Part shown: piece by piece, positions 1 to 64,000 of the stretch
Layout of the letters: every line of letters starts with the position of its first letter
Numbering within the stretch: position 1 is the first letter of the stretch
Assembly: GCA_903916735.1 (NCBI GenBank)
Contig: CAIWXX010000164.1
Location: forward strand, 1-64,000
Length of the DNA: 64,000 bases
Reading direction: 5' to 3'
Source: an uncultured Acidobacteriota bacterium
GTDB lineage: Bacteria; Acidobacteriota; CAIWXX01
Program-made: the position numbers and the translations under genes
The notes under the pieces: model-generated
Told to the model about the DNA's origin: nothing
Database searches by the model: none
What the model saw: only the letters and a program-made list of their open reading frames with translations

Positions 1-371
1 GGCGTTGGAATCGGAGGGAAGACACCCGCGAGAGACATGGGTCGATTCGGTGAAGTCATTTCTTTTTCAAGCTCCGTGATAGAAACCGGCATTTTGGTAA
101 ACAACTGCCTGCAGAAGAGCCAGGGGGCGGAGGAGCAGAGGAGGCCGCCTCTTGGTCTCCTTCCTCCGCGAACACTCTGTTCATCGATTTCTCAGCATTC
201 TAACATGGCTTTTCCATTGGGTCGGATTGGCGATGGAATTGCGCTATTCGATAAAAGTGAAATTGCCGATCTCCAGCGGCATTTGTCGGCAGGGGAGGGT
301 GAGGAGCGCGCCGGCCTGACGCTCAGCGCCATTTGACTCTACAGGATGCTCGATTGGACGACTCGCGTTCA
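1..371. other. Left edge, no gene supported
   Basis: A plus-strand frame is open from the first base to a stop at 334-336, but its product is low in recognisable motifs and I see no family match. It could be the C-terminal tail of a gene starting outside the window or chance. A GC-rich stretch with short complementary GGAGG/CCTCC runs lies at about 130-180. Nothing here can be named. Confidence 0.3.
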
Positions 372-493
372 TCATGATTCGTGATTAGGAGCGCAAAACG
401 ATATACTAGAGGGCGAACTCATGATGATATGCACGCGTTCCGGCGGACTTTCAGATTTCTCAGATGTGGATATGAAAAAAGCGGAAATTCTTG

Positions 494-581
494 TGGTGCC
501 GAAGAGAGGACTCGAACCTCCACCGCCCTTACGGGGACTAGACCCTGAATCTAGCGCGTCTGCCAATTCCGCCACTTCGGC
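494..581 (-). tRNA. tRNA-Leu (anticodon CAG)
   Basis: Read on the minus strand, this is an 88-nt class II tRNA with an encoded CCA end. The acceptor stem is GCCGAAG paired with CTTCGGC, discriminator A, then CCA. The anticodon loop carries CAG, the variable arm is long as expected for leucine, and the T arm contains GGTTCGAGTCC. It decodes CUG codons. A strong promoter lies directly upstream. Confidence 0.95.
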
Positions 582-594
582 ACAGGCAGGGCGG

Positions 595-624
595 ATTTTA
601 GGTCGTGAAGGCATTCGATGTCAA
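595..624 (-). promoter_or_regulatory. Promoter of tRNA-Leu
   Basis: On the minus strand a perfect -35 box TTGACA (619-624) is separated by 18 bp from a -10 box TAAAAT (595-600). The predicted start of transcription is about 6-8 nt before the tRNA 5' end. Confidence 0.75.
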
Positions 625-785
625 CTGCACGAAAGTGACTTCCTGACGAGGCTCGTGACTCAACCGCTGAGGAGTGAAATTTCAGAACGACGGGGGCCTT
701 TTTTCAGCAGCTCTATCAAGGAGCCTTCTCCGCGCCTAAGCCTCTCCGCTCTCCCTCTGCCTTTCTCTGGAGCCCGATAACACCA

Positions 786-2834
786 ATGGCAATGCCGACA
801 CGCGAGGATATCATCAGAGTGCTGAAGCGATCGCGTGGAGCGGCCACTCCACGGACTCTTGCCAATCTCCTTGGCATCACGAAAAAAGAGATGACCGCTT
901 TCAAGCGACTTCTGCGAGGGCTCAAGCAAGAAGAGCTGGTTGTTCGGACAGGGCGCAGTCATCTGGCGCTGCCGGCGGCGCGATTTCGCGGCGAGTTTCT
1001 GGAAACAGGGAGAGCCTTCGGATTCGTTCGACCCCTGTCAGGCAGTTCCGATGTTTTCATCCAGAAATGGGCTCGTGCCGGGGCGCGAGATGGCGATATC
1101 GTTGAATTCGATCTCACCGATCCCGGACGTCGTGCCGGCCGTGTTGTGCGCATCATCGAACGCCTCCCATCGGCACTCGGGATTCTCGTGCGTCGCAGCG
1201 GTGGCCGAGCTGTGCTCCTTCCATTCCGAAAAAATATGGAGGAAGTGGAGATCACGGCTTCTCCGAACGATGTAGAGAATAGCATCGTCAGAGTCGCATT
1301 TAACTATGGACATGGTGAACGTACAGGGCGAGTCGTCGAGGTGCTGGGGGATATAGATACAGAGGGGATCGGGGAACGAGTGATATTGGAGATCCACAAC
1401 CGACCCGTCGAATTCTCGGCTGAGGCGCTTGCAGAAGCCGAGTCATTCCCTGACCGTGTACCCTCATCTGCAATCAAAAACCGAAAGGACTATCGGAACC
1501 TGCTCTGCTTCACGATCGATCCCGACGATGCAAAGGATTATGACGATGCCGTGAGCCTCCAGCCGGGACATTCTCCCGACACGACCATCCTCGGGGTCCA
1601 CATCGCCGATGTCTCGCATTTTGTCGCCGATGGTTCGGCGCTCGATGTCGATGCACGCGCACGAAGCTGTTCGGTGTATTTCCCACGAGGCGTTGTGCCG
1701 ATGCTCCCGCCTCGCCTGTGCGGGGACCTCTGCAGCCTGCGGGCGGGAGTTGATCGGCTGACTTTCAGCGCTATGTTGGAAATCAATCGGCATGGTGAAG
1801 TCGTGGGATCGGAATTCCACTCATCAGTGATCCGTAGCTCTGCTCGCCTGACATATACGGAAGCGCAGGCAATGATCGAGGGAGGAGAAGGGCCTCGAGG
1901 AATTCGTGATGCTCTCGTGGTGATGAAGGCGTTATCAGAGCGAATGCTTGATCTTCGTTGCCGCCAGGGAAGCCTCGACTTTGATCTGCCGGAGCCCTTG
2001 CTGCATTTCGACGAGGATGGCGAGCTCGTTCATATTTCGCCATATCCACGGCTTGCAACTCACCGGCTCGTGGAGGAATTCATGCTCGCCGCCAACGAAG
2101 CTGTCGCCCGGCATCTCTTCCAGAATGGCATTCCAACACTCTATCGTGCGCATGAAGCCCCCGATCCCGAAAAGGTTGATGAATTGAATGATCTTCTTGA
2201 GATCTTCCATATCCCACCGATCACTCTTCCGGATCCGTCTCCACGAGATTTCCAGCGGGCGATCGATATGTGTCAGAAGCGTGTCGAGGAAAAATTCCTT
2301 GTTTTCAAAATACTTCGTGCACTCATGCTGGCGCGCTACAGCACAGTCAGTCTTGGTCATTTCGGCCTTGCGAAAGAGTTTTACTTGCATTTCACATCGC
2401 CGATCCGGCGCTACCCGGATCTCGTCGTACATCGTGCATTGCGAGTTGCCATCGGAGAAGCTCCTGCCATCTCCCCTCCCGATGATCTGGATGTGCTAGC
2501 CGATGCGACGAGCCGTCTGGAACGGGATGCGAATGAAATTGAGCGAGAGATCGTCGCCTGGAAGATCGCCCGGTTCATGAGGAAACATCTCGGCGAAATT
2601 TACGATGCGATGGTCATTGGGTTTTCGGCGCATCATATGATGCTCGAACTGGACGGGCTCTATATCGAGGCCAAAGTTCGCATTGATTCACTGCCCGGCC
2701 GGTGGGAACTCGATCAGGGCTATACGCTCCGGTTTGGGAGAAAAAAGAAAATAAAAATCGGCGATCAGCTCAAAATTCAAGTGGCCTCCGTTGACATGAG
2801 GCGCCGGGAAACGGTATTTCTTCTGGCAGTATGA
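786..2834 (+). CDS. rnr: Ribonuclease R (RNase II/RNB family)
   Basis: This is a 682-residue 3'-5' exoribonuclease that degrades structured RNA, including mRNA fragments and rRNA, in the cytosol. In order it shows an N-terminal winged-helix segment (about 1-75), cold-shock-like OB domains (about 75-220), the RNB catalytic domain with the aspartate-rich motif DPDDAKDYDDA (about 245) and the late motif SPIRRYPDLVVHR (about 535), and a C-terminal S1 domain (about 600-682). Two ATGs (786 and 792) compete for the start; a GGAG sits at 769-772. The stop overlaps the ATG of the next small ORF. The length is shorter than the roughly 800 residues of enterobacterial RNase R, mainly at the ends. Confidence 0.93.
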   Translation: MAMPTREDIIRVLKRSRGAATPRTLANLLGITKKEMTAFKRLLRGLKQEELVVRTGRSHLALPAARFRGEFLETGRAFGFVRPLSGSSDVFIQKWARAGARDGDIVEFDLTDPGRRAGRVVRIIERLPSALGILVRRSGGRAVLLPFRKNMEEVEITASPNDVENSIVRVAFNYGHGERTGRVVEVLGDIDTEGIGERVILEIHNRPVEFSAEALAEAESFPDRVPSSAIKNRKDYRNLLCFTIDPDDAKDYDDAVSLQPGHSPDTTILGVHIADVSHFVADGSALDVDARARSCSVYFPRGVVPMLPPRLCGDLCSLRAGVDRLTFSAMLEINRHGEVVGSEFHSSVIRSSARLTYTEAQAMIEGGEGPRGIRDALVVMKALSERMLDLRCRQGSLDFDLPEPLLHFDEDGELVHISPYPRLATHRLVEEFMLAANEAVARHLFQNGIPTLYRAHEAPDPEKVDELNDLLEIFHIPPITLPDPSPRDFQRAIDMCQKRVEEKFLVFKILRALMLARYSTVSLGHFGLAKEFYLHFTSPIRRYPDLVVHRALRVAIGEAPAISPPDDLDVLADATSRLERDANEIEREIVAWKIARFMRKHLGEIYDAMVIGFSAHHMMLELDGLYIEAKVRIDSLPGRWELDQGYTLRFGRKKKIKIGDQLKIQVASVDMRRRETVFLLAV

Positions 2835-2974
2835 AACAACAGCCTTTTCGCAATCAGAAGCTTGGGAAGATCGTGAGTCGTACGATCAAGAACCGGCTGC
2901 CGGCGGATCGGGGCAAAATGAAAAAGCCCCAACCGCCTAGGAGCAGAATTCCCCATAAAACGGAGGATCAATAG
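2831..2974 (+). CDS. Small basic ORF between rnr and pgi
   Basis: This 47-residue ORF has an ATG overlapping the stop of RNase R (ATGA) and ends in TAG directly before the ATG of pgi, so it fills the space between the two genes exactly. The product is very basic (Lys/Arg-rich, with prolines near residues 33-36) and has no membrane segment or known motif. The position implies translational coupling to RNase R. It could be a real RNA-binding-type small protein or a spacer that happens to be open. The pgi ribosome-binding site GGAGG lies inside its last codons. No family was recognised. Confidence 0.45.
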   Translation: MKQQPFRNQKLGKIVSRTIKNRLPADRGKMKKPQPPRSRIPHKTEDQ

Positions 2975-4336
2975 ATGTTGATGAAGTTGCCGGCCCTCGA
3001 CATTCGGTTCTCTAGCCGCCTGCCGTCTCATGGACTATTGGATTCGGATATCTCTCACTGTGAAGTCACTGAACAGGCGCTCGCTGCGCTCCACCACCGC
3101 ATACAAAGCGGTGAAGTCGGCTTCGCGCGGCTACCTGATGATCGGGAGACACCGAGGCAGATCGCTGCTCATGCACGACGGATGAAAGCTGAAAATTTCC
3201 TGCTTGTCGGCATCGGAGGTTCATCGCTTGGCGCCCAGGCGCTTTTTACAGCTCTCCGCCCCTGGTACCACAACTGGCTTGGGAAACAACGCAAAGGCGC
3301 ACGCTTTTTTGTTCTGGACAACGTCGACAGCGATCTCGTGGATGCCACTCTAAGAATGCTCAAGCCGCGTGAGACGGTTGTCAATGTCGTCAGCAAATCG
3401 GGGGGGACGGCTGAAACAGCCGCCAATTTTATGATCGTCCGCCGCTGGTTGATGACATCGCTCGGCAAAAAATTCGCGGATCACATCGTCGCAACGACCG
3501 ACCCCGAGAAGGGCGAATTGCTGAACCTTGCACGCCAGGAAGGATACGCCACCTTCACCGTTCCGCCGGATGTCGGAGGGCGTTTCTCGGTGCTCACTCC
3601 TGTCGGACTGTTGCCGGCGCACTATTGTGGTGTGTCGATTCTGAAGCTGCTGGATGGTGCCCGCGAGATGGCTCGAATCGGCCTCAATGAAAAACTCCCG
3701 AACAATCTTCCGTTGCTATCAGCGCTCATTATCTATCGCTATTTGCGGCGCGGGCGAACGACGCAGGTTTTCATGCCCTATTCCTCCTGCTTGCAATCCT
3801 TCGCTGATTGGTATCGACAGCTGTGGGCCGAGAGTCTTGGGAAAAAATTCGACCGGCATGGGCAGACCGTCCATGCGGGCCAAACGCTGCTCGGATCAAT
3901 CGGCACGATCGATCAACACTCGCAGGTGCAACTCCTCCGCGAAGGACCGGATGATAAGGTCGTCTTCTTTTTGCAGGTTGGGAAGTCCCGGCGCGAGACG
4001 AAAATTCCGAAGGATCTGAAGCAATACCCCTCGTCATCCTACCTGGGTGGCCATACACTGGCGGAACTCATGAATGCCGAATGCCGTGCAACGCAGTATG
4101 CACTTGCATCAGATGATCGGCCGAGTCTCGCGATGTCCATTCCCGAGATCAATGAATATACGATCGGGGCTCTCATCATGTTCTTCGAGCTGCAAACGGC
4201 GTTTCTCGGCGAGATGCTCGGCGTCAATGCCTATGATCAACCCGGCGTGGAAGAGGGGAAGCTGAATACATTTGCTCTGATGGGGAGGCCTGGATACGAG
4301 GAGCGGCGATCAGCATTGAAGCGGTTTGAAAAATAG
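2975..4336 (+). CDS. pgi: Glucose-6-phosphate isomerase
   Basis: This 453-residue cytosolic enzyme interconverts glucose-6-phosphate and fructose-6-phosphate in glycolysis and gluconeogenesis. It carries the SIS-type sugar-phosphate segment FLLVGIGGSSLGAQ (about 74-87), the serine-rich SKSGGTAET (about 140), and the C-terminal PGI signature around NAYDQPGVEEGK (about 420). The length matches the short bacterial form rather than the 550-residue E. coli type. A GGAGG at 2962-2966 gives an 8-nt spacing to the ATG, which fixes the start. It is probably co-transcribed with rnr. A link with malQ further along the window (glucan breakdown) is plausible but only by pathway. Confidence 0.95.
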   Translation: MLMKLPALDIRFSSRLPSHGLLDSDISHCEVTEQALAALHHRIQSGEVGFARLPDDRETPRQIAAHARRMKAENFLLVGIGGSSLGAQALFTALRPWYHNWLGKQRKGARFFVLDNVDSDLVDATLRMLKPRETVVNVVSKSGGTAETAANFMIVRRWLMTSLGKKFADHIVATTDPEKGELLNLARQEGYATFTVPPDVGGRFSVLTPVGLLPAHYCGVSILKLLDGAREMARIGLNEKLPNNLPLLSALIIYRYLRRGRTTQVFMPYSSCLQSFADWYRQLWAESLGKKFDRHGQTVHAGQTLLGSIGTIDQHSQVQLLREGPDDKVVFFLQVGKSRRETKIPKDLKQYPSSSYLGGHTLAELMNAECRATQYALASDDRPSLAMSIPEINEYTIGALIMFFELQTAFLGEMLGVNAYDQPGVEEGKLNTFALMGRPGYEERRSALKRFEK

Positions 4337-4357
4337 AGCCTGACCACTGTTGTGATG

Positions 4358-4372
4358 CGGGGCGAGGCCCCG
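4358..4372. terminator. Hairpin between convergent genes
   Basis: CGGGGC and GCCCCG form a 6-bp stem around a GAG loop, 22 bp after the pgi stop and before the end of the convergent membrane-protein gene. There is no clear U-tract, so termination is a guess. Confidence 0.3.
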
Positions 4373-4387
4373 GGAGATCTTTCAGCC

Positions 4388-4825
4388 TTACTCAGTCCAG
4401 AAAAGGCTGCATGTCATGACAAGCAGTCCGCACGTGATCCCAAGCCAGAACGCCCCGAGCAGAACCTGCCAGAAGATCATGGCCTGCCGGGCGTTGACAC
4501 TGAGGAAAATCCCCATTCGATGGGCAAGATAAACGAAAAGGATAATATTTGTGACGATGAGAGGCAACACGCGAAAGATAGGCCCCCAATCGAACCAGAT
4601 CGCTATCGCCATGCAGAGCAAGCCGAGGCTTACGAGGCCGACGGTAACGTGATCGAAGGTACGCTGTTTTACCGCCGCTGCTTTCGTTGCTCCGCGGATA
4701 TGCTTGTAGGCTGCGAGAACGTTCTTCAATCCGCCGCGGGTTGGTCTGAACTCGGCCTGGCCGGATGCCGGCGGAGTTTTGGCATCAGCAGTCGCTTGCA
4801 TTGCAGTCATTTCGGTATCGGCCAT
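4388..4825 (-). CDS. Small membrane protein, unknown function
   Basis: The product is 145 residues. The first 60 residues are hydrophilic; they are followed by about three hydrophobic segments (roughly 61-78, 84-104 and 115-140) that should span the cytoplasmic membrane. I recognise no family. The start is well fixed by GGAGGTGATCG just before the ATG, and a -10-like TATACT lies upstream (minus strand of 4848-4853). It is convergent with pgi and does not appear to share an operon with anything in the window. Confidence 0.7.
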   Translation of the reverse strand: MADTEMTAMQATADAKTPPASGQAEFRPTRGGLKNVLAAYKHIRGATKAAAVKQRTFDHVTVGLVSLGLLCMAIAIWFDWGPIFRVLPLIVTNIILFVYLAHRMGIFLSVNARQAMIFWQVLLGAFWLGITCGLLVMTCSLFWTE

Positions 4826-5260
4826 TCGATCACCTCCGGCAGTTCGTAGTATACATTATCTTGATTTGCCTCTGCATGCCTCAGGAGAAGCTGCATTCTA
4901 TCGGCCATGCTTCCGGACAGATGATCGTGGAAGGTAGACGCATATGCGGACGGCTTGATCTTTCTCGGATCTTCACGAGCTTTTCGCGATGAAACTGGAG
5001 AAGGATAGGGACTCGCCGAAATTGCAGAAAAATGTGCCTTCAGAATCCTGCGTCACGTTCAACCTGAAACCATGGTGAGATCACAACAGAGCTGCAAAAG
5101 GCCACAAGAAAACCGGGAAACCACAGATACATGAAGATCCGATGCCGGATCTTCGTGGTTCCAATCAGTGAGCCATGTTGTTCCCATGGGGCCTTTTTGA
5201 TGCTCATCCTATTTCATCGATCCAATTGCGCCGGCTTTGTGGCATAATCCTTCGCTGATT
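4826..5260. other. Intergenic region with a perfect hairpin
   Basis: This 435-bp stretch holds no convincing gene. At 5133-5154 a perfect inverted repeat (GAAGATCCG, 4-nt loop ATGC, CGGATCTTC) is flanked by CCAC/GTGG. No T-tract follows it, so it is more like an interspersed or regulatory element than a terminator. The promoter of the minus-strand membrane gene starts at the left side. Confidence 0.5.
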
Positions 5261-6034
5261 ATGTTGACGGTTTCTCACGTGATCGCGATGGTGGCTGCAT
5301 CGGCCGGGGCCGGCATCATGAATGCGATGGCCGGCGGCGGCACGATTCTCACTTTTCCTACTCTGATGCTGATCGGGGAATCGGCCATCACGGCAAATGC
5401 CACATCGACCGTGGCACTTCTGCCGGGGGCTGCCGCCAGCATGGCAGGCTACCGGCGTGAAGTCATGCAACATCGGGAGTGGCTCAAGACACTCTTCATT
5501 CCGAGTATCATTGGCGGGGCCATTGGGTCGGTTCTCCTGCTGCGAACTCCGGAGAGGATATTCGCGCACCTCGCACCGATCCTCATCCTCTTCGCAACGA
5601 TTCTCTTCATGCTCCAGGGTATTGTGGCGCGGTGGACGAATACACACCAGTCCGGACAGCTCACGATGACACGGTGGAGCATCGCGAGTCTCTATCAATT
5701 TGGAGTGGCGATTTACGGAGGCTACTTCGGAGCCGGGATCGGGATTCTCATGCTGGCCGTCCTCGGATTCATGGGCATCACCAACATCCATGGTGCCAAC
5801 GGACTAAAAAACTTTTTTGGCATTTGCATCAACAGTGTGGCCGCCGCCTATTTTATTTACCGCGGCGCAGTCGATTGGCCGGTGGCTCTCATCATGATAG
5901 CCGGCGCCACGGCCGGCGGCTATAGCGGAGCGCGTTTCGCTCGGCATATTGGCCAGAAAAAGGCTCGCGCCGCGGTCGTCGTCATTGGGTTTCTGGTTGC
6001 AACGATTCTCTTCATCACTCAACGAGGGAAGTGA
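5261..6034 (+). CDS. TauE/SafE family membrane permease
   Basis: This 257-residue polytopic inner-membrane protein belongs to the TauE/SafE (DUF81) family, whose members export sulfite, sulfonates or related anions. The family hallmark is visible in the N-terminal helix with the GxxxNAMAGGGTILTFP pattern (about residues 14-32) and is repeated in weaker form in the second half (GAGIGILMLAVLGFMG). About eight membrane helices are present. An upstream TTG (5237) extends the frame, but the ATG at 5261 fits the family start. The substrate cannot be read from sequence, and the neighbours give no clue. Confidence 0.82.
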   Translation: MLTVSHVIAMVAASAGAGIMNAMAGGGTILTFPTLMLIGESAITANATSTVALLPGAAASMAGYRREVMQHREWLKTLFIPSIIGGAIGSVLLLRTPERIFAHLAPILILFATILFMLQGIVARWTNTHQSGQLTMTRWSIASLYQFGVAIYGGYFGAGIGILMLAVLGFMGITNIHGANGLKNFFGICINSVAAAYFIYRGAVDWPVALIMIAGATAGGYSGARFARHIGQKKARAAVVVIGFLVATILFITQRGK

Positions 6035-6060
6035 ACGATCTCCGACTGATGGATGCCGGC

Positions 6061-7224
6061 TCACTCGCTGAAGAGCCTCTCCCAGAAACGCACGAGGCGC
6101 CAGACGTCGAGAGCACTCTTGCGGCGATCCATCTCGGCGTGAGTAATGAGCGGCGTGATCAGGAGATGGACTTTGGCGCCATCGTCGAGGTGGCGAGCCA
6201 GCGATGACGATTCAATGGCGGGGATGACGTTGTCGCCCGCGCCGTGCAGCAGGTAGACTGGGCACAATGGAGCCGGCGACCGTTCAGGCGATAGAGCCGG
6301 TTCGTCGCCGAAGCCGACAAGGCGGGGTGAGAGGCGCGGGCCGAGTGCTGCGACGTCCCGCGTGTTGACGGCGTGCATAAGCCCTCTGGCAGGCTCGGGC
6401 AACGACTTCTCCATTTCACGGGCGTGCTCAAATATTTGTTGTGCCTTAGGCTTATCCATCATGTCGACATGTGACGCCCACAGGAACCTCCGAATGGCTT
6501 CACGCAGCGGGTCGATCTGTTCTACCGGAACGAGTCGATCGACGATATTGAGGAGAATAAGGACGACTCCATAATCGTGCGGTGGCCTGATCACGCCATC
6601 TGCCTGCAGGCCGGTGCAGAGGTAGCGCAAGACTCGTTTGAAATCCCCATGGCCGCCGAAGGAGAGCACAAAAGCGACGTGATCGCGAATTGCCGGGCGT
6701 CCGGCAGCGACCATGGAAAGCCCGCCGGCAAAACTGATTCCCATGATTCCGATTTTGCCATCGCGCGCGATCCCGGGCTGAGCGATCGACCACATGACGG
6801 CATCTTCGATCAAATCGGTAAGGCGCGGCGTGATGCGATATTCGAGCAGGTCCGGTAATTCAGGTGTGATAACCGTCATTCCCCCGGCAGACAAGTCGTG
6901 AGCCAATTTGACGAGGCGAGGTTCTTCCATCCCGAGCGCGTGAACGCCGGGGGTGAGCAAGGAAGCGCGCGATGATCCGCCTTCCGGGACATAGACGCGA
7001 GCTCGAATCAACCCCCATCGTGTCGGAATGGCGATGTCTCGCGTCGTGACCGAATGCGTCCGAAACGAGCCAAGATATCCGGCCCACCGTCCTTTCATGC
7101 CTGCCGCCCGAATGATGAATCCGCTTGCCTTGGATAGATTGATGGCCGAATGCACGGCCAACGCCCCTCCAAGAGCGAGCATCGAAAGTATGATGATTTT
7201 TCTGTTGATTCGCATGGTCTCCAT
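6061..7224 (-). CDS. Membrane-anchored alpha/beta hydrolase
   Basis: The product is 387 residues. An N-terminal hydrophobic helix (about 8-28) looks like a signal anchor, so the hydrolase domain probably faces the periplasm. The nucleophile elbow is MGISFAGG (about 168-175), a GxSxxG variant of the usual GxSxG with alanine in place of the second glycine. Near the C-terminus, HGAGDNVIP and THAEMD supply the expected Asp and His. It resembles dienelactone-hydrolase or acyl-esterase-like proteins; the substrate is unknown. The start ATG is preceded by GAGG with 4-nt spacing. It is divergent from selB. Confidence 0.75.
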   Translation of the reverse strand: METMRINRKIIILSMLALGGALAVHSAINLSKASGFIIRAAGMKGRWAGYLGSFRTHSVTTRDIAIPTRWGLIRARVYVPEGGSSRASLLTPGVHALGMEEPRLVKLAHDLSAGGMTVITPELPDLLEYRITPRLTDLIEDAVMWSIAQPGIARDGKIGIMGISFAGGLSMVAAGRPAIRDHVAFVLSFGGHGDFKRVLRYLCTGLQADGVIRPPHDYGVVLILLNIVDRLVPVEQIDPLREAIRRFLWASHVDMMDKPKAQQIFEHAREMEKSLPEPARGLMHAVNTRDVAALGPRLSPRLVGFGDEPALSPERSPAPLCPVYLLHGAGDNVIPAIESSSLARHLDDGAKVHLLITPLITHAEMDRRKSALDVWRLVRFWERLFSE

Positions 7225-7233
7225 TTTACCTCG

Positions 7234-7262
7234 TTAACAACAGCATGACAGCTTGATAGAAT
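7234..7262 (+). promoter_or_regulatory. Promoter of selB
   Basis: TTAACA (7234-7239) and TAGAAT (7257-7262) are spaced by exactly 17 bp. Transcription would begin near 7269, only about 8 nt before the selB ATG at 7277, leaving almost no leader and no proper Shine-Dalgarno sequence. Confidence 0.6.
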
Positions 7263-7276
7263 ACTCGACAGGCACC

Positions 7277-9145
7277 ATGAAATACATCGTTCTCGGAACC
7301 GCCGGTCATATCGATCACGGCAAGTCATCGCTGATCAAGGAACTAACCGGGACTGATCCCGACCGGCTCCCGGAAGAGAAGGAACGTCACATCACAATTG
7401 ACATCGGCTTCGCCCACCTGAAGATGGGCGACATCATGATTGGATTTGTCGACGTACCCGGCCATGAGCGGTTCGTCCGCAACATGCTCGCAGGGATCGG
7501 CGGGGTCGATGGGTTTCTGATGGTTATCTCCGCTGTGGAAGGCATCCGGGAACAGACACGCGAGCACGCGGAGATCTTGAGGCTGCTTGGAATTCGTGCC
7601 GGCATTGTCGCCGTGAGCCAAGTGGATCTGCCGGGAATGCGTCCGCAGATCGTTGATGAATGCCGGAGCTACTTCACCGATCTCTTCGCAACAGAACTTC
7701 CGGTAGTTCGCACCAGCATCCGCACCGGCGAAGGACTCAGTCTGTTGCGCGAAGAACTTCAACACCTCGCATCGGTCTTGCCCGAGCGCAGTTCCTCAGG
7801 AATTTTCCGCTTGGCGATCGATCGTGTTTTCAGCCTGCGTGGAGCAGGCACTGTGGTGACTGGAACGGCGATTGGTGGAACACTTCGGCCAAACGCGGAG
7901 ATTGAGATTCTTCCTGGAGGCATTCGTGCTCGTGTTCGACAGATACAGGTGTATGGCGAACCTGTGCAGGAGGCGCGTGCCGGACAGCGGGTTGCGCTCA
8001 ATCTCCATGGTGTTGGCCGCGATGATTTGCGACGCGGACAGGTCATCGTGACACTCCCTGGGACACTTGTCGCAACCAACCGTCTCATCACATCGGTCGA
8101 AGAGGCCGGCCTCGCTTCGCGCCCTCTTCAACATGGCGAACGGGTCCGGGTCTGCACGGGGACAGCCGAAGTTCTTGGACGATGCTACCTCTTCTCGCAC
8201 AAACAGGTCGAACCCGGGGCTGCCCCGATATTTGCTGAGATACGCCTGGAAGAGCCTCTTCTCGTGCTGGCGGGCGATCCTTTCATCCTGCGCTCGTATT
8301 CACCGATCGAGACTCACGGCGGCGGCGTCGTTATCGAAAACATCCCGTTTTTGGAACGCCGCCACTACACGATCACCGACCTGCAGGCGATCGCCACCGG
8401 GCAGCTTGAACCGCTGATCCGCCTCCATGGCCGGAAAGGCGTACGAGATATGGATATTGTTCGCCGAAGAGGCTCGCCACCGACAGTATCAGAAATCGAT
8501 TCCGTCGGCTCCGCGGTGCTGATGCTCTCGAAAGGCAGCACAAGACTTCTGATATTGAGTTCTGTCTGTGAGGACCTCGAAAAGATAGTCGTTGCAGAAA
8601 TCGATTCGTTCCACTCATCTCAGCCGCTGAAGCAGGGAATCTCCGTTCAGGAGCTCGCCGCGCATCTGCGGATTCCCGAAGAGGAGCTCCAGCCGTTCGT
8701 GGATCACATGAGTGCTTCTCGTGTGTTGAAACAGTCGGCAGGCCTTCTCTCTTCGCCCAATTTCACAATGCGCCTGAGCGCACACGAGTCCAACCTGCGC
8801 GATCGCATCGAGGAATTGTTCCGCCAAGCAGGGATGAAACCTCTGGAGCTGTCAGATGTCGAGCGCACGACAGGTCAGAAAAAGGAGAACGTCCAACAGT
8901 TGATCAAGCTGCTCCTTCTGGAGAAGAAACTCGTGAGGATATCGAGCGATTTCTTTCTCCATGCGGAGGGGCTGAAGCAACTCGCCTCGTCGCTTGCCGC
9001 TTTCGGCAGAAAAAAGGGAAGGATCGGGATCGCTGAGTTCAAGGGGCTGACCGGCACTTCTCGCAAGCTGGCCATCCCATTGTTGGAATTTCTTGACCGG
9101 CAGCGATTGACGCGCCGGGAGAAGGATGAAAGAATAATACTGTAA
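7277..9145 (+). CDS. selB: Selenocysteine-specific elongation factor SelB
   Basis: This 622-residue GTPase delivers Sec-tRNA(Sec) to the ribosome at in-frame UGA codons followed by a SECIS hairpin. The N-terminal G domain has the P-loop GHIDHGKSS (about 10-18), the switch motif DVPGHERFVRNML (about 65) and SQVDL in place of the usual NKxD (about 118). EF-Tu-like beta-barrel domains follow, and the C-terminal 180 residues fit the SelB winged-helix repeats that bind SECIS RNA. The ATG at 7277 was chosen over an in-frame codon at 7253 because family members start MxxIVxGTAGHxDHGK. No selA, selC, selD or recognisable selenoprotein lies in this window. tatA follows by 25 bp. Confidence 0.93.
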   Translation: MKYIVLGTAGHIDHGKSSLIKELTGTDPDRLPEEKERHITIDIGFAHLKMGDIMIGFVDVPGHERFVRNMLAGIGGVDGFLMVISAVEGIREQTREHAEILRLLGIRAGIVAVSQVDLPGMRPQIVDECRSYFTDLFATELPVVRTSIRTGEGLSLLREELQHLASVLPERSSSGIFRLAIDRVFSLRGAGTVVTGTAIGGTLRPNAEIEILPGGIRARVRQIQVYGEPVQEARAGQRVALNLHGVGRDDLRRGQVIVTLPGTLVATNRLITSVEEAGLASRPLQHGERVRVCTGTAEVLGRCYLFSHKQVEPGAAPIFAEIRLEEPLLVLAGDPFILRSYSPIETHGGGVVIENIPFLERRHYTITDLQAIATGQLEPLIRLHGRKGVRDMDIVRRRGSPPTVSEIDSVGSAVLMLSKGSTRLLILSSVCEDLEKIVVAEIDSFHSSQPLKQGISVQELAAHLRIPEEELQPFVDHMSASRVLKQSAGLLSSPNFTMRLSAHESNLRDRIEELFRQAGMKPLELSDVERTTGQKKENVQQLIKLLLLEKKLVRISSDFFLHAEGLKQLASSLAAFGRKKGRIGIAEFKGLTGTSRKLAIPLLEFLDRQRLTRREKDERIIL

Positions 9146-9170
9146 GAAGCCGAGAGGGGCGGAGGTAGTC

Positions 9171-9353
9171 ATGTTTGGCAATTTGGGTTTTGGTGAGATC
9201 CTTCTCATCGCGGTCATTGTGATAGTTCTCTTTGGAGCAAAACGCATCCCGGATGTCATGAAGGGGCTGGGAGAAGGAATCCGGGGGTTCAAGAAGGGGA
9301 TCTCCGGTGAGCCCGAAAACGATGAATCGAAACCAGTGAAGAAGTCTGAGTAA
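9171..9353 (+). CDS. tatA: Twin-arginine translocase subunit TatA/E
   Basis: This 60-residue protein has the standard TatA layout: a short N-terminus with MFGNLGFGEIL, one membrane helix (about 8-22), the FGAKRIPD hinge, an amphipathic helix (about 25-42) and a charged tail. It forms the pore of the Tat pathway for folded protein export. GGAGG lies 4-5 nt before the ATG. It probably sits at the end of the selB transcript; tatC is not in the window. Selenoenzymes and cofactor enzymes are common Tat cargo in general, but nothing here shows a functional link. Confidence 0.93.
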   Translation: MFGNLGFGEILLIAVIVIVLFGAKRIPDVMKGLGEGIRGFKKGISGEPENDESKPVKKSE

Positions 9354-9551
9354 TCGGCTTTCATTCCCTGAGTTTCGATAAGAGGCATGGCCGCGGGTCA
9401 CACCTCGTGATATGCCACACGCCTCATACGAAGGTTCTGCGTCGTTTTTTTTGTCCTATTAAGAAAAAGAGAGTCTGCTTGATTTTGACGTTGCCGTGGT
9501 TTCGCATGCAGATGATATTCCATTGGAGTTGAAATCTGATAGAATCACGCA

Positions 9552-11270
9552 ATGCATTTGAGTCTTGATGTCCTGAAATCGCAGCGTGAAGAGGCCGAGC
9601 GCGCCTACAACGAATGGCTGACGCGACTCGATGCACTCCACCACCTCCCGGTTCCCTACGTCAAAAACCCGGTTCTTCTCCAGACTCTACAACGGCTCAA
9701 CGATCTCGCCCGGTCGCCTTTGCCGGAGCTGGAGAGGGTGACGGCAGTTGAGTCACGCGCGATTCCTTCACAGATTTCTCTTCCCGCCGTGATCGATCCG
9801 GGGCCTGTTCCTCGCTCTCTGACCGGCCGTATCAAAGGCAAAATTAGACGTGCTCTGATTCGGTTTCTGCAGCTGGATTCACGGCTTCAGGCGGTTGCCG
9901 GGCGCACGGACTGGGCCTACGAGACGATACGCAACCGGCTCGGCGAAATCCAAAGCGAGCTTGGCCGTCTGGTTGGGCTTTTCTCAAAACACGACAGCGA
10001 ACTGGCGGCAGCCGTCGTGCGTGAACAGGATTTTCGGGTCTCGCTCATTGCTTTTCTTAACGATTATGCGCAGGGGTATCACGATCTCAGCATCCACCTC
10101 CAGGAGGTTGAGAGTGCTCGCATACGGTATCTGCAAACAGTCATGGCTCTCGTCGATACAAAGGACCGGGAGCTGAATGGCCTCATCAATAACCATGTAC
10201 AAAATATCTTCAATAACTATGTACAGAATATCTCCAATCATCTTCAGGCGAGCGATAACAAGCTGAAGGATCTGATTCAGAATCGGATCGAGCTGCTGTC
10301 GGGGCGTCTGGACGTCCTCCTCGAGGCCTTCGACCGGAAGCAGGAAAGGATGATGCTTCAGCTTCACGAGTCGGCCCTGGTCAGAGACGGAATGCATCGC
10401 GAACTGCAAAAGGAATTCCGGTCGGAGATCCAATCGGAGATATCAAGGCGCCAGGAATCGATCAGTGAGACGGTCAACTGGGCCAAGCAGGAAATCTCGG
10501 ATCTTTCGACGGCGACGTTGTCCTTGAAACGGCACGTCCAAAATCTTATCCAGGCGGCTCCTGCAAAGGCCGGGGCTGCTGCCGGCGCACCGGCGGCCGA
10601 TCGAGAAGGGACCGCCGATGCGGCCGTTGATGATTACAAATACTCGAATTTCGAATTCCGATATCGCGGAAGCGAAGCACTTATTCGGGATCGCTTCACT
10701 TCCTATGCCGATCTTTTCGGGCGACTTCAACCTGTCCTGGATGCCGGGTGTGGGCGCGGGGAGTTTTTGGAGTTGCTCAGTGACCGCTCGATCAGCTGTT
10801 ATGGAATCGATATCAATGACGAAATGGTCGCTCACTGCCGCGATAAGGGTCTGCGCGCCGAGAAGTCAGGAATCGTCGAACACCTTGTAACGTTGGAAGA
10901 TGGGTCGCTTGGCGGCATTTTCAATGCACAGGTCGTCGAACATCTGGAACCACAATATCTCCTGCGGTTCCTCGATCTCGCCTTTTTCAAGCTGAAAAAG
11001 GACGGGCTGCTCGTCATCGAGACAATCAATCCCACATCGCTGTATGCTATTTTCGAAGCCTATTACCGCGACCTCACTCACGTTCAGCCACTACATCCCG
11101 ACACACTGAAATTCTTCGCCGAGTCATCCGGTTTTGTGGACGTCGCGATTCAATATCGCTCTCCCGTGGCCGAGGAGCTCAAGCTCACCGGCCACGACGC
11201 CAACACGGCGAAGTTGAATCGAATTCTCTTCGGCGAACAGGATTATGCGCTCATTGCGAAGAAGATGTGA
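9552..11270 (+). CDS. Coiled-coil SAM-dependent methyltransferase
   Basis: The product is 572 residues. The first 340 residues are largely helical and coiled-coil, with a short internal repeat near 218-232 (NNHVQNI followed by NNYVQNI). The C-terminal 200 residues are a class I methyltransferase: motif I is VLDAGCGRGEF (about 395), followed by YGIDINDEM and a late EHLEPQYLLRF. Similar coiled-coil methyltransferases occur in O-antigen or capsule clusters, where they cap or modify glycan chains. Two glycosyltransferase genes follow, which supports that role. A -10-like TAGAAT ends 6 nt before the ATG, suggesting a leaderless message. Confidence 0.8.
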   Translation: MHLSLDVLKSQREEAERAYNEWLTRLDALHHLPVPYVKNPVLLQTLQRLNDLARSPLPELERVTAVESRAIPSQISLPAVIDPGPVPRSLTGRIKGKIRRALIRFLQLDSRLQAVAGRTDWAYETIRNRLGEIQSELGRLVGLFSKHDSELAAAVVREQDFRVSLIAFLNDYAQGYHDLSIHLQEVESARIRYLQTVMALVDTKDRELNGLINNHVQNIFNNYVQNISNHLQASDNKLKDLIQNRIELLSGRLDVLLEAFDRKQERMMLQLHESALVRDGMHRELQKEFRSEIQSEISRRQESISETVNWAKQEISDLSTATLSLKRHVQNLIQAAPAKAGAAAGAPAADREGTADAAVDDYKYSNFEFRYRGSEALIRDRFTSYADLFGRLQPVLDAGCGRGEFLELLSDRSISCYGIDINDEMVAHCRDKGLRAEKSGIVEHLVTLEDGSLGGIFNAQVVEHLEPQYLLRFLDLAFFKLKKDGLLVIETINPTSLYAIFEAYYRDLTHVQPLHPDTLKFFAESSGFVDVAIQYRSPVAEELKLTGHDANTAKLNRILFGEQDYALIAKKM

Positions 11271-11368
11271 GCGCGGTGAGCTTTGAAAAAGGTGACGAGT
11301 GGTGAGTGACGAATGAATTCCAATAGCGAGTTCCCGGTTCTTGGTTGCCGGTTCCTGGACTTGTGCTT

Positions 11369-12400
11369 GTGAACATACTGATACTCGGAGTGCAGGTTCC
11401 CTATGTGCGTGGAGGCGCCGAAATCCTCACGCAGTCACTCAAGGAGAAAATCCAGTCGGAAGGCCATCGCGTCGATATTGTGACACTGCCGTTCCGATGG
11501 ATCCCGAAAGCGGAATTGATCAAGAATTGCCTGGCATGGCGGCTGATCAATCTCGACGAGATCAATGGCGAAAAGATCGATCGCGTGATTGCGACCAAGT
11601 TTCCATCCTATCTGATCCAGCACCCCAATAAGGTCACATGGCTCGTTCATCAGTTTCGCGAGATCTATGATCTCTACAACACACGATATACGGCTTTTCA
11701 TAATGAGCTGAGGGACAACCAGGTTCGCGAAGCCATCATCAAAATGGATCAGGAAGCGCTCAAGGAGAGCGATCCTGTCTATACAATCTCCCAAAATGTT
11801 TCAAATCGCCTGAGGACTTACAATGGTGTGCGCTCAACGCCGCTCTATCCGCCGCCTCATATGGGGGATCGTTATGGCTGCGATTCCTACGGCGATTTTG
11901 TTCTCTACGTCGGTCGCCTGGAGGGCAACAAACGACCCGAGCTCCTTGTTGCAGCTATGGCTCATATCCCGAATCGCTTCTCGTGCGTCATGGTCGGCGC
12001 CGGATCCATGCGCAAGAGGCTTGATGATATGGCTGAACAAGAGGGAGTCACTTCGCGAGTTCGCTTTGCCGGTGAAATTGACGATGCCACACTGCTCGAT
12101 CTCTATGCCCGTTGTGGCTGTGTTTTTTACGGTCCCATCGATGAAGATTACGGATATGTGACGGTTGAGGCCATGAAGTCCCGGAAACCCGTCGTGACCT
12201 GCACTGATTCGGGGGGGACTCTGGAGTTCGTCAAGGACAAAGTGACGGGCCTGGTGACATCCACACAACCTGAAGACATCGCCTCCGCCGTGACACGGCT
12301 GCTGGATGATAGTGCCTTTGCGAAAGGGCTTGGAGAAGCCGGCGCCGAGAGTGTCGCCGGCATTGGTTGGCGGCGAGTCCTCGAAGGACTGCTCGCATAG
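11369..12400 (+). CDS. GT4-family glycosyltransferase
   Basis: This 343-residue cytosolic GT-B enzyme transfers a sugar from a nucleotide donor to a glycan or lipid-glycan acceptor. The C-terminal nucleotide-binding half has the FVLYVGRLEGNKRPELLV segment and the late E-x7-E region, DEDYGYVTVEAMKSRKPVV, which is typical of GT4. The N-terminus begins NILILGVQVPYVRGGAE. The chosen start is the GTG at 11369, which gives the normal family N-terminus; further in-frame TTG and GTG codons lie just upstream. It sits between a methyltransferase and a second GT4 gene, so an envelope polysaccharide is the likely product. Confidence 0.85.
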   Translation: MNILILGVQVPYVRGGAEILTQSLKEKIQSEGHRVDIVTLPFRWIPKAELIKNCLAWRLINLDEINGEKIDRVIATKFPSYLIQHPNKVTWLVHQFREIYDLYNTRYTAFHNELRDNQVREAIIKMDQEALKESDPVYTISQNVSNRLRTYNGVRSTPLYPPPHMGDRYGCDSYGDFVLYVGRLEGNKRPELLVAAMAHIPNRFSCVMVGAGSMRKRLDDMAEQEGVTSRVRFAGEIDDATLLDLYARCGCVFYGPIDEDYGYVTVEAMKSRKPVVTCTDSGGTLEFVKDKVTGLVTSTQPEDIASAVTRLLDDSAFAKGLGEAGAESVAGIGWRRVLEGLLA

Positions 12401-12407
12401 GGACCTC

Positions 12408-13700
12408 GTGGCAAGAATCGCCTTCTTCTCGCCTCTTCCTCCCAATCCATCGGGCATCAGCGATTACAGCGCCGTCATCCTGCCGGCTCTCGCCGCACGT
12501 CATGATGTACATCTCTATTACGATCGTCAGACGCCGCCGCTTCGTGCGTTGCTTCCAGATCTGAAGCGGTTTCCACATGATGAATTCATCTGGAGAGCCC
12601 AGCAACAGCCCTATGATCTGAATGTCTATCAGATGGGCAACAGCCTGCATCACGCCTACATGCATCCGTTCGTCTTCCACCATCCAGGACTCCTCGTGCT
12701 CCACGATCTCGTCATTCACCACGCCCGCGGGCATGTGCTATTGAAAAACGGGCGCCAGGTCGAATACCGAAACGAACTTGAATATTGTCATCCGGGACTT
12801 GGGCGCCAGGTGGGTGATATCCTGGCATTCATTCCATCCGATTTCACCTGCTATCAGTTTCCGATGAATAAGCTCATGGTGGATTGTTCTCTGGCGGCGG
12901 CCACTCACACAACCTTCGGTGTGCACGAGGTTCAGGCCGCATCCCCCGGAAAGCCGGTACTGCATATCCGCCATCCTCGATTTACCGACGTCCCGCTCCA
13001 ACCGGATCTTCTGTGCCGATATCATTTGGAAGATGCGTGGCCGGTGCTCGCCTCTTTTGGTTTCATAACCGCCCAAAAACGGATCGAAGCCTGCTTGAAT
13101 GCGACGATGATGCTGCGCACACGATTCCCTCGCATCAAGTATCTCCTCGTTGGAGGACACCCGAAGCACTTCAACCCGAGACGCCTTGTACGGAAACTCG
13201 GCATCGAGGACGTCGTCACGATGACGGGCCGCGTTGAAGAAGAGGTCTTTAATTCACTGTATCACGCGGCCTCGATTGTTTTAAATCTGCGATATCCTTC
13301 TGCCCGGGAGATGTCCGGAACGCTGCTGCGAGCCCTCGGAGCCGGCTGCGTGACACTCGTCTCCGAGCAGCTCCATCTCAGCGATATCCCCGCTGATATC
13401 GCCGTGCGTGTCCCTCTTTTTGATGAAGCCGATGCGATTGCCCGCATTGTCGAAGATCTTATGGCGGATGAGATGAAATTTCAGGATCGGCGCCGGCGGG
13501 CTAGAGAATTCATCGAGAACCACCATCGTGTCGAGCAATCCGCTGCCGACTATTTCGCGGCGATTGATGCCGCCCTGGAGGCGCGTCACCGATACGAGCG
13601 GCCCGGCAACGTGCCCGTCCATATCCAGCCGCTTTCCGAGTGGATTCGAACCTCTCTCCCTGCCGGATTCCCGGATGGGGTGATTCCTCGCTGGTTGTGA
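12408..13700 (+). CDS. GT4-family glycosyltransferase, second copy
   Basis: The product is 430 residues with a GT-B fold. The N-terminus ARIAFFSPLPPNPSGISDYS is the donor-loop region of GT4 enzymes, and the C-terminal half contains FGFITAQKRIEACL, LLVGGHP and REMSGTLLRALGAGC. The frame is open back to 12306, inside the previous gene, but the GTG at 12408, 8 nt after the upstream stop, gives the expected family start. It is co-transcribed with the preceding glycosyltransferase. The specificity is unknown; it may add a later sugar of the same glycan. Confidence 0.83.
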   Translation: MARIAFFSPLPPNPSGISDYSAVILPALAARHDVHLYYDRQTPPLRALLPDLKRFPHDEFIWRAQQQPYDLNVYQMGNSLHHAYMHPFVFHHPGLLVLHDLVIHHARGHVLLKNGRQVEYRNELEYCHPGLGRQVGDILAFIPSDFTCYQFPMNKLMVDCSLAAATHTTFGVHEVQAASPGKPVLHIRHPRFTDVPLQPDLLCRYHLEDAWPVLASFGFITAQKRIEACLNATMMLRTRFPRIKYLLVGGHPKHFNPRRLVRKLGIEDVVTMTGRVEEEVFNSLYHAASIVLNLRYPSAREMSGTLLRALGAGCVTLVSEQLHLSDIPADIAVRVPLFDEADAIARIVEDLMADEMKFQDRRRRAREFIENHHRVEQSAADYFAAIDAALEARHRYERPGNVPVHIQPLSEWIRTSLPAGFPDGVIPRWL

Positions 13701-14037
13701 GACGCATATCGGAAAGTGCGGGATCGGCGTTCTGGTGAATAGAGCCACCGATATCTTCGACATCGATGCTGTTCCGGAAGCAGAGCCAAAGGAAACGGCC
13801 CACAGGGTCGCCGATCACGTTCTTACCGTCTTGAAAATCCGGAAATCTGAGACACCATAAGAATCCGGTGTCATCTCATCATTTACTTCATTTGTTCCCA
13901 AGGGCTTGGCAGAGGTTGCCGGTGGCTGCATTCAGCATAGTGCTGATTGCTATCCATGGCCGCTTTTTTGTAAGAGCGTGGTTTGAAATCAACAGCCGGC
14001 CTCTCTATACTCGCTGGTGGCGGAAAGAGGCAGTTGA
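13701..14037. other. Intergenic region upstream of ispH
   Basis: The right end holds the ispH promoter. At about 13849-13870 a short inverted repeat (GACACC...GGTGTC) could end the glycosyltransferase transcript. A minus-strand frame is open across 13510-13880 and has a protein-like composition, but it lacks a start with a ribosome-binding site and overlaps the glycosyltransferase, so I do not call it a gene. Confidence 0.4.
13983..14011 (+). promoter_or_regulatory. Promoter of ispH
   Basis: TTGAAA (13983-13988) and TATACT (14006-14011) are separated by 17 bp. The predicted transcript has a leader of about 20 nt carrying GGAAAGAGG ahead of the ATG at 14038. Confidence 0.75.
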
Positions 14038-14916
14038 ATGAAGATCAATGTGGCCCGCACGGCCGGGTTTTGTTTCGGTGTACGGCGGGCCATAAAAATC
14101 GCTCTAGTGGAGGCCGCCAAAGGGCCGACCGTCTATATGCTGGGCGAAATTGTTCACAATGAACATGTCGTTGCGGATATTAATCAAAGCGGGATTTCCG
14201 TCGCCGGGAAGATGGAGGCCATACCGAAGGCCGGGACCATCCTCCTCAGAGCGCATGGATCGACGCCACGCATTTACCAAGAGGCTGCAGCTCAAGGGTT
14301 GCACCTTGTGGATGCAACCTGCCCGATGGTCCTTGAAATCCATGAAAAGGCGAAGGCGTTGGAGATTAGCGGCTACAAGGTTGTCATTATCGGCGATCAT
14401 GGTCATGATGAAGTCCTGGGCATCGCAGGGCAACTGAAATCTAGCCTCGTCTTTGCAACACCCGGTGAAGCCCGCGAACACAGGGCCTTTTACAGAAAGC
14501 TCGGGGTGGTTGTCCAGTCGACTCAGGATATCGAAAATGTGCGGGCGATTGTCTTTGAACTCATACTAAAGGCGGCTGAGATCCGTTTTGTCAACACAAT
14601 CTGTAAGCCCACAAAAGACCACCAGGAAGAGATCCGCACCCTGCCTCTCGAAAACGACGTCATGATCATCGTCGGCTCATTTACAAGCGCCAATACGGTC
14701 CGTCTGACAGGGATTTCCAGAAGCATCAAACAATGCACTTACCAGGTGCAATCGGCCGCGGATCTGCAGATTGAATGGTTCCGCGGTGCGAAAAGCGTCG
14801 GCGTTTCCGCCGGCGCTTCAACCCCGGACTACATCATTCAGGGCGTCGTCGAACGGATCTCCCGGATCGGCGATGAGATTGAGATGTTGAAGGGAGAGAG
14901 AGTCCCGTTGTGGTGA
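14038..14916 (+). CDS. ispH: 4-Hydroxy-3-methylbut-2-enyl diphosphate reductase (IspH/LytB)
   Basis: This 292-residue [4Fe-4S] enzyme catalyses the last step of the MEP isoprenoid pathway, making IPP and DMAPP. The three cluster ligands are visible: Cys12 in FCFGV, Cys95 in DATCP and Cys189 in NTIC. Glu125 occupies the proton-donor position, and the late SAGASTP motif is present. The segment after the third cysteine reads NTICKPTKDHQEE, where most family members have NTICNATxxRQ, a notable departure close to the active site. GGAAAGAGG precedes the ATG. It belongs to the same broad pathway as the quinone-type methyltransferase at 17.4-18.1 kb. Confidence 0.93.
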   Translation: MKINVARTAGFCFGVRRAIKIALVEAAKGPTVYMLGEIVHNEHVVADINQSGISVAGKMEAIPKAGTILLRAHGSTPRIYQEAAAQGLHLVDATCPMVLEIHEKAKALEISGYKVVIIGDHGHDEVLGIAGQLKSSLVFATPGEAREHRAFYRKLGVVVQSTQDIENVRAIVFELILKAAEIRFVNTICKPTKDHQEEIRTLPLENDVMIIVGSFTSANTVRLTGISRSIKQCTYQVQSAADLQIEWFRGAKSVGVSAGASTPDYIIQGVVERISRIGDEIEMLKGERVPLW

Positions 14917-15013
14917 TCCTCCGATCCCTGAAGCACATGACACGCCACCCGATGTGAATCGTAAATCAGTTTCATGGTTGAGGAGCTAAAAGGCCGTTCT
15001 TCATGAGGATGAT

Positions 15014-15547
15014 ATGAGACGCATGGAAAAAGGAATACAGAACAGGGACATCTTCGATTACGTTATGGCAAGAGCGGATGTCTGCAGATTGGGGCTCTGC
15101 AAAGATGGCATGCCCTATATCGTCCCTGTTTCCTTCGGCTATGACGGGGCCTATATCTATTTCCACACGGCACCCAAGGGGATGAAAATCGACTTCATCA
15201 ACGCCAACAACCGAATCTGTTTTGAGTTGGAACACGAGGCAAAAGCGATTCCCCACGAAACGGATGCTTGCAAATGGTCCTTCTCGTTTTACTGCGTGGT
15301 TGGGTTCGGCAGCGTTGAAGAAATAGCCGACCCCTCCAAAAAGGTCGATGCTCTCCAGTACATTATGAAGCATTATTCCGACAAGGAATGGGGCTTCTCA
15401 GAGACGTTTGTCAAGGCAACCAGGCTCTGGCGGATTTCGATCGAGCAGGCGACCGGAAAGAAATCGAAGGACAAACCAGCGATATCGATCCTTCCCGTGG
15501 CGGAAAAAATCACAACCATCGTGGAGGCCGACGGCCGATCGATCTGA
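15014..15547 (+). CDS. Pyridoxamine 5'-phosphate oxidase-related flavin protein
   Basis: The product is 177 residues with the split-barrel flavin-binding fold of the PPOX/NimA-like family. The family pattern is LGLCKDGMPYIVPVSFGYDGAYIYFH (about 27-52), followed by the conserved CFELE and the FYCVVGFGSVEEI strand. Members bind FMN or heme, and some reduce nitroimidazoles; the true substrate here is not known. GAGG lies 5 nt before the ATG at 15014, and a second in-frame ATG is at 15023. It stands alone on the plus strand between ispH and a convergent signalling pair. Confidence 0.82.
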   Translation: MRRMEKGIQNRDIFDYVMARADVCRLGLCKDGMPYIVPVSFGYDGAYIYFHTAPKGMKIDFINANNRICFELEHEAKAIPHETDACKWSFSFYCVVGFGSVEEIADPSKKVDALQYIMKHYSDKEWGFSETFVKATRLWRISIEQATGKKSKDKPAISILPVAEKITTIVEADGRSI

Positions 15548-15572
15548 AGGGGCTTCAGATCGAAATCCCCAT

Positions 15573-16070
15573 TCAGGCCGATGGTATCCCCGTATCCCCC
15601 GGCCGGCCCTCAATGAGCTCCTTGATTCGCTCGTTGGCTTCGCGCAGCCTCTGGGCCAGGGCACGCCCGAAAAGCCAGAACCACTTCACGGCCAGCTCAT
15701 TGTCCCAGGCGATTAATCGGTCGAAGGATGCAAATTCGAATGCGAGAAGACAAGTGGCACCGTTTGCAACAGCCGTTGCGGATCGGGGAAAGCGATCTAG
15801 GAAAGACATTTCACCCAGCGTTTCTCCTTCGCCTAGATTCGCCAGAGCGCATTCTGTTTTGCGTGGAATTGACTGGGTGATTGTGACGCCTCCAGAGAGG
15901 ATCAGGTAAAACTTGTCAGGGTCTTCTCCCTGAACGAAGATGCGCTCTCCATCTGAAAAAATCTCGATGGCGGCATGTTTGAGTACCCGTTCAACTTCCC
16001 CCTGGGAAAAAATGCTGAACAGATGATTGCCGGCCAGAGCCGGAAGCAGATCCTCTTTCAGTGTCATCAT
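15573..16070 (-). CDS. Cyclic-nucleotide-binding domain protein without DNA-binding domain
   Basis: This 165-residue protein has a single CRP-like beta-roll. The phosphate-binding cassette is GEMSFLDRFPRSATAVA (about 91-107) and the preceding strands include DKFYLILSGGV. No helix-turn-helix follows; the C-terminus is a helical tail. It is therefore likely to be a stand-alone effector or protein-interaction module, not a transcription factor. Its ATG overlaps the stop of the upstream MglA-type GTPase (ATGA), so the two are translationally coupled and probably act together. The ligand could be cAMP, c-di-GMP or none. Confidence 0.83.
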   Translation of the reverse strand: MMTLKEDLLPALAGNHLFSIFSQGEVERVLKHAAIEIFSDGERIFVQGEDPDKFYLILSGGVTITQSIPRKTECALANLGEGETLGEMSFLDRFPRSATAVANGATCLLAFEFASFDRLIAWDNELAVKWFWLFGRALAQRLREANERIKELIEGRPGDTGIPSA

Positions 16071-17095
16071 TTCCTCTGGAAGAGCGATGAAATGAGCGAA
16101 CGGGTTTCTGGCTGTTGAGCCGCTGCCTTCATGGCCTGAATCTCCTCGGAGAAATTCTCAATCGTTCGGCGGAGGCCTATGATGTCCTCACGCATCCGGG
16201 CCGTTTCCTCGAAGAGTTTCCCGATGGCCATGTTGAGGTCGTTGAAAAGCCCCTGTGCCGTCTGGAAGAACGGGATATCCAGATGCTCATTGAAGACGGC
16301 CAGATTTTCTTTTATCAGTTTGTCGATGGCGGCGAGGGATTCCGATGGAAGAGAGACGACTGCCGGCTCACTGACTCGCGGATGTTCGGGGGGCGCCGAT
16401 TCCGGAGGGGCCTCCTCACTGGGTCGAATCGGTGTCGGCCTCGCCATTCGAACCGGCGCTCCAGCCTCATCCTTAAAGCGTAATTCGCCGCCCTCTTCCG
16501 GCGTTTTAAAATGCTTTTTTGTAAGATAGCTGTAGAGCAGCTTTGTCGCGACTTTGAGCGTCTGCAGGACACCCTCACCTTTGATCGCAGCCGCTTCGAC
16601 CCTGGGCCACTTGTGAGTATTATAGAGGCGGTCCATTTCATCGATCGCCATGATATCCCGGAGATCGCGTTTATTGAATTGGAGTACCATCGGGATAGAA
16701 TCGATCGAGATTCCCAGCTCCCGAAGATTCTCGAAGAGATTGTTCAAGGATTCGATATTCTTCTCGCGCATGGCCTTCTGCGAGTCGAGCACCATCACAA
16801 TGGCATCTGTGTTCTTGAGAACCAACTTCCTCGTTTCATTATAAAAAACCTGGCCCGGTACCGTGTAGACTTGCAGCCGGATCTTAATGCCTCGAATCTC
16901 ACGCAATTCCAGCGGAAGCAGATCGAAAAAGAGCGTGCGGTCCGTTTGCGTGGCGAGGGAGAGCAATCGGCCCCGGGCAGCCGGATCCGCTTTTTTGTGT
17001 ATCTGCTCTAGATTCGTTGTTTTGCCGCAGAGTCCAGGCCCATAATAGACGATCTTGGCCGTGATCTCCTTGGCCGAATAATTTACAAGTGCGAT
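16067..17095 (-). CDS. MglA-type Ras-like GTPase with coiled-coil tail; apparent ATC start
   Basis: The product is about 342 residues. Residues 1-195 form an MglA-family small GTPase: P-loop GPGLCGKT (19-26), DRTLFFDLLP switch region, TVPGQ, and the base-recognition motif FNKRDL. A Pro-rich linker follows (about 215-250), then a helical C-terminal region. MglA proteins set cell polarity and motility and are controlled by Roadblock (MglB) partners, none of which is seen here. The conserved N-terminus (ALVNYSAKEI) is present, but the codon where methionine belongs is ATC at 17095-17093. A good AGGAAG lies 8 nt before it, an in-frame TAG is seven codons upstream, and no ATG, GTG or TTG starts before the P-loop. 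Either ATC initiates, or the start has been lost by mutation or sequence error. Confidence 0.85.
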   Translation of the reverse strand: MALVNYSAKEITAKIVYYGPGLCGKTTNLEQIHKKADPAARGRLLSLATQTDRTLFFDLLPLELREIRGIKIRLQVYTVPGQVFYNETRKLVLKNTDAIVMVLDSQKAMREKNIESLNNLFENLRELGISIDSIPMVLQFNKRDLRDIMAIDEMDRLYNTHKWPRVEAAAIKGEGVLQTLKVATKLLYSYLTKKHFKTPEEGGELRFKDEAGAPVRMARPTPIRPSEEAPPESAPPEHPRVSEPAVVSLPSESLAAIDKLIKENLAVFNEHLDIPFFQTAQGLFNDLNMAIGKLFEETARMREDIIGLRRTIENFSEEIQAMKAAAQQPETRSLISSLFQRK

Positions 17096-17394
17096 GACGC
17101 TCTTCCTTTGTTGCTACACATTGTAGCAAAAGACTCAAGTCCGTGCTACCGATGCCTTGTTCCCCTGATCCACGCGTCCGCATCTCGACGAGCTCATTTT
17201 CCTATCAGGAATCCCCTGCCAGATCCGATCTGGTGAGTCTCGTGAGGACTTTCGGGAAAACGGGCCCGGGTGCGAGAACAAAAAGCAACAATGATGAAAT
17301 CCAGCACAACCCGGCCCGACTCCGCGAGTCGGTTTCACGGTTCAGAGCAGCGAAGGCGTCAACAATGATCAATGATGCAATTCTCATCCACGGA
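17096..17394. other. Intergenic region upstream of the GTPase gene
   Basis: No gene is supported here. The left part carries the palindrome and putative promoter of the GTPase gene. A short GC hairpin (CCGACT/AGTCGG) lies near 17318-17334. The UbiE-type gene ends at 17395 and reads in the same direction, so this 299-bp gap separates two minus-strand units. Confidence 0.5.
17111..17129. promoter_or_regulatory. Perfect palindrome over the GTPase promoter region
   Basis: TTGCTAC and GTAGCAA are 7-bp perfect inverted arms around a 5-bp centre. A minus-strand -10-like TACAAT (17120-17125) lies inside the palindrome, and the ribosome-binding AGGAAG of the GTPase gene begins a few bases downstream. 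It could be a repressor operator, or a hairpin at the 5' end of the mRNA. Confidence 0.5.
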
Positions 17395-18105
17395 TTAATA
17401 CGCTTTTGCAGCGGCAGGCTCTCGAATGGCGACATACAGGGTCGAGATGCCGAAACTGAGAAGCGTGCACTCCATCACCCTGAAGTCAGCATCCGCCAGA
17501 CATTTTCGGATCCTGTCTGGCGTGGGAAAAACACCAATGGAATCCCGCAAATGTTCATATGCTTGACGATTGCCCGTGATCAGCCCGCCGATCAAAGGAA
17601 TTATTCTACGAAGGTAGAATAAATAGAGCTGAGCAAAAAGCGGAAATCGAGGTGATGAGAATTCCAGAATGATCAGCCGCCCATCCGGCTTGAGGACACG
17701 ATGGAGCTCAGAGGCGACGGCGTCCCGATCAGGCATGCTGCGAAGGCTATAGGCCATGATGGCCGAATCAAATGAGGCGCTCTTGAAGGAGAGTGCTTCT
17801 CCATCGCCACAGATGAAAACAGGCGCCGATCGCAAGCCAAGAGATTTTCCGGCCAGCCGAAGCATTCGCTCAGAGAGATCGACGAGTGCGACTGTTTGGA
17901 TGCCGGGAAACCGCGAGAGTGCAAGAGCCGTCATTCGCCCGCTGCCGGCGCCGAGATCCAGGAGCCTGGCGCACTGGGACAGCTCCAGCCTGCGAGCGGC
18001 TGTCCGCTCCCAGATCCGGTGCAAGCCAAGACTCAAGACGTCGTTGGCGAAATCATATCGAGACGCGATGCTGTCAAAAAGTTTTCGCACTCGCGTCTTG
18101 TCCAT
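17395..18105 (-). CDS. ubiE: UbiE/MenG-type quinone methyltransferase
   Basis: This 236-residue class I methyltransferase most resembles the C-methyltransferases that act late in menaquinone or ubiquinone synthesis. It starts with the family pattern VRKLFDSIASRYDFAND, has motif I LLDLGAGSGRM (about 48-58), motif II-like FDSAIMAYSLRSMPD and the post-motif VLKPDGRLIILEFSSP. The C-terminal segment IPLIGGLITGNRQAYEHLRDSI matches the UbiE/MenG signature near the usual GxxxYxYLxxSI. No clear Shine-Dalgarno precedes the ATG. No other quinone gene is adjacent, so the exact substrate is inferred. Confidence 0.85.
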   Translation of the reverse strand: MDKTRVRKLFDSIASRYDFANDVLSLGLHRIWERTAARRLELSQCARLLDLGAGSGRMTALALSRFPGIQTVALVDLSERMLRLAGKSLGLRSAPVFICGDGEALSFKSASFDSAIMAYSLRSMPDRDAVASELHRVLKPDGRLIILEFSSPRFPLFAQLYLFYLRRIIPLIGGLITGNRQAYEHLRDSIGVFPTPDRIRKCLADADFRVMECTLLSFGISTLYVAIREPAAAKAY

Positions 18106-18235
18106 ATCGAGACGATCATGTCAGAAGGAATGTGCGTTCGCAATCCGTTGGTCTCATATTGTTGATGCTGCTCGAATGCCATACACTGCGACCGCATGGA
18201 GCTTCTCGACGACGAGCAGGTAAATTCATCATATA

Positions 18236-19147
18236 ATGGCTTCCATGCTGAAGCCACAACGGTTGCGGGCCGGTGATCTCATTGCGATCGCAGCTCCCGG
18301 TAGCCCGATTCGGGAAGAATTCCTTGAACGGGGTGTCGCCGAGATTGAATCCATGGGATTCCGGTGCAGGTATGATCAAACGATATTTTCGCGTTATCGG
18401 TATCTGGCCGGGAGCGATGAGCGGCGTGCCGATGAGCTGCTGACATATCTGGCTGAACCGGAGGTCAAAGCAATTCTCTTTGCTCGCGGCGGTTTTGGCA
18501 CAGCGAGAATTTTGAACCGCCTTCCCTCGAGCGTGTTTGATCGACCGAAAATTCTCTGTGGCTACAGCGACCTGACTGCGCTACATCTTTGCGTTCACGC
18601 GGAAGCCAACTGGGTCACTTTTTACGGACCGATGGCTGCCTGGGAACTGGGGCGCGGCGATCAGAGCTATGACAAGGCCTCGTTTCTTTCGGCGATATCC
18701 GGCGAGGTGCAAGTTTTTTCCAACCTCAGGGTTATTCGCCGGAGACCGGCCGTGCGAGGGCTCCTTCTCGGCGGTTGTCTGAGCCTCCTCCAATCGGCGA
18801 TCGGCACACCCCTCATGCCAAACCTGTCCGGATCGATTCTGTTGCTTGAAGATGAAGGTGTCAAACCATATCAGCTTGATCGGATGCTTCTGCACCTTCG
18901 TCAGTCGGGCTCATTAGAGGGTGTCCGTGGAATTGTGTTTGGAGAAATGCCGGGGTGCATGCAGGTGGATCATCAGGGGTACGAGATTGCCGATGTCATT
19001 GAGGACATCACACCGGCAGGCATCCCAGTTGCCATGAATCTCCCAGCCGGGCATGCGGTTCGTGTCGCAACGATACCACTTGGAATCGAGGCTGAATTGG
19101 ATTCGGCTTCCAATACGCTCAGATTGCTCGAAGCCGCTGTCACGTGA
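18236..19147 (+). CDS. ldcA: LD-carboxypeptidase (peptidase S66)
   Basis: This 303-residue serine peptidase cleaves the terminal D-Ala from the tetrapeptide of recycled murein. The nucleophile is Ser111 in CGYSDLTALH, and the downstream LLLEDEGVKPYQLDRML (acidic residue) and LPAGHA (histidine) supply the rest of the Ser-Glu-His triad of the S66 family. Two ATGs are possible, 18236 and 18245. A TATAAT at 18232-18237 overlaps the first and lies 7 nt before the second, so if it is the real -10 box the second ATG starts a leaderless message. It is divergent from the methyltransferase gene. Confidence 0.88.
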   Translation: MASMLKPQRLRAGDLIAIAAPGSPIREEFLERGVAEIESMGFRCRYDQTIFSRYRYLAGSDERRADELLTYLAEPEVKAILFARGGFGTARILNRLPSSVFDRPKILCGYSDLTALHLCVHAEANWVTFYGPMAAWELGRGDQSYDKASFLSAISGEVQVFSNLRVIRRRPAVRGLLLGGCLSLLQSAIGTPLMPNLSGSILLLEDEGVKPYQLDRMLLHLRQSGSLEGVRGIVFGEMPGCMQVDHQGYEIADVIEDITPAGIPVAMNLPAGHAVRVATIPLGIEAELDSASNTLRLLEAAVT

Positions 19148-19231
19148 AATAGATCGCTGGCACAGGGCCTCTGGGAAAACCATCTGCTCTCACATCCAGG
19201 TGAGAAACGGAAAGGTGATTCTCTCGGCGAG

Positions 19232-21499
19232 TCACTGATGCAAATGACTGGATTCGAACTGCTCCGGCGGCGATTTTCGGCCTTTCGAACCCCATTTGAG
19301 AAAACCGTTCACGGTGATCCAGGCCAGGCCGAGGGAAAACATGAATAACCCGAGTCGCAACGATTGAGGCTGAAAAGTGAGGTTGACGGTATGCCGGCCG
19401 GTGGTGATCGGCACGGCCATGGCCAGAAGATTAGCGCGATGAACTTCTGTTTTCCGGCCGTCGACTGCGGCTGTCCACCCCGGATAAAAGCTCTGATTAA
19501 TGACGAGGTACCCCGGTCGGTGCATGTTCACGGAGCACTCCAAAGCTCCCGCGGCGCCGGATTCTCTTTCAATGAAACCGGCAGGGCTGGACTGATCAGT
19601 GTGAGAGTGGAATATTTCACCTTCGATCAGTGAGCGAAGCCGCCAGTCGAAACTATCATCCAGGATGAGCCTCACCGATTCCTCCCATCCCGTCGGGCTT
19701 TCAACCCCATCGCGGATTGCGGCCGGTTCCTGAATATCGCCCTTCAGCCGTGCAAGAAATAGGGATGGCGAATACGTCACACTGGTCGTGAGTACTGAGG
19801 CCGATTCGACGTCAGAAGGGTCGATCGCTGCAGATATGATCCAACGGCAGGAATAGAGCCTTGCGAGGCGGCAGGAAGACTGAAGTGGCAGGCTATTGAA
19901 TAGATCGTGCAAATTTCGCTGGCGGCTGGTGTAAATTGCTGCAACATCATTTTCGAAGGGTGTCTGAATGCAGAATTCAGATGCCGTTGCATAGTTGAGT
20001 GTGGCCCGATCCCACTGGATTCCCCATAGCGGCGAATCATTTGGAGGAAAGAGCCGGGTGTTCGGCGGGTCCTCGAATCGCGCGATTGCCGTCATTCCGG
20101 TTTTGGAGAACACGTCATTGCCGGCCGGCAGACGCGGGCCTTTGGGATTCAGTCCTGTGGCTTCTAGCAACATAATCCCCAGCATGACCGCAATGCCACA
20201 AGCTGTGATGATGCGACGCCTCATGAGTTTCCCACAACAGAAAATGCCGACTGGGAGAATCGATGCGTACAAACTCATTCTTATGGGCGGGAAAATTAAG
20301 TAAAGAACAATCAGGGCAATGAGGGTGGCAATCAAACAGCTTTTGAGCCAGGGCTTTTCAATAACTACCAGCCGGCAAAGTCCAAATGACGCCATTGGGC
20401 ATAGCAGGAACGCTGCGTAGACAAAATATTTCTCAGGAAAGCGAACAGCTTTCAGAAGTGGCAGGACCGAAATGAAAAAATGATGAAACTCACTGTATTT
20501 TCCGAATGACATCGCTATAAAGAAAGCGCTCACCAGGATCAAGGGGAGACTTGAACGGAACTTTTCATGGAGACCCAAGAGAAGCAAAATGAGGAAGGAA
20601 ACACCGCCGAGAAAAATGCTTGGCAGGTAGGGTGCTTTGCCGAAGATCGCATACCCTCGATAGTGCTCCGAAGATGCAGACATCGGGTCGCCAAAAATTC
20701 GCGGGAGCATTGTTTCTGTCAGCCGTATTGGCATCAACGAATAAGTCGAAATGCGTTCATAACTGAACCCGATGCTTCGGCCCGATTCCCTGGAGAGTTC
20801 CATTGATGGAAGAAGCTGGGGACCGCAAACCAAAATTGCGGGCAGTAGGATGCGCGCCAGCCCGGCAAACATCATTCGCTTTCCAGATGGCCATGTGAAG
20901 GCAAAAAGCACGAGAATGATCATCGTGGATAGAATGCCGGTTAGATCCCCTGAGATGAGTATGAAAACAAGGCAGCAGGCTCCGGCTGTTTCATTCCACC
21001 AGGTGCGACTCTCACTTGCACGAATCACAAAATAAAGTAGCCAGGGGAGATAGGCTGTTGAGAGAAGAGGGACAGGCTGAACCGTCAACGATACCATGGC
21101 CCCTGAAAGTCCAAACAGAAGCGCGCCGGCGCATGCTTCCATAACGGTCAGGCTGAAGCGGCGGAGGAGAACTACCAATCCCAAAACACAGAGAAACCAA
21201 TGCAGGGGAATAAAGATATTCATATAGACGGCCGGATCCAAAATGCGGAGCAGCTGCGTTGGTGGATACAGCGCCATGAAAACCGGATCGGCCACGAGAG
21301 GCTGCCCGAACCCGTGGCAGCAATCCCAAAGAGGGAAGACGTCGCTCTTCCAGAGTTGGCGTAAAACAGAGAAGAGCGGATATTGACAAAGGGTGATATC
21401 CCGGTAATAGAAAAATCCGTCCCAGGGACGGAAGAGGCAGAGAGCGCATCCAGCGATCAACACGACGGGGCCTATCCACGATCGCAATGCGGTTTTCAT
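19232..21499 (-). CDS. YfhO-like polytopic membrane protein
   Basis: This is a 755-residue membrane protein with about a dozen hydrophobic helices in the first 480 residues, a soluble extracytoplasmic part (about 480-720) and a final helix. The C-terminal domain contains the pattern PGYLVINQSFYPGWTAAVDGR, which is diagnostic for the YfhO family, putative glycosyltransferases or glycan flippases linked to surface-glycan modification in Gram-positive bacteria. The early DxxxCQYPLFSVLRQ follows the usual D/E-containing loop of GT-C-type proteins. It lies downstream of the TraF-like barrel gene on the same strand with a 102-bp gap. The substrate is unknown. Confidence 0.78.
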   Translation of the reverse strand: MKTALRSWIGPVVLIAGCALCLFRPWDGFFYYRDITLCQYPLFSVLRQLWKSDVFPLWDCCHGFGQPLVADPVFMALYPPTQLLRILDPAVYMNIFIPLHWFLCVLGLVVLLRRFSLTVMEACAGALLFGLSGAMVSLTVQPVPLLSTAYLPWLLYFVIRASESRTWWNETAGACCLVFILISGDLTGILSTMIILVLFAFTWPSGKRMMFAGLARILLPAILVCGPQLLPSMELSRESGRSIGFSYERISTYSLMPIRLTETMLPRIFGDPMSASSEHYRGYAIFGKAPYLPSIFLGGVSFLILLLLGLHEKFRSSLPLILVSAFFIAMSFGKYSEFHHFFISVLPLLKAVRFPEKYFVYAAFLLCPMASFGLCRLVVIEKPWLKSCLIATLIALIVLYLIFPPIRMSLYASILPVGIFCCGKLMRRRIITACGIAVMLGIMLLEATGLNPKGPRLPAGNDVFSKTGMTAIARFEDPPNTRLFPPNDSPLWGIQWDRATLNYATASEFCIQTPFENDVAAIYTSRQRNLHDLFNSLPLQSSCRLARLYSCRWIISAAIDPSDVESASVLTTSVTYSPSLFLARLKGDIQEPAAIRDGVESPTGWEESVRLILDDSFDWRLRSLIEGEIFHSHTDQSSPAGFIERESGAAGALECSVNMHRPGYLVINQSFYPGWTAAVDGRKTEVHRANLLAMAVPITTGRHTVNLTFQPQSLRLGLFMFSLGLAWITVNGFLKWGSKGRKSPPEQFESSHLHQ

Positions 21500-21601
21500 G
21501 TGTTAACCAGCCAATGCCCTGCGCTCCTGCTGGTACCAGCTCAGGGTCCCCTGAAATTCGTCGCCGATCCCTGCAGATGGCCTGAATGCAGAATGTATCC
21601 C

Positions 21602-22759
21602 CTAGAAGCGGACGGTCCCGGTAATCGCGGCGCCGATCCGATTGGATTTGGCGTCGGTGGTGCCTCCGACATCGACTGCCACATGAGTCGAATCGAAACC
21701 GATTCCTGCGGCAAATTGCCATCGTGTGCCTTCTATGTGGACATTGCGGCACATTCCTCCGCGGATTGCCAGGTGACGTCTGAAGAGGCGCCCTTCGCCT
21801 CCAAAGGCAAACTCCCTGACGGCCTCACCAAAAATACCCTCATCGTTCTTTGAGAGATCATAATCCGCCGCCACCATCAATGCCGGCAGGATAGCGTAAC
21901 TAACTCCCATCCGATACTGAGGATTCATCTTGACCTTGACGAGGCCGGCACTTTCCAGCGTGGGACCAGTCACGTCCCGAGCGACAACCCCGATCCGCAG
22001 GTTTTCAGCCACGATGCCCATGATGCCGAGGTCGAGCCCGAACTTGGAAGTGGATCTCTTATTAGGACCTTTCGCTTCGTTGACGAGATCGCGGAGCCTC
22101 AGCTTCTTGTTGTTGGGATCGACGATGAGCCGCGATGAATAATAGGTATCGGCCTGTATATATTTTGCATTCACGCCCGCCCAGAGCGTATTCTCGATGA
22201 TGCTGTGCGTGTAAGATCCGATAAACTCGCGAGCGATCACCCCTGAGAAATTGAGCTTGGGAAGATCGGTCGGCAGAGGCTGGCCGGAATAGGGATCGAA
22301 GTTGAGAATGTCCAGATTGATAATGGGAATGGCTGCGGCATTGCCCAGCGTGAGCACGGAAAATCCGAAGTCGTCATATTTAAAGATGAAATTGGCATTG
22401 GCTTCGCCGGTGACACCATTTCCCTTTTCGGCGAGGGTTTCGAGGAGGTCGATTGCTTTGCTGATGTCGCCGGGTGTGATGATCCGCCCAGAGGCCGCAA
22501 GATTCATATCGACCAGAGATTCGACGTTGTTGATTGTGTCCTTCCGGTCCGATCCGGCGGCAGAAACCGATACCATCACGCCGCGTGGCGGAGCGATCCC
22601 CAGGCCGGCCGGATTCCAGTAGACGGCGGATAGATCATCGGCCATGGCCACATAGGCTCCGCCCATTCCAAGCGCCCTGGCGCCAAAATGATCGAATGCC
22701 TGTGCGAAAAGGTCTGCCGATACAAGAAGTGATAACCAAATGAACAGTATTTTTTTCAT
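21602..22759 (-). CDS. TraF/PorV-like outer-membrane beta-barrel protein
   Basis: The product is 385 residues with a cleavable signal peptide (MKKILFIWLSLLVSADLFAQ). The mature N-terminus HFGARALGMGGAYVAMADDLSAVYWNPAGL is the hallmark of the TraF_2/FadL/PorV-type barrels found in many Gram-negative phyla. The remainder shows alternating hydrophobic strands and ends in a phenylalanine (GTVRF), as expected for BAM-assembled barrels. Functions in this group include type IX secretion shuttles and lipid transport; which applies here is unknown. A strong promoter lies immediately upstream, so it can be expressed apart from the kinase genes. Confidence 0.8.
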   Translation of the reverse strand: MKKILFIWLSLLVSADLFAQAFDHFGARALGMGGAYVAMADDLSAVYWNPAGLGIAPPRGVMVSVSAAGSDRKDTINNVESLVDMNLAASGRIITPGDISKAIDLLETLAEKGNGVTGEANANFIFKYDDFGFSVLTLGNAAAIPIINLDILNFDPYSGQPLPTDLPKLNFSGVIAREFIGSYTHSIIENTLWAGVNAKYIQADTYYSSRLIVDPNNKKLRLRDLVNEAKGPNKRSTSKFGLDLGIMGIVAENLRIGVVARDVTGPTLESAGLVKVKMNPQYRMGVSYAILPALMVAADYDLSKNDEGIFGEAVREFAFGGEGRLFRRHLAIRGGMCRNVHIEGTRWQFAAGIGFDSTHVAVDVGGTTDAKSNRIGAAITGTVRF

Positions 22760-22768
22760 GACGGAACA

Positions 22769-22797
22769 AAACTATCGAAGGAAGACTCCACTGTCAA
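22769..22797 (-). promoter_or_regulatory. Promoter of the TraF-like barrel gene
   Basis: A consensus -35 TTGACA (22792-22797) and a -10 TAGTTT (22769-22774) are spaced by 17 bp. The -10 ends 9 nt before the ATG, so the message would have at most 2-3 untranslated bases, and no Shine-Dalgarno is present. Confidence 0.7.
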
Positions 22798-22838
22798 CTG
22801 AATCATGCTCGGCTTGTTCAGCGCTTCCGGAGGAACCC

Positions 22839-24086
22839 CTACTCATTCTCGCGTGGTTGGAACGATTTGAGGTGTGATTCAAGTGGCAGCGTGATTGTGA
22901 ATTTTGTGCCGACGCCGATGGCACTGTCCACCGAAATATCTCCACCGTGCTCCTCCAGGATTCGTCGGGTGATGGGGAGGCCGAGGCCGGTGCCGGTTTC
23001 TTTGGTCGTGAAGAAGGGATCGAAAATGAGATCGATGTTTTCCGGCGGGATGCCGCCGCCGCTGTCGCCGATATCGATGACAACTTTTCCATCTCGCGTG
23101 ATGCTTTGAATCGTGAGTGCCCCGCCGCTTTCCATCGCATGGACGGCGTTGATGATCAGGTTGAGAAACACCTGCAGAATACGCTCGGGATCAATCATGA
23201 CCCGGACGTTGTTGCAGTGGCTCACCCGGTTCAGTTGGATCCCCTGATCGGTGCGCTGCTTTTCGGTGAGCGTCAGAGCGCGGTCAATCACCTCCTCGAT
23301 GCAATGTTCCTTCGGATGAAGAACGCTCTGGCGGGAAAAATGGAGAATATCCTTGATGATCGTATCAAGCCTGTCGATTTCCTCGATGATGAGCGCCGTG
23401 TATTGCTGTATCTGCTCGGGTGTCGTCTTGGGACGACCGACCAGAAATGTGAAGCCCTTGATGCTTGTGAGTGGATTCCGGACTTCGTGCGCCACGCGAG
23501 CGGCAAATTCCCCGATGGCCGCCAGTCGTTCGACATCCAGCAGTTTCTTCTCGAGCTTGTGTTTCTCGATGGCCATGGCGCCCTGAGTGGCCATGACGGT
23601 GAGCATTTTCTGGTCGCCTGATGTGAAGATCTCCTCGGGGGAATGGCGACTGATGCAGATTGCCCCAAAAATCTTTTCGCGGACAGACAGCGGCACCGCC
23701 AGAAAGGCGTGCAATTCAGAGCCGGGTTGGAAGGATGGATTTCCCATGAGGTCATTGAGGAGGAGTGGGCGGCCGCCGTCAATCACACGTTCGACGAACT
23801 GAGTGTTGACCGCCCGGGTCGACTCCGGATCAATCCCCTGAAGCGCGACCGTTGTCAGGTGCTGGCTCCGTTCGTCCTTCAATGCGATCCAGCCGCAATC
23901 GGCCTCCAGTCGCTCAACTGCCAACCGGCTCAGGTTCTCGATAACCTGCTCGGCGCCTGATGTCCCGCTGAAAGTTTCCGTGAGACTGTAAACCAGATTC
24001 AGCTCCTCAAAAGTTTCGAGCAGCTTCTCAGTGAGGCTCTGTATCTTCTCGTTTAATTTTCGTTCCTGTTCGGCACCTAAGGGCAT
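22839..24086 (-). CDS. Cytosolic GAF-domain sensor histidine kinase
   Basis: This 415-residue kinase has no membrane segment. An N-terminal coiled coil (about 5-40) leads into a GAF sensor domain (about 45-175), then HisKA with the phospho-acceptor His200 in RVAHEVRNPLTS, and a HATPase_c domain with N box INAVHAME, G1 DSGGGIP, the F box DPFFTTKETG and G2 GTGLGLPI. It should autophosphorylate in response to a small ligand or redox signal sensed by GAF. GGAGACGTGC precedes the ATG. It is the last of four co-directional signalling genes; the two receivers upstream are its likely partners. Confidence 0.93.
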   Translation of the reverse strand: MPLGAEQERKLNEKIQSLTEKLLETFEELNLVYSLTETFSGTSGAEQVIENLSRLAVERLEADCGWIALKDERSQHLTTVALQGIDPESTRAVNTQFVERVIDGGRPLLLNDLMGNPSFQPGSELHAFLAVPLSVREKIFGAICISRHSPEEIFTSGDQKMLTVMATQGAMAIEKHKLEKKLLDVERLAAIGEFAARVAHEVRNPLTSIKGFTFLVGRPKTTPEQIQQYTALIIEEIDRLDTIIKDILHFSRQSVLHPKEHCIEEVIDRALTLTEKQRTDQGIQLNRVSHCNNVRVMIDPERILQVFLNLIINAVHAMESGGALTIQSITRDGKVVIDIGDSGGGIPPENIDLIFDPFFTTKETGTGLGLPITRRILEEHGGDISVDSAIGVGTKFTITLPLESHLKSFQPRENE

Positions 24087-24220
24087 GCACGTCTCCTGAC
24101 TCCGGCATGGCGACGCGAGAAAAGAAAAGGCGAACCGTCAAAAGTAAAAGAGGTCATAGATATCAGGGGGTTGCCATTAAGTTGCAGTTGCACATTGTCT
24201 TCGTGCCTTGATGAGAACCT

Positions 24221-26407
24221 TCAAACGCGCTGCTCCTGAGTCTCGGTCGATTCATGTGGCGCCGTTTTTTGATAAACCGGTAGTGTGAAATAGAAGGTCG
24301 ACCCCTCATTCTGGACCGATGTCGCCCAGATGCGTCCCCCGTGATAGCAGACGATTTCAGTGCAGATGGCGAGTCCCAGCCCAATCCCACCTTTCTCGCG
24401 CGAAGAAGTGGAATCGATCTGGTGGAATTTGTCGAAGATTTGGGTGAGGTCGTTCTCTTTCATGCCGATTCCGGTATCCGCCACCGACACAGTCACTTCA
24501 GCTCCGTGAGGATCCAGCTGCAAGACAATCCGACCGCCGGGTTTGTTGAACTTGATGGCGTTTCCGATGAGATTGAAGATGACCTGGAAAATGCGATCCC
24601 AATCGGCATAGACAAGCGGTATGGGGCTGGCGGGAGCAAAAATCATCTGCAGGTTTTTTGCGTCGGCAATTGACGATGTTGCCTGGATCGCCTCATTGAT
24701 AATCTCTTCGATGCTGACCGGCTTCATCCTCCACTGCATCTTGCCGGCCTCGAGCTTCGAAAGGTCAAGAATATCATCGATCAGGCGCGTGAGGCGCTCA
24801 CTCTCCTTCTCAATGATCGTCAGAAAGCGAGAACGCAATTCCACTTCTGTTCCTGAGTCGTCCAGCAGGATCTCGGCGAAGGCGCGGATGGATGTGAGAG
24901 GCGTGCGGAGCTCGTGAGAGACCGTTGCAAGGAAGTTGCTTTTTAGCTCATCCAGCTTGCGCAGCTCGCGGTTGGCCGCTTCCAATTCCGCCGTGCGTTC
25001 GCGAACTTTCGCTTCCAATTCGGTATTGAACGACTCCAACCTTTCATAGAGTCGGGCGTTTTCAATTGCGACGGATGCCTGGCCGGCCAGGAGTTGCAAC
25101 CCCTGCATCTCGGAATCACTGAATTTCCTTTCGGCTGCCGTGCAATAGAGATTCAGCAAGCCGAGCGGCTTGCCTTTGCTACGGAGCGGCGCCGAGAGGA
25201 ACGCCTGCAACCCGGTTTCTCGCTTGGCAACATATTGAAAGACATCCTCAGCCTCGGAGTCAGTCGCCAGCAGCGGGTGTTCGCGGGTCATGAGATTATA
25301 GGAGAAAGGAGGCTCACCCGGATGTGACGGCAAGTTCAGGCTTTCACGGTCCATCCCTCGTAGCATCACTTCTCGCAGTGTCGCATCTTCTTCGGAATAA
25401 AGCGACAGAGATCCGTAGTCGGCGCCAAGCAGCTCGATCGAGAGGTTGAGTGTCAAATCGAGTACGCGGTCAAGGTTGAGTGTGGATGTGATCGCGAGGG
25501 AGAGCTGGTTGAGGATTTGGAGCTCATGGATTCGTTTCTCGAGCTGATTCTTGGTCTCACGAACTTCGCTCACGAGCTGCGCCAGCTTCATGCTGGTTTT
25601 GACAGAGCTTTCAAGCAGGTCTTTCGAATCGACAACATAACGGAAAGAAGTGTCATCAGCGGGGGGTTTGGGCGTTGGTTGACGAAGTGCGGAAAGACCG
25701 CCGGATGGCGTTCTTTCTTCGCGCATTGGCATGGCGTGGTGGCCGGAGTGCAGGACCTGTCGCAGCGCTTCCTCGACCTGATTCACAATGCCCTTTCCGA
25801 TGAACTGGTCTGATCCCATCTGGTATCGCTGGGAGACGGAAAGGATCATCAGCTTGGAAGCTTCCATGAAGGTTTCAAGCACGCCCTTGCCCTCGGTGGC
25901 GACCGAGAGGAAAACCGGGAGACCGCCGGGATTCAGCTTTTGATTGAGGATTTCATTGGGGAGCGCATCCGGCAAGTCACGCTTGTTAAACTGGACGATA
26001 ATCGGAATCGTGTTGATGTCGATTCCATTGCCTGCCAGGTTCTCATTGAAGTCTTTCAGGCTTTCGAGGTTGTCGTTCAATTTGGCGGCGCTGCTGTCAG
26101 CCACAAAGACGACGGCATCGGCGCCGGCGAGTACCACCTTGCGAGTGGCGTTGTATTGAGGCTGCCCAGGAACCGTGAACAACTGGAACCGGAGCGTGTA
26201 GCCTCGTATTTTTCCAAGAGACAAAGGAAGGAGATCGAAAAAAAGCGTACGATCGTGCATTGTATTGAGCGAATAAAGCTCGATCTTGCGATCCGGATTC
26301 GCCCGCTTGTGAATATACTGGAGGTTGGTCGTTTTCCCACCGAGAGCCGTGCCGTAATAAACGAGCTTGGCGGAGAGCTCCTTCTTCTGATGGTTAAACT
26401 GGGCCAT
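24221..26407 (-). CDS. MglA-type GTPase fused to a GAF histidine kinase
   Basis: This 728-residue protein joins a bacterial Ras-like GTPase to a sensor kinase. Residues 1-195 are an MglA-type GTPase with P-loop GTALGGKTT (19-27), DRTLFFDLLP (52-61), TVPGQ (78-82) and FNKRDL (140-145). A linker (200-265) and coiled coil lead to a GAF domain (about 305-450), a second coiled coil (about 455-490), HisKA with His498 in TVSHELRTPLTS, and HATPase_c with N616, DTGIG (644-648) and GGIGLGL (673-679). All GTPase and kinase key residues are intact, so both activities are expected. It suggests that the nucleotide state of the GTPase gates phosphorylation, or the reverse. No stop or weak linkage suggests a chimera. 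Confidence 0.93.
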   Translation of the reverse strand: MAQFNHQKKELSAKLVYYGTALGGKTTNLQYIHKRANPDRKIELYSLNTMHDRTLFFDLLPLSLGKIRGYTLRFQLFTVPGQPQYNATRKVVLAGADAVVFVADSSAAKLNDNLESLKDFNENLAGNGIDINTIPIIVQFNKRDLPDALPNEILNQKLNPGGLPVFLSVATEGKGVLETFMEASKLMILSVSQRYQMGSDQFIGKGIVNQVEEALRQVLHSGHHAMPMREERTPSGGLSALRQPTPKPPADDTSFRYVVDSKDLLESSVKTSMKLAQLVSEVRETKNQLEKRIHELQILNQLSLAITSTLNLDRVLDLTLNLSIELLGADYGSLSLYSEEDATLREVMLRGMDRESLNLPSHPGEPPFSYNLMTREHPLLATDSEAEDVFQYVAKRETGLQAFLSAPLRSKGKPLGLLNLYCTAAERKFSDSEMQGLQLLAGQASVAIENARLYERLESFNTELEAKVRERTAELEAANRELRKLDELKSNFLATVSHELRTPLTSIRAFAEILLDDSGTEVELRSRFLTIIEKESERLTRLIDDILDLSKLEAGKMQWRMKPVSIEEIINEAIQATSSIADAKNLQMIFAPASPIPLVYADWDRIFQVIFNLIGNAIKFNKPGGRIVLQLDPHGAEVTVSVADTGIGMKENDLTQIFDKFHQIDSTSSREKGGIGLGLAICTEIVCYHGGRIWATSVQNEGSTFYFTLPVYQKTAPHESTETQEQRV

Positions 26408-26477
26408 TTCTTATGAGTCCCGGATTTCGCGGTCGATCATCCGATGGGAACCTGCGAGGGGTCGACAAGATCTTGAT

Positions 26478-26858
26478 TCATGATCGTCGGGCAAAAACCT
26501 CGTGGATCTTCTGCTGGAGGGCACGAGGGGAAAAGGGTTTTGTGAGGTATTCATTGGCGCCGGCACTCCGAGCTTCCTGCAGATCGGCTTCCTGACCGCG
26601 AGCGGTCAGGATGATGATATAGGTGTCTTTGAAGGTTGGATCGGCGCGCAGTTCCTGGCAGACCTGGAAGCCGGTCTTTTTGGGCATCATGAGATCAAGA
26701 AGGATCAGATCCGGAAGCTGTGTGTGTGCGGCCGCGATGGCTTCTTCTCCATCCTCGGCTGTGGCAATCTCGCAGCCTTCCTTGCGAGCCACATAGCTGA
26801 CGGATTCAATAATGTAGGGCTCGTCGTCGCAAATTAGAACTTTCTTCGAGACGGCCAT
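26478..26858 (-). CDS. Stand-alone response-regulator receiver
   Basis: This 126-residue CheY-like protein has the acidic pair DDE (11-13), the phospho-acceptor Asp55 in LILLDLMMPK, Thr84 in ILTARG and Lys106 in LTKPF. There is no output domain, so it works by protein contact or in a phosphorelay. It lies 70 bp upstream of the GTPase-kinase gene on the same strand and is the likely receiver of one of the two adjacent kinases. Confidence 0.93.
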   Translation of the reverse strand: MAVSKKVLICDDEPYIIESVSYVARKEGCEIATAEDGEEAIAAAHTQLPDLILLDLMMPKKTGFQVCQELRADPTFKDTYIIILTARGQEADLQEARSAGANEYLTKPFSPRALQQKIHEVFARRS

Positions 26859-26913
26859 TTGAACCTGACCCTCACATCACCTGGCGAAGCACTGCCTGCA
26901 AGGCTTTGCGCGA

Positions 26914-27327
26914 TTATGATTGCTGCGAGACAGATGCTCCGGCCTCCGCCGCTTCGAGCAACTTCTTCACCTTGCTCAGCAACTCCTCAGGATTAAAAGG
27001 CTTGATAATGTAGTCATCCGCCCCGTGCCCCTTGCCTTCAATCTTGTACTTCGTCTGCGTGTACACGGCCGTCATGAGAATCACCGGCGTTGTTCCCTTT
27101 TCTTTGATCCTGTGGCAAATCTCAAATCCGTGGACTTTTGGGAGAAGCAGATCGGTGATGACAATGTCGGGCTTTTCGTCCTCGTATTTCTGCAAGGCCA
27201 TTTGTCCATCACCCGCAGTGACGACATCATACCCTTCAGACTCAAGAAAGGTCTTGAGCATCTTGCAAATCTTGACTTCATCGTCCACGACTAAGATCTT
27301 CTTTTTTACGGTATCCTGATTCTCCAC
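26914..27327 (-). CDS. Stand-alone response-regulator receiver, first gene of cluster
   Basis: This 137-residue receiver has the acidic pair in VVDDE (15-17), phospho-acceptor Asp59 in IVITDLLLPK, Thr86 in LMTAVY and Lys109 in IIKPF. The tail after residue 125 is short and Ala/Ser-rich, with no DNA-binding domain. The start is a GTG at 27327 preceded by GGAGGA. It heads the four-gene signalling cluster, whose members are separated by 55-134 bp. Confidence 0.92.
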   Translation of the reverse strand: MENQDTVKKKILVVDDEVKICKMLKTFLESEGYDVVTAGDGQMALQKYEDEKPDIVITDLLLPKVHGFEICHRIKEKGTTPVILMTAVYTQTKYKIEGKGHGADDYIIKPFNPEELLSKVKKLLEAAEAGASVSQQS

Positions 27328-27586
27328 ATGCTCCTCCGCTGGAACGTCCGGCTAATTATGGGGCCGCTGCTCAGGCTTGTCAACAAATTCGCATGATTCC
27401 CTTTCAGAAATTCTCACCGACGGTCGGGCCGACCTATCGGAATGAGGACAATATCAAAGGACGAAGGCGCTGTGAAGGTCAGCATCAGAAAACTCCTAGG
27501 GAACGCCAAAGTCAAGCCTGTGCATTATTTCCTTGCCAAATGCGATTCCCATTGACGGCTTGGACCTTAACCGCGGCTCCCTCTCG

Positions 27587-27616
27587 TTGCCGCCCGGCGG
27601 GCCTTCATAGTAGGAT
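27587..27616 (+). promoter_or_regulatory. Promoter of pta
   Basis: TTGCCG (27587-27592) and TAGGAT (27611-27616) are spaced by 18 bp. The -10 ends only 6 nt before the ATG at 27623, and no Shine-Dalgarno is present, which points to a leaderless message. Confidence 0.55.
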
Positions 27617-27622
27617 GCCGCC

Positions 27623-28615
27623 ATGCTGAGGCTTGATGAATTGATTCAGCGCGTACGCCAAACGAGATGCCGGATCGCGTTCCCGGAGGCGACTGATCCA
27701 AGAGTGCTCGGAGCGGCTGCGAGGCTCTCGATAGAAGGCACGCTCGAGACGGTGCTCATCGGCAAGCAGGCAGATATCCATGCCGCCTGTGCTCGCGCCG
27801 GTATCCGCCTTTGTTCTGAAATCATTGATCCTGAGACCGTGCGTGAGAAATTCGCGGCTCGTTATCAGGAAATCCGTCGAGCCCGTGGAATGACCTTCGA
27901 AGAAGCTTTCCAATCGATGGGAGATCCTCTTTATTGCGCGGCGATGCTCGTTGCCGATCATAAGTGCGACGGCTTTGTCGGAGGCGCGTCGACAACGACA
28001 GCGGTAACGCTGCGTGCTGCCTTGCGTGTCATCGGTCTGAGGACTGATGCGAAGCTCCTATCGAGTTGCTTTCTGATGTTCCTCAAACAAGAGGATTTTG
28101 GAGAGAAAGGCCTATTGATCTTTGCCGATTGTGGAGTTAATCCGAAACCATCATCCACGGAATTGGCTGAAATCGGCATCGAGTCGGCCCGGACGCTGCA
28201 TTCGCTGTTCGGCCTTGAACCACGCGTCGCATTCCTTTCATTCTCCACAAAGGGCTCCGCTGAACATGACGATGTAGAAAAGGTCCGTGAAGCCGTCCGA
28301 ACAGCTCATGCACGTGCGCCCGAACTGTTGCTGGATGGCGAACTTCAGGCGGATGCCGCAATCATTCCGGCGATCGGCGCCCGGAAGGCACCCGGATCAC
28401 AGATAGCAGGGCGGGCCAATGTGCTCATCTTCCCCGACCTGAACTCCGGCAATATCGCTTACAAACTTGTCGAACGCATCGCAGGCGCCATTGCGATCGG
28501 CCCCATTCTCCAGGGGCTCGTGCGTCCCGCCAATGACCTCTCGCGCGGATGTTCCGAGGACGATGTGCGATACGTTGCGGCGATCACGGCGCTGCAAGCG
28601 GCCTACATGCGATAG
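27623..28615 (+). CDS. pta: Phosphate acetyltransferase
   Basis: This 330-residue protein is the short, single-domain type of phosphotransacetylase that swaps CoA for phosphate on acetyl groups, linking acetyl-CoA to acetyl phosphate. The family features are RIAFPEATDPRVL near the N-terminus, the central KCDGFVGGASTTTAVTLRA, the FSTKGSAEHD segment, and the C-terminal GPILQGLVRPANDLSRGCSEDDV. Phosphate butyryltransferase is the main alternative, but the C-terminal motif favours the acetyl enzyme. No acetate kinase is adjacent. It is divergent from the signalling cluster, for whose receivers acetyl phosphate could be a donor; that link is speculative. Confidence 0.9.
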   Translation: MLRLDELIQRVRQTRCRIAFPEATDPRVLGAAARLSIEGTLETVLIGKQADIHAACARAGIRLCSEIIDPETVREKFAARYQEIRRARGMTFEEAFQSMGDPLYCAAMLVADHKCDGFVGGASTTTAVTLRAALRVIGLRTDAKLLSSCFLMFLKQEDFGEKGLLIFADCGVNPKPSSTELAEIGIESARTLHSLFGLEPRVAFLSFSTKGSAEHDDVEKVREAVRTAHARAPELLLDGELQADAAIIPAIGARKAPGSQIAGRANVLIFPDLNSGNIAYKLVERIAGAIAIGPILQGLVRPANDLSRGCSEDDVRYVAAITALQAAYMR

Positions 28616-28759
28616 GATCGGTACGCTGCCGAGGGGGGTTGCCATCGTGCTCGAGATGGCTCTTGCTTGGAGAGCAGCAGATCGTCAGAATAACAGACAT
28701 GTGGACAGAGCTTTCGCTGGGATCACTGCTTGAATCCGGAAGGGACCTTTTTGCCGCCG

Positions 28760-28781
28760 GCTGAGGCCGCGAAGCCTCAGC
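28760..28781. terminator. Hairpin between convergent pta and zinc-ribbon genes
   Basis: GCTGAGGC and GCCTCAGC form a perfect 8-bp stem around CGCGAA, with further GCCG/CGGC pairing outside. A T-run precedes it on the plus strand instead of following it, so it is not a canonical terminator, but its position between two convergent genes suggests that role. Confidence 0.4.
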
Positions 28782-28801
28782 ACGGCAAGGCCAAGGTTCG
28801 A

Positions 28802-29110
28802 TCAGAGTGCAGGTTGCTGCTGTGCCGGCGTTTTCTTCTGTTGGAAGCATGCGGAGCAGAACACGGGTCGCCCCTGTGTCGGCCTGAAAGGAACTGTTGT
28901 TTCCTTTCCGCATCCGGCGCAAATTGCAGGAGTCTGAACCTTCTCTCTCCGCCCGCCTTCTGAACGACTGCCTCTGGTCGCCTTGCATTCCTTGCAGCGC
29001 TTCGGTTCATGCTGAAAGTTCTTCTCGGCGTAGAACAGCTGTTCGCCGGCGGTGAAAATGAACGGCTTCCCGCATTCGACGCACGTCAGTGTTTTGTCCC
29101 TGTACTCCAT
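28802..29110 (-). CDS. Zinc-ribbon protein with CxxC-x17-CxxC motif
   Basis: The 102-residue product has four CxxC knuckles: Cys10/13 with Cys39/42 form one zinc ribbon, and Cys64/67 with Cys85/88 form a second one with exactly 17 residues between the pairs, the pattern of a known small zinc-ribbon family. Basic residues lie between the two ribbons (46-57), so nucleic-acid binding is plausible. AAGGAGATC precedes the ATG. It lies 21 bp downstream of rpsU on the same strand and so probably shares its transcript, suggesting a role connected to translation or RNA. Confidence 0.83.
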   Translation of the reverse strand: MEYRDKTLTCVECGKPFIFTAGEQLFYAEKNFQHEPKRCKECKATRGSRSEGGRREKVQTPAICAGCGKETTVPFRPTQGRPVFCSACFQQKKTPAQQQPAL

Positions 29111-29131
29111 GTGATCTCCTTGGGGGGTATG

Positions 29132-29329
29132 TTACTCAGTCTCGCGCCGCATTTTCTTACGAGATCGTTTCCGCGCGAGAGCTTGCTTCACCCGTTTTTT
29201 TTCACCCGGCTTTAAGTAATAGGAGTGTTTCTTGATTTCCTTGATGATGTCTTCTTGCTGAACTTTTCTCTTGAACCTGCGGAGGGCGTTTTCGATACTT
29301 TCGCCTTCCATGACTTTAACTTCGGCCAA
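29132..29329 (-). CDS. rpsU: 30S ribosomal protein S21 (TTG start)
   Basis: The 65-residue product is the basic small-subunit protein S21. The conserved run EGESIENALRRFKRKVQ is present, with the usual Lys/Arg-rich tail. The frame stays open upstream, but a GAGGAGGTG lies 7 nt before a TTG at 29329-29327, and starting there gives the normal family N-terminus (xAEVKV), so TTG is the true start. A strong promoter lies just upstream. The zinc-ribbon gene follows at 21 bp. Confidence 0.93.
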   Translation of the reverse strand: MAEVKVMEGESIENALRRFKRKVQQEDIIKEIKKHSYYLKPGEKKRVKQALARKRSRKKMRRETE

Positions 29330-29368
29330 ACCGTAACACCTCCTCGGGGTCCTGACTTTCGAATCACT

Positions 29369-29398
29369 CTTATATGCCCAAAAGGAAGTATGTGTCAA
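29369..29398 (-). promoter_or_regulatory. Promoter of rpsU
   Basis: TTGACA (29393-29398) and TATAAG (29369-29374) are spaced by 18 bp on the minus strand. The predicted leader is about 35 nt and carries the GAGGAGGTG ribosome-binding site. Confidence 0.7.
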
Positions 29399-29689
29399 GC
29401 TGTGCTTTCATCCCCGGCACTGTTCCTGTGGCTACCAACAAGGATATTAACGAAAGAAGCAATTCCATTCTTATTCATTCATTTCCAAATGGGGGAACAA
29501 CATATATGCGTCGCCTGATGTGATCCAATTTCCCGCTTTTTGTTGCACTGTATTGGATCATCAACTTTTTTTTAGCACTTTTAAGAAACTGCAGCGCAAT
29601 CTCATCTCTCTTAATGAAAATTGTATTTCTTGCATCAAAGCCTTGAAGGTTGCAGAATCTGGCTGTGCTCGAAGACGAGAAGGAGAACC

Positions 29690-30271
29690 ATGACGGATAT
29701 TCAAAACGAAAAATTTAACAAAATCAGTTTTCATTTCAGGGAAATCCTGATCGCTCTTAACCTGGATCTCACCGATAAAAACCTCGCCGACACTCACAAT
29801 CGTGTTGCAAAACTTTTTCTGGAAATGTTTCAGGGCCTTGAAGAGGGCAGCGAGCCTCTCGTCACGACATTTCCCAATGTCGAAAAATATTCAAGCATGG
29901 TGTTCGTGAAGGACATTCCCTTCTACTCCATGTGCGCTCACCATTTTGTTCCTTTCTATGGCAAAGCGCATATTGGATATATTCCAAAAGACAGGATCCT
30001 CGGCATCAGCAAACTCGCTCGTATTCTCGAATTCTATGCCAAGCGTCCGCAGGTTCAAGAGAGACTGACCGAACAATGTGTCGATTACTTATGGACATCG
30101 CTGCAACCGCTCGGAGCAATCGCCGTCATCGAAGCCCATCATCTCTGTATGGAGATGCGCGGGGTCAAAAAGCCAGGCAGCCTCACCGTGACATCCGCCA
30201 TTCGCGGATGTTTTGAAGATAAAGCGGTGCGCGAGGAATTCCTGGATTTGCTCGATCGGCCATCGTGGTAG
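29690..30271 (+). CDS. folE: GTP cyclohydrolase I
   Basis: This 193-residue cytosolic enzyme converts GTP to 7,8-dihydroneopterin triphosphate, the first step of folate (and some queuosine) synthesis. The zinc ligands are Cys82 and His85 in SMCAHHFVPF and Cys153 in EAHHLCMEMRGV; the motif GKAHIGYIPKDRILGISKLARI is diagnostic. The ATG at 29690 with GGAGAA upstream was chosen; a longer frame from 29621 adds unrelated residues. It stands alone, divergent from rpsU. Confidence 0.94.
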   Translation: MTDIQNEKFNKISFHFREILIALNLDLTDKNLADTHNRVAKLFLEMFQGLEEGSEPLVTTFPNVEKYSSMVFVKDIPFYSMCAHHFVPFYGKAHIGYIPKDRILGISKLARILEFYAKRPQVQERLTEQCVDYLWTSLQPLGAIAVIEAHHLCMEMRGVKKPGSLTVTSAIRGCFEDKAVREEFLDLLDRPSW

Positions 30272-30350
30272 CAAATAGTGATGAGTTGTTCGTTCTCAAT
30301 TTCCGCGGTGGTCGGTTCGCAGGGATGCGTTGCCGATCATTTTCGTCTCG

Positions 30351-32417
30351 TCATGATCCAGGCTGATTGCCGATCTCTTTGCTGACTATGAAAACGCCGA
30401 GCCATCGTTGATCAAGTGAATTGGGATCGCGATCGGATGGGTGGAATCCACCCCTGATTCGAAATGAGATTGGGTGAACATACGGCGGCCCGGGGCTCGA
30501 TGTCTCGAGATCAATTGTAATCTGCACTGGCGACTCGGGGCGAAAGTCCCTGCCGCAACTTGTGATCATGAGATCCTGCGCGTCGCGAATGGGCAAGACG
30601 AGTCGATCGAGTTTCTGATTGGAGACGATCCGGATTCGGCCTGATCGTGATCCTCGCAACCAGAAGCCTTCGCTTTCGGGATAGGCCGGCCAACCATCGA
30701 TGAATTGGAATTCGATCGAACCGGCGGAGATGCGCTGGCAGACTTTGGGTTGTGCCGCGATCAGGATAACAGGCAGAAAGACAGCGGCCGCGGCTCCGAT
30801 GTATGCGGCGGTTCTGTTCATGCCGGCTCCGCGCCGTGCGGTTAGAAGCAAGAGAGCGAACAGGCTCGCCAGGATGGCCACATTCCGCCATTCGAACACC
30901 TCGGCGGCTGTCATGACCGGCAGAATGCGCGGCAGGCCGTCAATGAAAAGTGCGAAGTTCGTCACGACCCGTTCCTCGCTGTAGATGAGGCGATGATAGA
31001 AAAACGGATTGGCTGAAAGCCAAACAAGAGAGATGGCGGCGGAGAAGAAAAGGAGGAGAGTCCGTGTAAAGGCATTTTTCCATGCGGGCAGCCCATGAGC
31101 GAAGAGGATTGCGATGATGGGCAACAGGGGAAGGATAGGACGGCCCGGCGGGCAGAATCCGCCCATGTAATTTGTGTATGTATAAATGCCGAGATGCATC
31201 AGCGGAGGCAGTATGAGAAAGAGGCCCGTGCGATTCCTGTCGCGAAACAGAATCCATAACCCCAGGATGGCGATCAGCAGGATTGGACTGTAGAGAAGGA
31301 TCCCGCCTTTCTGGTCGATCAGGTCGGCCAGGAAAGTTTGTGGCATATACCGGAGCCTTTTGAACGTATCCAGAGAGAGATAATGAACGATATTGCCGGT
31401 AACAGAGTCCTTCTCGGCGGTGGCGCGGCCACCGACGGCAGCGGCCGGCGAGAAGGACCCATAGAACCGCCACAGATAAAACTCGTATGCGGCAAGAAGC
31501 GGCAATGCAGCCACACCCGTCAACAGGCATGCTCGAAAGCGCTGCGCTGCTTGTGTTCTGAGGATGATCGCCAGGAAGGCCGTCCCGGCGAGGGCCGCTG
31601 CCATGGCGTTGAATTTTACGCCGAACCATGGGCACGCTGATAGTAGTAGCCCGCAGAATGCCCATCGCGGTTGCGATGAAAAGAGCGCCATAAAAAAGAG
31701 CGTCACAATCAACGCGACACTCGTTTCCGGATACGCCAGATGCGCGTACATGATGAGCGGCGGCGAGAAAGCCAGGATGCCGGCTGTCGCGAACGCGACG
31801 GGTCGGCTGACGGCCAGCCTCCGCAAAAGCAGAAAAACCGATGCCGCCAGGCAGGCGGCGATGAGCGCCATGCCAAGGCGTATCGACGATCGAAGGGCGA
31901 AAGGGCCGCCAATTTTACTACCAATGTAGTAATAAGGAAAAAGGTAGAGCGACACGCCGATGCCATGGACAGGATAGCCGCCTCGGTCCCTGCCCTGCAC
32001 AACCCGCGTGACGATCTTGCCCGGATAGAATTCGAGGTAGTCGCGACGATTGAAGTTGTTCTTGAGCCGGATGTCGTGATCCTTGTACAGGCTGATCGTC
32101 GCCAGAAGATAGTTGGGCTCGTCACCGGTTGGGTCCATGATGTCACCAAAAACACCCAGAGCGGCGGCGGCGTACAGGAGATAGGCAGCGATCCCGAGCG
32201 CCCACGCGGCCTTTTGGTCATTGCCGGGAAGGAGTTCGAAGAACCGAATGTGGCTTTGGAAAAGAATCAGCAGGAGTCCGGCGCTCATGGCGAGTGTCGC
32301 CCCGAACGGCTTATAAAAAAGAAATCGGGACCAGATCGGATAGGTGAGAAGGGGCAATGCCCCAAGGCCGGCTCGGCCGATCCAATCGAAATACTGACGT
32401 TTCATGTTTCCGCTCAT
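30351..32417 (-). CDS. GT-C-type polytopic membrane protein
   Basis: The product is about 688 residues, with around 12 membrane helices in the first 510 residues and a periplasmic C-terminal domain. The first large loop contains DPTGDEPNYLLATISL, which matches the acidic D/E motif of dolichyl-phosphate-mannose-type (GT-C) glycosyltransferases. Similar proteins move lipid-linked sugars onto proteins or glycans at the outer face of the inner membrane. The start is uncertain: ATGs at 32417 and 32405 both fit, and the open frame goes back to 32600 with a hydrophilic stretch unlikely to be translated. The gene stands alone. Confidence 0.75.
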   Translation of the reverse strand: MSGNMKRQYFDWIGRAGLGALPLLTYPIWSRFLFYKPFGATLAMSAGLLLILFQSHIRFFELLPGNDQKAAWALGIAAYLLYAAAALGVFGDIMDPTGDEPNYLLATISLYKDHDIRLKNNFNRRDYLEFYPGKIVTRVVQGRDRGGYPVHGIGVSLYLFPYYYIGSKIGGPFALRSSIRLGMALIAACLAASVFLLLRRLAVSRPVAFATAGILAFSPPLIMYAHLAYPETSVALIVTLFFMALFSSQPRWAFCGLLLSACPWFGVKFNAMAAALAGTAFLAIILRTQAAQRFRACLLTGVAALPLLAAYEFYLWRFYGSFSPAAAVGGRATAEKDSVTGNIVHYLSLDTFKRLRYMPQTFLADLIDQKGGILLYSPILLIAILGLWILFRDRNRTGLFLILPPLMHLGIYTYTNYMGGFCPPGRPILPLLPIIAILFAHGLPAWKNAFTRTLLLFFSAAISLVWLSANPFFYHRLIYSEERVVTNFALFIDGLPRILPVMTAAEVFEWRNVAILASLFALLLLTARRGAGMNRTAAYIGAAAAVFLPVILIAAQPKVCQRISAGSIEFQFIDGWPAYPESEGFWLRGSRSGRIRIVSNQKLDRLVLPIRDAQDLMITSCGRDFRPESPVQITIDLETSSPGPPYVHPISFRIRGGFHPSDRDPNSLDQRWLGVFIVSKEIGNQPGS

Positions 32418-32610
32418 TTCACTCAAGCTCTGTTTCCTCCTCGGCCTGTTCCCTGAACCTCTCCGCAGAGCCCCGAATCCGGAACCGGGAGAGTTTACGG
32501 CATGACCGGGCGATTTCAAAATCTCGTCTTCGTGTCTGCGGACAAAAACGCGATCGATAGGCCGGGCGGAGTAGGAAGGCCGGGGATGAGGCAGCTCCAA
32601 AAGGAAAACG

Positions 32611-32640
32611 GCCGGGTGCGGAAGAAATCCGCACCCAGCC
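32611..32640 (-). terminator. Terminator of the protease operon
   Basis: GGGTGCGGA and TCCGCACCC form a 9-bp stem with a 5-nt loop, extended by CCGGC/GGCCG. On the minus strand it is followed by GTTTTCCTTTT. It lies about 55 bp after the metalloprotease stop, so it should end that transcript. Confidence 0.7.
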
Positions 32641-32694
32641 GGTTAGTTGTTCAGTTCGTGAACCGCCGCCGAAGCAACGGCTCTTTTTCTCTCT

Positions 32695-34110
32695 CTACTT
32701 GCGCACGTGCCAGCCGATATCCCGGAAGACGTCGGATGTGAGATCGACGGTCTTTGCGGCTTGGAGCCCAGCTGTGATGTTTGGTTCCATCAGCAGGCTC
32801 GGTTCGCACGATGTATCCCAGTGGGAGAGTGTTGATCCGGATGCCATTAATGTTGGTGTGTAAAGCTTGACCCGGCCATAGTCATCAGTGCCGGCCATTC
32901 GAGTGGGGTCGAGATGGAGTGTGACGTTGACTCCCGGTGCGTTGGCGATGGCAACGCCTAACGTGTAGGTAACGCCGATCGAAGGGATTGTGATTGGAGT
33001 GGTGATTGTCGCATCGTTACCCATCCCTGGGAGACCGGAAGCCGCATTGTTCACGATGATAACACCGATCGCACCGGCATTCTGCGCAGCGAGAACCTTT
33101 GCTTTGAAAGTGCAAGTCCCGCGGAGGATCAATGCGATGCTGCCGGCGACGTTATTGGTGATGGGGGAACATGCAATTAATGGGCTAGCCATGACCACGT
33201 TTCCCGTGACGCCGGCGATTGTAAGAGCCGGGCCGAATGCGGCCATCTGGAAATAATCATAATCTCCGGCGATGCTGCCTGGAGTGTTGATCGTGAGAAT
33301 AGGCTCTGGACCCAGGAACTTGGGAGCCCGCCATGTGACATGACCGCCGGTCCAGACAACGTTATTCACATTGACTGCCGAAGCGGCTCTCTGGCCATTG
33401 GTCATCTGCGGATACATTTTACCGATGACGTTATCATAAACATGATCGATGTAAATATCCGTATACCCATCCGCAAGAGCGCCGGTGGACTTGTCCATGA
33501 CGGTCAGGAATCCGAGGCCGTGGCCCATTTCGTGCATCAGTGTGGCGAGCAGATCGATCTGGTTGCCAGCTGCATTGTCATCAAGACCGTAATACCAATC
33601 GTAGCCCGTCAGGCAACCTGGATTGACTCCGATATCGCCGTTGATCCACACAATCGCGTCGTCGTTTCCTGGGTCATATATGCCGACGTCGGGATGACCC
33701 GGTGTGAGATCTTTGTTATAGAGGCTGTTGGCTTCGGCAACGCTGAACCATGTTGCCGCTTTCGGGGCGCCGGTGAAGTCTCTGAAGATTGAGTCTGGGC
33801 CTGAACGAGCGAGAACAGCCGAAGTGGGCGAGCAGGTCAGTGGCGAGAAGGCGGCTGTATAAATGATTTTGACGTTGCTTTTTAAGCGCCGGCCCCAGAG
33901 GTCAGCAGCTTTTTGGAAAACATTGAGCCGCTGTTGGCCAAGCGAATGTCCCCGGTTTCCGCCGACTGGAGCTCTCCAGCTTGGATCATTAAAGCCGACG
34001 CCGGCAGGATCGACGGGGTTGATGATGATCTTGGCTGCATCGGCTGCCTGGGCAGCCAACATGGCGATGCCGACCACGAGTGCGAGGATATAAAGTTTTG
34101 ATCTCAGCAT
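32695..34110 (-). CDS. Secreted PA-domain metalloprotease-like protein
   Basis: The product is 471 residues with a signal peptide (LRSKLYILALVVGIAMLAAQAADA). The zinc motif HEMGHGLGFLTVMD (about 203-216 of the open frame) is a metzincin-like HExxHxxG with a downstream Asp as a possible third ligand; this departs from the classic HExxHxxGxxH. A protease-associated (PA) domain follows (about 300-400), with CTFKAKVLAAQNAGAIGVIIVNN. The C-terminus ends with VFRDIGWHV, common in this family. It should act outside the cell or in the periplasm. GGAGGAG lies 7 nt before the ATG at 34110. It is 13 bp after the exported protein gene upstream. Confidence 0.83.
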   Translation of the reverse strand: MLRSKLYILALVVGIAMLAAQAADAAKIIINPVDPAGVGFNDPSWRAPVGGNRGHSLGQQRLNVFQKAADLWGRRLKSNVKIIYTAAFSPLTCSPTSAVLARSGPDSIFRDFTGAPKAATWFSVAEANSLYNKDLTPGHPDVGIYDPGNDDAIVWINGDIGVNPGCLTGYDWYYGLDDNAAGNQIDLLATLMHEMGHGLGFLTVMDKSTGALADGYTDIYIDHVYDNVIGKMYPQMTNGQRAASAVNVNNVVWTGGHVTWRAPKFLGPEPILTINTPGSIAGDYDYFQMAAFGPALTIAGVTGNVVMASPLIACSPITNNVAGSIALILRGTCTFKAKVLAAQNAGAIGVIIVNNAASGLPGMGNDATITTPITIPSIGVTYTLGVAIANAPGVNVTLHLDPTRMAGTDDYGRVKLYTPTLMASGSTLSHWDTSCEPSLLMEPNITAGLQAAKTVDLTSDVFRDIGWHVRK

Positions 34111-34123
34111 TGTTCTACTCCTC

Positions 34124-34597
34124 CTACCGCGAGTCATCTTGTGTGGATGGGGCGTTGGCTTTCATCCACTGGATGGCCTCTTCAGTGCTGGATGCGCTGC
34201 CGAATCGAAGCTTTCCATCGGCGCCCACTGATACCATGTCGAATTCAGCAAAGGCCGGCCCAAGCTTGAGCCCATGGCTACCGTCTGCGCTGCTGATTCT
34301 CGTGAATCCCGTAGAACGATCCCCGTACTCCAACTTGACGAACTTGTCCCAAGCATCGTCGATCTGCTTGGCTTCAGCACTCGTCGGCGCCCTCAATTGG
34401 CCCGATTCCTTGTCGATGGCGACGACCATTCCCGCGCTTGCTTCCGGCTGGGATGCTGCATCGTTGTTCGTTACCAATGCTTTGGTGTCGGCGCTTTTTG
34501 TGCCATTCTCACTCGCAATGGCGGCTCCAAGTCCAAGTACCAGGCCTAGAGCGAGGCACATAATGGCCACTCGTACCAATCCGCATCTTGTCTCCAT
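34124..34597 (-). CDS. Small exported protein, post-PEP-CTERM-1-like
   Basis: The product is 157 residues with a signal peptide (about 1-28). The core has GMVVAIDKESGQLRAPTSAEA followed by a helical stretch and then GPAFAEFDMVSVGADGKL, a layout that from memory resembles the small proteins called post-PEP-CTERM-1 that are encoded near exported proteins. No PEP-CTERM tail is visible on the neighbour. AGGAGGG precedes the ATG at 34597, and the protease gene starts 13 bp after the stop, so the pair is an operon. A role as chaperone, inhibitor or partner of the protease is a guess. Confidence 0.65.
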   Translation of the reverse strand: METRCGLVRVAIMCLALGLVLGLGAAIASENGTKSADTKALVTNNDAASQPEASAGMVVAIDKESGQLRAPTSAEAKQIDDAWDKFVKLEYGDRSTGFTRISSADGSHGLKLGPAFAEFDMVSVGADGKLRFGSASSTEEAIQWMKANAPSTQDDSR

Positions 34598-34650
34598 GAA
34601 ATACCCTCCTTTTTAGATTTGCCCCCATGGCTGGGATGCCTTAATAAGAG

Positions 34651-34666
34651 ACTTGACGCATCAAGT
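34651..34666. promoter_or_regulatory. Short palindrome upstream of the protease operon
   Basis: ACTTGA and TCAAGT are inverted arms around a 4-bp centre, about 55 bp upstream of the exported-protein ATG. It could be an operator; a weak promoter-like TTGACG...TAACTT pair overlaps it on the minus strand. Confidence 0.3.
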
Positions 34667-34812
34667 TACATCGTTACTCGATGGTTCGTCAAGAGATTTG
34701 TCACGCCTCTTCTACAGCCCTTGCTGAAGGCACTTTCATGCAAGTTGATGCGCCGCCAAAGTGGAGATCAGATGATGATTGCCGGCGCAAAGGCCCTATC
34801 AAATGTGGATCG

Positions 34813-34841
34813 TTGATTGAACCTGCAGGCGAGGCTATGAT
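34813..34841 (+). promoter_or_regulatory. Promoter of the AlkP-TPR gene
   Basis: TTGATT (34813-34818) and TATGAT (34836-34841) are spaced by 17 bp. The -10 ends 9 nt before the ATG at 34851, giving at most a 2-3-nt leader. A GAAGG within those nine bases could act in initiation only if transcription starts further upstream. Confidence 0.55.
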
Positions 34842-34850
34842 GAAGGCCAG

Positions 34851-37688
34851 ATGAGTTCACGAACGAGGCTCAGAGCTGAGAGAGCAAAAACACACCGGCC
34901 CACAAAAAGCGCCTTGACAGACGGCCGATGGATGACGGGTCGAATGTGGAAGCCCCTTGTCCTTGGCATTCTTGTGGCCGTGGCACTCCTGGTGGCTTTC
35001 CTCGCAGCTCATCGCCACCAAAGCTCAGGTGCCACGTCCGTCGATAAAAGTGCATTCCCAGCGCATGTTCCAGTTGCGCCTTCGTTCGATCGCCAGCACA
35101 CCAACGTCAAGATCGTCTTCGTCGGGTTGGATTCTCTCGATTGGCAGATTATTGATCCGCTGATGAACGCCGGACGAATGCCTCACTTCAAGAAACTCAT
35201 CGCACACGGCTGCTGGGCGCGGCTCCGCACAATCGCTCCCGTGCTTTCGCCCGTCGTCTGGACCAGCATCGGTACCGGGCGAGAACCGGCTGATCATGGC
35301 ATTCTCGATTTCATCGTCAAAGATCAGAATGGCCAATCGATGCCGATCAGTTCGCGCTTCCGAAAGGTCAAGGCGATCTGGAACATTGCTACGGCCGTCG
35401 GATTGAAAGTCGGTGTCGTCGGCTGGTGGGCGACATGGCCGGCTGAAGCGGTCAACGGCTACGTTGTCACCGATAAGATCGCTTACCAGCTCTTCGGCCT
35501 CGGCTCCGCCACCGGAGAAACCATCCAATCAGGAATGGTTTATCCGGATTCGATCGCAGATGAAATCCGGCCTTTCGTTGCTCATAAGAAAGATGTGACA
35601 ATGAAAACCATCAGACATTTCCTGAACACGCCGGCAGGATGGGAAACGTCGCATGAAGCGTCCGCGGATGACATCGAGCGTCTCAACCTGTTCCGTGGCT
35701 ATATCGCGCAAGCGGAGAGCTATCGGAGGATTGGGCTGGAACTTCATCGACGGTATCGTCCGGATCTCGACCTGGTTTATTTCGAAGCGCCGGATGAGGT
35801 CTCGCACATCTTCATCTGCTTCCGGCCTCCGGCCATGCCGGGTTCTGATCAAAAGAGAGTGACATGGTTCGGGCCGGTGGTGGATCGTTATTATGAGGAG
35901 TGCGATCGTATCCTCGGCGACTTCGCCGATTGCGCCGAAACCGAGGGCGCCGGCCTCGTCGTCTGTTCGGATCACGGCTTTAAAAACGGAGCCGACCGTC
36001 CCAATACGGATTCCAGAATCGGGAAAGGAGGGGCTGCTGACTGGCATCGAAAACATGGAATCCTCATTTGCTCGGGGGGCCCGTTTGTCAGCGGCGGCAA
36101 GGAGCTGGATGAAGCGTCGGTGCTCGATGTCGCTCCGACCGTCATGGCGGCCATGGGAATTCCCATTGCCAAAAACTTCGCGGGCCACGTTCTGGAAGCG
36201 GCATTCAAACCTGATTTTCTACGCGCGTATCCCGTCAGAAATATTGATTCTTACGAGACGAGGCTTAAACCGGCCGACGCAACCTCCGGCGCATCGGCAT
36301 CGACACAGATCGACAAGGATCAACTTGATGCTCTTGCAGCGCTCGGCTACATCGGTTCGGGAAGCAACCGGAAGCAATCGACTGTGGCTCCAACATCCGA
36401 TACCCGCGGCGAAACACAGGACGGTTCCAATTTCCACAACAATCGCGGGACGCTCTTTCTGGAGAAAGGCATGTACGATGATGCCATTGCCGAGTTTCAG
36501 AAGGCTTTGTCGCTCAATCCGGCTTTCTTGGCGGCGAAGATCAATCTCAGCCGCGCCTACCGGATGAAAGGCGATTCGAAGAACGCGCAGTCGGTCCTGG
36601 AACCGCTCCTGCAGGCGGCCCATCCGGATAAGGGCGTCTACAATGAACTGGCCAGGATCGCGATGGATCAGGAGAAAAATTACCCCAAGGCCGAACAGTT
36701 GTTCCGCACGGGGCTTGAACAAAACCCCAACGACATCGAGCTCATGAACTCGCTGGCCGAATTTCTCGATATCACCGGTCGCTATGAAGAAGCGATCGCC
36801 GTCAACAAGAAATGTATCGAAATCGACGTGGACAATGAACAGGGCTATAACAACATCGGCAACATTTACCGGCGACGGATGAACCCGAAGGAAGCGGAGG
36901 CCTGGTACAGGAGAGCCATCAAGGCGGATTTCGATTTCCCCGGCTCCTATAATAACCTCGGATTGGTTTTGCAGGATCAGGGCCGGTTGGACGATGCCGA
37001 GAAACAATACGAGATTGCTCTCCGGAAATACACCGCCAAGGGCAACAGCAGGCATGAATACGCGGTCGTCCTCAACAGCATCGGCTCTCTCTCCTATATT
37101 CGCGCTCAAAAAGATCCCTCCTTCCTTGCCAAAGCAAGAGCGAAATTTGAAGAGTCTGTGCGGACGGATCCGAAATATCCGGAAGCTCACAATAATCTGG
37201 GCGCTGTGTTCGGCTTGCAGGGAAAGCCTGATGAAGAAATTCGTGAATACGAGACGGCTGTCCGACTCGACCCTCAATACCCCGATGGGCTTTTCAATCT
37301 CGGTCGTGTCTACTTACGGAGTGGACGAACTGATGAAGCTCTTGCGATGTTCCAGCGAGTCCTCCAGGTCAGCCCCGGACAAGTCGCCGCCCGCTGCCTG
37401 ATCGGGACCATTTATGTTCAGAAAGGCGATACGGCCCAGGCACTGATGGCGTTCGATGACGTCCTTCGCAACAAGCCCGACTCGCTGCCTGGAATCACTC
37501 AGAAAGAAAAGTTGCTGACTCACCTCAATCGCCTGAGCGATGCGGCGTCTCTGATTGAAGCCGGGCTTCGATTCCACCCGTCGGATAAGACGCTTCTCAA
37601 CGATCTCCTGGCGCTCTACAACCGGCTCTCCCGGCCCGACGACGCCGCTCGAATCAAATCGAAACTGGATTCTCTCGGACATTCCTGA
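34851..37688 (+). CDS. Alkaline-phosphatase-superfamily protein fused to TPR repeats
   Basis: The 945-residue product has a membrane anchor (about 35-55), a type I phosphodiesterase/nucleotide-pyrophosphatase domain (about 85-470) and tetratricopeptide repeats to the end (about 525-940). Metal and catalytic positions are visible: Asp in VGLDSLDW, Thr in VWTSIGTGREPADHG, YFEAPDEVSHIF, VVCSDHGF, and the late DWHRKHG histidine. The TPR half has at least ten repeats with the usual A/G/Y pattern (EKGMYDDAIAEFQKALSLNP). The phosphatase domain should face the periplasm. Substrates could be phospholipid headgroups or nucleotides; the repeats suggest a scaffold role. This fusion recurs in poorly studied phyla. 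Confidence 0.88.
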   Translation: MSSRTRLRAERAKTHRPTKSALTDGRWMTGRMWKPLVLGILVAVALLVAFLAAHRHQSSGATSVDKSAFPAHVPVAPSFDRQHTNVKIVFVGLDSLDWQIIDPLMNAGRMPHFKKLIAHGCWARLRTIAPVLSPVVWTSIGTGREPADHGILDFIVKDQNGQSMPISSRFRKVKAIWNIATAVGLKVGVVGWWATWPAEAVNGYVVTDKIAYQLFGLGSATGETIQSGMVYPDSIADEIRPFVAHKKDVTMKTIRHFLNTPAGWETSHEASADDIERLNLFRGYIAQAESYRRIGLELHRRYRPDLDLVYFEAPDEVSHIFICFRPPAMPGSDQKRVTWFGPVVDRYYEECDRILGDFADCAETEGAGLVVCSDHGFKNGADRPNTDSRIGKGGAADWHRKHGILICSGGPFVSGGKELDEASVLDVAPTVMAAMGIPIAKNFAGHVLEAAFKPDFLRAYPVRNIDSYETRLKPADATSGASASTQIDKDQLDALAALGYIGSGSNRKQSTVAPTSDTRGETQDGSNFHNNRGTLFLEKGMYDDAIAEFQKALSLNPAFLAAKINLSRAYRMKGDSKNAQSVLEPLLQAAHPDKGVYNELARIAMDQEKNYPKAEQLFRTGLEQNPNDIELMNSLAEFLDITGRYEEAIAVNKKCIEIDVDNEQGYNNIGNIYRRRMNPKEAEAWYRRAIKADFDFPGSYNNLGLVLQDQGRLDDAEKQYEIALRKYTAKGNSRHEYAVVLNSIGSLSYIRAQKDPSFLAKARAKFEESVRTDPKYPEAHNNLGAVFGLQGKPDEEIREYETAVRLDPQYPDGLFNLGRVYLRSGRTDEALAMFQRVLQVSPGQVAARCLIGTIYVQKGDTAQALMAFDDVLRNKPDSLPGITQKEKLLTHLNRLSDAASLIEAGLRFHPSDKTLLNDLLALYNRLSRPDDAARIKSKLDSLGHS

Positions 37689-38165
37689 GAGACAGACATG
37701 TGTGCGTGACTTCACGCGCGTTGCCTTGCTTTGATCGAGGCTGTTCGTTGACGTGATTGCCGTCATCTCATGTCACAGTCGAAGTCATGGATTCACAGGG
37801 CCGGGACTTCGGGGGGACAGAGATGACATTGAGAGGGAGTTGGATCGTCAGAACCTCTGTGGAAACCCCTATCCGCGACTAAGCACAGGCCTATTGCGAC
37901 AAAATGGCTTCGGAGCATCTGCGGCACAGCTCGCGAGGATGCCGAGCCCTCATGCAGGGTTTATCGAGACTATCTGACGGCTTGCCGCCATTCCTAATTC
38001 ACGGATTTCGTGGAAAATTTTCCTCTTGCGATGTGTTTTGCAATATCGTAGCATTCAAATGTTCACGAGTACTATTGCCTTCGTTCCGGGGGGGCGGATC
38101 GATTTATGGCGAATTGCATCAAGACCGGGGTAAGCTTCATCGAGGCCTGTTCAAGAAGCTAGGCA
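37689..38165. other. Intergenic region carrying a dispersed repeat
   Basis: No gene is supported in these 477 bp. A roughly 70-bp repeat occupies 37879-37948 and recurs at 47149-47220. A GC-rich stretch and several near-palindromes are also present. A promoter for the SBBP gene could not be fixed. Confidence 0.5.
37879..37948 (+). repeat. Dispersed repeat, copy 1
   Basis: This segment, from CTAAGCACA to GATGCCGAGCC, matches 47149-47220 with only a few changes plus a 2-bp gap. It contains GGCACAGCTCGCGAGG, which corresponds to one arm of the hairpin in copy 2, but the second arm is not preserved after it (the following bases are CTCATGCAGGG), so this copy seems truncated. Confidence 0.8.
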
Positions 38166-39890
38166 ATGACAAGGCTTATGGCGCGGCCATGGATGGCTCA
38201 GTTCCGGGTGTTCGTGTTCTGCCTGCTCCTGGCTTTCACGGCCCTGATCTTTCAGCCGCAGTCGTCACTATTGGCTCAGACGGCGCCCTGGTCCAAACGT
38301 TGGGGGAGCGCTCAAGCGTATGAATCGGGCCGCGGGGTCGGGCTCGATTGCGACGGCAACATCTATATCGGCGGGTATACGCTTGGCTTCGGCGCCGGCA
38401 ATCGCGACTTCCTCTTGCTCAAATACAATAGTTCCGGTGCCTTGCAATGGGCTCGTACGTGGGGTGGGATTGCCAATGAATATGGATACGGCCTGTCTGT
38501 GAATTCCACAGGCGATTGCATCATCGTTGGAAGGTCAAATTCCTTCACTGCTTCTTACGATGCGACGATTGCCAAATTCGATTCTGCGGGAACTCTCATC
38601 TGGGCTCGAACCTGGGGTGGTATATCGAGTAATGATTTTGCCACGGGAGTGTCGCAGGATCTTCAGGGCAATATCTATGTCGCTGGATGCACGGACGGCG
38701 AAGGCGGCATCGGAGCCGGCGGATATGACATTTTCATTCTTAAATACGACGCGGCGGGAAATCAGCTCTGGGCGAAGACATGGGGCGGCCCCAGTCAAGA
38801 ATGGGGTTGGCAGAATTTTGCACCTGATATTGTGTCCGATGCCGACGGGAATGCTTTCATCACTGCCGGAACATTCTCCTTTGGCAGTCATCCAGGCATC
38901 AACGAAGACGTTCTCATCCTGAAATACGATTCCGGCGGTACGCTGCAATGGGCTCGGACATGGGGGCGCGAATCGGTTCACGAAGAAGGCCAGTCGATCG
39001 CCGTCGATTCGACGGGGAATATCTACATTGCCGGAATCAGCAACAGCCTGAGCTACGGCTATGGGGCAACATCCGACGATAATGCATTCATGCTTTCGCT
39101 CACTCCGTCCGGTACAACCCGCTGGTGCCGCGAATTCGACTCAGGGTCGCTCGACGATTTTCAGACAATCGACATCGATCAAAAGGGCAACATCTACGCT
39201 GCCGGCGCCATTTTCAAGGGCAACCAGTACGATGCCTTGATCGTCAAATGGAATAGCAGCGGAACAGCCGGCTGGTTTCGCACATTTGGTGACGACGGAT
39301 TTGAGCTGGCCTACTCCGGAGTTGTTTCGAAGTTCAACTTCTACCTCACAGGATATGACTCCGGCACGACTCCACCATCGCTGGAGGACTTCGCCAGCAT
39401 GACAACCGTGACTCTTGATTTCATCATGACAGTTCCAGCAAACGGAATGGAAACAGCTCCATCGGTTGCCATCTCTTCCCCCAGCGGCACTGTCGGCTCG
39501 CCGGTGGGTGAGGAAGCGGGAAGTGCTTCTGTGGATGTCATGCTCTTTGATGTGCGCGAGAATGCACCTCCGTCGCCGCCGACTCCTGTTTCTCCTGCGG
39601 CGGGAAGCCATAATGTCCCGAAATCGCCGATGCTCTCTGCCGTCTACAACGATCCGGATGGCGATCCGATCGATGATTCGGAATGGCGGGTTTGCCGGGA
39701 TGTCGCATCGAAACTGGTGGTCTATCGAGCTATCGGAGGGGCGGCGACGATGCATCGTCTGACGAAACCGCTCAATGGCCAAACAGGATATTACTGGAGT
39801 TGCCGCTTCAAGGATAACCACGGAAACTGGAGTTCCTGGTCGCCGGCGGTGCATTTTTTCACCGGCGGGCTGCCGGCTGGAAGGCAGTAA
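38166..39890 (+). CDS. Exported SBBP beta-propeller protein
   Basis: The 574-residue product has an N-terminal signal peptide (about 10-38, ending near LLAQTAP). The mature part holds at least six SBBP repeats of about 55 residues with the pattern D.xGNIYxxGxT and LLKYNSSGALQWARTWGG, which should form a beta-propeller. The C-terminal 110 residues (APPSPPTPVSPAAGS onward) form an Ig/Fn3-like domain ending in GLPAGRQ, with no obvious sorting tail. It is probably secreted or surface-bound; its function is unknown, possibly binding or adhesion. No good ribosome-binding site is seen, and ATGs at 38166 and 38178 are both possible. Confidence 0.85.
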   Translation: MTRLMARPWMAQFRVFVFCLLLAFTALIFQPQSSLLAQTAPWSKRWGSAQAYESGRGVGLDCDGNIYIGGYTLGFGAGNRDFLLLKYNSSGALQWARTWGGIANEYGYGLSVNSTGDCIIVGRSNSFTASYDATIAKFDSAGTLIWARTWGGISSNDFATGVSQDLQGNIYVAGCTDGEGGIGAGGYDIFILKYDAAGNQLWAKTWGGPSQEWGWQNFAPDIVSDADGNAFITAGTFSFGSHPGINEDVLILKYDSGGTLQWARTWGRESVHEEGQSIAVDSTGNIYIAGISNSLSYGYGATSDDNAFMLSLTPSGTTRWCREFDSGSLDDFQTIDIDQKGNIYAAGAIFKGNQYDALIVKWNSSGTAGWFRTFGDDGFELAYSGVVSKFNFYLTGYDSGTTPPSLEDFASMTTVTLDFIMTVPANGMETAPSVAISSPSGTVGSPVGEEAGSASVDVMLFDVRENAPPSPPTPVSPAAGSHNVPKSPMLSAVYNDPDGDPIDDSEWRVCRDVASKLVVYRAIGGAATMHRLTKPLNGQTGYYWSCRFKDNHGNWSSWSPAVHFFTGGLPAGRQ

Positions 39891-39932
39891 CTTCGACGAG
39901 GCGTTCTCTCGCCGGATTCCTCAACAAAACCT

Positions 39933-39950
39933 AAGCGCGATCTCGCGCTT
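39933..39950. terminator. Hairpin between convergent SBBP and malQ genes
   Basis: AAGCGCGA and TCGCGCTT are perfect 8-bp arms with only TC between them. The element lies in the 74-bp gap between two convergent genes and could act in both directions, though there is no T-tract. Confidence 0.4.
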
Positions 39951-39964
39951 CTCCGGCTTGAAAG

Positions 39965-42139
39965 CTATCCCCTCGCCCGTCCGGAATTCCTCAGGATCTC
40001 CTTGAACGCGCGGCACCCTTCTATCACCTCCGGATTTTTCCTCAGCTCCTCGATCTGATACTTCATCTTGCGAGCCCAGTTGAGATGTTCTGTGGTAGTG
40101 CCGGGCATGTTCTGCTGTTCGCATTCCAGGAAAAGATCTTCCTGATTCAGGAGCATCAGCGCCGACGGTGTGGATGCGAGAAACTCGGAGATTTTGTTCC
40201 GTGCCGTTTGCGGTGGCGCGTCGTTGGGTATGCCGAGCGTATCGGCGATTCGGTATTTTTCACGATGCCTGTCTTCGCGGGCGCGGTTCAGATCCTCTTC
40301 CGACCGGATCAGGCCCGCCTGCCGGCGTCTGAAAAGATCCCTCTCTTCCCAGAAGCCGCAAAGTGTTGCGAGATCATGCGTGGAGAGAGTTGCGAGGCCG
40401 AGCCTGGGATATTCTTCGGGGCGCTTGTAGGAACCGTCCGGATGACGTTCGAAATGGAAGACCCGGTAAGAAAGGATTCCATGTTTCGACAGGGCTTCGC
40501 GAATCCAGTCCGGCACAGTTCCAAGATCTTCTCCGATGATGATCGTGTGGTTGAGCACGCTTTCAAGGCAGACGATTTTCAGGAGATCATCATGGTAGTC
40601 GATCACATAAGCGCCATCGGCAGCGGTCTTTCCGGCTGGAATCCAGAAGAGCCGCAGAAGTCGCATGACGTGATCGAGTCGCAGCGCGCCGGCGTAGCGG
40701 CAGTTGCGGCGAATTTTTTCTGAAAAAAGCCGGTAAGCATCGGCCCGATAGTGATCACGATCAGGCGGCGGAAATTGCCAGTCCTGTCCCTGCGGCGCGA
40801 GCGGATCGGGAGGAGCACCGGTCTTGGCCGATTCGACGAAGAGATGCCGGTACGCCCAGAAATCGGCGCCGTGCCGGTCGATGGCCAAGGCCAGATCCAT
40901 GTAGAGTCCGACACGCAATCCATGTTCGCGCGCGCAGTTAGCCGCGGCGGCCAGTTGCCGGTCGAGATGCCACTGGAGATATTTGAAGAAGAGAATTCGA
41001 TCGGCGTGGTCCCGCTTGAATTCACGAACACCTTCGCCGCGCGGGTCGCGGAGAGTTTCAGGCCACTGCGTCCAGCTCCACGTCCCGGGCTTCGTCCGCC
41101 CCATCTCTTCGTCGATCGCACAGAAGGTTGCATAATGATCAATGAAATCGCCTTCGCTCTCCAGATACGATTCAAAATCCGATCGCTGTATGCCTTCCTT
41201 CATGAAATGAGAGAAGGCTGCTTCGAGCAGTTCCAGTTTCAGCGCAGTCACGTCCTCATAGGCAACTGTTTCAGTGCCGCGCAATCTGGAGAGGCGCGTC
41301 TGAATGTCGGGAGAAGCCAGCAGCGTTTGAGCCTCTTTCGAAGAGTTGAAGTCTTCAATCTGACACAGATCCAGATAGATAAAATTCCTGAAATAGCGAC
41401 TGTTCGGAAGGTATGGGCTTGCGTTATATGGCTGCCGGTTGAAGATGGCGTGAAGCGGATTGAGTCCAATGAATTCGATGCCGAGAGTATCGGCTGCCCA
41501 GCTGATGAAATCACGAAGATCGCCGGTGTCTCCCACTCCCATGTTCTGACCGGTTCTCAATCCATAGAGGGAGATTCCGATGCCGGCAATCCTTTCATTG
41601 TTGCGATACCAATCCGGAAGATAGGCTTGCTCGGGGCAGACAATGAGACGCGTCTCCTGGATCAGTTTGGTGGTATCGGTTTCGACGGTGACTGTGAGCC
41701 CGTAATAGCCGATCTCAAGCTGCCAGGGAAAGGGAAGCGCATACCGCTTGTAGAGTTGCCCTCCGATCGTCTTTTCGCCGATTTCCAAAAGAAGAGCCGG
41801 ATCGGCCGAGGCGTGCAGGGGATCTCCCGCTTCCGGCAATAAAAGCATTTCGATGGATTTTGGGATGCCTCCGGGCACTTGCATGCGGATGCCGCCTGAA
41901 AGTTCGGCGGGCAGCTTCACGAGGACGGGTGCAATCAGCCGCCGCCATGGTGCGTCATCCATTTGCTGGATCTCTCTTCGGAGAGCCTCAGCTGTGCGCA
42001 CATCATAACCGCAGGCCTCCAGCACTTCCGCTCTGACCTCATCTGTCGTGACATGCTCGACATTCGTGACATCATGATATGAATCGGTGATGCCGCGCCT
42101 GGCCGCCAATTCCCGCAAGAGCTGTATCCGTTCATCCAT
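39965..42139 (-). CDS. malQ: 4-alpha-Glucanotransferase (GH77)
   Basis: This 724-residue cytosolic amylomaltase disproportionates alpha-1,4-glucans and releases glucose from maltooligosaccharides. The catalytic residues lie in ALRLDHVMRLLRLFWIP (nucleophile Asp), IIGEDLGTVPDWI (acid/base Glu) and LSTHDLATLCGFW (third Asp). The extra N-terminal 150 residues place it with the long MalQ type. GGAGGGATCGAG precedes the ATG. No glycogen genes adjoin it, but pgi in the window would take up the glucose-phosphate produced. Confidence 0.93.
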   Translation of the reverse strand: MDERIQLLRELAARRGITDSYHDVTNVEHVTTDEVRAEVLEACGYDVRTAEALRREIQQMDDAPWRRLIAPVLVKLPAELSGGIRMQVPGGIPKSIEMLLLPEAGDPLHASADPALLLEIGEKTIGGQLYKRYALPFPWQLEIGYYGLTVTVETDTTKLIQETRLIVCPEQAYLPDWYRNNERIAGIGISLYGLRTGQNMGVGDTGDLRDFISWAADTLGIEFIGLNPLHAIFNRQPYNASPYLPNSRYFRNFIYLDLCQIEDFNSSKEAQTLLASPDIQTRLSRLRGTETVAYEDVTALKLELLEAAFSHFMKEGIQRSDFESYLESEGDFIDHYATFCAIDEEMGRTKPGTWSWTQWPETLRDPRGEGVREFKRDHADRILFFKYLQWHLDRQLAAAANCAREHGLRVGLYMDLALAIDRHGADFWAYRHLFVESAKTGAPPDPLAPQGQDWQFPPPDRDHYRADAYRLFSEKIRRNCRYAGALRLDHVMRLLRLFWIPAGKTAADGAYVIDYHDDLLKIVCLESVLNHTIIIGEDLGTVPDWIREALSKHGILSYRVFHFERHPDGSYKRPEEYPRLGLATLSTHDLATLCGFWEERDLFRRRQAGLIRSEEDLNRAREDRHREKYRIADTLGIPNDAPPQTARNKISEFLASTPSALMLLNQEDLFLECEQQNMPGTTTEHLNWARKMKYQIEELRKNPEVIEGCRAFKEILRNSGRARG

Positions 42140-42292
42140 CTCGATCCCTCCGATGGTAAAGGTACTGTATTTTGAGCCGGTTGAGCAATGGGTTTTAATC
42201 GGCGGATGTGAGAATGCTGTTCATCCAATTCGGATTTGACTCTCCATCGCCCATGACGTATTTTTCAGGGGGCGAAGGAGGGAAGCGCACAT

Positions 42293-43792
42293 ATGGAAGA
42301 AGAGAAGAGTCCTCGACGCATCGAAAAACCGGCGTCATTGCTCAATGTCGGCAAGGCGCTTATGGCCGAACGCAATCTTGATGTGCTCCTCAACATGATC
42401 CTGAGCGCAGTGACTGATGTGGCCGATGCCGATCGCAGCTCACTGTATCTGGTGGATCGCGAGCGGGGTGAGTTGCGATCAAAGATTGCGCAGGGGATGG
42501 GAGTCGCCGAAATCCGTGTCAAGATCGGCACCGGAATCGCCGGGTACGTTGCGCAGACAGGACAGCTTGTCAACATTTCAGACGCCTACGCCGATTCGCG
42601 GTTCTCGCAGGAAACCGACCGGAAAACAGGCTATCTGACAAAGACAATTCTCTGTGTCCCGATGATCAACAAGCGAGGCGACGTTATCGGGGTGTGCCAG
42701 GTCTTGAATAAAAAGTATGGGGAATTTACAAAGGACGATGAAGAGCTGCTGCTGGCCCTCAATGGCCAGGCCGCTGTGGCCATCGAAAATGCAATTCTCT
42801 ACGAGGACATCCAGAGGCTGTTCGAAGGGTTCATCCGTGCATCGGTTTGCGCCATAGAATCCCGCGATCCGACGACATCAGGACATTCCGAGCGAGTTGC
42901 TATCTTCACGGTCGGACTCGCTGAACTCGTCAATCGTTCCGATGCTGAACCCTTTGCCAATGTCCGTTTCACAACCGATGAGATAAAAGAGATCCGCTAC
43001 GCATCGCTCCTGCACGATTTCGGTAAGGTCGGTGTACGGGAACGAATCCTCATCAAGGCGAATAAGCTTTATGAGAGTGATTACAGGCTGATCGCCGAAC
43101 GTTTCAAATATATCCGGAAATCGATCGAGCTCGAAACGTATCGGAAAAAAATGGATCTGCTGCTGATTCACCCCAAGGATCAAGCCCTCAAGATGATGGA
43201 TATTCTGGATGAAGAGTTGCGACTGAGGCTGAGCGATCTGGACGAGCATTTCGCTTTTGTGGCGAGCACGAATAATCCCATCGACAAAGGACGGGTGAAC
43301 CTGGAACGACTGTTCGACATCGCGCAAAACAGCTATATCGACATCGATGGAGAACGCCGCGCCTATCTGACGACCGACGAGGTCATCAATCTCAGTATCG
43401 GGCAGGGAAGCCTGAATGCGCAGGAGAGGCTCGAAATCGAAAGCCACGTCACTCACACGTATCATTTCCTGAGGCAGATACCGTGGACGCGTGAGTTACG
43501 CCGAGTGCCGGCCATTGCCTATGCCCATCATGAAAAACTGAATGGCGGCGGATATCCCAATCAGTTGGTGGGAGATGAAATCCTGCTTCAATCGAAAATC
43601 ATGACGGTCTGCGATATTTACGACGCACTGACGGCCGGCGACCGCCCGTACAAGCGCGCTCTTTCGCCCGAGGGTGCGATTGATATCCTTCGGAGCGACT
43701 GCCAGACAGGGCTTGTCGATCCGGATCTGCTGAACCTGTTTGTCGAAGGCAAGATCTTTGAGCTGACTCTCAAACAGGGAGTCGCTCGGTAG
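42293..43792 (+). CDS. GAF and HD-GYP domain protein (probable c-di-GMP phosphodiesterase)
   Basis: The product is 499 residues. A GAF domain (about 25-175, with the typical GTGIAGYVAQTGQ and VLNKKYGEFT) is followed by an HD-GYP domain (about 185-490). The HD site is LLHDFGKVG; the downstream signature HHEKLNGGGYP is intact. Such proteins hydrolyse cyclic di-GMP. The inserted stretch between the HD and GYP halves is long (about 90 residues), as in some family members. GAAGGAGGG precedes the ATG. It is a possible output partner of the two GAF kinases, but this link is not shown by gene order. Confidence 0.92.
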   Translation: MEEEKSPRRIEKPASLLNVGKALMAERNLDVLLNMILSAVTDVADADRSSLYLVDRERGELRSKIAQGMGVAEIRVKIGTGIAGYVAQTGQLVNISDAYADSRFSQETDRKTGYLTKTILCVPMINKRGDVIGVCQVLNKKYGEFTKDDEELLLALNGQAAVAIENAILYEDIQRLFEGFIRASVCAIESRDPTTSGHSERVAIFTVGLAELVNRSDAEPFANVRFTTDEIKEIRYASLLHDFGKVGVRERILIKANKLYESDYRLIAERFKYIRKSIELETYRKKMDLLLIHPKDQALKMMDILDEELRLRLSDLDEHFAFVASTNNPIDKGRVNLERLFDIAQNSYIDIDGERRAYLTTDEVINLSIGQGSLNAQERLEIESHVTHTYHFLRQIPWTRELRRVPAIAYAHHEKLNGGGYPNQLVGDEILLQSKIMTVCDIYDALTAGDRPYKRALSPEGAIDILRSDCQTGLVDPDLLNLFVEGKIFELTLKQGVAR

Positions 43793-44032
43793 TGTATTGA
43801 GCTCGGAATGGATGTACGATTGAAAAACCTCTGCGCGATTCACGGGACCATTGAGAGGAACCACAGATGAGCTCAGTTGAGCACAGAGGCCCTTTTTCGG
43901 AACTGTGTTGATTGGGGGCTCCCCCCGTGTTTCAACAAGATGTTCTTGGAATCGGCGACGTGGCCCCGAACTTTAAACTCTGAGCTCGGGACCAAACGTG
44001 ATAAGCTACAATTTCCGGGAGGTTAAATATTC

Positions 44033-44470
44033 ATGAGCTGTCCATACTTTTGGCCGACACGGGAGATCACCAAAGAAGAATGGTTGAAAAAACCGCGGAT
44101 GCCGCTGGGTGAAGCCCACATGGGCTTGTGCAAGGCGGCGGCCGGGAGTGACTATACGCCGACGCTTGAGGACGCGAAGAATTTATGTAATCCAGGCTAC
44201 CCGATGGAATGCACGCGTTTCCCAAAAGGTTCGCCCGTGCATGCCTGTCGGTTCGCCGTTGTACGGGATGATAATGTCGGCCGGATCGGCGTGGCCTATG
44301 TGCTCGAACACGACCATTCACCGTCTGAACACGGAATTCTCGAGTTCGACAAGGAACAGGCGGCCTTCCTTCCGCCGCATTCGAATGCAATCATCGATGC
44401 GCAAACTACGGCCTATGTGAAAGTTTACCTCCGCGAGAAATCCGAGGCCCCTGCTCACGCACAGGCTTGA
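44033..44470 (+). CDS. Cys-rich conserved hypothetical protein (CPYF family)
   Basis: This 145-residue soluble protein begins MSCPYFWP and has five cysteines (near 3, 33, 52, 60 and 72) in its first half, so a metal or cluster site is possible. From memory, similar proteins that start CPYF with a PRMPLG segment occur widely in Acidobacteriota; function is unknown. The ribosome-binding site GGGAGG lies well placed before the ATG, with a TACAAT -10-like box at 44007-44012. It stands alone ahead of the HEAT-methyltransferase gene. Confidence 0.75.
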   Translation: MSCPYFWPTREITKEEWLKKPRMPLGEAHMGLCKAAAGSDYTPTLEDAKNLCNPGYPMECTRFPKGSPVHACRFAVVRDDNVGRIGVAYVLEHDHSPSEHGILEFDKEQAAFLPPHSNAIIDAQTTAYVKVYLREKSEAPAHAQA

Positions 44471-44506
44471 GGCCTGCCGGGATGCTGATCACGGCTCTTC
44501 GCTGTG

Positions 44507-46399
44507 ATGAGAGAAAAAGCAGAGAGCAGCCCCGAGTTGCCAGTGGTTGAACGGATGGACGTTGGAGGATCTGGAACTCGGAATGTGAAATCCTACGTCA
44601 CAGGCCGGGGTGTTGTTGTCGAGACCAGCTGGCCTCTGAAGCGAGTGGATGAACTGCGCCGGCTGGGACCTCGCGGCGTGCCTGCGCTCCTGAAGCTGAC
44701 ATATCGCGGAGATTGGTGTGTGCGGGCCATGGCTCTTTCGGCTGTCGGAGTGATCGTCCGCGAGGATACATTGGCTTGGCGCCGCCGGACAATCCGACAT
44801 TTCATCGGGCGTCGGGTCGCTTGGTTCCGAGACGCTTTCGGAGTGACCGGGCCGAGGGGTGCATTCGTGAGTGGTCCGGTCGCCAATCGACTGCAGGACA
44901 ATTCATGGATTGTGCGGTTGGCCGCTGCCTTCGCCCTGGGTGAATTTCGCGACGCCGATCGGATAGATGACCTCCGAACAGTGCTCAAGGATCCTCTTCG
45001 TCCCGTGCGTATCGCCGCCGCCGCGGCTCTCGGGCGCTGTGGAGAAAAAATTGCTGCCTTGCCCGAGAGGATTTTAGATGGATCAGACCCGGCTCCGATG
45101 TGGATTGGCGATGCGACTCCGGCGAGACAATGGCTGGAGCGGCTTGCCGGCATTCATCTGCCTGTGCTTGAAGGATGGGGCGACATCGATCGTGACCGAC
45201 ATCCTGAAACTCCAGCTGACTGGGCACGGTTGTTGGCTGGTGAAAATGCCCATTTGGAGCAGATCGATAGCCGCGCCGCTGAAATTGAACGATACGTTCA
45301 CGACAAAGAGGCTCACTACAATCTGACAAAGCCTTTCACCTCTGTGAATCGTGCGCAAAACATCCAATTGCTCAATTCTTTCACGGCGCTTGCCGGGAAT
45401 TTGCAGCTGCCTCTGGGCGGTCTCATTCTGGATATGGGAGCCGGGACGGCCTGGGTGAGTGAGCTTCTCGCGAGACTCGGCTATCGCACGGTGACATTGG
45501 ATATCGCCGAGACGATGTTGCGCATCGGGCAACGGAGGTTTGAGCAGGCACAGCTCCCTTTTCATCCGATCGCAGGCGACATGACACGGCTTCCCGTGGC
45601 AGGTCATTCACTCGACGCCGTCCTGATCATTGACGCACTGCATCATGCACCGGACCTGCAGGCGGTCTTCGATGAGGTTTTCCGTGTTCTTGCAGACGGA
45701 GGCCAGTTCCTGATCGCCGAGCCTGGAGAAGGTCATGCGGAGACGACGAAATCGCGCGGGGAGAGTCAGGAGCATGGTGTCCGGGAAGCGGAAATTCACC
45801 TTTTCGAGGCCGCTCGTTATGCGCGCGCGGCTGGATTCGATTCAGTCCGCATCCTCCTTCATTATTTTCCCGAAATTGCCATGACACCGGAGGATTTCGA
45901 GTGTGACATGATGACCTCCACGGAGAAATGGCGCGTCCTCAAGGGTGAGCGCCTCATCGCTTTCGACGAATTTGTGGTGCAATCCGTGCTTGGACACCCG
46001 ATGATGATAATGAGCAAGGGGAGGCGTCAGGTGGATTCGTATGCACCGCATATCCTGAAGGCGGAGATCACACCCGATTTATTTCGGGATGGCGGGAGAG
46101 TATACGGCACCGTGACAGCGGCTAATGCCGGCGACACACTGTGGATCTGTGGCACGGGCGGGGTTGGGACGGTGCGACTCGGCATTCAACTCCTCACTCC
46201 CGAACGCCGCCTCATTGATATGGATTATGCCCGGATCGATTTACCGAGAAATGTCCGCCCTGGCGAGGCAATCCAACTCGCCGTTGGTATCGATCTCCCT
46301 CATCCACAGACCGGATATGTGATCAAACTGGATCTCGTCGACGAACAAGTATGCTGGTTTGGTGACGTTGGATCACAACCTGTTCACGTGGGAGTCTGA
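44507..46399 (+). CDS. HEAT-repeat SAM-dependent methyltransferase with Ig-like tail
   Basis: The product is about 630 residues with three parts. Residues 40-200 are HEAT-type helical repeats (LGPRGVPALLKLTYRGDWCVRAMAL, LAAAFALGEF). A class I methyltransferase follows (about 300-440), with motif I LILDMGAGTAWVSELLARLGY, DIAETML, DALHHAPDLQAVFDEVFRVL. A C-terminal beta domain (about 520-630) includes GGRVYGTVTAANAGDTLW and ends in VGSQPVHVGV. Comparable beta domains close glycan-modifying enzymes, so the target may be a polysaccharide. A GTG at 44504 directly precedes the chosen ATG. The next ORF begins 2 bp later and resembles the tail domain. Confidence 0.78.
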   Translation: MREKAESSPELPVVERMDVGGSGTRNVKSYVTGRGVVVETSWPLKRVDELRRLGPRGVPALLKLTYRGDWCVRAMALSAVGVIVREDTLAWRRRTIRHFIGRRVAWFRDAFGVTGPRGAFVSGPVANRLQDNSWIVRLAAAFALGEFRDADRIDDLRTVLKDPLRPVRIAAAAALGRCGEKIAALPERILDGSDPAPMWIGDATPARQWLERLAGIHLPVLEGWGDIDRDRHPETPADWARLLAGENAHLEQIDSRAAEIERYVHDKEAHYNLTKPFTSVNRAQNIQLLNSFTALAGNLQLPLGGLILDMGAGTAWVSELLARLGYRTVTLDIAETMLRIGQRRFEQAQLPFHPIAGDMTRLPVAGHSLDAVLIIDALHHAPDLQAVFDEVFRVLADGGQFLIAEPGEGHAETTKSRGESQEHGVREAEIHLFEAARYARAAGFDSVRILLHYFPEIAMTPEDFECDMMTSTEKWRVLKGERLIAFDEFVVQSVLGHPMMIMSKGRRQVDSYAPHILKAEITPDLFRDGGRVYGTVTAANAGDTLWICGTGGVGTVRLGIQLLTPERRLIDMDYARIDLPRNVRPGEAIQLAVGIDLPHPQTGYVIKLDLVDEQVCWFGDVGSQPVHVGV

Positions 46400-46401
46400 A
46401 A

Positions 46402-46731
46402 ATGGCCGGTATCATTGAGCGAGTCAACGAAGCCTGCAGAAAAGGCGGGCTGATGAATCTCCTGATGAAAGCAGCCGATTGGGGGCGCCGCCGCCGGTAT
46501 CGCGCTCTTTCGCGATTTCAAAAAATTCGTTCGGATATCGATCCGATCGACCTTCCACAAAGACTCGCTGCCGGCTGTATGTACGACATCCGGGTCAAGA
46601 TTTTGAATCGAAGCAGAATCGCTTGGAACATCGCAGGACCTAAAGACCCCCCCTTTATGGCTGCAGCAGTCTTGTACACGGGTAGAGGTTTGGTGACGGA
46701 AGAACTGCATCACCGGCGGAGACATCAATAG
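46402..46731 (+). CDS. Short ORF resembling the preceding tail domain
   Basis: The product is 109 residues. After a basic N-terminal part (GRRRRYRALSRF) it has GCMYDIRVKILNRSRIAWNI, which lines up by eye with GGRVYGTVTAANAGDTLW in the tail of the preceding gene. The C-terminal end is a basic stretch that breaks off. A run of seven C at about 46647-46653 would be a natural site for an indel. It could be an intact small protein or the start of a truncated glycan-modifying gene; I favour a truncated paralogue. It starts 2 bp after the HEAT-methyltransferase stop. Confidence 0.5.
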   Translation: MAGIIERVNEACRKGGLMNLLMKAADWGRRRRYRALSRFQKIRSDIDPIDLPQRLAAGCMYDIRVKILNRSRIAWNIAGPKDPPFMAAAVLYTGRGLVTEELHHRRRHQ

Positions 46732-46796
46732 CGAGCGGTCCTATTTCTACTGAGAAATAAACTCAGGCCCGACGCCTGCAGCCGATCGGGATGTAT

Positions 46797-46940
46797 CTAG
46801 GTGAGCTCTTCGTAGCCGTCGTTCTGGTATTCCGGGATTTTTGCCTTTTCCGCTTCCGTACCAATAAAGTATCCAACGGCGAAGGCTGTTGTCACAGCTG
46901 CCAGAACGAGAACTGCTTTGCTGAAATCCTCAAACGTCAA
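46797..46940 (-). CDS. 47-residue single-span membrane protein, TTG start
   Basis: This small ORF is shorter than usual gene-calling limits. Translation from a TTG at 46940 gives a short acidic N-terminus, one hydrophobic helix (about 9-27) and a charged C-terminal tail rich in Glu and Lys. AAGGGAG lies 6-7 nt before the TTG, and a good promoter (46962-46991) is placed about 20 nt further upstream, so transcription and translation signals are both present. There is no known family. It is divergent from tRNA-Arg. Function unknown; small membrane proteins of this size often bind larger membrane complexes. Confidence 0.6.
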   Translation of the reverse strand: MTFEDFSKAVLVLAAVTTAFAVGYFIGTEAEKAKIPEYQNDGYEELT

Positions 46941-46961
46941 CGGCGTCTCCCTTCAGCCTGA

Positions 46962-46991
46962 ATCTTACGAAACTTGATCGTCCAAAGTCAA
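46962..46991 (-). promoter_or_regulatory. Promoter of the 47-residue membrane ORF
   Basis: TTGACT (46986-46991) and TAAGAT (46962-46967) are spaced by 18 bp on the minus strand, giving a leader of about 15 nt. It is back to back with the tRNA-Arg promoter. Confidence 0.65.
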
Positions 46992-46998
46992 TCTCCGC

Positions 46999-47027
46999 TT
47001 GAAGCCGACGATCGGCTCGCATATAGT
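46999..47027 (+). promoter_or_regulatory. Promoter of tRNA-Arg
   Basis: TTGAAG (46999-47004) and TATAGT (47022-47027) are spaced by 17 bp, placing the start of transcription a few bases before the tRNA. Confidence 0.7.
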
Positions 47028-47037
47028 GTCGCTGCGC

Positions 47038-47114
47038 GCGCCCGTAGCTCAATTGGATAGAGCGACAGACTTCGAATCTGTAGGCTGGGAGTTCGAGCCT
47101 CTCCGGGCGCACCA
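47038..47114 (+). tRNA. tRNA-Arg (anticodon TCG)
   Basis: This 77-nt tRNA has acceptor stem GCGCCCG paired with CGGGCGC, D arm TAGCTCAATTGGATAGAGC, an anticodon loop CTTCGAA carrying TCG, T arm GGGAGTTCGAGCCTCTC, and an encoded CCA. It reads CGA-type arginine codons. It marks the left boundary of the decayed accessory region, and tRNA genes are common integration sites, but I see no duplicated attachment sequence. Confidence 0.95.
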
Positions 47115-47449
47115 ACAAAATCAAGCAATGACGAGCGGATTCAAATAGCTAAGCACACACGCCTATTGCGACAAAATGGCTGCGGAGCCTCTGCGGCACG
47201 GCTCGCGAGGATGCCGAGCCTCCTGGCGAGCCGTGATGGTCTGGCCCGGCAGCAATTTTGCGAAAGAGAAAACGCCAATTCGCTCATGGTCACCAGCACA
47301 TCCCCATTTCAACATCGACCCTGTCTCGTGGCCGAAGCGCCTTAAGATCTCCCATATCCTCATGTCTCGGCGTCTTTTGATCATGCCGAAAGATGCAATT
47401 GGTTTTCCTCCATGATGCAATCGGACATCATCCTGTAGAATTGCGATCC
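47115..47449. other. Non-coding stretch at island boundary
   Basis: No gene is supported in these 335 bp. It contains the second copy of the dispersed repeat and its hairpin, and the region just left of the sulfatase-modifying-factor fragment. Confidence 0.5.
47149..47235 (+). repeat. Dispersed repeat, copy 2, with terminal hairpin
   Basis: 47149-47220 matches 37879-37948. This copy continues into a stem-loop: CACGGCTCGC (47197-47206) pairs with GCGAGCCGTG (47226-47235), a perfect 10-bp stem with additional GAGG/CCTC pairing inside. A related end (CTCCCGGCGAGCCGTGATG) also occurs at about 48428-48446 inside the WD40 remnant. It looks like a REP- or MITE-like element. Confidence 0.75.
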
Positions 47450-47641
47450 ATGAACAATGTTCACCAAGTTTGGGAACTCAAGCTCACCGCCGGGGGGGTG
47501 GAGCATGTCTTCGTGTGGATTCCGCCGGGTCGATTCCTGATGGGCTCGCCGGAGGGGGAGAGGTTCGAGGACGAGCATCCCCAGCACGAGGTGGAAATAG
47601 CCAGAGGATTCTGGATGAATTTTACCCATAGCTCAAGCTGA
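47450..47641 (+). pseudogene. N-terminal fragment of a formylglycine-generating/SUMF1-type protein
   Basis: The first 55 codons carry the start of the FGE-sulfatase domain: FVWIPPGRFLMGSPEGERFEDEHPQHEVEI and GFWM. The domain normally runs 200 or more residues; here it ends after a few unrelated residues, so the gene is truncated. Intact members modify a cysteine in sulfatases or bind proteins as a stand-alone module in bacterial signalling. A TAGAAT lies 8 nt before the ATG. The break at about 47618 suggests that a foreign segment was joined here. Confidence 0.75.
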
Positions 47642-47794
47642 AACCAGTCGATATTGCAACGCTTTTCCGCAGTTGACAATTGTGGGAAATGCCCACGTTC
47701 ATCATTTGCCCTGGCATCGGTTCGATGCATCAATATGCCCGAAGGACCTTGATGGTTTCTGTTACGACGAGAATTCCGGCCGTATCGAGTCCGG

Positions 47795-48184
47795 TCAGGC
47801 CACCCCGAGCCCGAGAGCGTCTCGCAGCGAGCGCTCGAGATCCGGTGGCAGATCCCAAAGACTCTGTGCACCGGGGCAGTTCAGCGGTTCAGCCAGTGCC
47901 TGAGGATTCGTCAGAACAAAACCATATGGACCTTCGAACCAGGGTGACTGATGTTGTTTAACCGCGTCGATGATTTCGACCACGCCGATGATTGCACCAT
48001 AGACGAGTTCTTCCGGCAGTGGCTGTCTACTCCATGTGGGCACGATGGATTCCGTTACGCGTGTGCCGGCAGCATGCACTGCAATCATTCCGCGAAATCG
48101 CGTATTCCAAACGCGGTTCTCGATATCCTTTCCTCCGTGGATAATGGCCCATGCCCATGGCTGCCGAACACTCAAGGCTTTCAT
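47795..48184 (-). CDS. ASCH-domain protein
   Basis: The 129-residue product is essentially a single ASCH (PUA-like) domain. The family pattern SVRQPWAWAIIHGGKDIENR opens the protein, followed by RGMIAVHAAG and the strand GAIIGVVEIIDAV. ASCH domains bind RNA, and some hydrolyse N4-acetylcytidine. The protein seems complete, although all neighbours are decayed. A second minus-strand frame after the stop (about 47700-47790) has a protein-like run that I cannot place. It may be cargo of the accessory island. Confidence 0.85.
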   Translation of the reverse strand: MKALSVRQPWAWAIIHGGKDIENRVWNTRFRGMIAVHAAGTRVTESIVPTWSRQPLPEELVYGAIIGVVEIIDAVKQHQSPWFEGPYGFVLTNPQALAEPLNCPGAQSLWDLPPDLERSLRDALGLGVA

Positions 48185-48380
48185 GTTGCCTCCGTGAAAT
48201 TAATTCGACGACGGGGTTCATTCTGGATTCTGAATTCTGTCTTCTGACTACCTGAGCAGTTACGATGATCAATATCTACGAACTCCGCTACGGAAACCGC
48301 GGCAGCGCTCTTCAGAAATGAATTAATAATCATGTGGTCAATATGATAATGCGGTGGAATATGAGCGTCAATAATAGATC

Positions 48381-50152
48381 TCAATCGCTTGTGTGGCGAG
48401 TAAGGCGGATCGGCAGGAGCCTCGCCCTCCCGGCGAGCCGTGATGCTTCATCAGGTGAGTAGTCGCAGCTGATGCCGTCCTGTGCCTCACCGTCGTCAGA
48501 CCAGGCTTCTGACATCAGATCGCCCAGGTGTCCCGCCAGCGTGTGCAGGCACGTTACCTCCGATGTATCCCACACTCTGAGCTGATTGTCCTCGCAGCCA
48601 GTTGCCAGGTGGTGAGCGTCTGGTGAGAAAGCACACGAATGCACTTCACCGGCGTGCGGCCCCAGCATGGAAAGGCATGCGCCTGTCTCTGCGTCCCATA
48701 TCCGGGCTGTGCCATCGCCGGATCTGGATGCGATGCGGCTGCCATCCACCGAGTACTTGCACTGCCTGATCCCATCGCCATGTCCCTCCAGGACCATGCA
48801 GCATTCCCCGCTCTCCACATCCCAGATCCGTAGTTTCCGATCATTTGAGGCGGATAGGATATGGTGGCGGTCGGGTGAAAACGTGCAGAAACCGACATAG
48901 TCATCGTGACCGCTGAGCGTCATCAGGCACGGGGTTGGTCTCATGCGGCCTGTTGAGCCACTTGAGCCAGGGGCGGTGTTCCACGCTTCCATCCCAGAGC
49001 TTCTGAGCTGCCTGCGCGGGATCAGTGGAATCGGGCTGGTTGGCCGCTTCCTGGAAAGTCAGCGACGGTTCTTCTGCAATCACATGCAGTCGACTCAGGA
49101 TGAATCGCCCGGACTCATCTATAAGGATTCGAGTCTCCTGCGTCGCCTGTGTCTGCACTTTGAGCTCATAGTCATGAGGCAGAAGCGGTCCTATGCCTGC
49201 CGTACATTTTGCTTCGATGAAGCCGAGATCAGTGAGGACATCCTCGAGCTCGTCGTCGAGTCCCGCCTCCCCAAACAAGCGGTCCGCCGACCGCTCGGGG
49301 AGCCCCTCCAGCAGGCGTTGGTAGGGGCGCCCGATGCACAACCAGGTCACACTGTTGATGCCGCTCTGTGCCAGGATATCGAGGAACTAGGCGTCGTGCT
49401 GGACGATTTCATCGATGCCATCGACGATCAGGACCAGCCTGGTGCGGGGCATGCCGGGGCCGAGGTGCTCCTGAGCGAAATCGCGGATCGCGTCGCCGAA
49501 CACCTGACGCGCCTCCCTCGGGTTGACCGGAAGCTGCGTCTTCCTGGGCGTTCCAAGGATCATGCCGGTGCCGCTTGCGTGATTGGAGATTCATTCGAGC
49601 GTGGCGTCGACATGGCCATTGCGCCGATAACCGACAGCGCCTGGCGCACGAGGGGCTTCACCTTCTCCGGGTCCGCCTCCTTCTCGACCGGTTCGAGTCC
49701 GTCCCAGCCATCGAGCCGCTCCAGTGAAAAGCGCAGGAACGCCTCGCGCGAGCATCGCTCGTTGCCGATCTTGAAGCGGAACGCGAGTATCAGCGTCCCC
49801 TCAGGCGGTGCGTCGAGCAAGTCGGTGACCGCCTTGGCGAGGGGGTGTACGACTTCCCGATGCCTGCCTTGCCGCCGACCCAACCCAGACCCTCGGGAGT
49901 CCCGCGAAGGACCTCGGTCAACCTCGCGATCTCGGCCCCGCGGCCAACGACTTCTTTGGCGTCCTTGCGGATCTGGTCCTCGAAGTCCCGGACCGGGAGC
50001 ATCTTTGCGGACGACATCTCTTTCCGCCGGTCCAGCTGGAAGAGACGGCGAAAAGCTCCCCATGTCGCGTCGTCCCCCTCGGTCGGGCAGGCCCAGTCGG
50101 CGCCGAGCGGCGTGCATGACGGTTCGGCACGCCCCGGTTGAAAGTCGGCCAC
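48381..50152 (-). pseudogene. Decayed STAND/NACHT-type ATPase with WD40 repeats
   Basis: Reading across frames on the minus strand rebuilds one protein: an N-terminal segment, EVVGRGAEIARLTEVLRG, Walker A GGKAGIGKS, a linker (LAKAVTDLLDAPPEGTLILAFRF), Walker B LVLIVDGIDE, sensor region WLCIGRPYQ, a helical stretch and then about three WD40 repeats (TLSGHDDYV, LRIWDVESGEC, ARIWDAETGAC). The frame changes at the G5 run at 49841-49845, at about 49560-49575, and at about 48925-48940, and an in-frame TAG lies at 49387-49389. The repeats end early. Intact relatives are large conflict or signalling ATPases of the STAND class. The plus-strand frame that is open across this region is only its shadow. 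Confidence 0.82.
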
Positions 50153-50168
50153 CCGGTGCGTATATAAT
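50138..50168 (+). promoter_or_regulatory. Promoter of the Uma2 gene
   Basis: TTGAAA (50138-50143) and TATAAT (50163-50168) are spaced by 19 bp, slightly long. Transcription would begin near 50175, just before a GGAG at 50175-50178 that suits the ATG at 50185. Confidence 0.5.
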
Positions 50169-50184
50169 AGAGATGGAGTATGTG

Positions 50185-50757
50185 ATGGGTGAGCCAGCCA
50201 GACGAGTTGCTACTTACGAGGATATCCTCCAGCTGCCTGATAACCTGATTGGGGAGCTGATCGACGGTGACCTCTACGCATCCCCGCGTCCCGGCCCGCG
50301 GCACACCTCCTCTGCCAGCGCCCTGGGAGCTGACTTGAACGTCGCTTTCCAGCGCAGGCAGGGCGGCCCGTCCGGACCTGGCGGCTGGTGGATCTTTGAC
50401 GAACCTGAACTGCATCTCGGGCGGGACGTGCTGGTCCCCGACCTCGCGGGTTGGCGTCGCGAGAAGATGCCTTCTCTCCCTGAGGAAGCTTATTTCACCA
50501 TCCCGCCGGATTGGGTCTGTGAAGTTGTTTCCCTTTCGACGGAGCACCTTGACCGCGTCAGGAAGAAGCGCATCTACGCCCAGGCAGGCGTCGATTACAT
50601 GTGGCTGGTAAGCCCCCTCAGCCGCACGCTCGAGGTCCTGCGGCGCGAAGGAGAGTTCTGGAAGGAAATTGGACTTTTCGAAGGCGACTGCGCTGCGCGC
50701 GCCGAGCCTTTCGAAGCCATCGAGCTCGATCTATCACGTTTGTGGGAGACAAGCTGA
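50185..50757 (+). CDS. Uma2-family (DUF820) restriction-endonuclease-like protein
   Basis: This protein of about 190 residues has the PD-(D/E)xK-like fold of the Uma2 family. It shows LIGELIDGDLYASPRPGPRHT near the N-terminus, the acidic VLVPDLAGW strand and PDWVCEVVSLSTEHLDRVRKKRIYAQAGVDYMWLV, the usual EV-S-S-T plus K segment. Members are abundant in bacteria with large accessory genomes, but their biological role is unresolved. The ATG at 50185 has GGAG upstream; 50173 is an in-frame alternative. The gene is intact despite lying next to a pseudogene. Confidence 0.85.
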   Translation: MGEPARRVATYEDILQLPDNLIGELIDGDLYASPRPGPRHTSSASALGADLNVAFQRRQGGPSGPGGWWIFDEPELHLGRDVLVPDLAGWRREKMPSLPEEAYFTIPPDWVCEVVSLSTEHLDRVRKKRIYAQAGVDYMWLVSPLSRTLEVLRREGEFWKEIGLFEGDCAARAEPFEAIELDLSRLWETS

Positions 50758-51302
50758 CGAAAAGCCGGAGGTCATCGAGGAATGCGGCGCGGGGATCATT
50801 CCACAGGGATGCGAATCTCTCGGCATGACCGTGCTCGACCAGGAGCGCGCGGGCGCGATCGGGCGTGAAGGGTTAGCGTTGTGGGCGAGCGCATTCCGGA
50901 GATCCAGGATTCCGCTCTCCGCTGGGGCTCTTTCAGGTGAGATCATGGCCAGTGCACGACTGGCGAGATTCGACAGGTCGGGGAATAAACATCCCTCAAT
51001 CAATATGGGAGAGGCGGCTGCTTCCTGCAGGATGTGGAGTCACTGTCCAAACATCGGCCGTTCGATCGCGTCCAATATGGTGGTCTTGAGCCAGTCCGGA
51101 AACCGGGGCGGTCCCGGCGATGCAGACAACTCCGCGATCGCTGCGGTCGCAAGGAAGCGCATCAGCATCTCGGCGGCGCCGCAGAGGCTCCGAAGCCATT
51201 TGGTCGCAATAGGCGCGTGCCTACTCGCGGATAGGGGTAAGAAAAACGCCGAAGTGGGAGTCAGGGTACCGATCAGATTGGTGTAACCACACACGGCCTT
51301 AA
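50758..51302. other. Stretch without recognisable gene
   Basis: Both strands have frames open for 90-200 codons here, but none shows a known motif and they overlap each other. I take the region to be decayed DNA between the Uma2 gene and an IS remnant. Confidence 0.5.
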
Positions 51303-51740
51303 CTAGCAAAGGTCGAAATTTCGGCCTTTGTGATCGATATCGACCTTCAGCTCCACTGTGCAGTCGAGGACTGCTGACCGATTCCTCATGTGCTCGATTC
51401 TCTGCCGGCTCTCTTTTGTGAAGCAGAGCGTGCGGTTGGAAGTGACGCGGAAGAGAAACCGGACGTGCCTATCGTGGAGATCGAGAAACCACAAAATCTC
51501 GAAGTATAGGCGATCAGCCAAGAGAAGATCACCTTTACGCAGGTTCGCGGAGAGGGAGATGGCAAGTATCAATCCTCTCAGGACCGGCCATGAGAGCGGC
51601 AAGATTGCCTCGCAACATGTATCTTCTGTTCTCAATGGCCCATCCGCCAGAGAAGAAAGACTATCGCGATAATGGACCATCTCGCCTGCGCAGCTAGTTG
51701 AATGCTCTTTGTTGCTTTCTTCAGTTCCTCGACTGTCCAC
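51303..51740 (-). pseudogene. IS4-like transposase remnant
   Basis: The minus-strand frame has GDLLLADRLYFEILWFLDLHDRHVRFLFRV, the DDE-domain segment with the second catalytic Asp in LADR typical of IS4-family transposases. The C-terminal glutamate motif is missing and the frame ends soon after, so it is truncated. The upstream frame at 51632-51907 may hold its displaced N-terminal part (ITAEDGFAFFRLWTVEELKKA), but I cannot confirm this. No terminal inverted repeats were seen. Confidence 0.55.
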
Positions 51741-52104
51741 AGTCGGAAAAAGGCGAAGCCATCCTCCGCTGTAATCTTCAACAACCGGTCATCGACGCAA
51801 TCGTGGCTATTCGGCATATCCTTCTCCCAGAGAACCAATTTGGTTCGCGTTGTGTTCCTGGAAATTCGCCCACAATATGGTACAGGCCAAAGATATCCAA
51901 ACGACAAGTGTATTCGTCGCCATGACCCTCAGCGAGGCCAGGACCCACCTGACATGCTACGTCGACGCCTATCGAGAGAAACTTAGTAGCATTGGCGTCT
52001 GATGCCCCGACCAATTTTCCATGGCCGAGGATGCGAGCAGAATCATACGCGGCAGAGTATTTCTTGAAATCTGTTCTCCCGCGGTCCCTCTCACGCGCGC
52101 TTCA
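51741..52104. other. Right end of decayed island
   Basis: Overlapping short frames are present, but no intact gene is supported. The stretch joins the IS-like remnant to the end of the threonine-synthase-like gene. Confidence 0.4.
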
Positions 52105-53319
52105 TCAAGCCTTGGCCAAAGGTATTAGGTGACTGCCGGTGTTCAGGAGCAGAACGCGAGCGCCGGCATGGATTCGATTGCTTCGGCAAAGATCCTGAAG
52201 ACCTGCCAGTGTGGCAGCGCTTTCATAGCCGGCAGCTATACCTCGCTTTCCAAACTCGGCAAACCCATCCCGGATCTCTTCTTCGCTCACAGCCACCGCA
52301 AAGCCTCGCGACTCCCGCAGCACTCGAAGCATCGCATGTCCCATGATCGCACCAGGCACGTCCAGGCCGTCGGCGATTGTGCCGCGGGATTGCACAGGCG
52401 TCACGTCCTCGGCGCCGGCCTCAAAGGCCGCCACAAGGGGCGCGCATTGTTTCGACTGCACAGCGATCATCCGAGGCAAAGACAGATGCTGAGGTTCCAG
52501 CAGCCCTGCGCCAAGAAATTCCCGAAAAGCCTTCCAGATGCCAACCAATCCCGTGCCGCCGCCGGTGGGGTACAAAATGTAATCAGGGAGCGATTTCGCG
52601 GAGAAAGCCTCTAGGATCTCATGCCCCATGGTCTTTTTTCCTTCCAGCCGTCCGGGTTCAAAAAAAGTAGAAATGTCGACAAATTCCCCACAGGCGAGCG
52701 GCCCCTGGAGATCCTCCCGCATCTTACTTCCGGCGGCGGCGATATTGGAGCCGAAGAAACGTACCTCTCCCCCAAAGAACTCACAGGATCGATGATAGAT
52801 GCATCCCTGGAAGCCGTCGGGCATATAGACAAGAGCGCCAGGTAACCCAAGACGAGAGGAGAAAAGACAAGCTGCCACTCCAGCGTTGCCTTGAGTCGGC
52901 AGACAAAATCGTTTGGCACCACAGGCGGCGCCCAGAGCGATTCCCACTGAAAGACCTCGATCCTTGAAGGACCCCGATGGATTGACGCCTTCGTTTTTTA
53001 AATAGACTTCCACGCCAAGGCCCTCGCCGAGCCTATCATGGCGTACGACCGGCGTGCCGCCCACGTCGAAGGCATAATCTTCAGGGACATCCCATACCGG
53101 CAAGAATGGACCGTATCGCCAAATCCCGGAGCCGGATGCAGGATTCGATAACCAGATTTTCGCTACTTTCGCAAGATCATACTCCACAACCACCGGCTTC
53201 CCCGGCGCCGGGCAACAGCGGCACAGCCCGATGGGTGAGGCGAAACCATTGGAGGGCACTTCCATTCCCGACTTGGAACAACGCAGCGTGGTAATGTGAG
53301 GATTCATTCGAAATCCCAT
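52105..53319 (-). CDS. thrC: Threonine-synthase-like PLP enzyme
   Basis: This 404-residue fold-type II PLP enzyme most resembles threonine synthase, which forms threonine from O-phosphohomoserine. The PLP lysine is in NPSGSFKDRGLSVG (about 130), the phosphate-binding loop is GGGTGLVG, and the Ala/Gly-rich start TLRCSKSGMEVPSNG with two CxxC-like cysteines resembles a small zinc-binding cap. GGAGGT lies a few bases before the ATG at 53319; a longer frame from 53391 adds unlikely residues. Divergence from the regulator of S-adenosylhomocysteine breakdown suggests a homoserine/methionine link. Threonine synthase or a related PLP lyase are both possible. Confidence 0.82.
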   Translation of the reverse strand: MGFRMNPHITTLRCSKSGMEVPSNGFASPIGLCRCCPAPGKPVVVEYDLAKVAKIWLSNPASGSGIWRYGPFLPVWDVPEDYAFDVGGTPVVRHDRLGEGLGVEVYLKNEGVNPSGSFKDRGLSVGIALGAACGAKRFCLPTQGNAGVAACLFSSRLGLPGALVYMPDGFQGCIYHRSCEFFGGEVRFFGSNIAAAGSKMREDLQGPLACGEFVDISTFFEPGRLEGKKTMGHEILEAFSAKSLPDYILYPTGGGTGLVGIWKAFREFLGAGLLEPQHLSLPRMIAVQSKQCAPLVAAFEAGAEDVTPVQSRGTIADGLDVPGAIMGHAMLRVLRESRGFAVAVSEEEIRDGFAEFGKRGIAAGYESAATLAGLQDLCRSNRIHAGARVLLLNTGSHLIPLAKA

Positions 53320-53474
53320 GCTTGACCTCCAGAGTCGACAGACACAACACGCGAGTATAACGCAAGCAGGCGATGATCCATCGACGGCCACACCTGTCTC
53401 CAGAGTGATGTCAAAGTCAGGCTGATGCCTTATCAGGAAATTTCGAATTGGTGAAGTCTCGGCAAAACCCCGGA

Positions 53475-53503
53475 TTGACTATATCAAAATATCTTGATAT
53501 AGT
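53475..53503 (+). promoter_or_regulatory. Promoter of the regulator-ahcY operon
   Basis: TTGACT (53475-53480) and TATAGT (53498-53503) are spaced by exactly 17 bp. The -10 ends 7 nt before the ATG at 53511, so the message should be leaderless. A palindrome covers almost the whole promoter. Confidence 0.75.
53478..53503. promoter_or_regulatory. 26-bp palindromic operator candidate
   Basis: ACTATATCAA (53478-53487) and TTGATATAGT (53494-53503) are perfect 10-bp inverted arms around AATATC. The palindrome covers half of the -35 box, the spacer and all of the -10 box, so a bound repressor would block RNA polymerase. The adjacent ArsR-type protein is the obvious ligand-responsive candidate (autoregulation). 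Confidence 0.75.
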
Positions 53504-53510
53504 GAAACGG

Positions 53511-54485
53511 ATGAATCAGGAGAACCGAATCGACACGCTGCGCTGTTTCAAGGCTCTGGCCGATGCAACTCGTTTGCGCCTGGTGAATATTGCCCGCCAT
53601 TTCGAGCTCAACGTCAATGAAATCGTCGAAACCATGGGCATGGGACAATCCCGCATCTCCCGGCACCTCAAGATCCTCGCCGATGCCGGTCTTCTCTCGC
53701 CGCGGCATGACGGGCTCTGGACCTTCTACAGCACCGTCAACGACGGCGACGCAGGCCGGTTCCTTGACGCGATGGCTTTTTCATTCGACGGCGGCGATTT
53801 CGCTCGCGATCTCGAACGAGCCCGCGAAGTGCAGGTGGAACGCAATCGTGAATCGCAGCGCTTCTTTGACAAGGTCGCTCGTGACTGGCCGGAGATGAAG
53901 CGCACCATTATCGGCGACGCCGCGCTTGATCGGTTCGTCGCACGCCACATCCCGCGATGTACCATCGCGGTCGACCTCGGCTGCGGCAGCGGCGACCTCC
54001 TGCCGGTCCTTCAGAACAAAGCTCGGCGGGTGATCGGTGTCGACCGGGCACCGCGAATGTTGGAAGAAGCTCGCCGCAGGCATCTCACTCATCGACACAA
54101 TGGTACCCTTGAGCTGCGGCTGGGAGAACTGGAGCATCTCCCTTTGCGCGAAGCAGAAGCCGACTGCGCTGTCATCAGCATGGCCCTGCATCATCTGGCC
54201 GAGCCTGAAAAAGGCATTATTGAAGCTGCTCGCATTCTCAAACCCGGCGGCACGCTCGTGATCATCGATCTGGATGCACACCACGACGAAACTCTTCGCA
54301 CCCGCTACAACGATCGCTGGCTGGGTTTTGATGCGGCGCTCATCGAAAAATGGCTGGCACGGCACGGGTTTACTCCACAAGCCCGCGAAGCACTCGCCAT
54401 CGACCGAGGCCTGCAGGCTTTTCTTGTACGAAGTCGAAAATCAGAACTCAAAAAGAAAAATCAAATCCGAAGGAGAAAATCATGA
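53511..54485 (+). CDS. ArsR-type regulator fused to a SAM methyltransferase domain (SahR-like)
   Basis: The product is 324 residues. The N-terminal 95 residues are an ArsR/SmtB winged helix ([38 protein letters not shown]). The rest is a class I methyltransferase-like domain with motif [25 protein letters not shown] and [26 protein letters not shown]. This layout matches regulators that sense S-adenosylhomocysteine and control the SAH cycle; the SAM-binding domain would act as ligand sensor. It ends with ATGA overlap on ahcY, which makes the link to SAH direct. An upstream in-frame GTG at 53448 is inside the promoter and is not the start. Confidence 0.9.
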
Positions 54486-55936
54486 CAAAAGTCGACGCCG
54501 TCCCGACAACTCACGTCGCCCTCGCCCTTGACCCGTCCCTGCCTTACAAGGTGGCCGATCTGTCCCTGGCCGACTGGGGGCGCAAAGAAATCCGGCTGGC
54601 CGAAGCTGAGATGCCTGGCCTGATGTCCATTCGAGCCAAATACGGACCGCAGAAACCACTAAAAAACTTGAAAGTCATGGGCAGCCTGCACATGACCATC
54701 CAAACCGCGATGCTGATTGAGACTCTCAAGGAATTAGGCGCCGACATTCGCTGGGCATCGTGCAATATTTTCTCAACACAAGATCATGCAGCGGCAGCGA
54801 TTGCAAAGTCCGGCAGTGCGGCCGTCTTCGCCTGGAAAGGTGAATCTTTGGAAGAATACTGGTGGTGTACTGAGCAGGCTCTGACATGGCCCGACAACAC
54901 CGGCCCCGACCTGATCGTCGATGACGGCGGCGATGCCACTCTGTTTGTGCACTGGGGGGTGAAAGTCGAAAAAGATCCGTCCCTTATGGACAAAACATAT
55001 GACAACAAGGAATTGCAAATCGTTGTGAACCGACTGCACAAAAGCCATCAGCGCAATCCGCAATATTGGACAAAAGTGATTGCCAATATCCGAGGGGTCT
55101 CCGAGGAAACCACGACCGGTGTCCATCGGCTGTATCAGATGCAGGCAGAGGGGTCGCTGCTCATCCCGGCCATCAATGTCAATGACTCGGTGACCAAGTC
55201 CAAATTCGACAATCTTTACGGCTGCCGCGAATCGCTCGCCGACGGCCTGAAACGCGCCACCGGCATCATGGTGGCTGGAAAGAAAGTCGTGGTGTGCGGG
55301 TATGGGGACGTCGGCAAAGGTTGCGCCCAATCCATGCGCGGCTTCGGCGCCCGCGTGATCATCACCGAGATCGACCCTATCTGTGCCTTGCAGGCCGCCA
55401 TGGAGGGGTACCAGGTCGCCACATTGGACGAAGTCGTGGGAGAAGCCGACATCTTTGTCACCGCCACCGGCTGTTGCGATGTCATCACCGGGGCGCATAT
55501 GGAACGTATGAAGAACGAAGCCATTGTCTGCAACATCGGGCACTTCGACAGCGAAATCGATATGCACTACCTCGAAACCAGCTCCGTCTGCAAACGCGAA
55601 GTCATCAAGCCGCAAGTGGATTGGTGGACATTGAAATCGGGCCGCTCCATTATCGTGCTGGCCGAAGGCCGGCTAGTCAACCTCGGGTGTGCACAAGGGC
55701 ATCCCAGCTTCGTCATGAGCAACAGCTTCACCAACCAGTGCCTGGCGCAAATCTGGCTGGCAAAGGAAAAGCTGGCTGTAGGCGTTTACACATTGCCCAA
55801 GAAACTGGACGAGGAAGTTGCTTGGCTCCACCTGGACAAGCTCGGGGCTCACGTGACCAAGCTTTCCAAGAAGCAAGCAGACTACCTGGGCGTGCCCGTT
55901 GAAGGACCATTCAAAGCGGATCACTATCGCTACTGA
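54482..55936 (+). CDS. ahcY: Adenosylhomocysteinase (S-adenosylhomocysteine hydrolase)
   Basis: This 484-residue NAD-dependent cytosolic enzyme splits S-adenosylhomocysteine into homocysteine and adenosine, removing the inhibitor of methyltransferases. Diagnostic parts are the N-terminal [43 protein letters not shown], the NAD motif [16 protein letters not shown] (about 275), [11 protein letters not shown] and the C-terminal KADHYRY. The ATG overlaps the regulator stop; the frame is open further back but only inside that gene. A long hairpin follows the stop. Confidence 0.96.
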
Positions 55937-55949
55937 TTTCGAAAGCCAT

Positions 55950-56004
55950 CAGCCGTCGGCTCTTGGGTCCGAGATTGAATCTCTCATCTGAGAGCAGACG
56001 GCTG
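55950..56004 (+). terminator. Large stem-loop after ahcY
   Basis: CAGCCGTC pairs with GACGGCTG and, after a one-base bulge on each side, GCTCT pairs with AGAGC, giving 13 bp of stem; an inner GAGAT/ATCTC adds a third helix. No T-tract follows, so it may protect the mRNA 3' end or terminate with help from Rho. Confidence 0.45.
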
Positions 56005-56055
56005 AACCAGGCTGCCGCCAGCCACAGACTATTTCCCCATCATCTGTCATTCTCC

Positions 56056-56266
56056 TTATTTTCCGATCTCTTTAATGATGGATGATGCGGTCGGCTGCCA
56101 TTTCCACGATTCATCGCCGTCAGCCGAATCGATGGTATTCACATCGATGCGGATGCGCACATCGTACTTGGGGTGGCCTTGGAACCCATTGTCAAAAAGA
56201 TATTGAAATGAGGAATGTGAAGATGGGCATGAGCAGGCAACCCTCCACCCCTTGTGAAAATCCCAT
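56056..56266 (-). pseudogene. Possible frameshifted small ORF downstream of the efflux operon
   Basis: Fifteen bases after the outer-membrane-factor stop, an ATG at 56266 with AGGAGAAAGG upstream opens a 23-codon ORF with a hydrophobic segment, ending at a TGA just after a TTTTT run. A one-base change in that run joins it to a second frame with a protein-like composition (QGHPKYDVRIRIDV and later WKWQPTASSIIKEIGK) and a TAA at 56058-56056, giving about 68 residues. It could be a broken gene, a sequence error or a programmed shift. No family was recognised. Confidence 0.35.
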
Positions 56267-56281
56267 TTTCCTTTCTCCTGG

Positions 56282-57709
56282 CTAGGGTGCTCGGCTGGCG
56301 GTCGGTTGAGTTTGTGATTGTTGCTGCGTCTGCCAACCGCCTCCGAGGGCCTTGTAGAGCTGAGAGAAATTCACAAGCCTTTCACGATGCACTTGAGAAA
56401 GTGCAATTTCGGCAGGATAAAGCTGCTGCATGGCGTCGAGCACTTCGAAGTAATTCGACAGCCCCGCCAGATAGCGTTCATTCACAAGCATCACAGCCTC
56501 GCGATATGCCGCCACCTCCTTCGCTATCCACACTTCGGCCTCGGCGATTTTTTGATTTGCCACAAGCGATGTTGCGACTTCGGCGAAAGCATTATTGACA
56601 GCCAGTTCATATTCGATCTTCGCTTGCTCCCACTGAGCCACAGCGACTTCGTGCTGTCGTTTCAGGCGACCGCCCTGGAAGATCGGCCCGAACAACCCCG
56701 CCGAAATCGACCAGCTTTTGCCATTTCCAAACAGCTCATCCACCTCCGGGCTGGTTCCTCCAAACAGCCCTGTCAGACTGACGGCCGGGAAAAAGCTCGC
56801 CTTGGCAACTCCGACGTTAGCGTTGGCGGCGACCAGCAACTGTTCGGCCTGGCGCACATCGGGGCGTCTCTCGAGGAGCAGTGACGGCAGGCCGGCCGGG
56901 ATTGTTGGGATCAGGTGAGCAATGCTGATGGCGCTGCCGCGCTGGATCGGCCCCGGGGCTCGCCCTAGCAACAGCGACAACTGATTTTCCTGAGCTGCAA
57001 TTTGACGTTCTATTTCCGGGATCGAGGCCGCCACGCTGTCGCGGGCAGCCTGGGCTCGCGAAGTTTCAAGCCCTGATGCAATGCCCTCTTCCAACCGGCG
57101 TTCGAATAGTTCGTATGTTTCATTGAAGGCGATGTGAGTGCGCCGGGTAATTTCGAGCTCGTGATCAAGATCGCGGAGCTGGAAATACTCCCGGGAGACT
57201 TCCGCGACCAATGAAAGCCTGACACCACGGTGCGCCTCTTCAGTCGCGAGGTATTGGGCTCTCGCAGCTTCATTGAGCTGTCTGATGCGCCCCCAGAGAT
57301 CGATCTCCCACGAGACTCCGACATCAGCCTGATAAGCGGTCGCCGCTTTTCCTTTGGCCGCCGGTGCGACATAGATGGACTGCCGCGCTCGCGAAATCGT
57401 AGCCGAATAATCAATCTGCGGGTAGAATTGCGAACGTGAAATGCCGGCTTGCGCTCGAGCCTCCTCCACCCGCCACACGGCAATCCGCATGTCGTAGTTA
57501 TTCCGGAGTGCCTCATCGATCAGTGACTTGAGTTGATCATCGGTGAAGAGATCCCACCATGCAGTGTCGGCAAGCGATTCACTGGAAGGCTGGCCTTCGA
57601 GACCGCGGAAATTGGCCGGAGGCATCACAACCGGCCGTTGATAATGCGGCCCCACGGAACAGCCAACTACGTTGAAAAGCAGAAACCCAAGAATCATCAA
57701 GCGCTTCAT
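56282..57709 (-). CDS. RND outer-membrane factor (OprM/TolC-type lipoprotein)
   Basis: This 475-residue outer-membrane channel of the NodT/OprM family forms the exit duct of the tripartite pump. It starts with a lipoprotein signal (FNVVGC lipobox) followed by SVGPHYQRPVVMPPANF, the typical OprM opening. Two repeated helical halves with the usual RAQAGISRSQFYPQI and ANVGVAKASFFPAVSLTGLFG segments are present. AGGAGGG precedes the ATG, which lies one base after the pump gene stop. It is the third gene of the operon on the minus strand. Confidence 0.93.
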   Translation of the reverse strand: MKRLMILGFLLFNVVGCSVGPHYQRPVVMPPANFRGLEGQPSSESLADTAWWDLFTDDQLKSLIDEALRNNYDMRIAVWRVEEARAQAGISRSQFYPQIDYSATISRARQSIYVAPAAKGKAATAYQADVGVSWEIDLWGRIRQLNEAARAQYLATEEAHRGVRLSLVAEVSREYFQLRDLDHELEITRRTHIAFNETYELFERRLEEGIASGLETSRAQAARDSVAASIPEIERQIAAQENQLSLLLGRAPGPIQRGSAISIAHLIPTIPAGLPSLLLERRPDVRQAEQLLVAANANVGVAKASFFPAVSLTGLFGGTSPEVDELFGNGKSWSISAGLFGPIFQGGRLKRQHEVAVAQWEQAKIEYELAVNNAFAEVATSLVANQKIAEAEVWIAKEVAAYREAVMLVNERYLAGLSNYFEVLDAMQQLYPAEIALSQVHRERLVNFSQLYKALGGGWQTQQQSQTQPTASRAP

Positions 57710-57710
57710 C

Positions 57711-60700
57711 TCAGTGCCCTCCTTCCGAAACCCCGGCCCCGGCGTGTTTTTTCTCAGCTCCTGACAGCTTCTCGACGACAACAAACAGCATCGGAATAAT
57801 GAAGGTTGCAATCATCGTCGCCGTCAGCATGCCGACAATAACAACCGTGCCGAGAATGCGTCGCGACATTGCGCCTGCACCGGAGGCGATCCAGAGTGGC
57901 ACACAGCCGAGAATGAAGGCGAACGACGTCATCAGGATCGGCCTTAAGCGGATCTTTGCTCCCTCCAACGCCGCTTCCACCAGTCCTCGACCCTTTTCGA
58001 ATTCAGCCTTTGCGAATTCGATGATCAAAATGGCGTTCTTCGCAGCAAGGCCCATAAGCATGATCAGGCCGATTTGTGAGAACACGTTGAGATCGTAGCC
58101 TCGCAAGTAAAGCCCGAGGAATGCGCCGAAAACCGCAATCGGCACCGACAACAAGACCGAAAACGGCAGCGACCAGCTTTCGTACAGCGCCGCCAAGATC
58201 AAGAAGACAAAGACGATCGAAAGCGAAAAGATCAATCCAGCCGTGCCGGCGGCCGCTTTTTCCTGGTAGGAGAGGTCGGCCCAATCATAGCCGATCTCGC
58301 GAGGCAAAACCTGCTTCGCCACTTCTTCGAGAGCATCCATGGCTTGACCCGAGCTGTATCCCGGCGCCGGTGTCCCCGTGATCTGAGCAGCTCGGTACAG
58401 ATTGAATCGGTTCGTGTATTCAGGGCCCTGGATTCTCTGTGGCATGACGAGTGTCGACATGGGGACCATGTCGCCATCATTGTTCCGGACATAGAACTGG
58501 CCGATGTCCTCAGGCTGAACACGATTGGCGGCCTCTGCCTGCAAGAAAACATTCCATTGGCGGCCAAAGCGGTTGAACTGGTTGATGTAGAGGCCGCCCA
58601 GGAATGCCTGAAGCGTCTGGTACACATCCCCGACAGCGACTCCTTGCTTCAGTGCCTTGTCGCGATCGACCTGTGCGTATACTTGCGGCACCGCAGCGCG
58701 GAAGGAACTGCTCACCCCCGCGAGCTCCGGTCGCTTTCGGCACGCGTCGATAAATTTCTGAAGATTGGCATCCAGAAAATCCACGCTCCCGCCACTCCGA
58801 TCCTGCAACCAAAATGAGAAGCCACCCGAAGTCCCCAGACCGGGGATGGCAGGTGGAGGAAAGGCGATGGCCCGCGCTTCCAATATGTTGAGCGCAAAAG
58901 CGCGGTTCAGTCGCATGAGAATGGCTGGAAGAATCAGAGAGTAACTGTGCCGCTCATTCCACGGCTTGAGTTCGACAAAGAAGAAGCCGGTGTATGTGGC
59001 TGATGTACCCGAAAGCATGCTGTAGCCGGCGATTGTGTTGTAGTGTTCAATTCCCGGCGTCCCGGCCAAAATTGTTTCCATCTTCTGGCAAACGACATTC
59101 GTACGTTGGAGGGATGCCGCGTCAGGCAGTTGAACGTTGAGAAAAAAGTAGCCCTGGTCTTCCGTCGGAACGAAGCTGGATGGCAGCCCTTTGCCAAGGC
59201 CTCCGGCGGCCAGCGCAAAAGCGCCCAGGATCAGAAGGCCCAGAACGGCCTTGCGGATCAGCCCATGGCTGATGCTGATGTAACCGTTCGTCATCCGAGT
59301 GAACCATCGATTGAAGCCGGCAAAGAATCGGGCAGCCGGCCCCGTGGCCTTTTTCCGAGGCCGCAGCAGCAATGCCGCGAGCGCGGGTGAGAGTGTGAGT
59401 GCGTTGAAGGCGGAGATCAGCACCGAGATGGCTATCGTGACGGCGAATTGTTTATTCAGTCGCCCCTGGATGCCGCTCATGAAGGCCACCGGGATGAAGA
59501 CAGAAGAGAGGATGAGAGCGATACCGATGACCGGTCCCGAAACATCTTCCATCGCCTTCAGAGTTGCATCACGCGGCGTCAGTCCCTTCTCGATGTGACC
59601 CTCAACCGCTTCAACCACGACGATGGCATCGTCGACGACGAGGCCGATTGCCAGGACGAGTCCGAACAATGAGAGTGTGTTGATAGAGAACCCCAGGAGT
59701 GGGAACGCTGCAAATGTGCCGATCAGCGATACCGGCACGGCGATCATCGGGATCAGCGTTGCGCGCCAGTTCTGCAGAAATAGAAACACAACCAGCAGCA
59801 CGAGCAACATCGCTTCGAAGAGTGTCTGGACGATCTCTTTGATCCCCTCGGTCACGGGGAGAGTCGTATCAAGGGAGATGGCGCAATCGAGATCATTTGG
59901 AAAACGGTCCTTGAGTTGTGCAATCGTCTTCTTGACATCGTTTGCGACAGCCAGTGCATTGGATCCCGGCGCCTGATAGATGCCGATGAGGCAGGCCGGC
60001 TTTCCATCCATCCGAGCGATCGTGTCGTAGGTGAGCGCGCCGAGCTCGATCCGCGCAACATCCTTCATGCGGACAGTGGATCCATTGGGCAAGAGCCGAA
60101 CGACGATGTCGCCGAATTCCTCCGCCTTCATCAATCGTCCTTGGGCTCGCACTGTATAGGTGAACTCTTGATTGGGAGGCGCCGGCTCGGCGCCGACTTT
60201 CCCCGCGGGATTGACGGCGCTTTGTTCCTTCACCGCGCGCGCCAGATCAGGCACCGTGATCCCGAGTTTCGCCAGGCGGTCCGGCTTAACCCAAATCCTC
60301 ATGGCATAATCGGCGGAGCCAAAGTTCGTGACCTGGCCTACACCCTTCACACGATAGAGAGTGTCATTGATGTTGATGGTGGCATAGTTACCGAGAAAGA
60401 GCTCATCGTAGGTCCCCTTGGGAGAATAGAGCGAGAGGAGCAGGAGTGGAAGACCCATGGACTTCTCGACGGTCACGCCATACTGGTTCACATCGGTCGG
60501 CAGATTGGGCGCCGACTGCGATGCGCGATTTTGCGTGTTGACCTGATCCATATTGACATCAGTGTCCACGTCGAATGTGACTCGCAGCGTCATCGTCCCA
60601 TCGTTGGCATTGGTGGATTGCATGTAGAGCATGTTATCCACGCCGTTCATCTGCTGTTCGATCGGCGACGCCACCGATTGTTCGATCGTCACGGCATCGG

Positions 60701-60854
60701 CGCCGGTGTAGCTGGTTGATGCAATGACCTGAGGTGGGACGATATCGGGATACTGAGCGATCGGCAACCCGGTCATCGACATGAGACCCGCAACGACGGT
60801 CACGATAGCAATGACGATGGCAACGATCGGCCGGTTGATGAAGAACCTGGCCAC
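57711..60854 (-). CDS. RND efflux pump, HAE1 (MexB/AcrB) type
   Basis: This 1047-residue inner-membrane transporter exports hydrophobic and amphiphilic drugs using the proton gradient. It has the N-terminal FFINRPIVAIVIAIVTVVAGL, twelve helices with two large periplasmic loops, and the proton-relay aspartates in VVDDAIVVVEAVEGHI (helix 4). The second-half repeat (LMGLAAKNAILIIEFAKAEFEKG) is intact. The length equals that of AcrB/MexB. It lies 4 bp downstream of the adaptor gene and abuts the channel gene, so the three form one transcript. The tail after the last helix is short, unlike heavy-metal RND pumps. Confidence 0.95.
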   Translation of the reverse strand: MARFFINRPIVAIVIAIVTVVAGLMSMTGLPIAQYPDIVPPQVIASTSYTGADAVTIEQSVASPIEQQMNGVDNMLYMQSTNANDGTMTLRVTFDVDTDVNMDQVNTQNRASQSAPNLPTDVNQYGVTVEKSMGLPLLLLSLYSPKGTYDELFLGNYATININDTLYRVKGVGQVTNFGSADYAMRIWVKPDRLAKLGITVPDLARAVKEQSAVNPAGKVGAEPAPPNQEFTYTVRAQGRLMKAEEFGDIVVRLLPNGSTVRMKDVARIELGALTYDTIARMDGKPACLIGIYQAPGSNALAVANDVKKTIAQLKDRFPNDLDCAISLDTTLPVTEGIKEIVQTLFEAMLLVLLVVFLFLQNWRATLIPMIAVPVSLIGTFAAFPLLGFSINTLSLFGLVLAIGLVVDDAIVVVEAVEGHIEKGLTPRDATLKAMEDVSGPVIGIALILSSVFIPVAFMSGIQGRLNKQFAVTIAISVLISAFNALTLSPALAALLLRPRKKATGPAARFFAGFNRWFTRMTNGYISISHGLIRKAVLGLLILGAFALAAGGLGKGLPSSFVPTEDQGYFFLNVQLPDAASLQRTNVVCQKMETILAGTPGIEHYNTIAGYSMLSGTSATYTGFFFVELKPWNERHSYSLILPAILMRLNRAFALNILEARAIAFPPPAIPGLGTSGGFSFWLQDRSGGSVDFLDANLQKFIDACRKRPELAGVSSSFRAAVPQVYAQVDRDKALKQGVAVGDVYQTLQAFLGGLYINQFNRFGRQWNVFLQAEAANRVQPEDIGQFYVRNNDGDMVPMSTLVMPQRIQGPEYTNRFNLYRAAQITGTPAPGYSSGQAMDALEEVAKQVLPREIGYDWADLSYQEKAAAGTAGLIFSLSIVFVFLILAALYESWSLPFSVLLSVPIAVFGAFLGLYLRGYDLNVFSQIGLIMLMGLAAKNAILIIEFAKAEFEKGRGLVEAALEGAKIRLRPILMTSFAFILGCVPLWIASGAGAMSRRILGTVVIVGMLTATMIATFIIPMLFVVVEKLSGAEKKHAGAGVSEGGH

Positions 60855-60858
60855 GGCA

Positions 60859-62031
60859 TCACCTCCCGCCCGCCGGTGTGGCAGGCATCTCTTCCGGTGG
60901 TACCGATTTGGGGATGACTTTCATCCCCGTTTTGACATTTTGCAATCCCTCCACAACAACACGTTCGCCCGGCCTGATTCCGCTATCAATAATCCACAGG
61001 GGGCCAACGCGTTCAGCCGGCGTCACGACTCTGATTGTGACGACATCATCAGGCCCAACAACGGCCAGTTGATAGGCGCCTTGCAGCTCGGAAACTGCGC
61101 GTTGTGGAACCAACAAGGCCCCTTTCTTCAGCTTCGTGACAGTTCGCACCTTGGCATACTGTCCGGGGCGCAGAAGATTGCCGGGATTCTGGAATGCAAC
61201 TCCAAGGGTAATCGTCCCTGTTTTGATGTCCACTTGCCGATCGGACAAGACGGGCATCCCCTTGTGCGGATAGTAAGAGCCGTCCTCAAACACGAGTTCA
61301 AATGAGGGCTCTTTGGTTCTCGTATCAGTGGAGTTGATCACCGCGGCATAGCGCATGTACTCCTGTTCGCTGATATTGAAAATCACCTTGATCGGGTCCA
61401 CAGTTGAGACTGTCGTCATAGCTGCCGATCGGTTGACAAGGTCGCCGACTTGCGCTTGAGCGATGCCGGCGATGCCGTCGATGGGCGATGCGACTTTTGT
61501 CCAGTCCAGACTGAGCTGCGCCTGATCCACAGAGGCTTTCGAGGAATCGAGGTTGGCCTTGGCGGTTCGCTGTGCGGTGAGAGCGTCATCAAGCTCTTGC
61601 CGGCTGATGGCTTTCTCGGCAGCCAGCGGCGTATAGCGGGCGACGTCGGTGTTGGCTTTGTCGAGGGCTGCAACGGATCGAGCCAGATTTCCGTTGGCAT
61701 CGCCGAGTGCCGCCTGAAACTGGCGCGGGTCGATTTCGAAAAGCGTATCGCCTTTCTTCACAACCGCCCCTTCCCGATAGCATTGCCGCAGCAGGTAGCC
61801 CTCAACCATAGGCCTGATCTCGGCATTGACATACCCAACAGCCGTGCCAATCCACTCGCTGTAAATTGGAACGTCGTGCTGGATCACCTCGGTGACAACC
61901 ACCTCAGATGATGTTGGAATCGTCGTCGACGACTTCCGACCGCACCCCAACATAATCACGGCCGCTATGCACAGGGAGAGCGCAACGAATCCGGTCCATT
62001 TCAACTTTTCAGACGCTTTCGTCCTCGCCAC
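60859..62031 (-). CDS. RND periplasmic adaptor (MexA/AcrA-type lipoprotein)
   Basis: This 390-residue membrane-fusion protein bridges the pump and the outer-membrane channel. A lipoprotein signal (AAVIMLGC) leads into the beta-barrel and lipoyl halves, with VNAEIRPMVEGYLLRQCYREGAVVKKGDTLFEID, a helical hairpin (about 100-180), VASPIDGIAGIAQAQVGDLV, and the C-terminal GIRPGERVVVEGLQNVKTG. The start is taken at a GTG (62031) with AGGAGG directly before it; an ATG at 62088 would add a non-signal extension. It is the first gene of the pump operon. Family regulators of the TetR or MarR type are absent nearby. Confidence 0.92.
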   Translation of the reverse strand: MARTKASEKLKWTGFVALSLCIAAVIMLGCGRKSSTTIPTSSEVVVTEVIQHDVPIYSEWIGTAVGYVNAEIRPMVEGYLLRQCYREGAVVKKGDTLFEIDPRQFQAALGDANGNLARSVAALDKANTDVARYTPLAAEKAISRQELDDALTAQRTAKANLDSSKASVDQAQLSLDWTKVASPIDGIAGIAQAQVGDLVNRSAAMTTVSTVDPIKVIFNISEQEYMRYAAVINSTDTRTKEPSFELVFEDGSYYPHKGMPVLSDRQVDIKTGTITLGVAFQNPGNLLRPGQYAKVRTVTKLKKGALLVPQRAVSELQGAYQLAVVGPDDVVTIRVVTPAERVGPLWIIDSGIRPGERVVVEGLQNVKTGMKVIPKSVPPEEMPATPAGGR

Positions 62032-62354
62032 TTTGCCTCCTTTTTGCCATGCACAGGTCAATCTGGCTGGCAGGCATATCTGATGCACTGCAAATGACTC
62101 GCCTTCACGAGAGTGAATCTCGATTGGAAAAACCCCCCAATTAATTCGAACGGATCAATTCGATGTTCAGGCAGAATAGGGCAAATACAAGACTAAAGGC
62201 AAGATCAGCCGACCATCCACACAAGACGACGGCAAAGTCGATCCCTGCACGTGATGATGCACCGGCTTGACTTTGCCGTTATCCTGTCCCGCCGGACCGC
62301 AGACCTTGCCCCAAAACCACAGAGGCAGTAAGGATTTCGGGTATACTATTTTTT
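62032..62354. other. Divergent intergenic region with an inverted repeat
   Basis: This 323-bp stretch separates the efflux operon from the patatin-like gene and holds no gene. At 62229-62239 and 62269-62279 it has 11-bp perfect inverted arms (ACGGCAAAGTC and GACTTTGCCGT) 29 bp apart, which might be a regulator site or a mobile-element relic. A TATACT at 62342-62347 lies 7 nt before the plus-strand ATG. Confidence 0.5.
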
Positions 62355-64000
62355 ATGAATTCTGCCCAATATTTTTCAATATTAAAAAGGGTGATGCAAT
62401 TCTCCGGGCGAAATCACTCAACAGGGATGACGACTCTCGGCGCAGTGCTTCTGCTATTCGTCTCCATTGTTCCGGATCTCAGGGCGGAGGAACATGCACC
62501 GGAGCCGGAAAAAAGGCCGAAAGTCGGGCTGGTGTTGAGCGGTGGTGGAGCGCGCGGCCTGGCTCATATGGGCGTTCTTGAATGGTTCGAACAACATCGG
62601 ATACCCGTGGATTATCTGGCAGGCACGAGCATGGGAGGGCTGATCGGAGGCATGTATGCGACAGGGATGAGCCCCGACGAAATGCGCGTTTTCATCAAAG
62701 CGATCAACTGGAACAAGGTTTTCGGCACGGGCATTGACCACCAGGAGCTTTCGTACCGGCGGAAAGAAGATCGTAATTTCTACCAGGTCGATCTTGAATT
62801 TGGGTTGCGGCATGGAATTAGGACACCGCCCGGTCTGAGTAGCGGGCATCAGGTGGGATTGCTGATCGACAACCTCACTCTGGCGTATGCGACTCTGAAA
62901 AATTTTGACGAGCTTCCGATTCCATTCCGCTGTGTGGCAGCCGACATCATCGCCGCAAAGCCGGTTGTCATGAAAGATGGCCTTCTTTCAACAGCGATGC
63001 GAGCCACCATGTCAATCCCAGGGCTCTTTCCCCCGGTTCAACGCAATGGTCAGTGGCTCGTCGACGGCGGTATCCTCGATAACGTGCCAACAGATGTCAT
63101 GCGCGACTTTCATCCTGACGTCATCATCGCCGTCGACGTCGGAACTCCGCTCGGTGACGAAAATGCCGTCAACTCAATCTTCGGCGTACTTTCGCAGACA
63201 GTTGGAGTCTTTACAGCCGGCAGCTATCGCAGAAATCTGGCTGATGCGGATATCGTGATCACGCCGAATCTCAAAGACCATGCGATCACCGACTTCAACA
63301 ATGTCGACACGACCGCCGATTTGGGAATCCCGGCGGCGGAAGAAAAGGCGAATGTCCTCGAACGGTATTCCCTCGATGAAGCATCCTGGCAGAAGTACCT
63401 CGTCCAACGCACAGCACATACAAAAAGGCAATTGCCGGTTCCGGAGGATCTCCATGTTACGGGGGTGAGTGCCAGAGCTGCCAATGAAATCCGCCGCGAG
63501 CTCCGTGCCTACATCGGTGCCCCGCTCGTGAAGGCTCATATCGAAGAAGATCTGACCAGGCTGGCCGGCGAAGGCCGATATGAAAGCCTTGACTATGGTT
63601 TTATCATCGATGCGTCCGGCCGAAATGTTCTACAGATCCGCGTGCGAGAAAAAACATATGCCCCACCGACCATTGATTTTTCCATCGGCCTGGTAGGATC
63701 CGACATTAACGAAATAAATTTCGCTTTCGGGACTCGTCTGACCCTATTCGACATAGGCGGCTATGGATCTGAGTGGCGCCATGATTTCAATCTGGGAAAC
63801 GGGAGTTCTTTCGCCACCGAGTATTACCATCCGCTCGGCCACACGCATCTGTTTTTCGCGCCGCGCGCGTTTTATTTGAGAGATAAGGAGAATTATTTTG
63901 AAGGGGGAATACGCAGGGCGGTCTTTCAGGTGAATAATTATGGGCTGGGATTTGATGTCGGTGTGGATACATGGCAGAGCGAATTGAGGGTCGGCTATCA
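62355..64000 (+). CDS. Patatin-like phospholipase with BamA-type C-terminal domain (partial)
   Basis: At least 548 residues are encoded; the window ends inside the gene. After a hydrophobic N-terminal stretch (about 25-42), the patatin domain has the oxyanion loop SGGGARGLAHMG, the nucleophile elbow GTSMGG, and the catalytic Asp in VDGGILDN. From about 370 a POTRA-like segment follows, and the remaining visible part (TIDFSIGLVGSDINEINFAFGTRL) looks like the first strands of a 16-strand Omp85-type barrel. That architecture is the type Vd (PlpD-like) secretion layout, in which the barrel exports or anchors the lipase. Starts at 62355, 62394 and 62427 are possible. Confidence 0.88.
   Translation, partial: MNSAQYFSILKRVMQFSGRNHSTGMTTLGAVLLLFVSIVPDLRAEEHAPEPEKRPKVGLVLSGGGARGLAHMGVLEWFEQHRIPVDYLAGTSMGGLIGGMYATGMSPDEMRVFIKAINWNKVFGTGIDHQELSYRRKEDRNFYQVDLEFGLRHGIRTPPGLSSGHQVGLLIDNLTLAYATLKNFDELPIPFRCVAADIIAAKPVVMKDGLLSTAMRATMSIPGLFPPVQRNGQWLVDGGILDNVPTDVMRDFHPDVIIAVDVGTPLGDENAVNSIFGVLSQTVGVFTAGSYRRNLADADIVITPNLKDHAITDFNNVDTTADLGIPAAEEKANVLERYSLDEASWQKYLVQRTAHTKRQLPVPEDLHVTGVSARAANEIRRELRAYIGAPLVKAHIEEDLTRLAGEGRYESLDYGFIIDASGRNVLQIRVREKTYAPPTIDFSIGLVGSDINEINFAFGTRLTLFDIGGYGSEWRHDFNLGNGSSFATEYYHPLGHTHLFFAPRAFYLRDKENYFEGGIRRAVFQVNNYGLGFDVGVDTWQSELRVGY

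Follow-up and report, generated by a model that had tools for sequence, protein, structure and literature searches.

MglA GTPases and Histidine Kinases in Described Systems

Where the small GTPase MglA and a histidine kinase are known to work together in bacteria, separate proteins connect them. Proteins of the MglA family (Ras superfamily, Group 1), those of M. xanthus and T. thermophilus among them, are recognized as single domains of 150–240 aa that bind GTP and hydrolyse it under stimulation by the Roadblock protein MglB, to whose gene theirs is coupled; nothing longer than 240 aa was included in the 2014 survey of prokaryotic Ras-like GTPases (PMC4316618). Actinobacterial conservons (CvnA-D) bring a histidine kinase and an MglA-family GTPase into one signalling unit, together with a Roadblock protein (CvnB) and CvnC; all four are encoded by separate genes, and no receiver is present (PMC4316618, PMC13343842). 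The path of signalling between the conservon GTPase and kinase is poorly understood and unsettled (PMC13343842). In Group 1 Rup GTPase neighbourhoods, the order of separate genes links a small GTPase with a histidine kinase or a c-di-GMP enzyme, and the GTPase belongs to a different family (PMC4316618). The signalling helix found in many soluble sensor kinases was described in a 2006 survey as incompatible with most eukaryote-type systems, among which GTPases were named (PMC1592074).

The window, the whole stretch of 64,000 nucleotides analysed here, encodes an MglA-type G domain and a histidine kinase in one chain, and no prior description of such a fusion class was found in the open-access papers searched. 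The fusion resembles MglA Group 1 in its strong full-domain match and in having the P-loop GxxxxGK[TS], TVPGQ, R53, T54, Q82 and [NT]KxD at equal positions. It differs in being a multidomain protein of 728 aa, in the Ala at the Ras Gly12 position, in His33 for Tyr, in its separate branch, and in the lack of an adjoining Roadblock gene. With the conservons it shares the combination of kinase and MglA-family GTPase, but one chain and adjacent receivers take the place of the four separate genes, and no Roadblock protein is encoded nearby. The coupling of small GTPase to kinase likewise recalls the Rup neighbourhoods, though there it is a matter of gene order alone. The C-terminal two thirds of the protein are those of an ordinary soluble GAF-S-helix-HisKA-HATPase sensor kinase; the N-terminal Ras-like G domain is what sets it apart. 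Within Acidobacteriota, this join turns out to be an old and widely kept design.

Domain Organization of the Fusion Protein

The fusion gene lies on the minus strand, as do all its parts given below, and forms one open frame of 728 codons from an ATG at 26407 to a stop at 24221 (24221–26407), as established from the frame, domain search and phmmer. These are exactly the coordinates of the single ORF described in the earlier note, which did not state the strand. The MglA-type G domain (aa 1–196; 25820–26407) was identified with phmmer against solved MglA structures, since aa 2–191 match M. xanthus and T. thermophilus MglA at E-values of 1e-55 to 1e-58; in Pfam it gives a weak match, as Arf. Its P-loop, GTALGGKT (aa 19–26; 26330–26353), has Ala as residue 21, the Ras Gly12 position. 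A stretch of variable length and sequence in the alignment (aa 220–255) precedes a conserved helical linker motif (aa 258–302, VVDSKDLLESSVKTSMKLAQL...; 25502–25636) that is common to the whole sensor-fused MglA branch.

Pfam places a GAF domain at aa 310–449 (25061–25480), a HisKA domain at aa 489–555 (24743–24943), and a HATPase_c domain at aa 602–712 (24272–24604; N616, DTGIG). The helix that joins GAF to HisKA (aa 452–488; 24944–25054) carries an ERT motif resembling the signature of the signalling helix (PMC1592074). His498 lies in VSHELRTP (codon 24914–24916) and is the H-box His, in agreement with its earlier designation as the phosphorylated residue; with the N and G boxes of the HATPase also present, the protein is by its motifs a HisKA histidine kinase. 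The earlier note had described an intact GTPase joined to an intact GAF-HisKA-HATPase kinase, and all motifs are there, including the P-loop, TVPGQ and NKRD, with Ala at residue 21 as the departure from an intact GTPase. The earlier note is supported on this point: the join of MglA-type GTPase and kinase is genuine and conserved, and the kinase has its complete set of motifs. An AlphaFold2 model of the fusion, made with one homologue, reached a mean pLDDT of 36 and was discarded.

Distribution and Origin of the Fusion

A search profile made from nine fusions and run against 396 Acidobacteriota genomes found a G domain leading into a kinase at 44 places, in 43 genomes from 13 families, one of these fusions (G073) being without most of its HATPase. 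The domain order that the earlier note had proposed to look for elsewhere is thus present in many genomes. One further hit, a 449-aa kinase without a G domain (G054), is cut by a contig end and is uninformative. In one further family, f22, a related form of about 800 aa, MglA-PAS-HATPase-receiver with a degenerate H-box, is common. Starting from the single sequence, a protein search of contigs reached no further than the sister genus, its other matches being unrelated kinases; a plasmid search returned one distant MglA match, in Deinococcus. Outside the phylum, the search covered 247 genomes around a Pseudodesulfovibrio and 194 around a Tychonema, and no fusion was found there at an E-value of 1e-100.

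The sister genus encodes the same protein (L029 = G001:C40, contig JACPPM010000104.1) with 75% identity throughout, the linker helix included, and some fusion-bearing genomes are one-contig assemblies (G055, G112). Third-position GC is even along the gene, at 0.68 in the G domain, 0.63 in the linker, 0.65 in GAF and 0.66 in the kinase (range 0.625–0.684), and the window contains no N letters. The earlier note would have given up the fusion had it been unique to this sequence or had the linker contained a join; what was found is a widespread fusion, even GC, and the same protein in the sister genus.

A tree built from 106 MglA domains places all kinase fusions within one group of 48 (support 94/99), apart from the stand-alone MglA proteins. 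The Acidobacteriota stand-alone proteins cluster with M. xanthus and T. thermophilus MglA (100/100). The group of 48 also takes in eight members with GAF, PAS or long extensions and no recognized intact kinase, as well as L087, a long-branch row whose placement is unsure. A linker-helix profile built from the kinase fusions matches all eight of these non-kinase members; above 8 bits it matches none of 49 other extended and none of 8 stand-alone MglA proteins. Because tree and linker agree, a single origin of the sensor fusion is indicated.

Features of the G Domain

The catalytic residues of the G domain are well preserved. D52, R53, T54 and Q82 align with M. xanthus MglA without a gap, and an intrinsic arginine finger (R53) is present beside the switch 1 Thr, D52, R53 and T54 being kept in the kinase fusions. 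More broadly, conservation among 39 kinase fusions is at least 97% at each of G19, G24, K25, T26, D52, R53, T54, T78, P80, G81, Q82, N141, K142 and D144. Two substitutions mark the fusions. His33 replaces Tyr in all 39, and position 21 is Ala in 31 of the 39, the window protein included, vs. Gly in 10 of 10 stand-alone proteins, M. xanthus and T. thermophilus MglA among them. In a larger set of 50 loci, the exceptions to Ala are family f22, one f13 genus and one f74 protein. Arf-family GTPases also have no Gly at the Ras Gly12 position. In T. thermophilus MglA, the change G21V lowers kcat seven-fold (PMC3000849). Because of the Ala at the Ras Gly12 position, slow GTP hydrolysis is predicted for the G domain of the fusion, with the reservations that Ala is a milder change than Val and that the Arf GTPases mentioned above do without Gly there.

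The Receivers and the Four-Gene Cluster

The fusion lies in a cluster of four minus-strand genes. Two stand-alone receivers come first, one of 137 aa with a GTG start (26914–27327), which is kept in the sister genus, and one of 126 aa immediately upstream of the fusion (26478–26858), identified by domain search and of a type usually conserved beside such fusions; the fusion and a GAF-HisKA-HATPase kinase of 415 aa (22839–24086; domain search) follow, with gaps of 55, 70 and 134 bases. The cluster of two output-less receivers and a second GAF kinase described in the earlier note is therefore present by domain search. The four genes, whose staying together it proposed to check, do so only within the family, where the two genera have them in identical order; elsewhere, usually one receiver stays. 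Receivers adjoining fusions elsewhere score higher against 26478–26858 than against 26914–27327 in nearly all of the cases listed, which makes 26478–26858 the likelier partner. No Roadblock gene adjoins the fusion, and the Roadblock matches of the same genome sit elsewhere.

The N-terminal 175 aa of the second kinase resemble, at 24% identity, a GAF-SpoIIE phosphatase found beside fusions in other families. Given this likeness, the companion kinase may be a case in which the sensor was kept and the effector changed. Similar clusters recur around the fusion in families f25, f54, f62 and f83. At L143:2524-8122, the order is GAF-SpoIIE phosphatase, receiver, fusion, PAS-HisKA protein (305 aa, no HATPase) and STAS protein, which resembles partner-switching systems. 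Clusters of this type also occur at L146, L163 and L180, and a frame resembling an ECF sigma factor lies near these clusters. Neighbouring genes at a few loci are composition-based gene calls, and all-against-all clustering was dropped because of antisense frames in GC-rich genomes. Directly downstream of the GAF kinase, the window encodes a PorV/TraF_2-like outer membrane protein (21602–22759, minus strand), which is not beside the cluster in the sister genus.

The phospho-acceptor His itself varies among the fusions. The window protein and most families have it; in f16, f34 and f66, in parts of f43 and f22, and in one f29 protein, T, S, E, Q, N, D, A or G stands in its place. On the tree it has been lost about four to five times. 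The His-less fusions (L051, L061, L104, L106 and L111 among them) amount to naturally occurring pseudokinases, with HATPase motifs retained and the G domain intact. If any same-strand frame that encodes a receiver and lies within about 1.2 kb is counted as adjacent, 24 of 34 His-keeping loci have such a receiver and none of the 16 His-less loci does (Fisher p 1e-6, with no correction for kinship). In pairs matched on the tree across the four to five His changes, the receiver agrees in one to three and disagrees in none, too few for significance. The link between His and receiver is therefore suggestive only, because the counts are of species and the independent events number just four to five; on the same ground, a reading of the Fisher value as highly significant was dropped.

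Proposed Mechanism and Alternatives

The fusion is best explained as a soluble sensor kinase from an old MglA branch, in which a G domain was joined once to a GAF/PAS module through the conserved helical linker. The reading preferred here, which has perhaps an even chance of being correct, is that it works as a G-protein-fused two-component kinase with the receiver at 26478–26858 as its partner, the nucleotide state changing the linker and hence autophosphorylation. The protein would dimerize through HisKA, and the nucleotide state of the slow G domain, together with the GAF ligand, would act on the helical linker and in this way change how His498 is autophosphorylated. Phosphate would then pass to the adjacent receiver and perhaps to the second one as well, where a further input could come from the GAF kinase next door. 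Lacking an output domain, the receivers must act by protein contact. Control of a phosphorelay by GTP hydrolysis, the wiring raised in the earlier note, is a plausible reading where the His is live, although the slow hydrolysis predicted from the Ala at the Gly12 position complicates it.

The opposite direction of control is nearly as open, because the G domain is kept where the kinase died, and since His-less and kinase-less lineages keep the G-domain motifs, the GTPase is not merely a kinase input throughout the clade. In this alternative, which is serious though somewhat unlikely, the GTPase is the output: GAF, kinase and receiver would set the nucleotide state or the location of the G domain, and the G domain would in turn act on an MglA effector, for example a protein of the pilus or of cell polarity. 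G motifs are kept in nearly all fusions across the four to five losses of His, and some branch members (L045, L073) lack a kinase altogether, carrying just GAF or PAS. Precedents also exist, as MglA of M. xanthus acts downstream of the receiver protein RomR, and the conservon GTPase has been proposed to be an output (PMC4316618). The window member, however, has all its kinase motifs intact and receivers adjacent, its G domain occupies the N-terminal place that input domains take in soluble kinases, and Ala at the Gly12 position gives no hint of a switch that cycles rapidly.

A second alternative, co-localization only, is improbable. Here the G domain would recruit the kinase to a cell site such as the pole or the pilus base without regulating it, which fits the role of MglA as a polarity protein in M. 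xanthus and the variable stretch before the linker helix. The linker motif, however, is conserved throughout the branch and missing from the MglA proteins outside it, so that passage of a signal fits better than a passive tether. That assembly or annotation joined two genes, a reading to which the draft state of both genomes of the window's family might lend itself, is already refuted by the same protein on a separate MAG contig, by its occurrence in 43 genomes of 13 families, and by its even codon composition.

The G-protein-fused two-component kinase could, more tentatively, be extended to the whole phylum. There may be a one-polypeptide class, for which the case is suggestive and still short of even, in which a slow G domain of the Gly12-to-Ala type gates a kinase that signals to an adjacent receiver, and in several lineages a decayed kinase would regulate the GTPase, with the direction of signalling reversed. 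The fusion occurs in dozens of naturally varying forms, some with a live kinase and some with a dead one, which makes the coupling of GTP switch and phosphorelay directly testable.

Other Extended MglA Proteins

The window encodes a second MglA fusion (16070–17113, minus strand) with a C-terminal extension of about 150 aa without a Pfam match, and the sister genus has a counterpart (L083). Extended MglA proteins form a little-described set, and the few that were scanned have no known domain in the extension. Acidobacteriota genomes often encode several such proteins, with C-terminal extensions of 90–450 aa (loci L034–L091). The classic arrangement is also found in the genome of the window, where a Roadblock (MglB-like) gene directly precedes a 201-aa stand-alone MglA (G000:C90:29998-31047).
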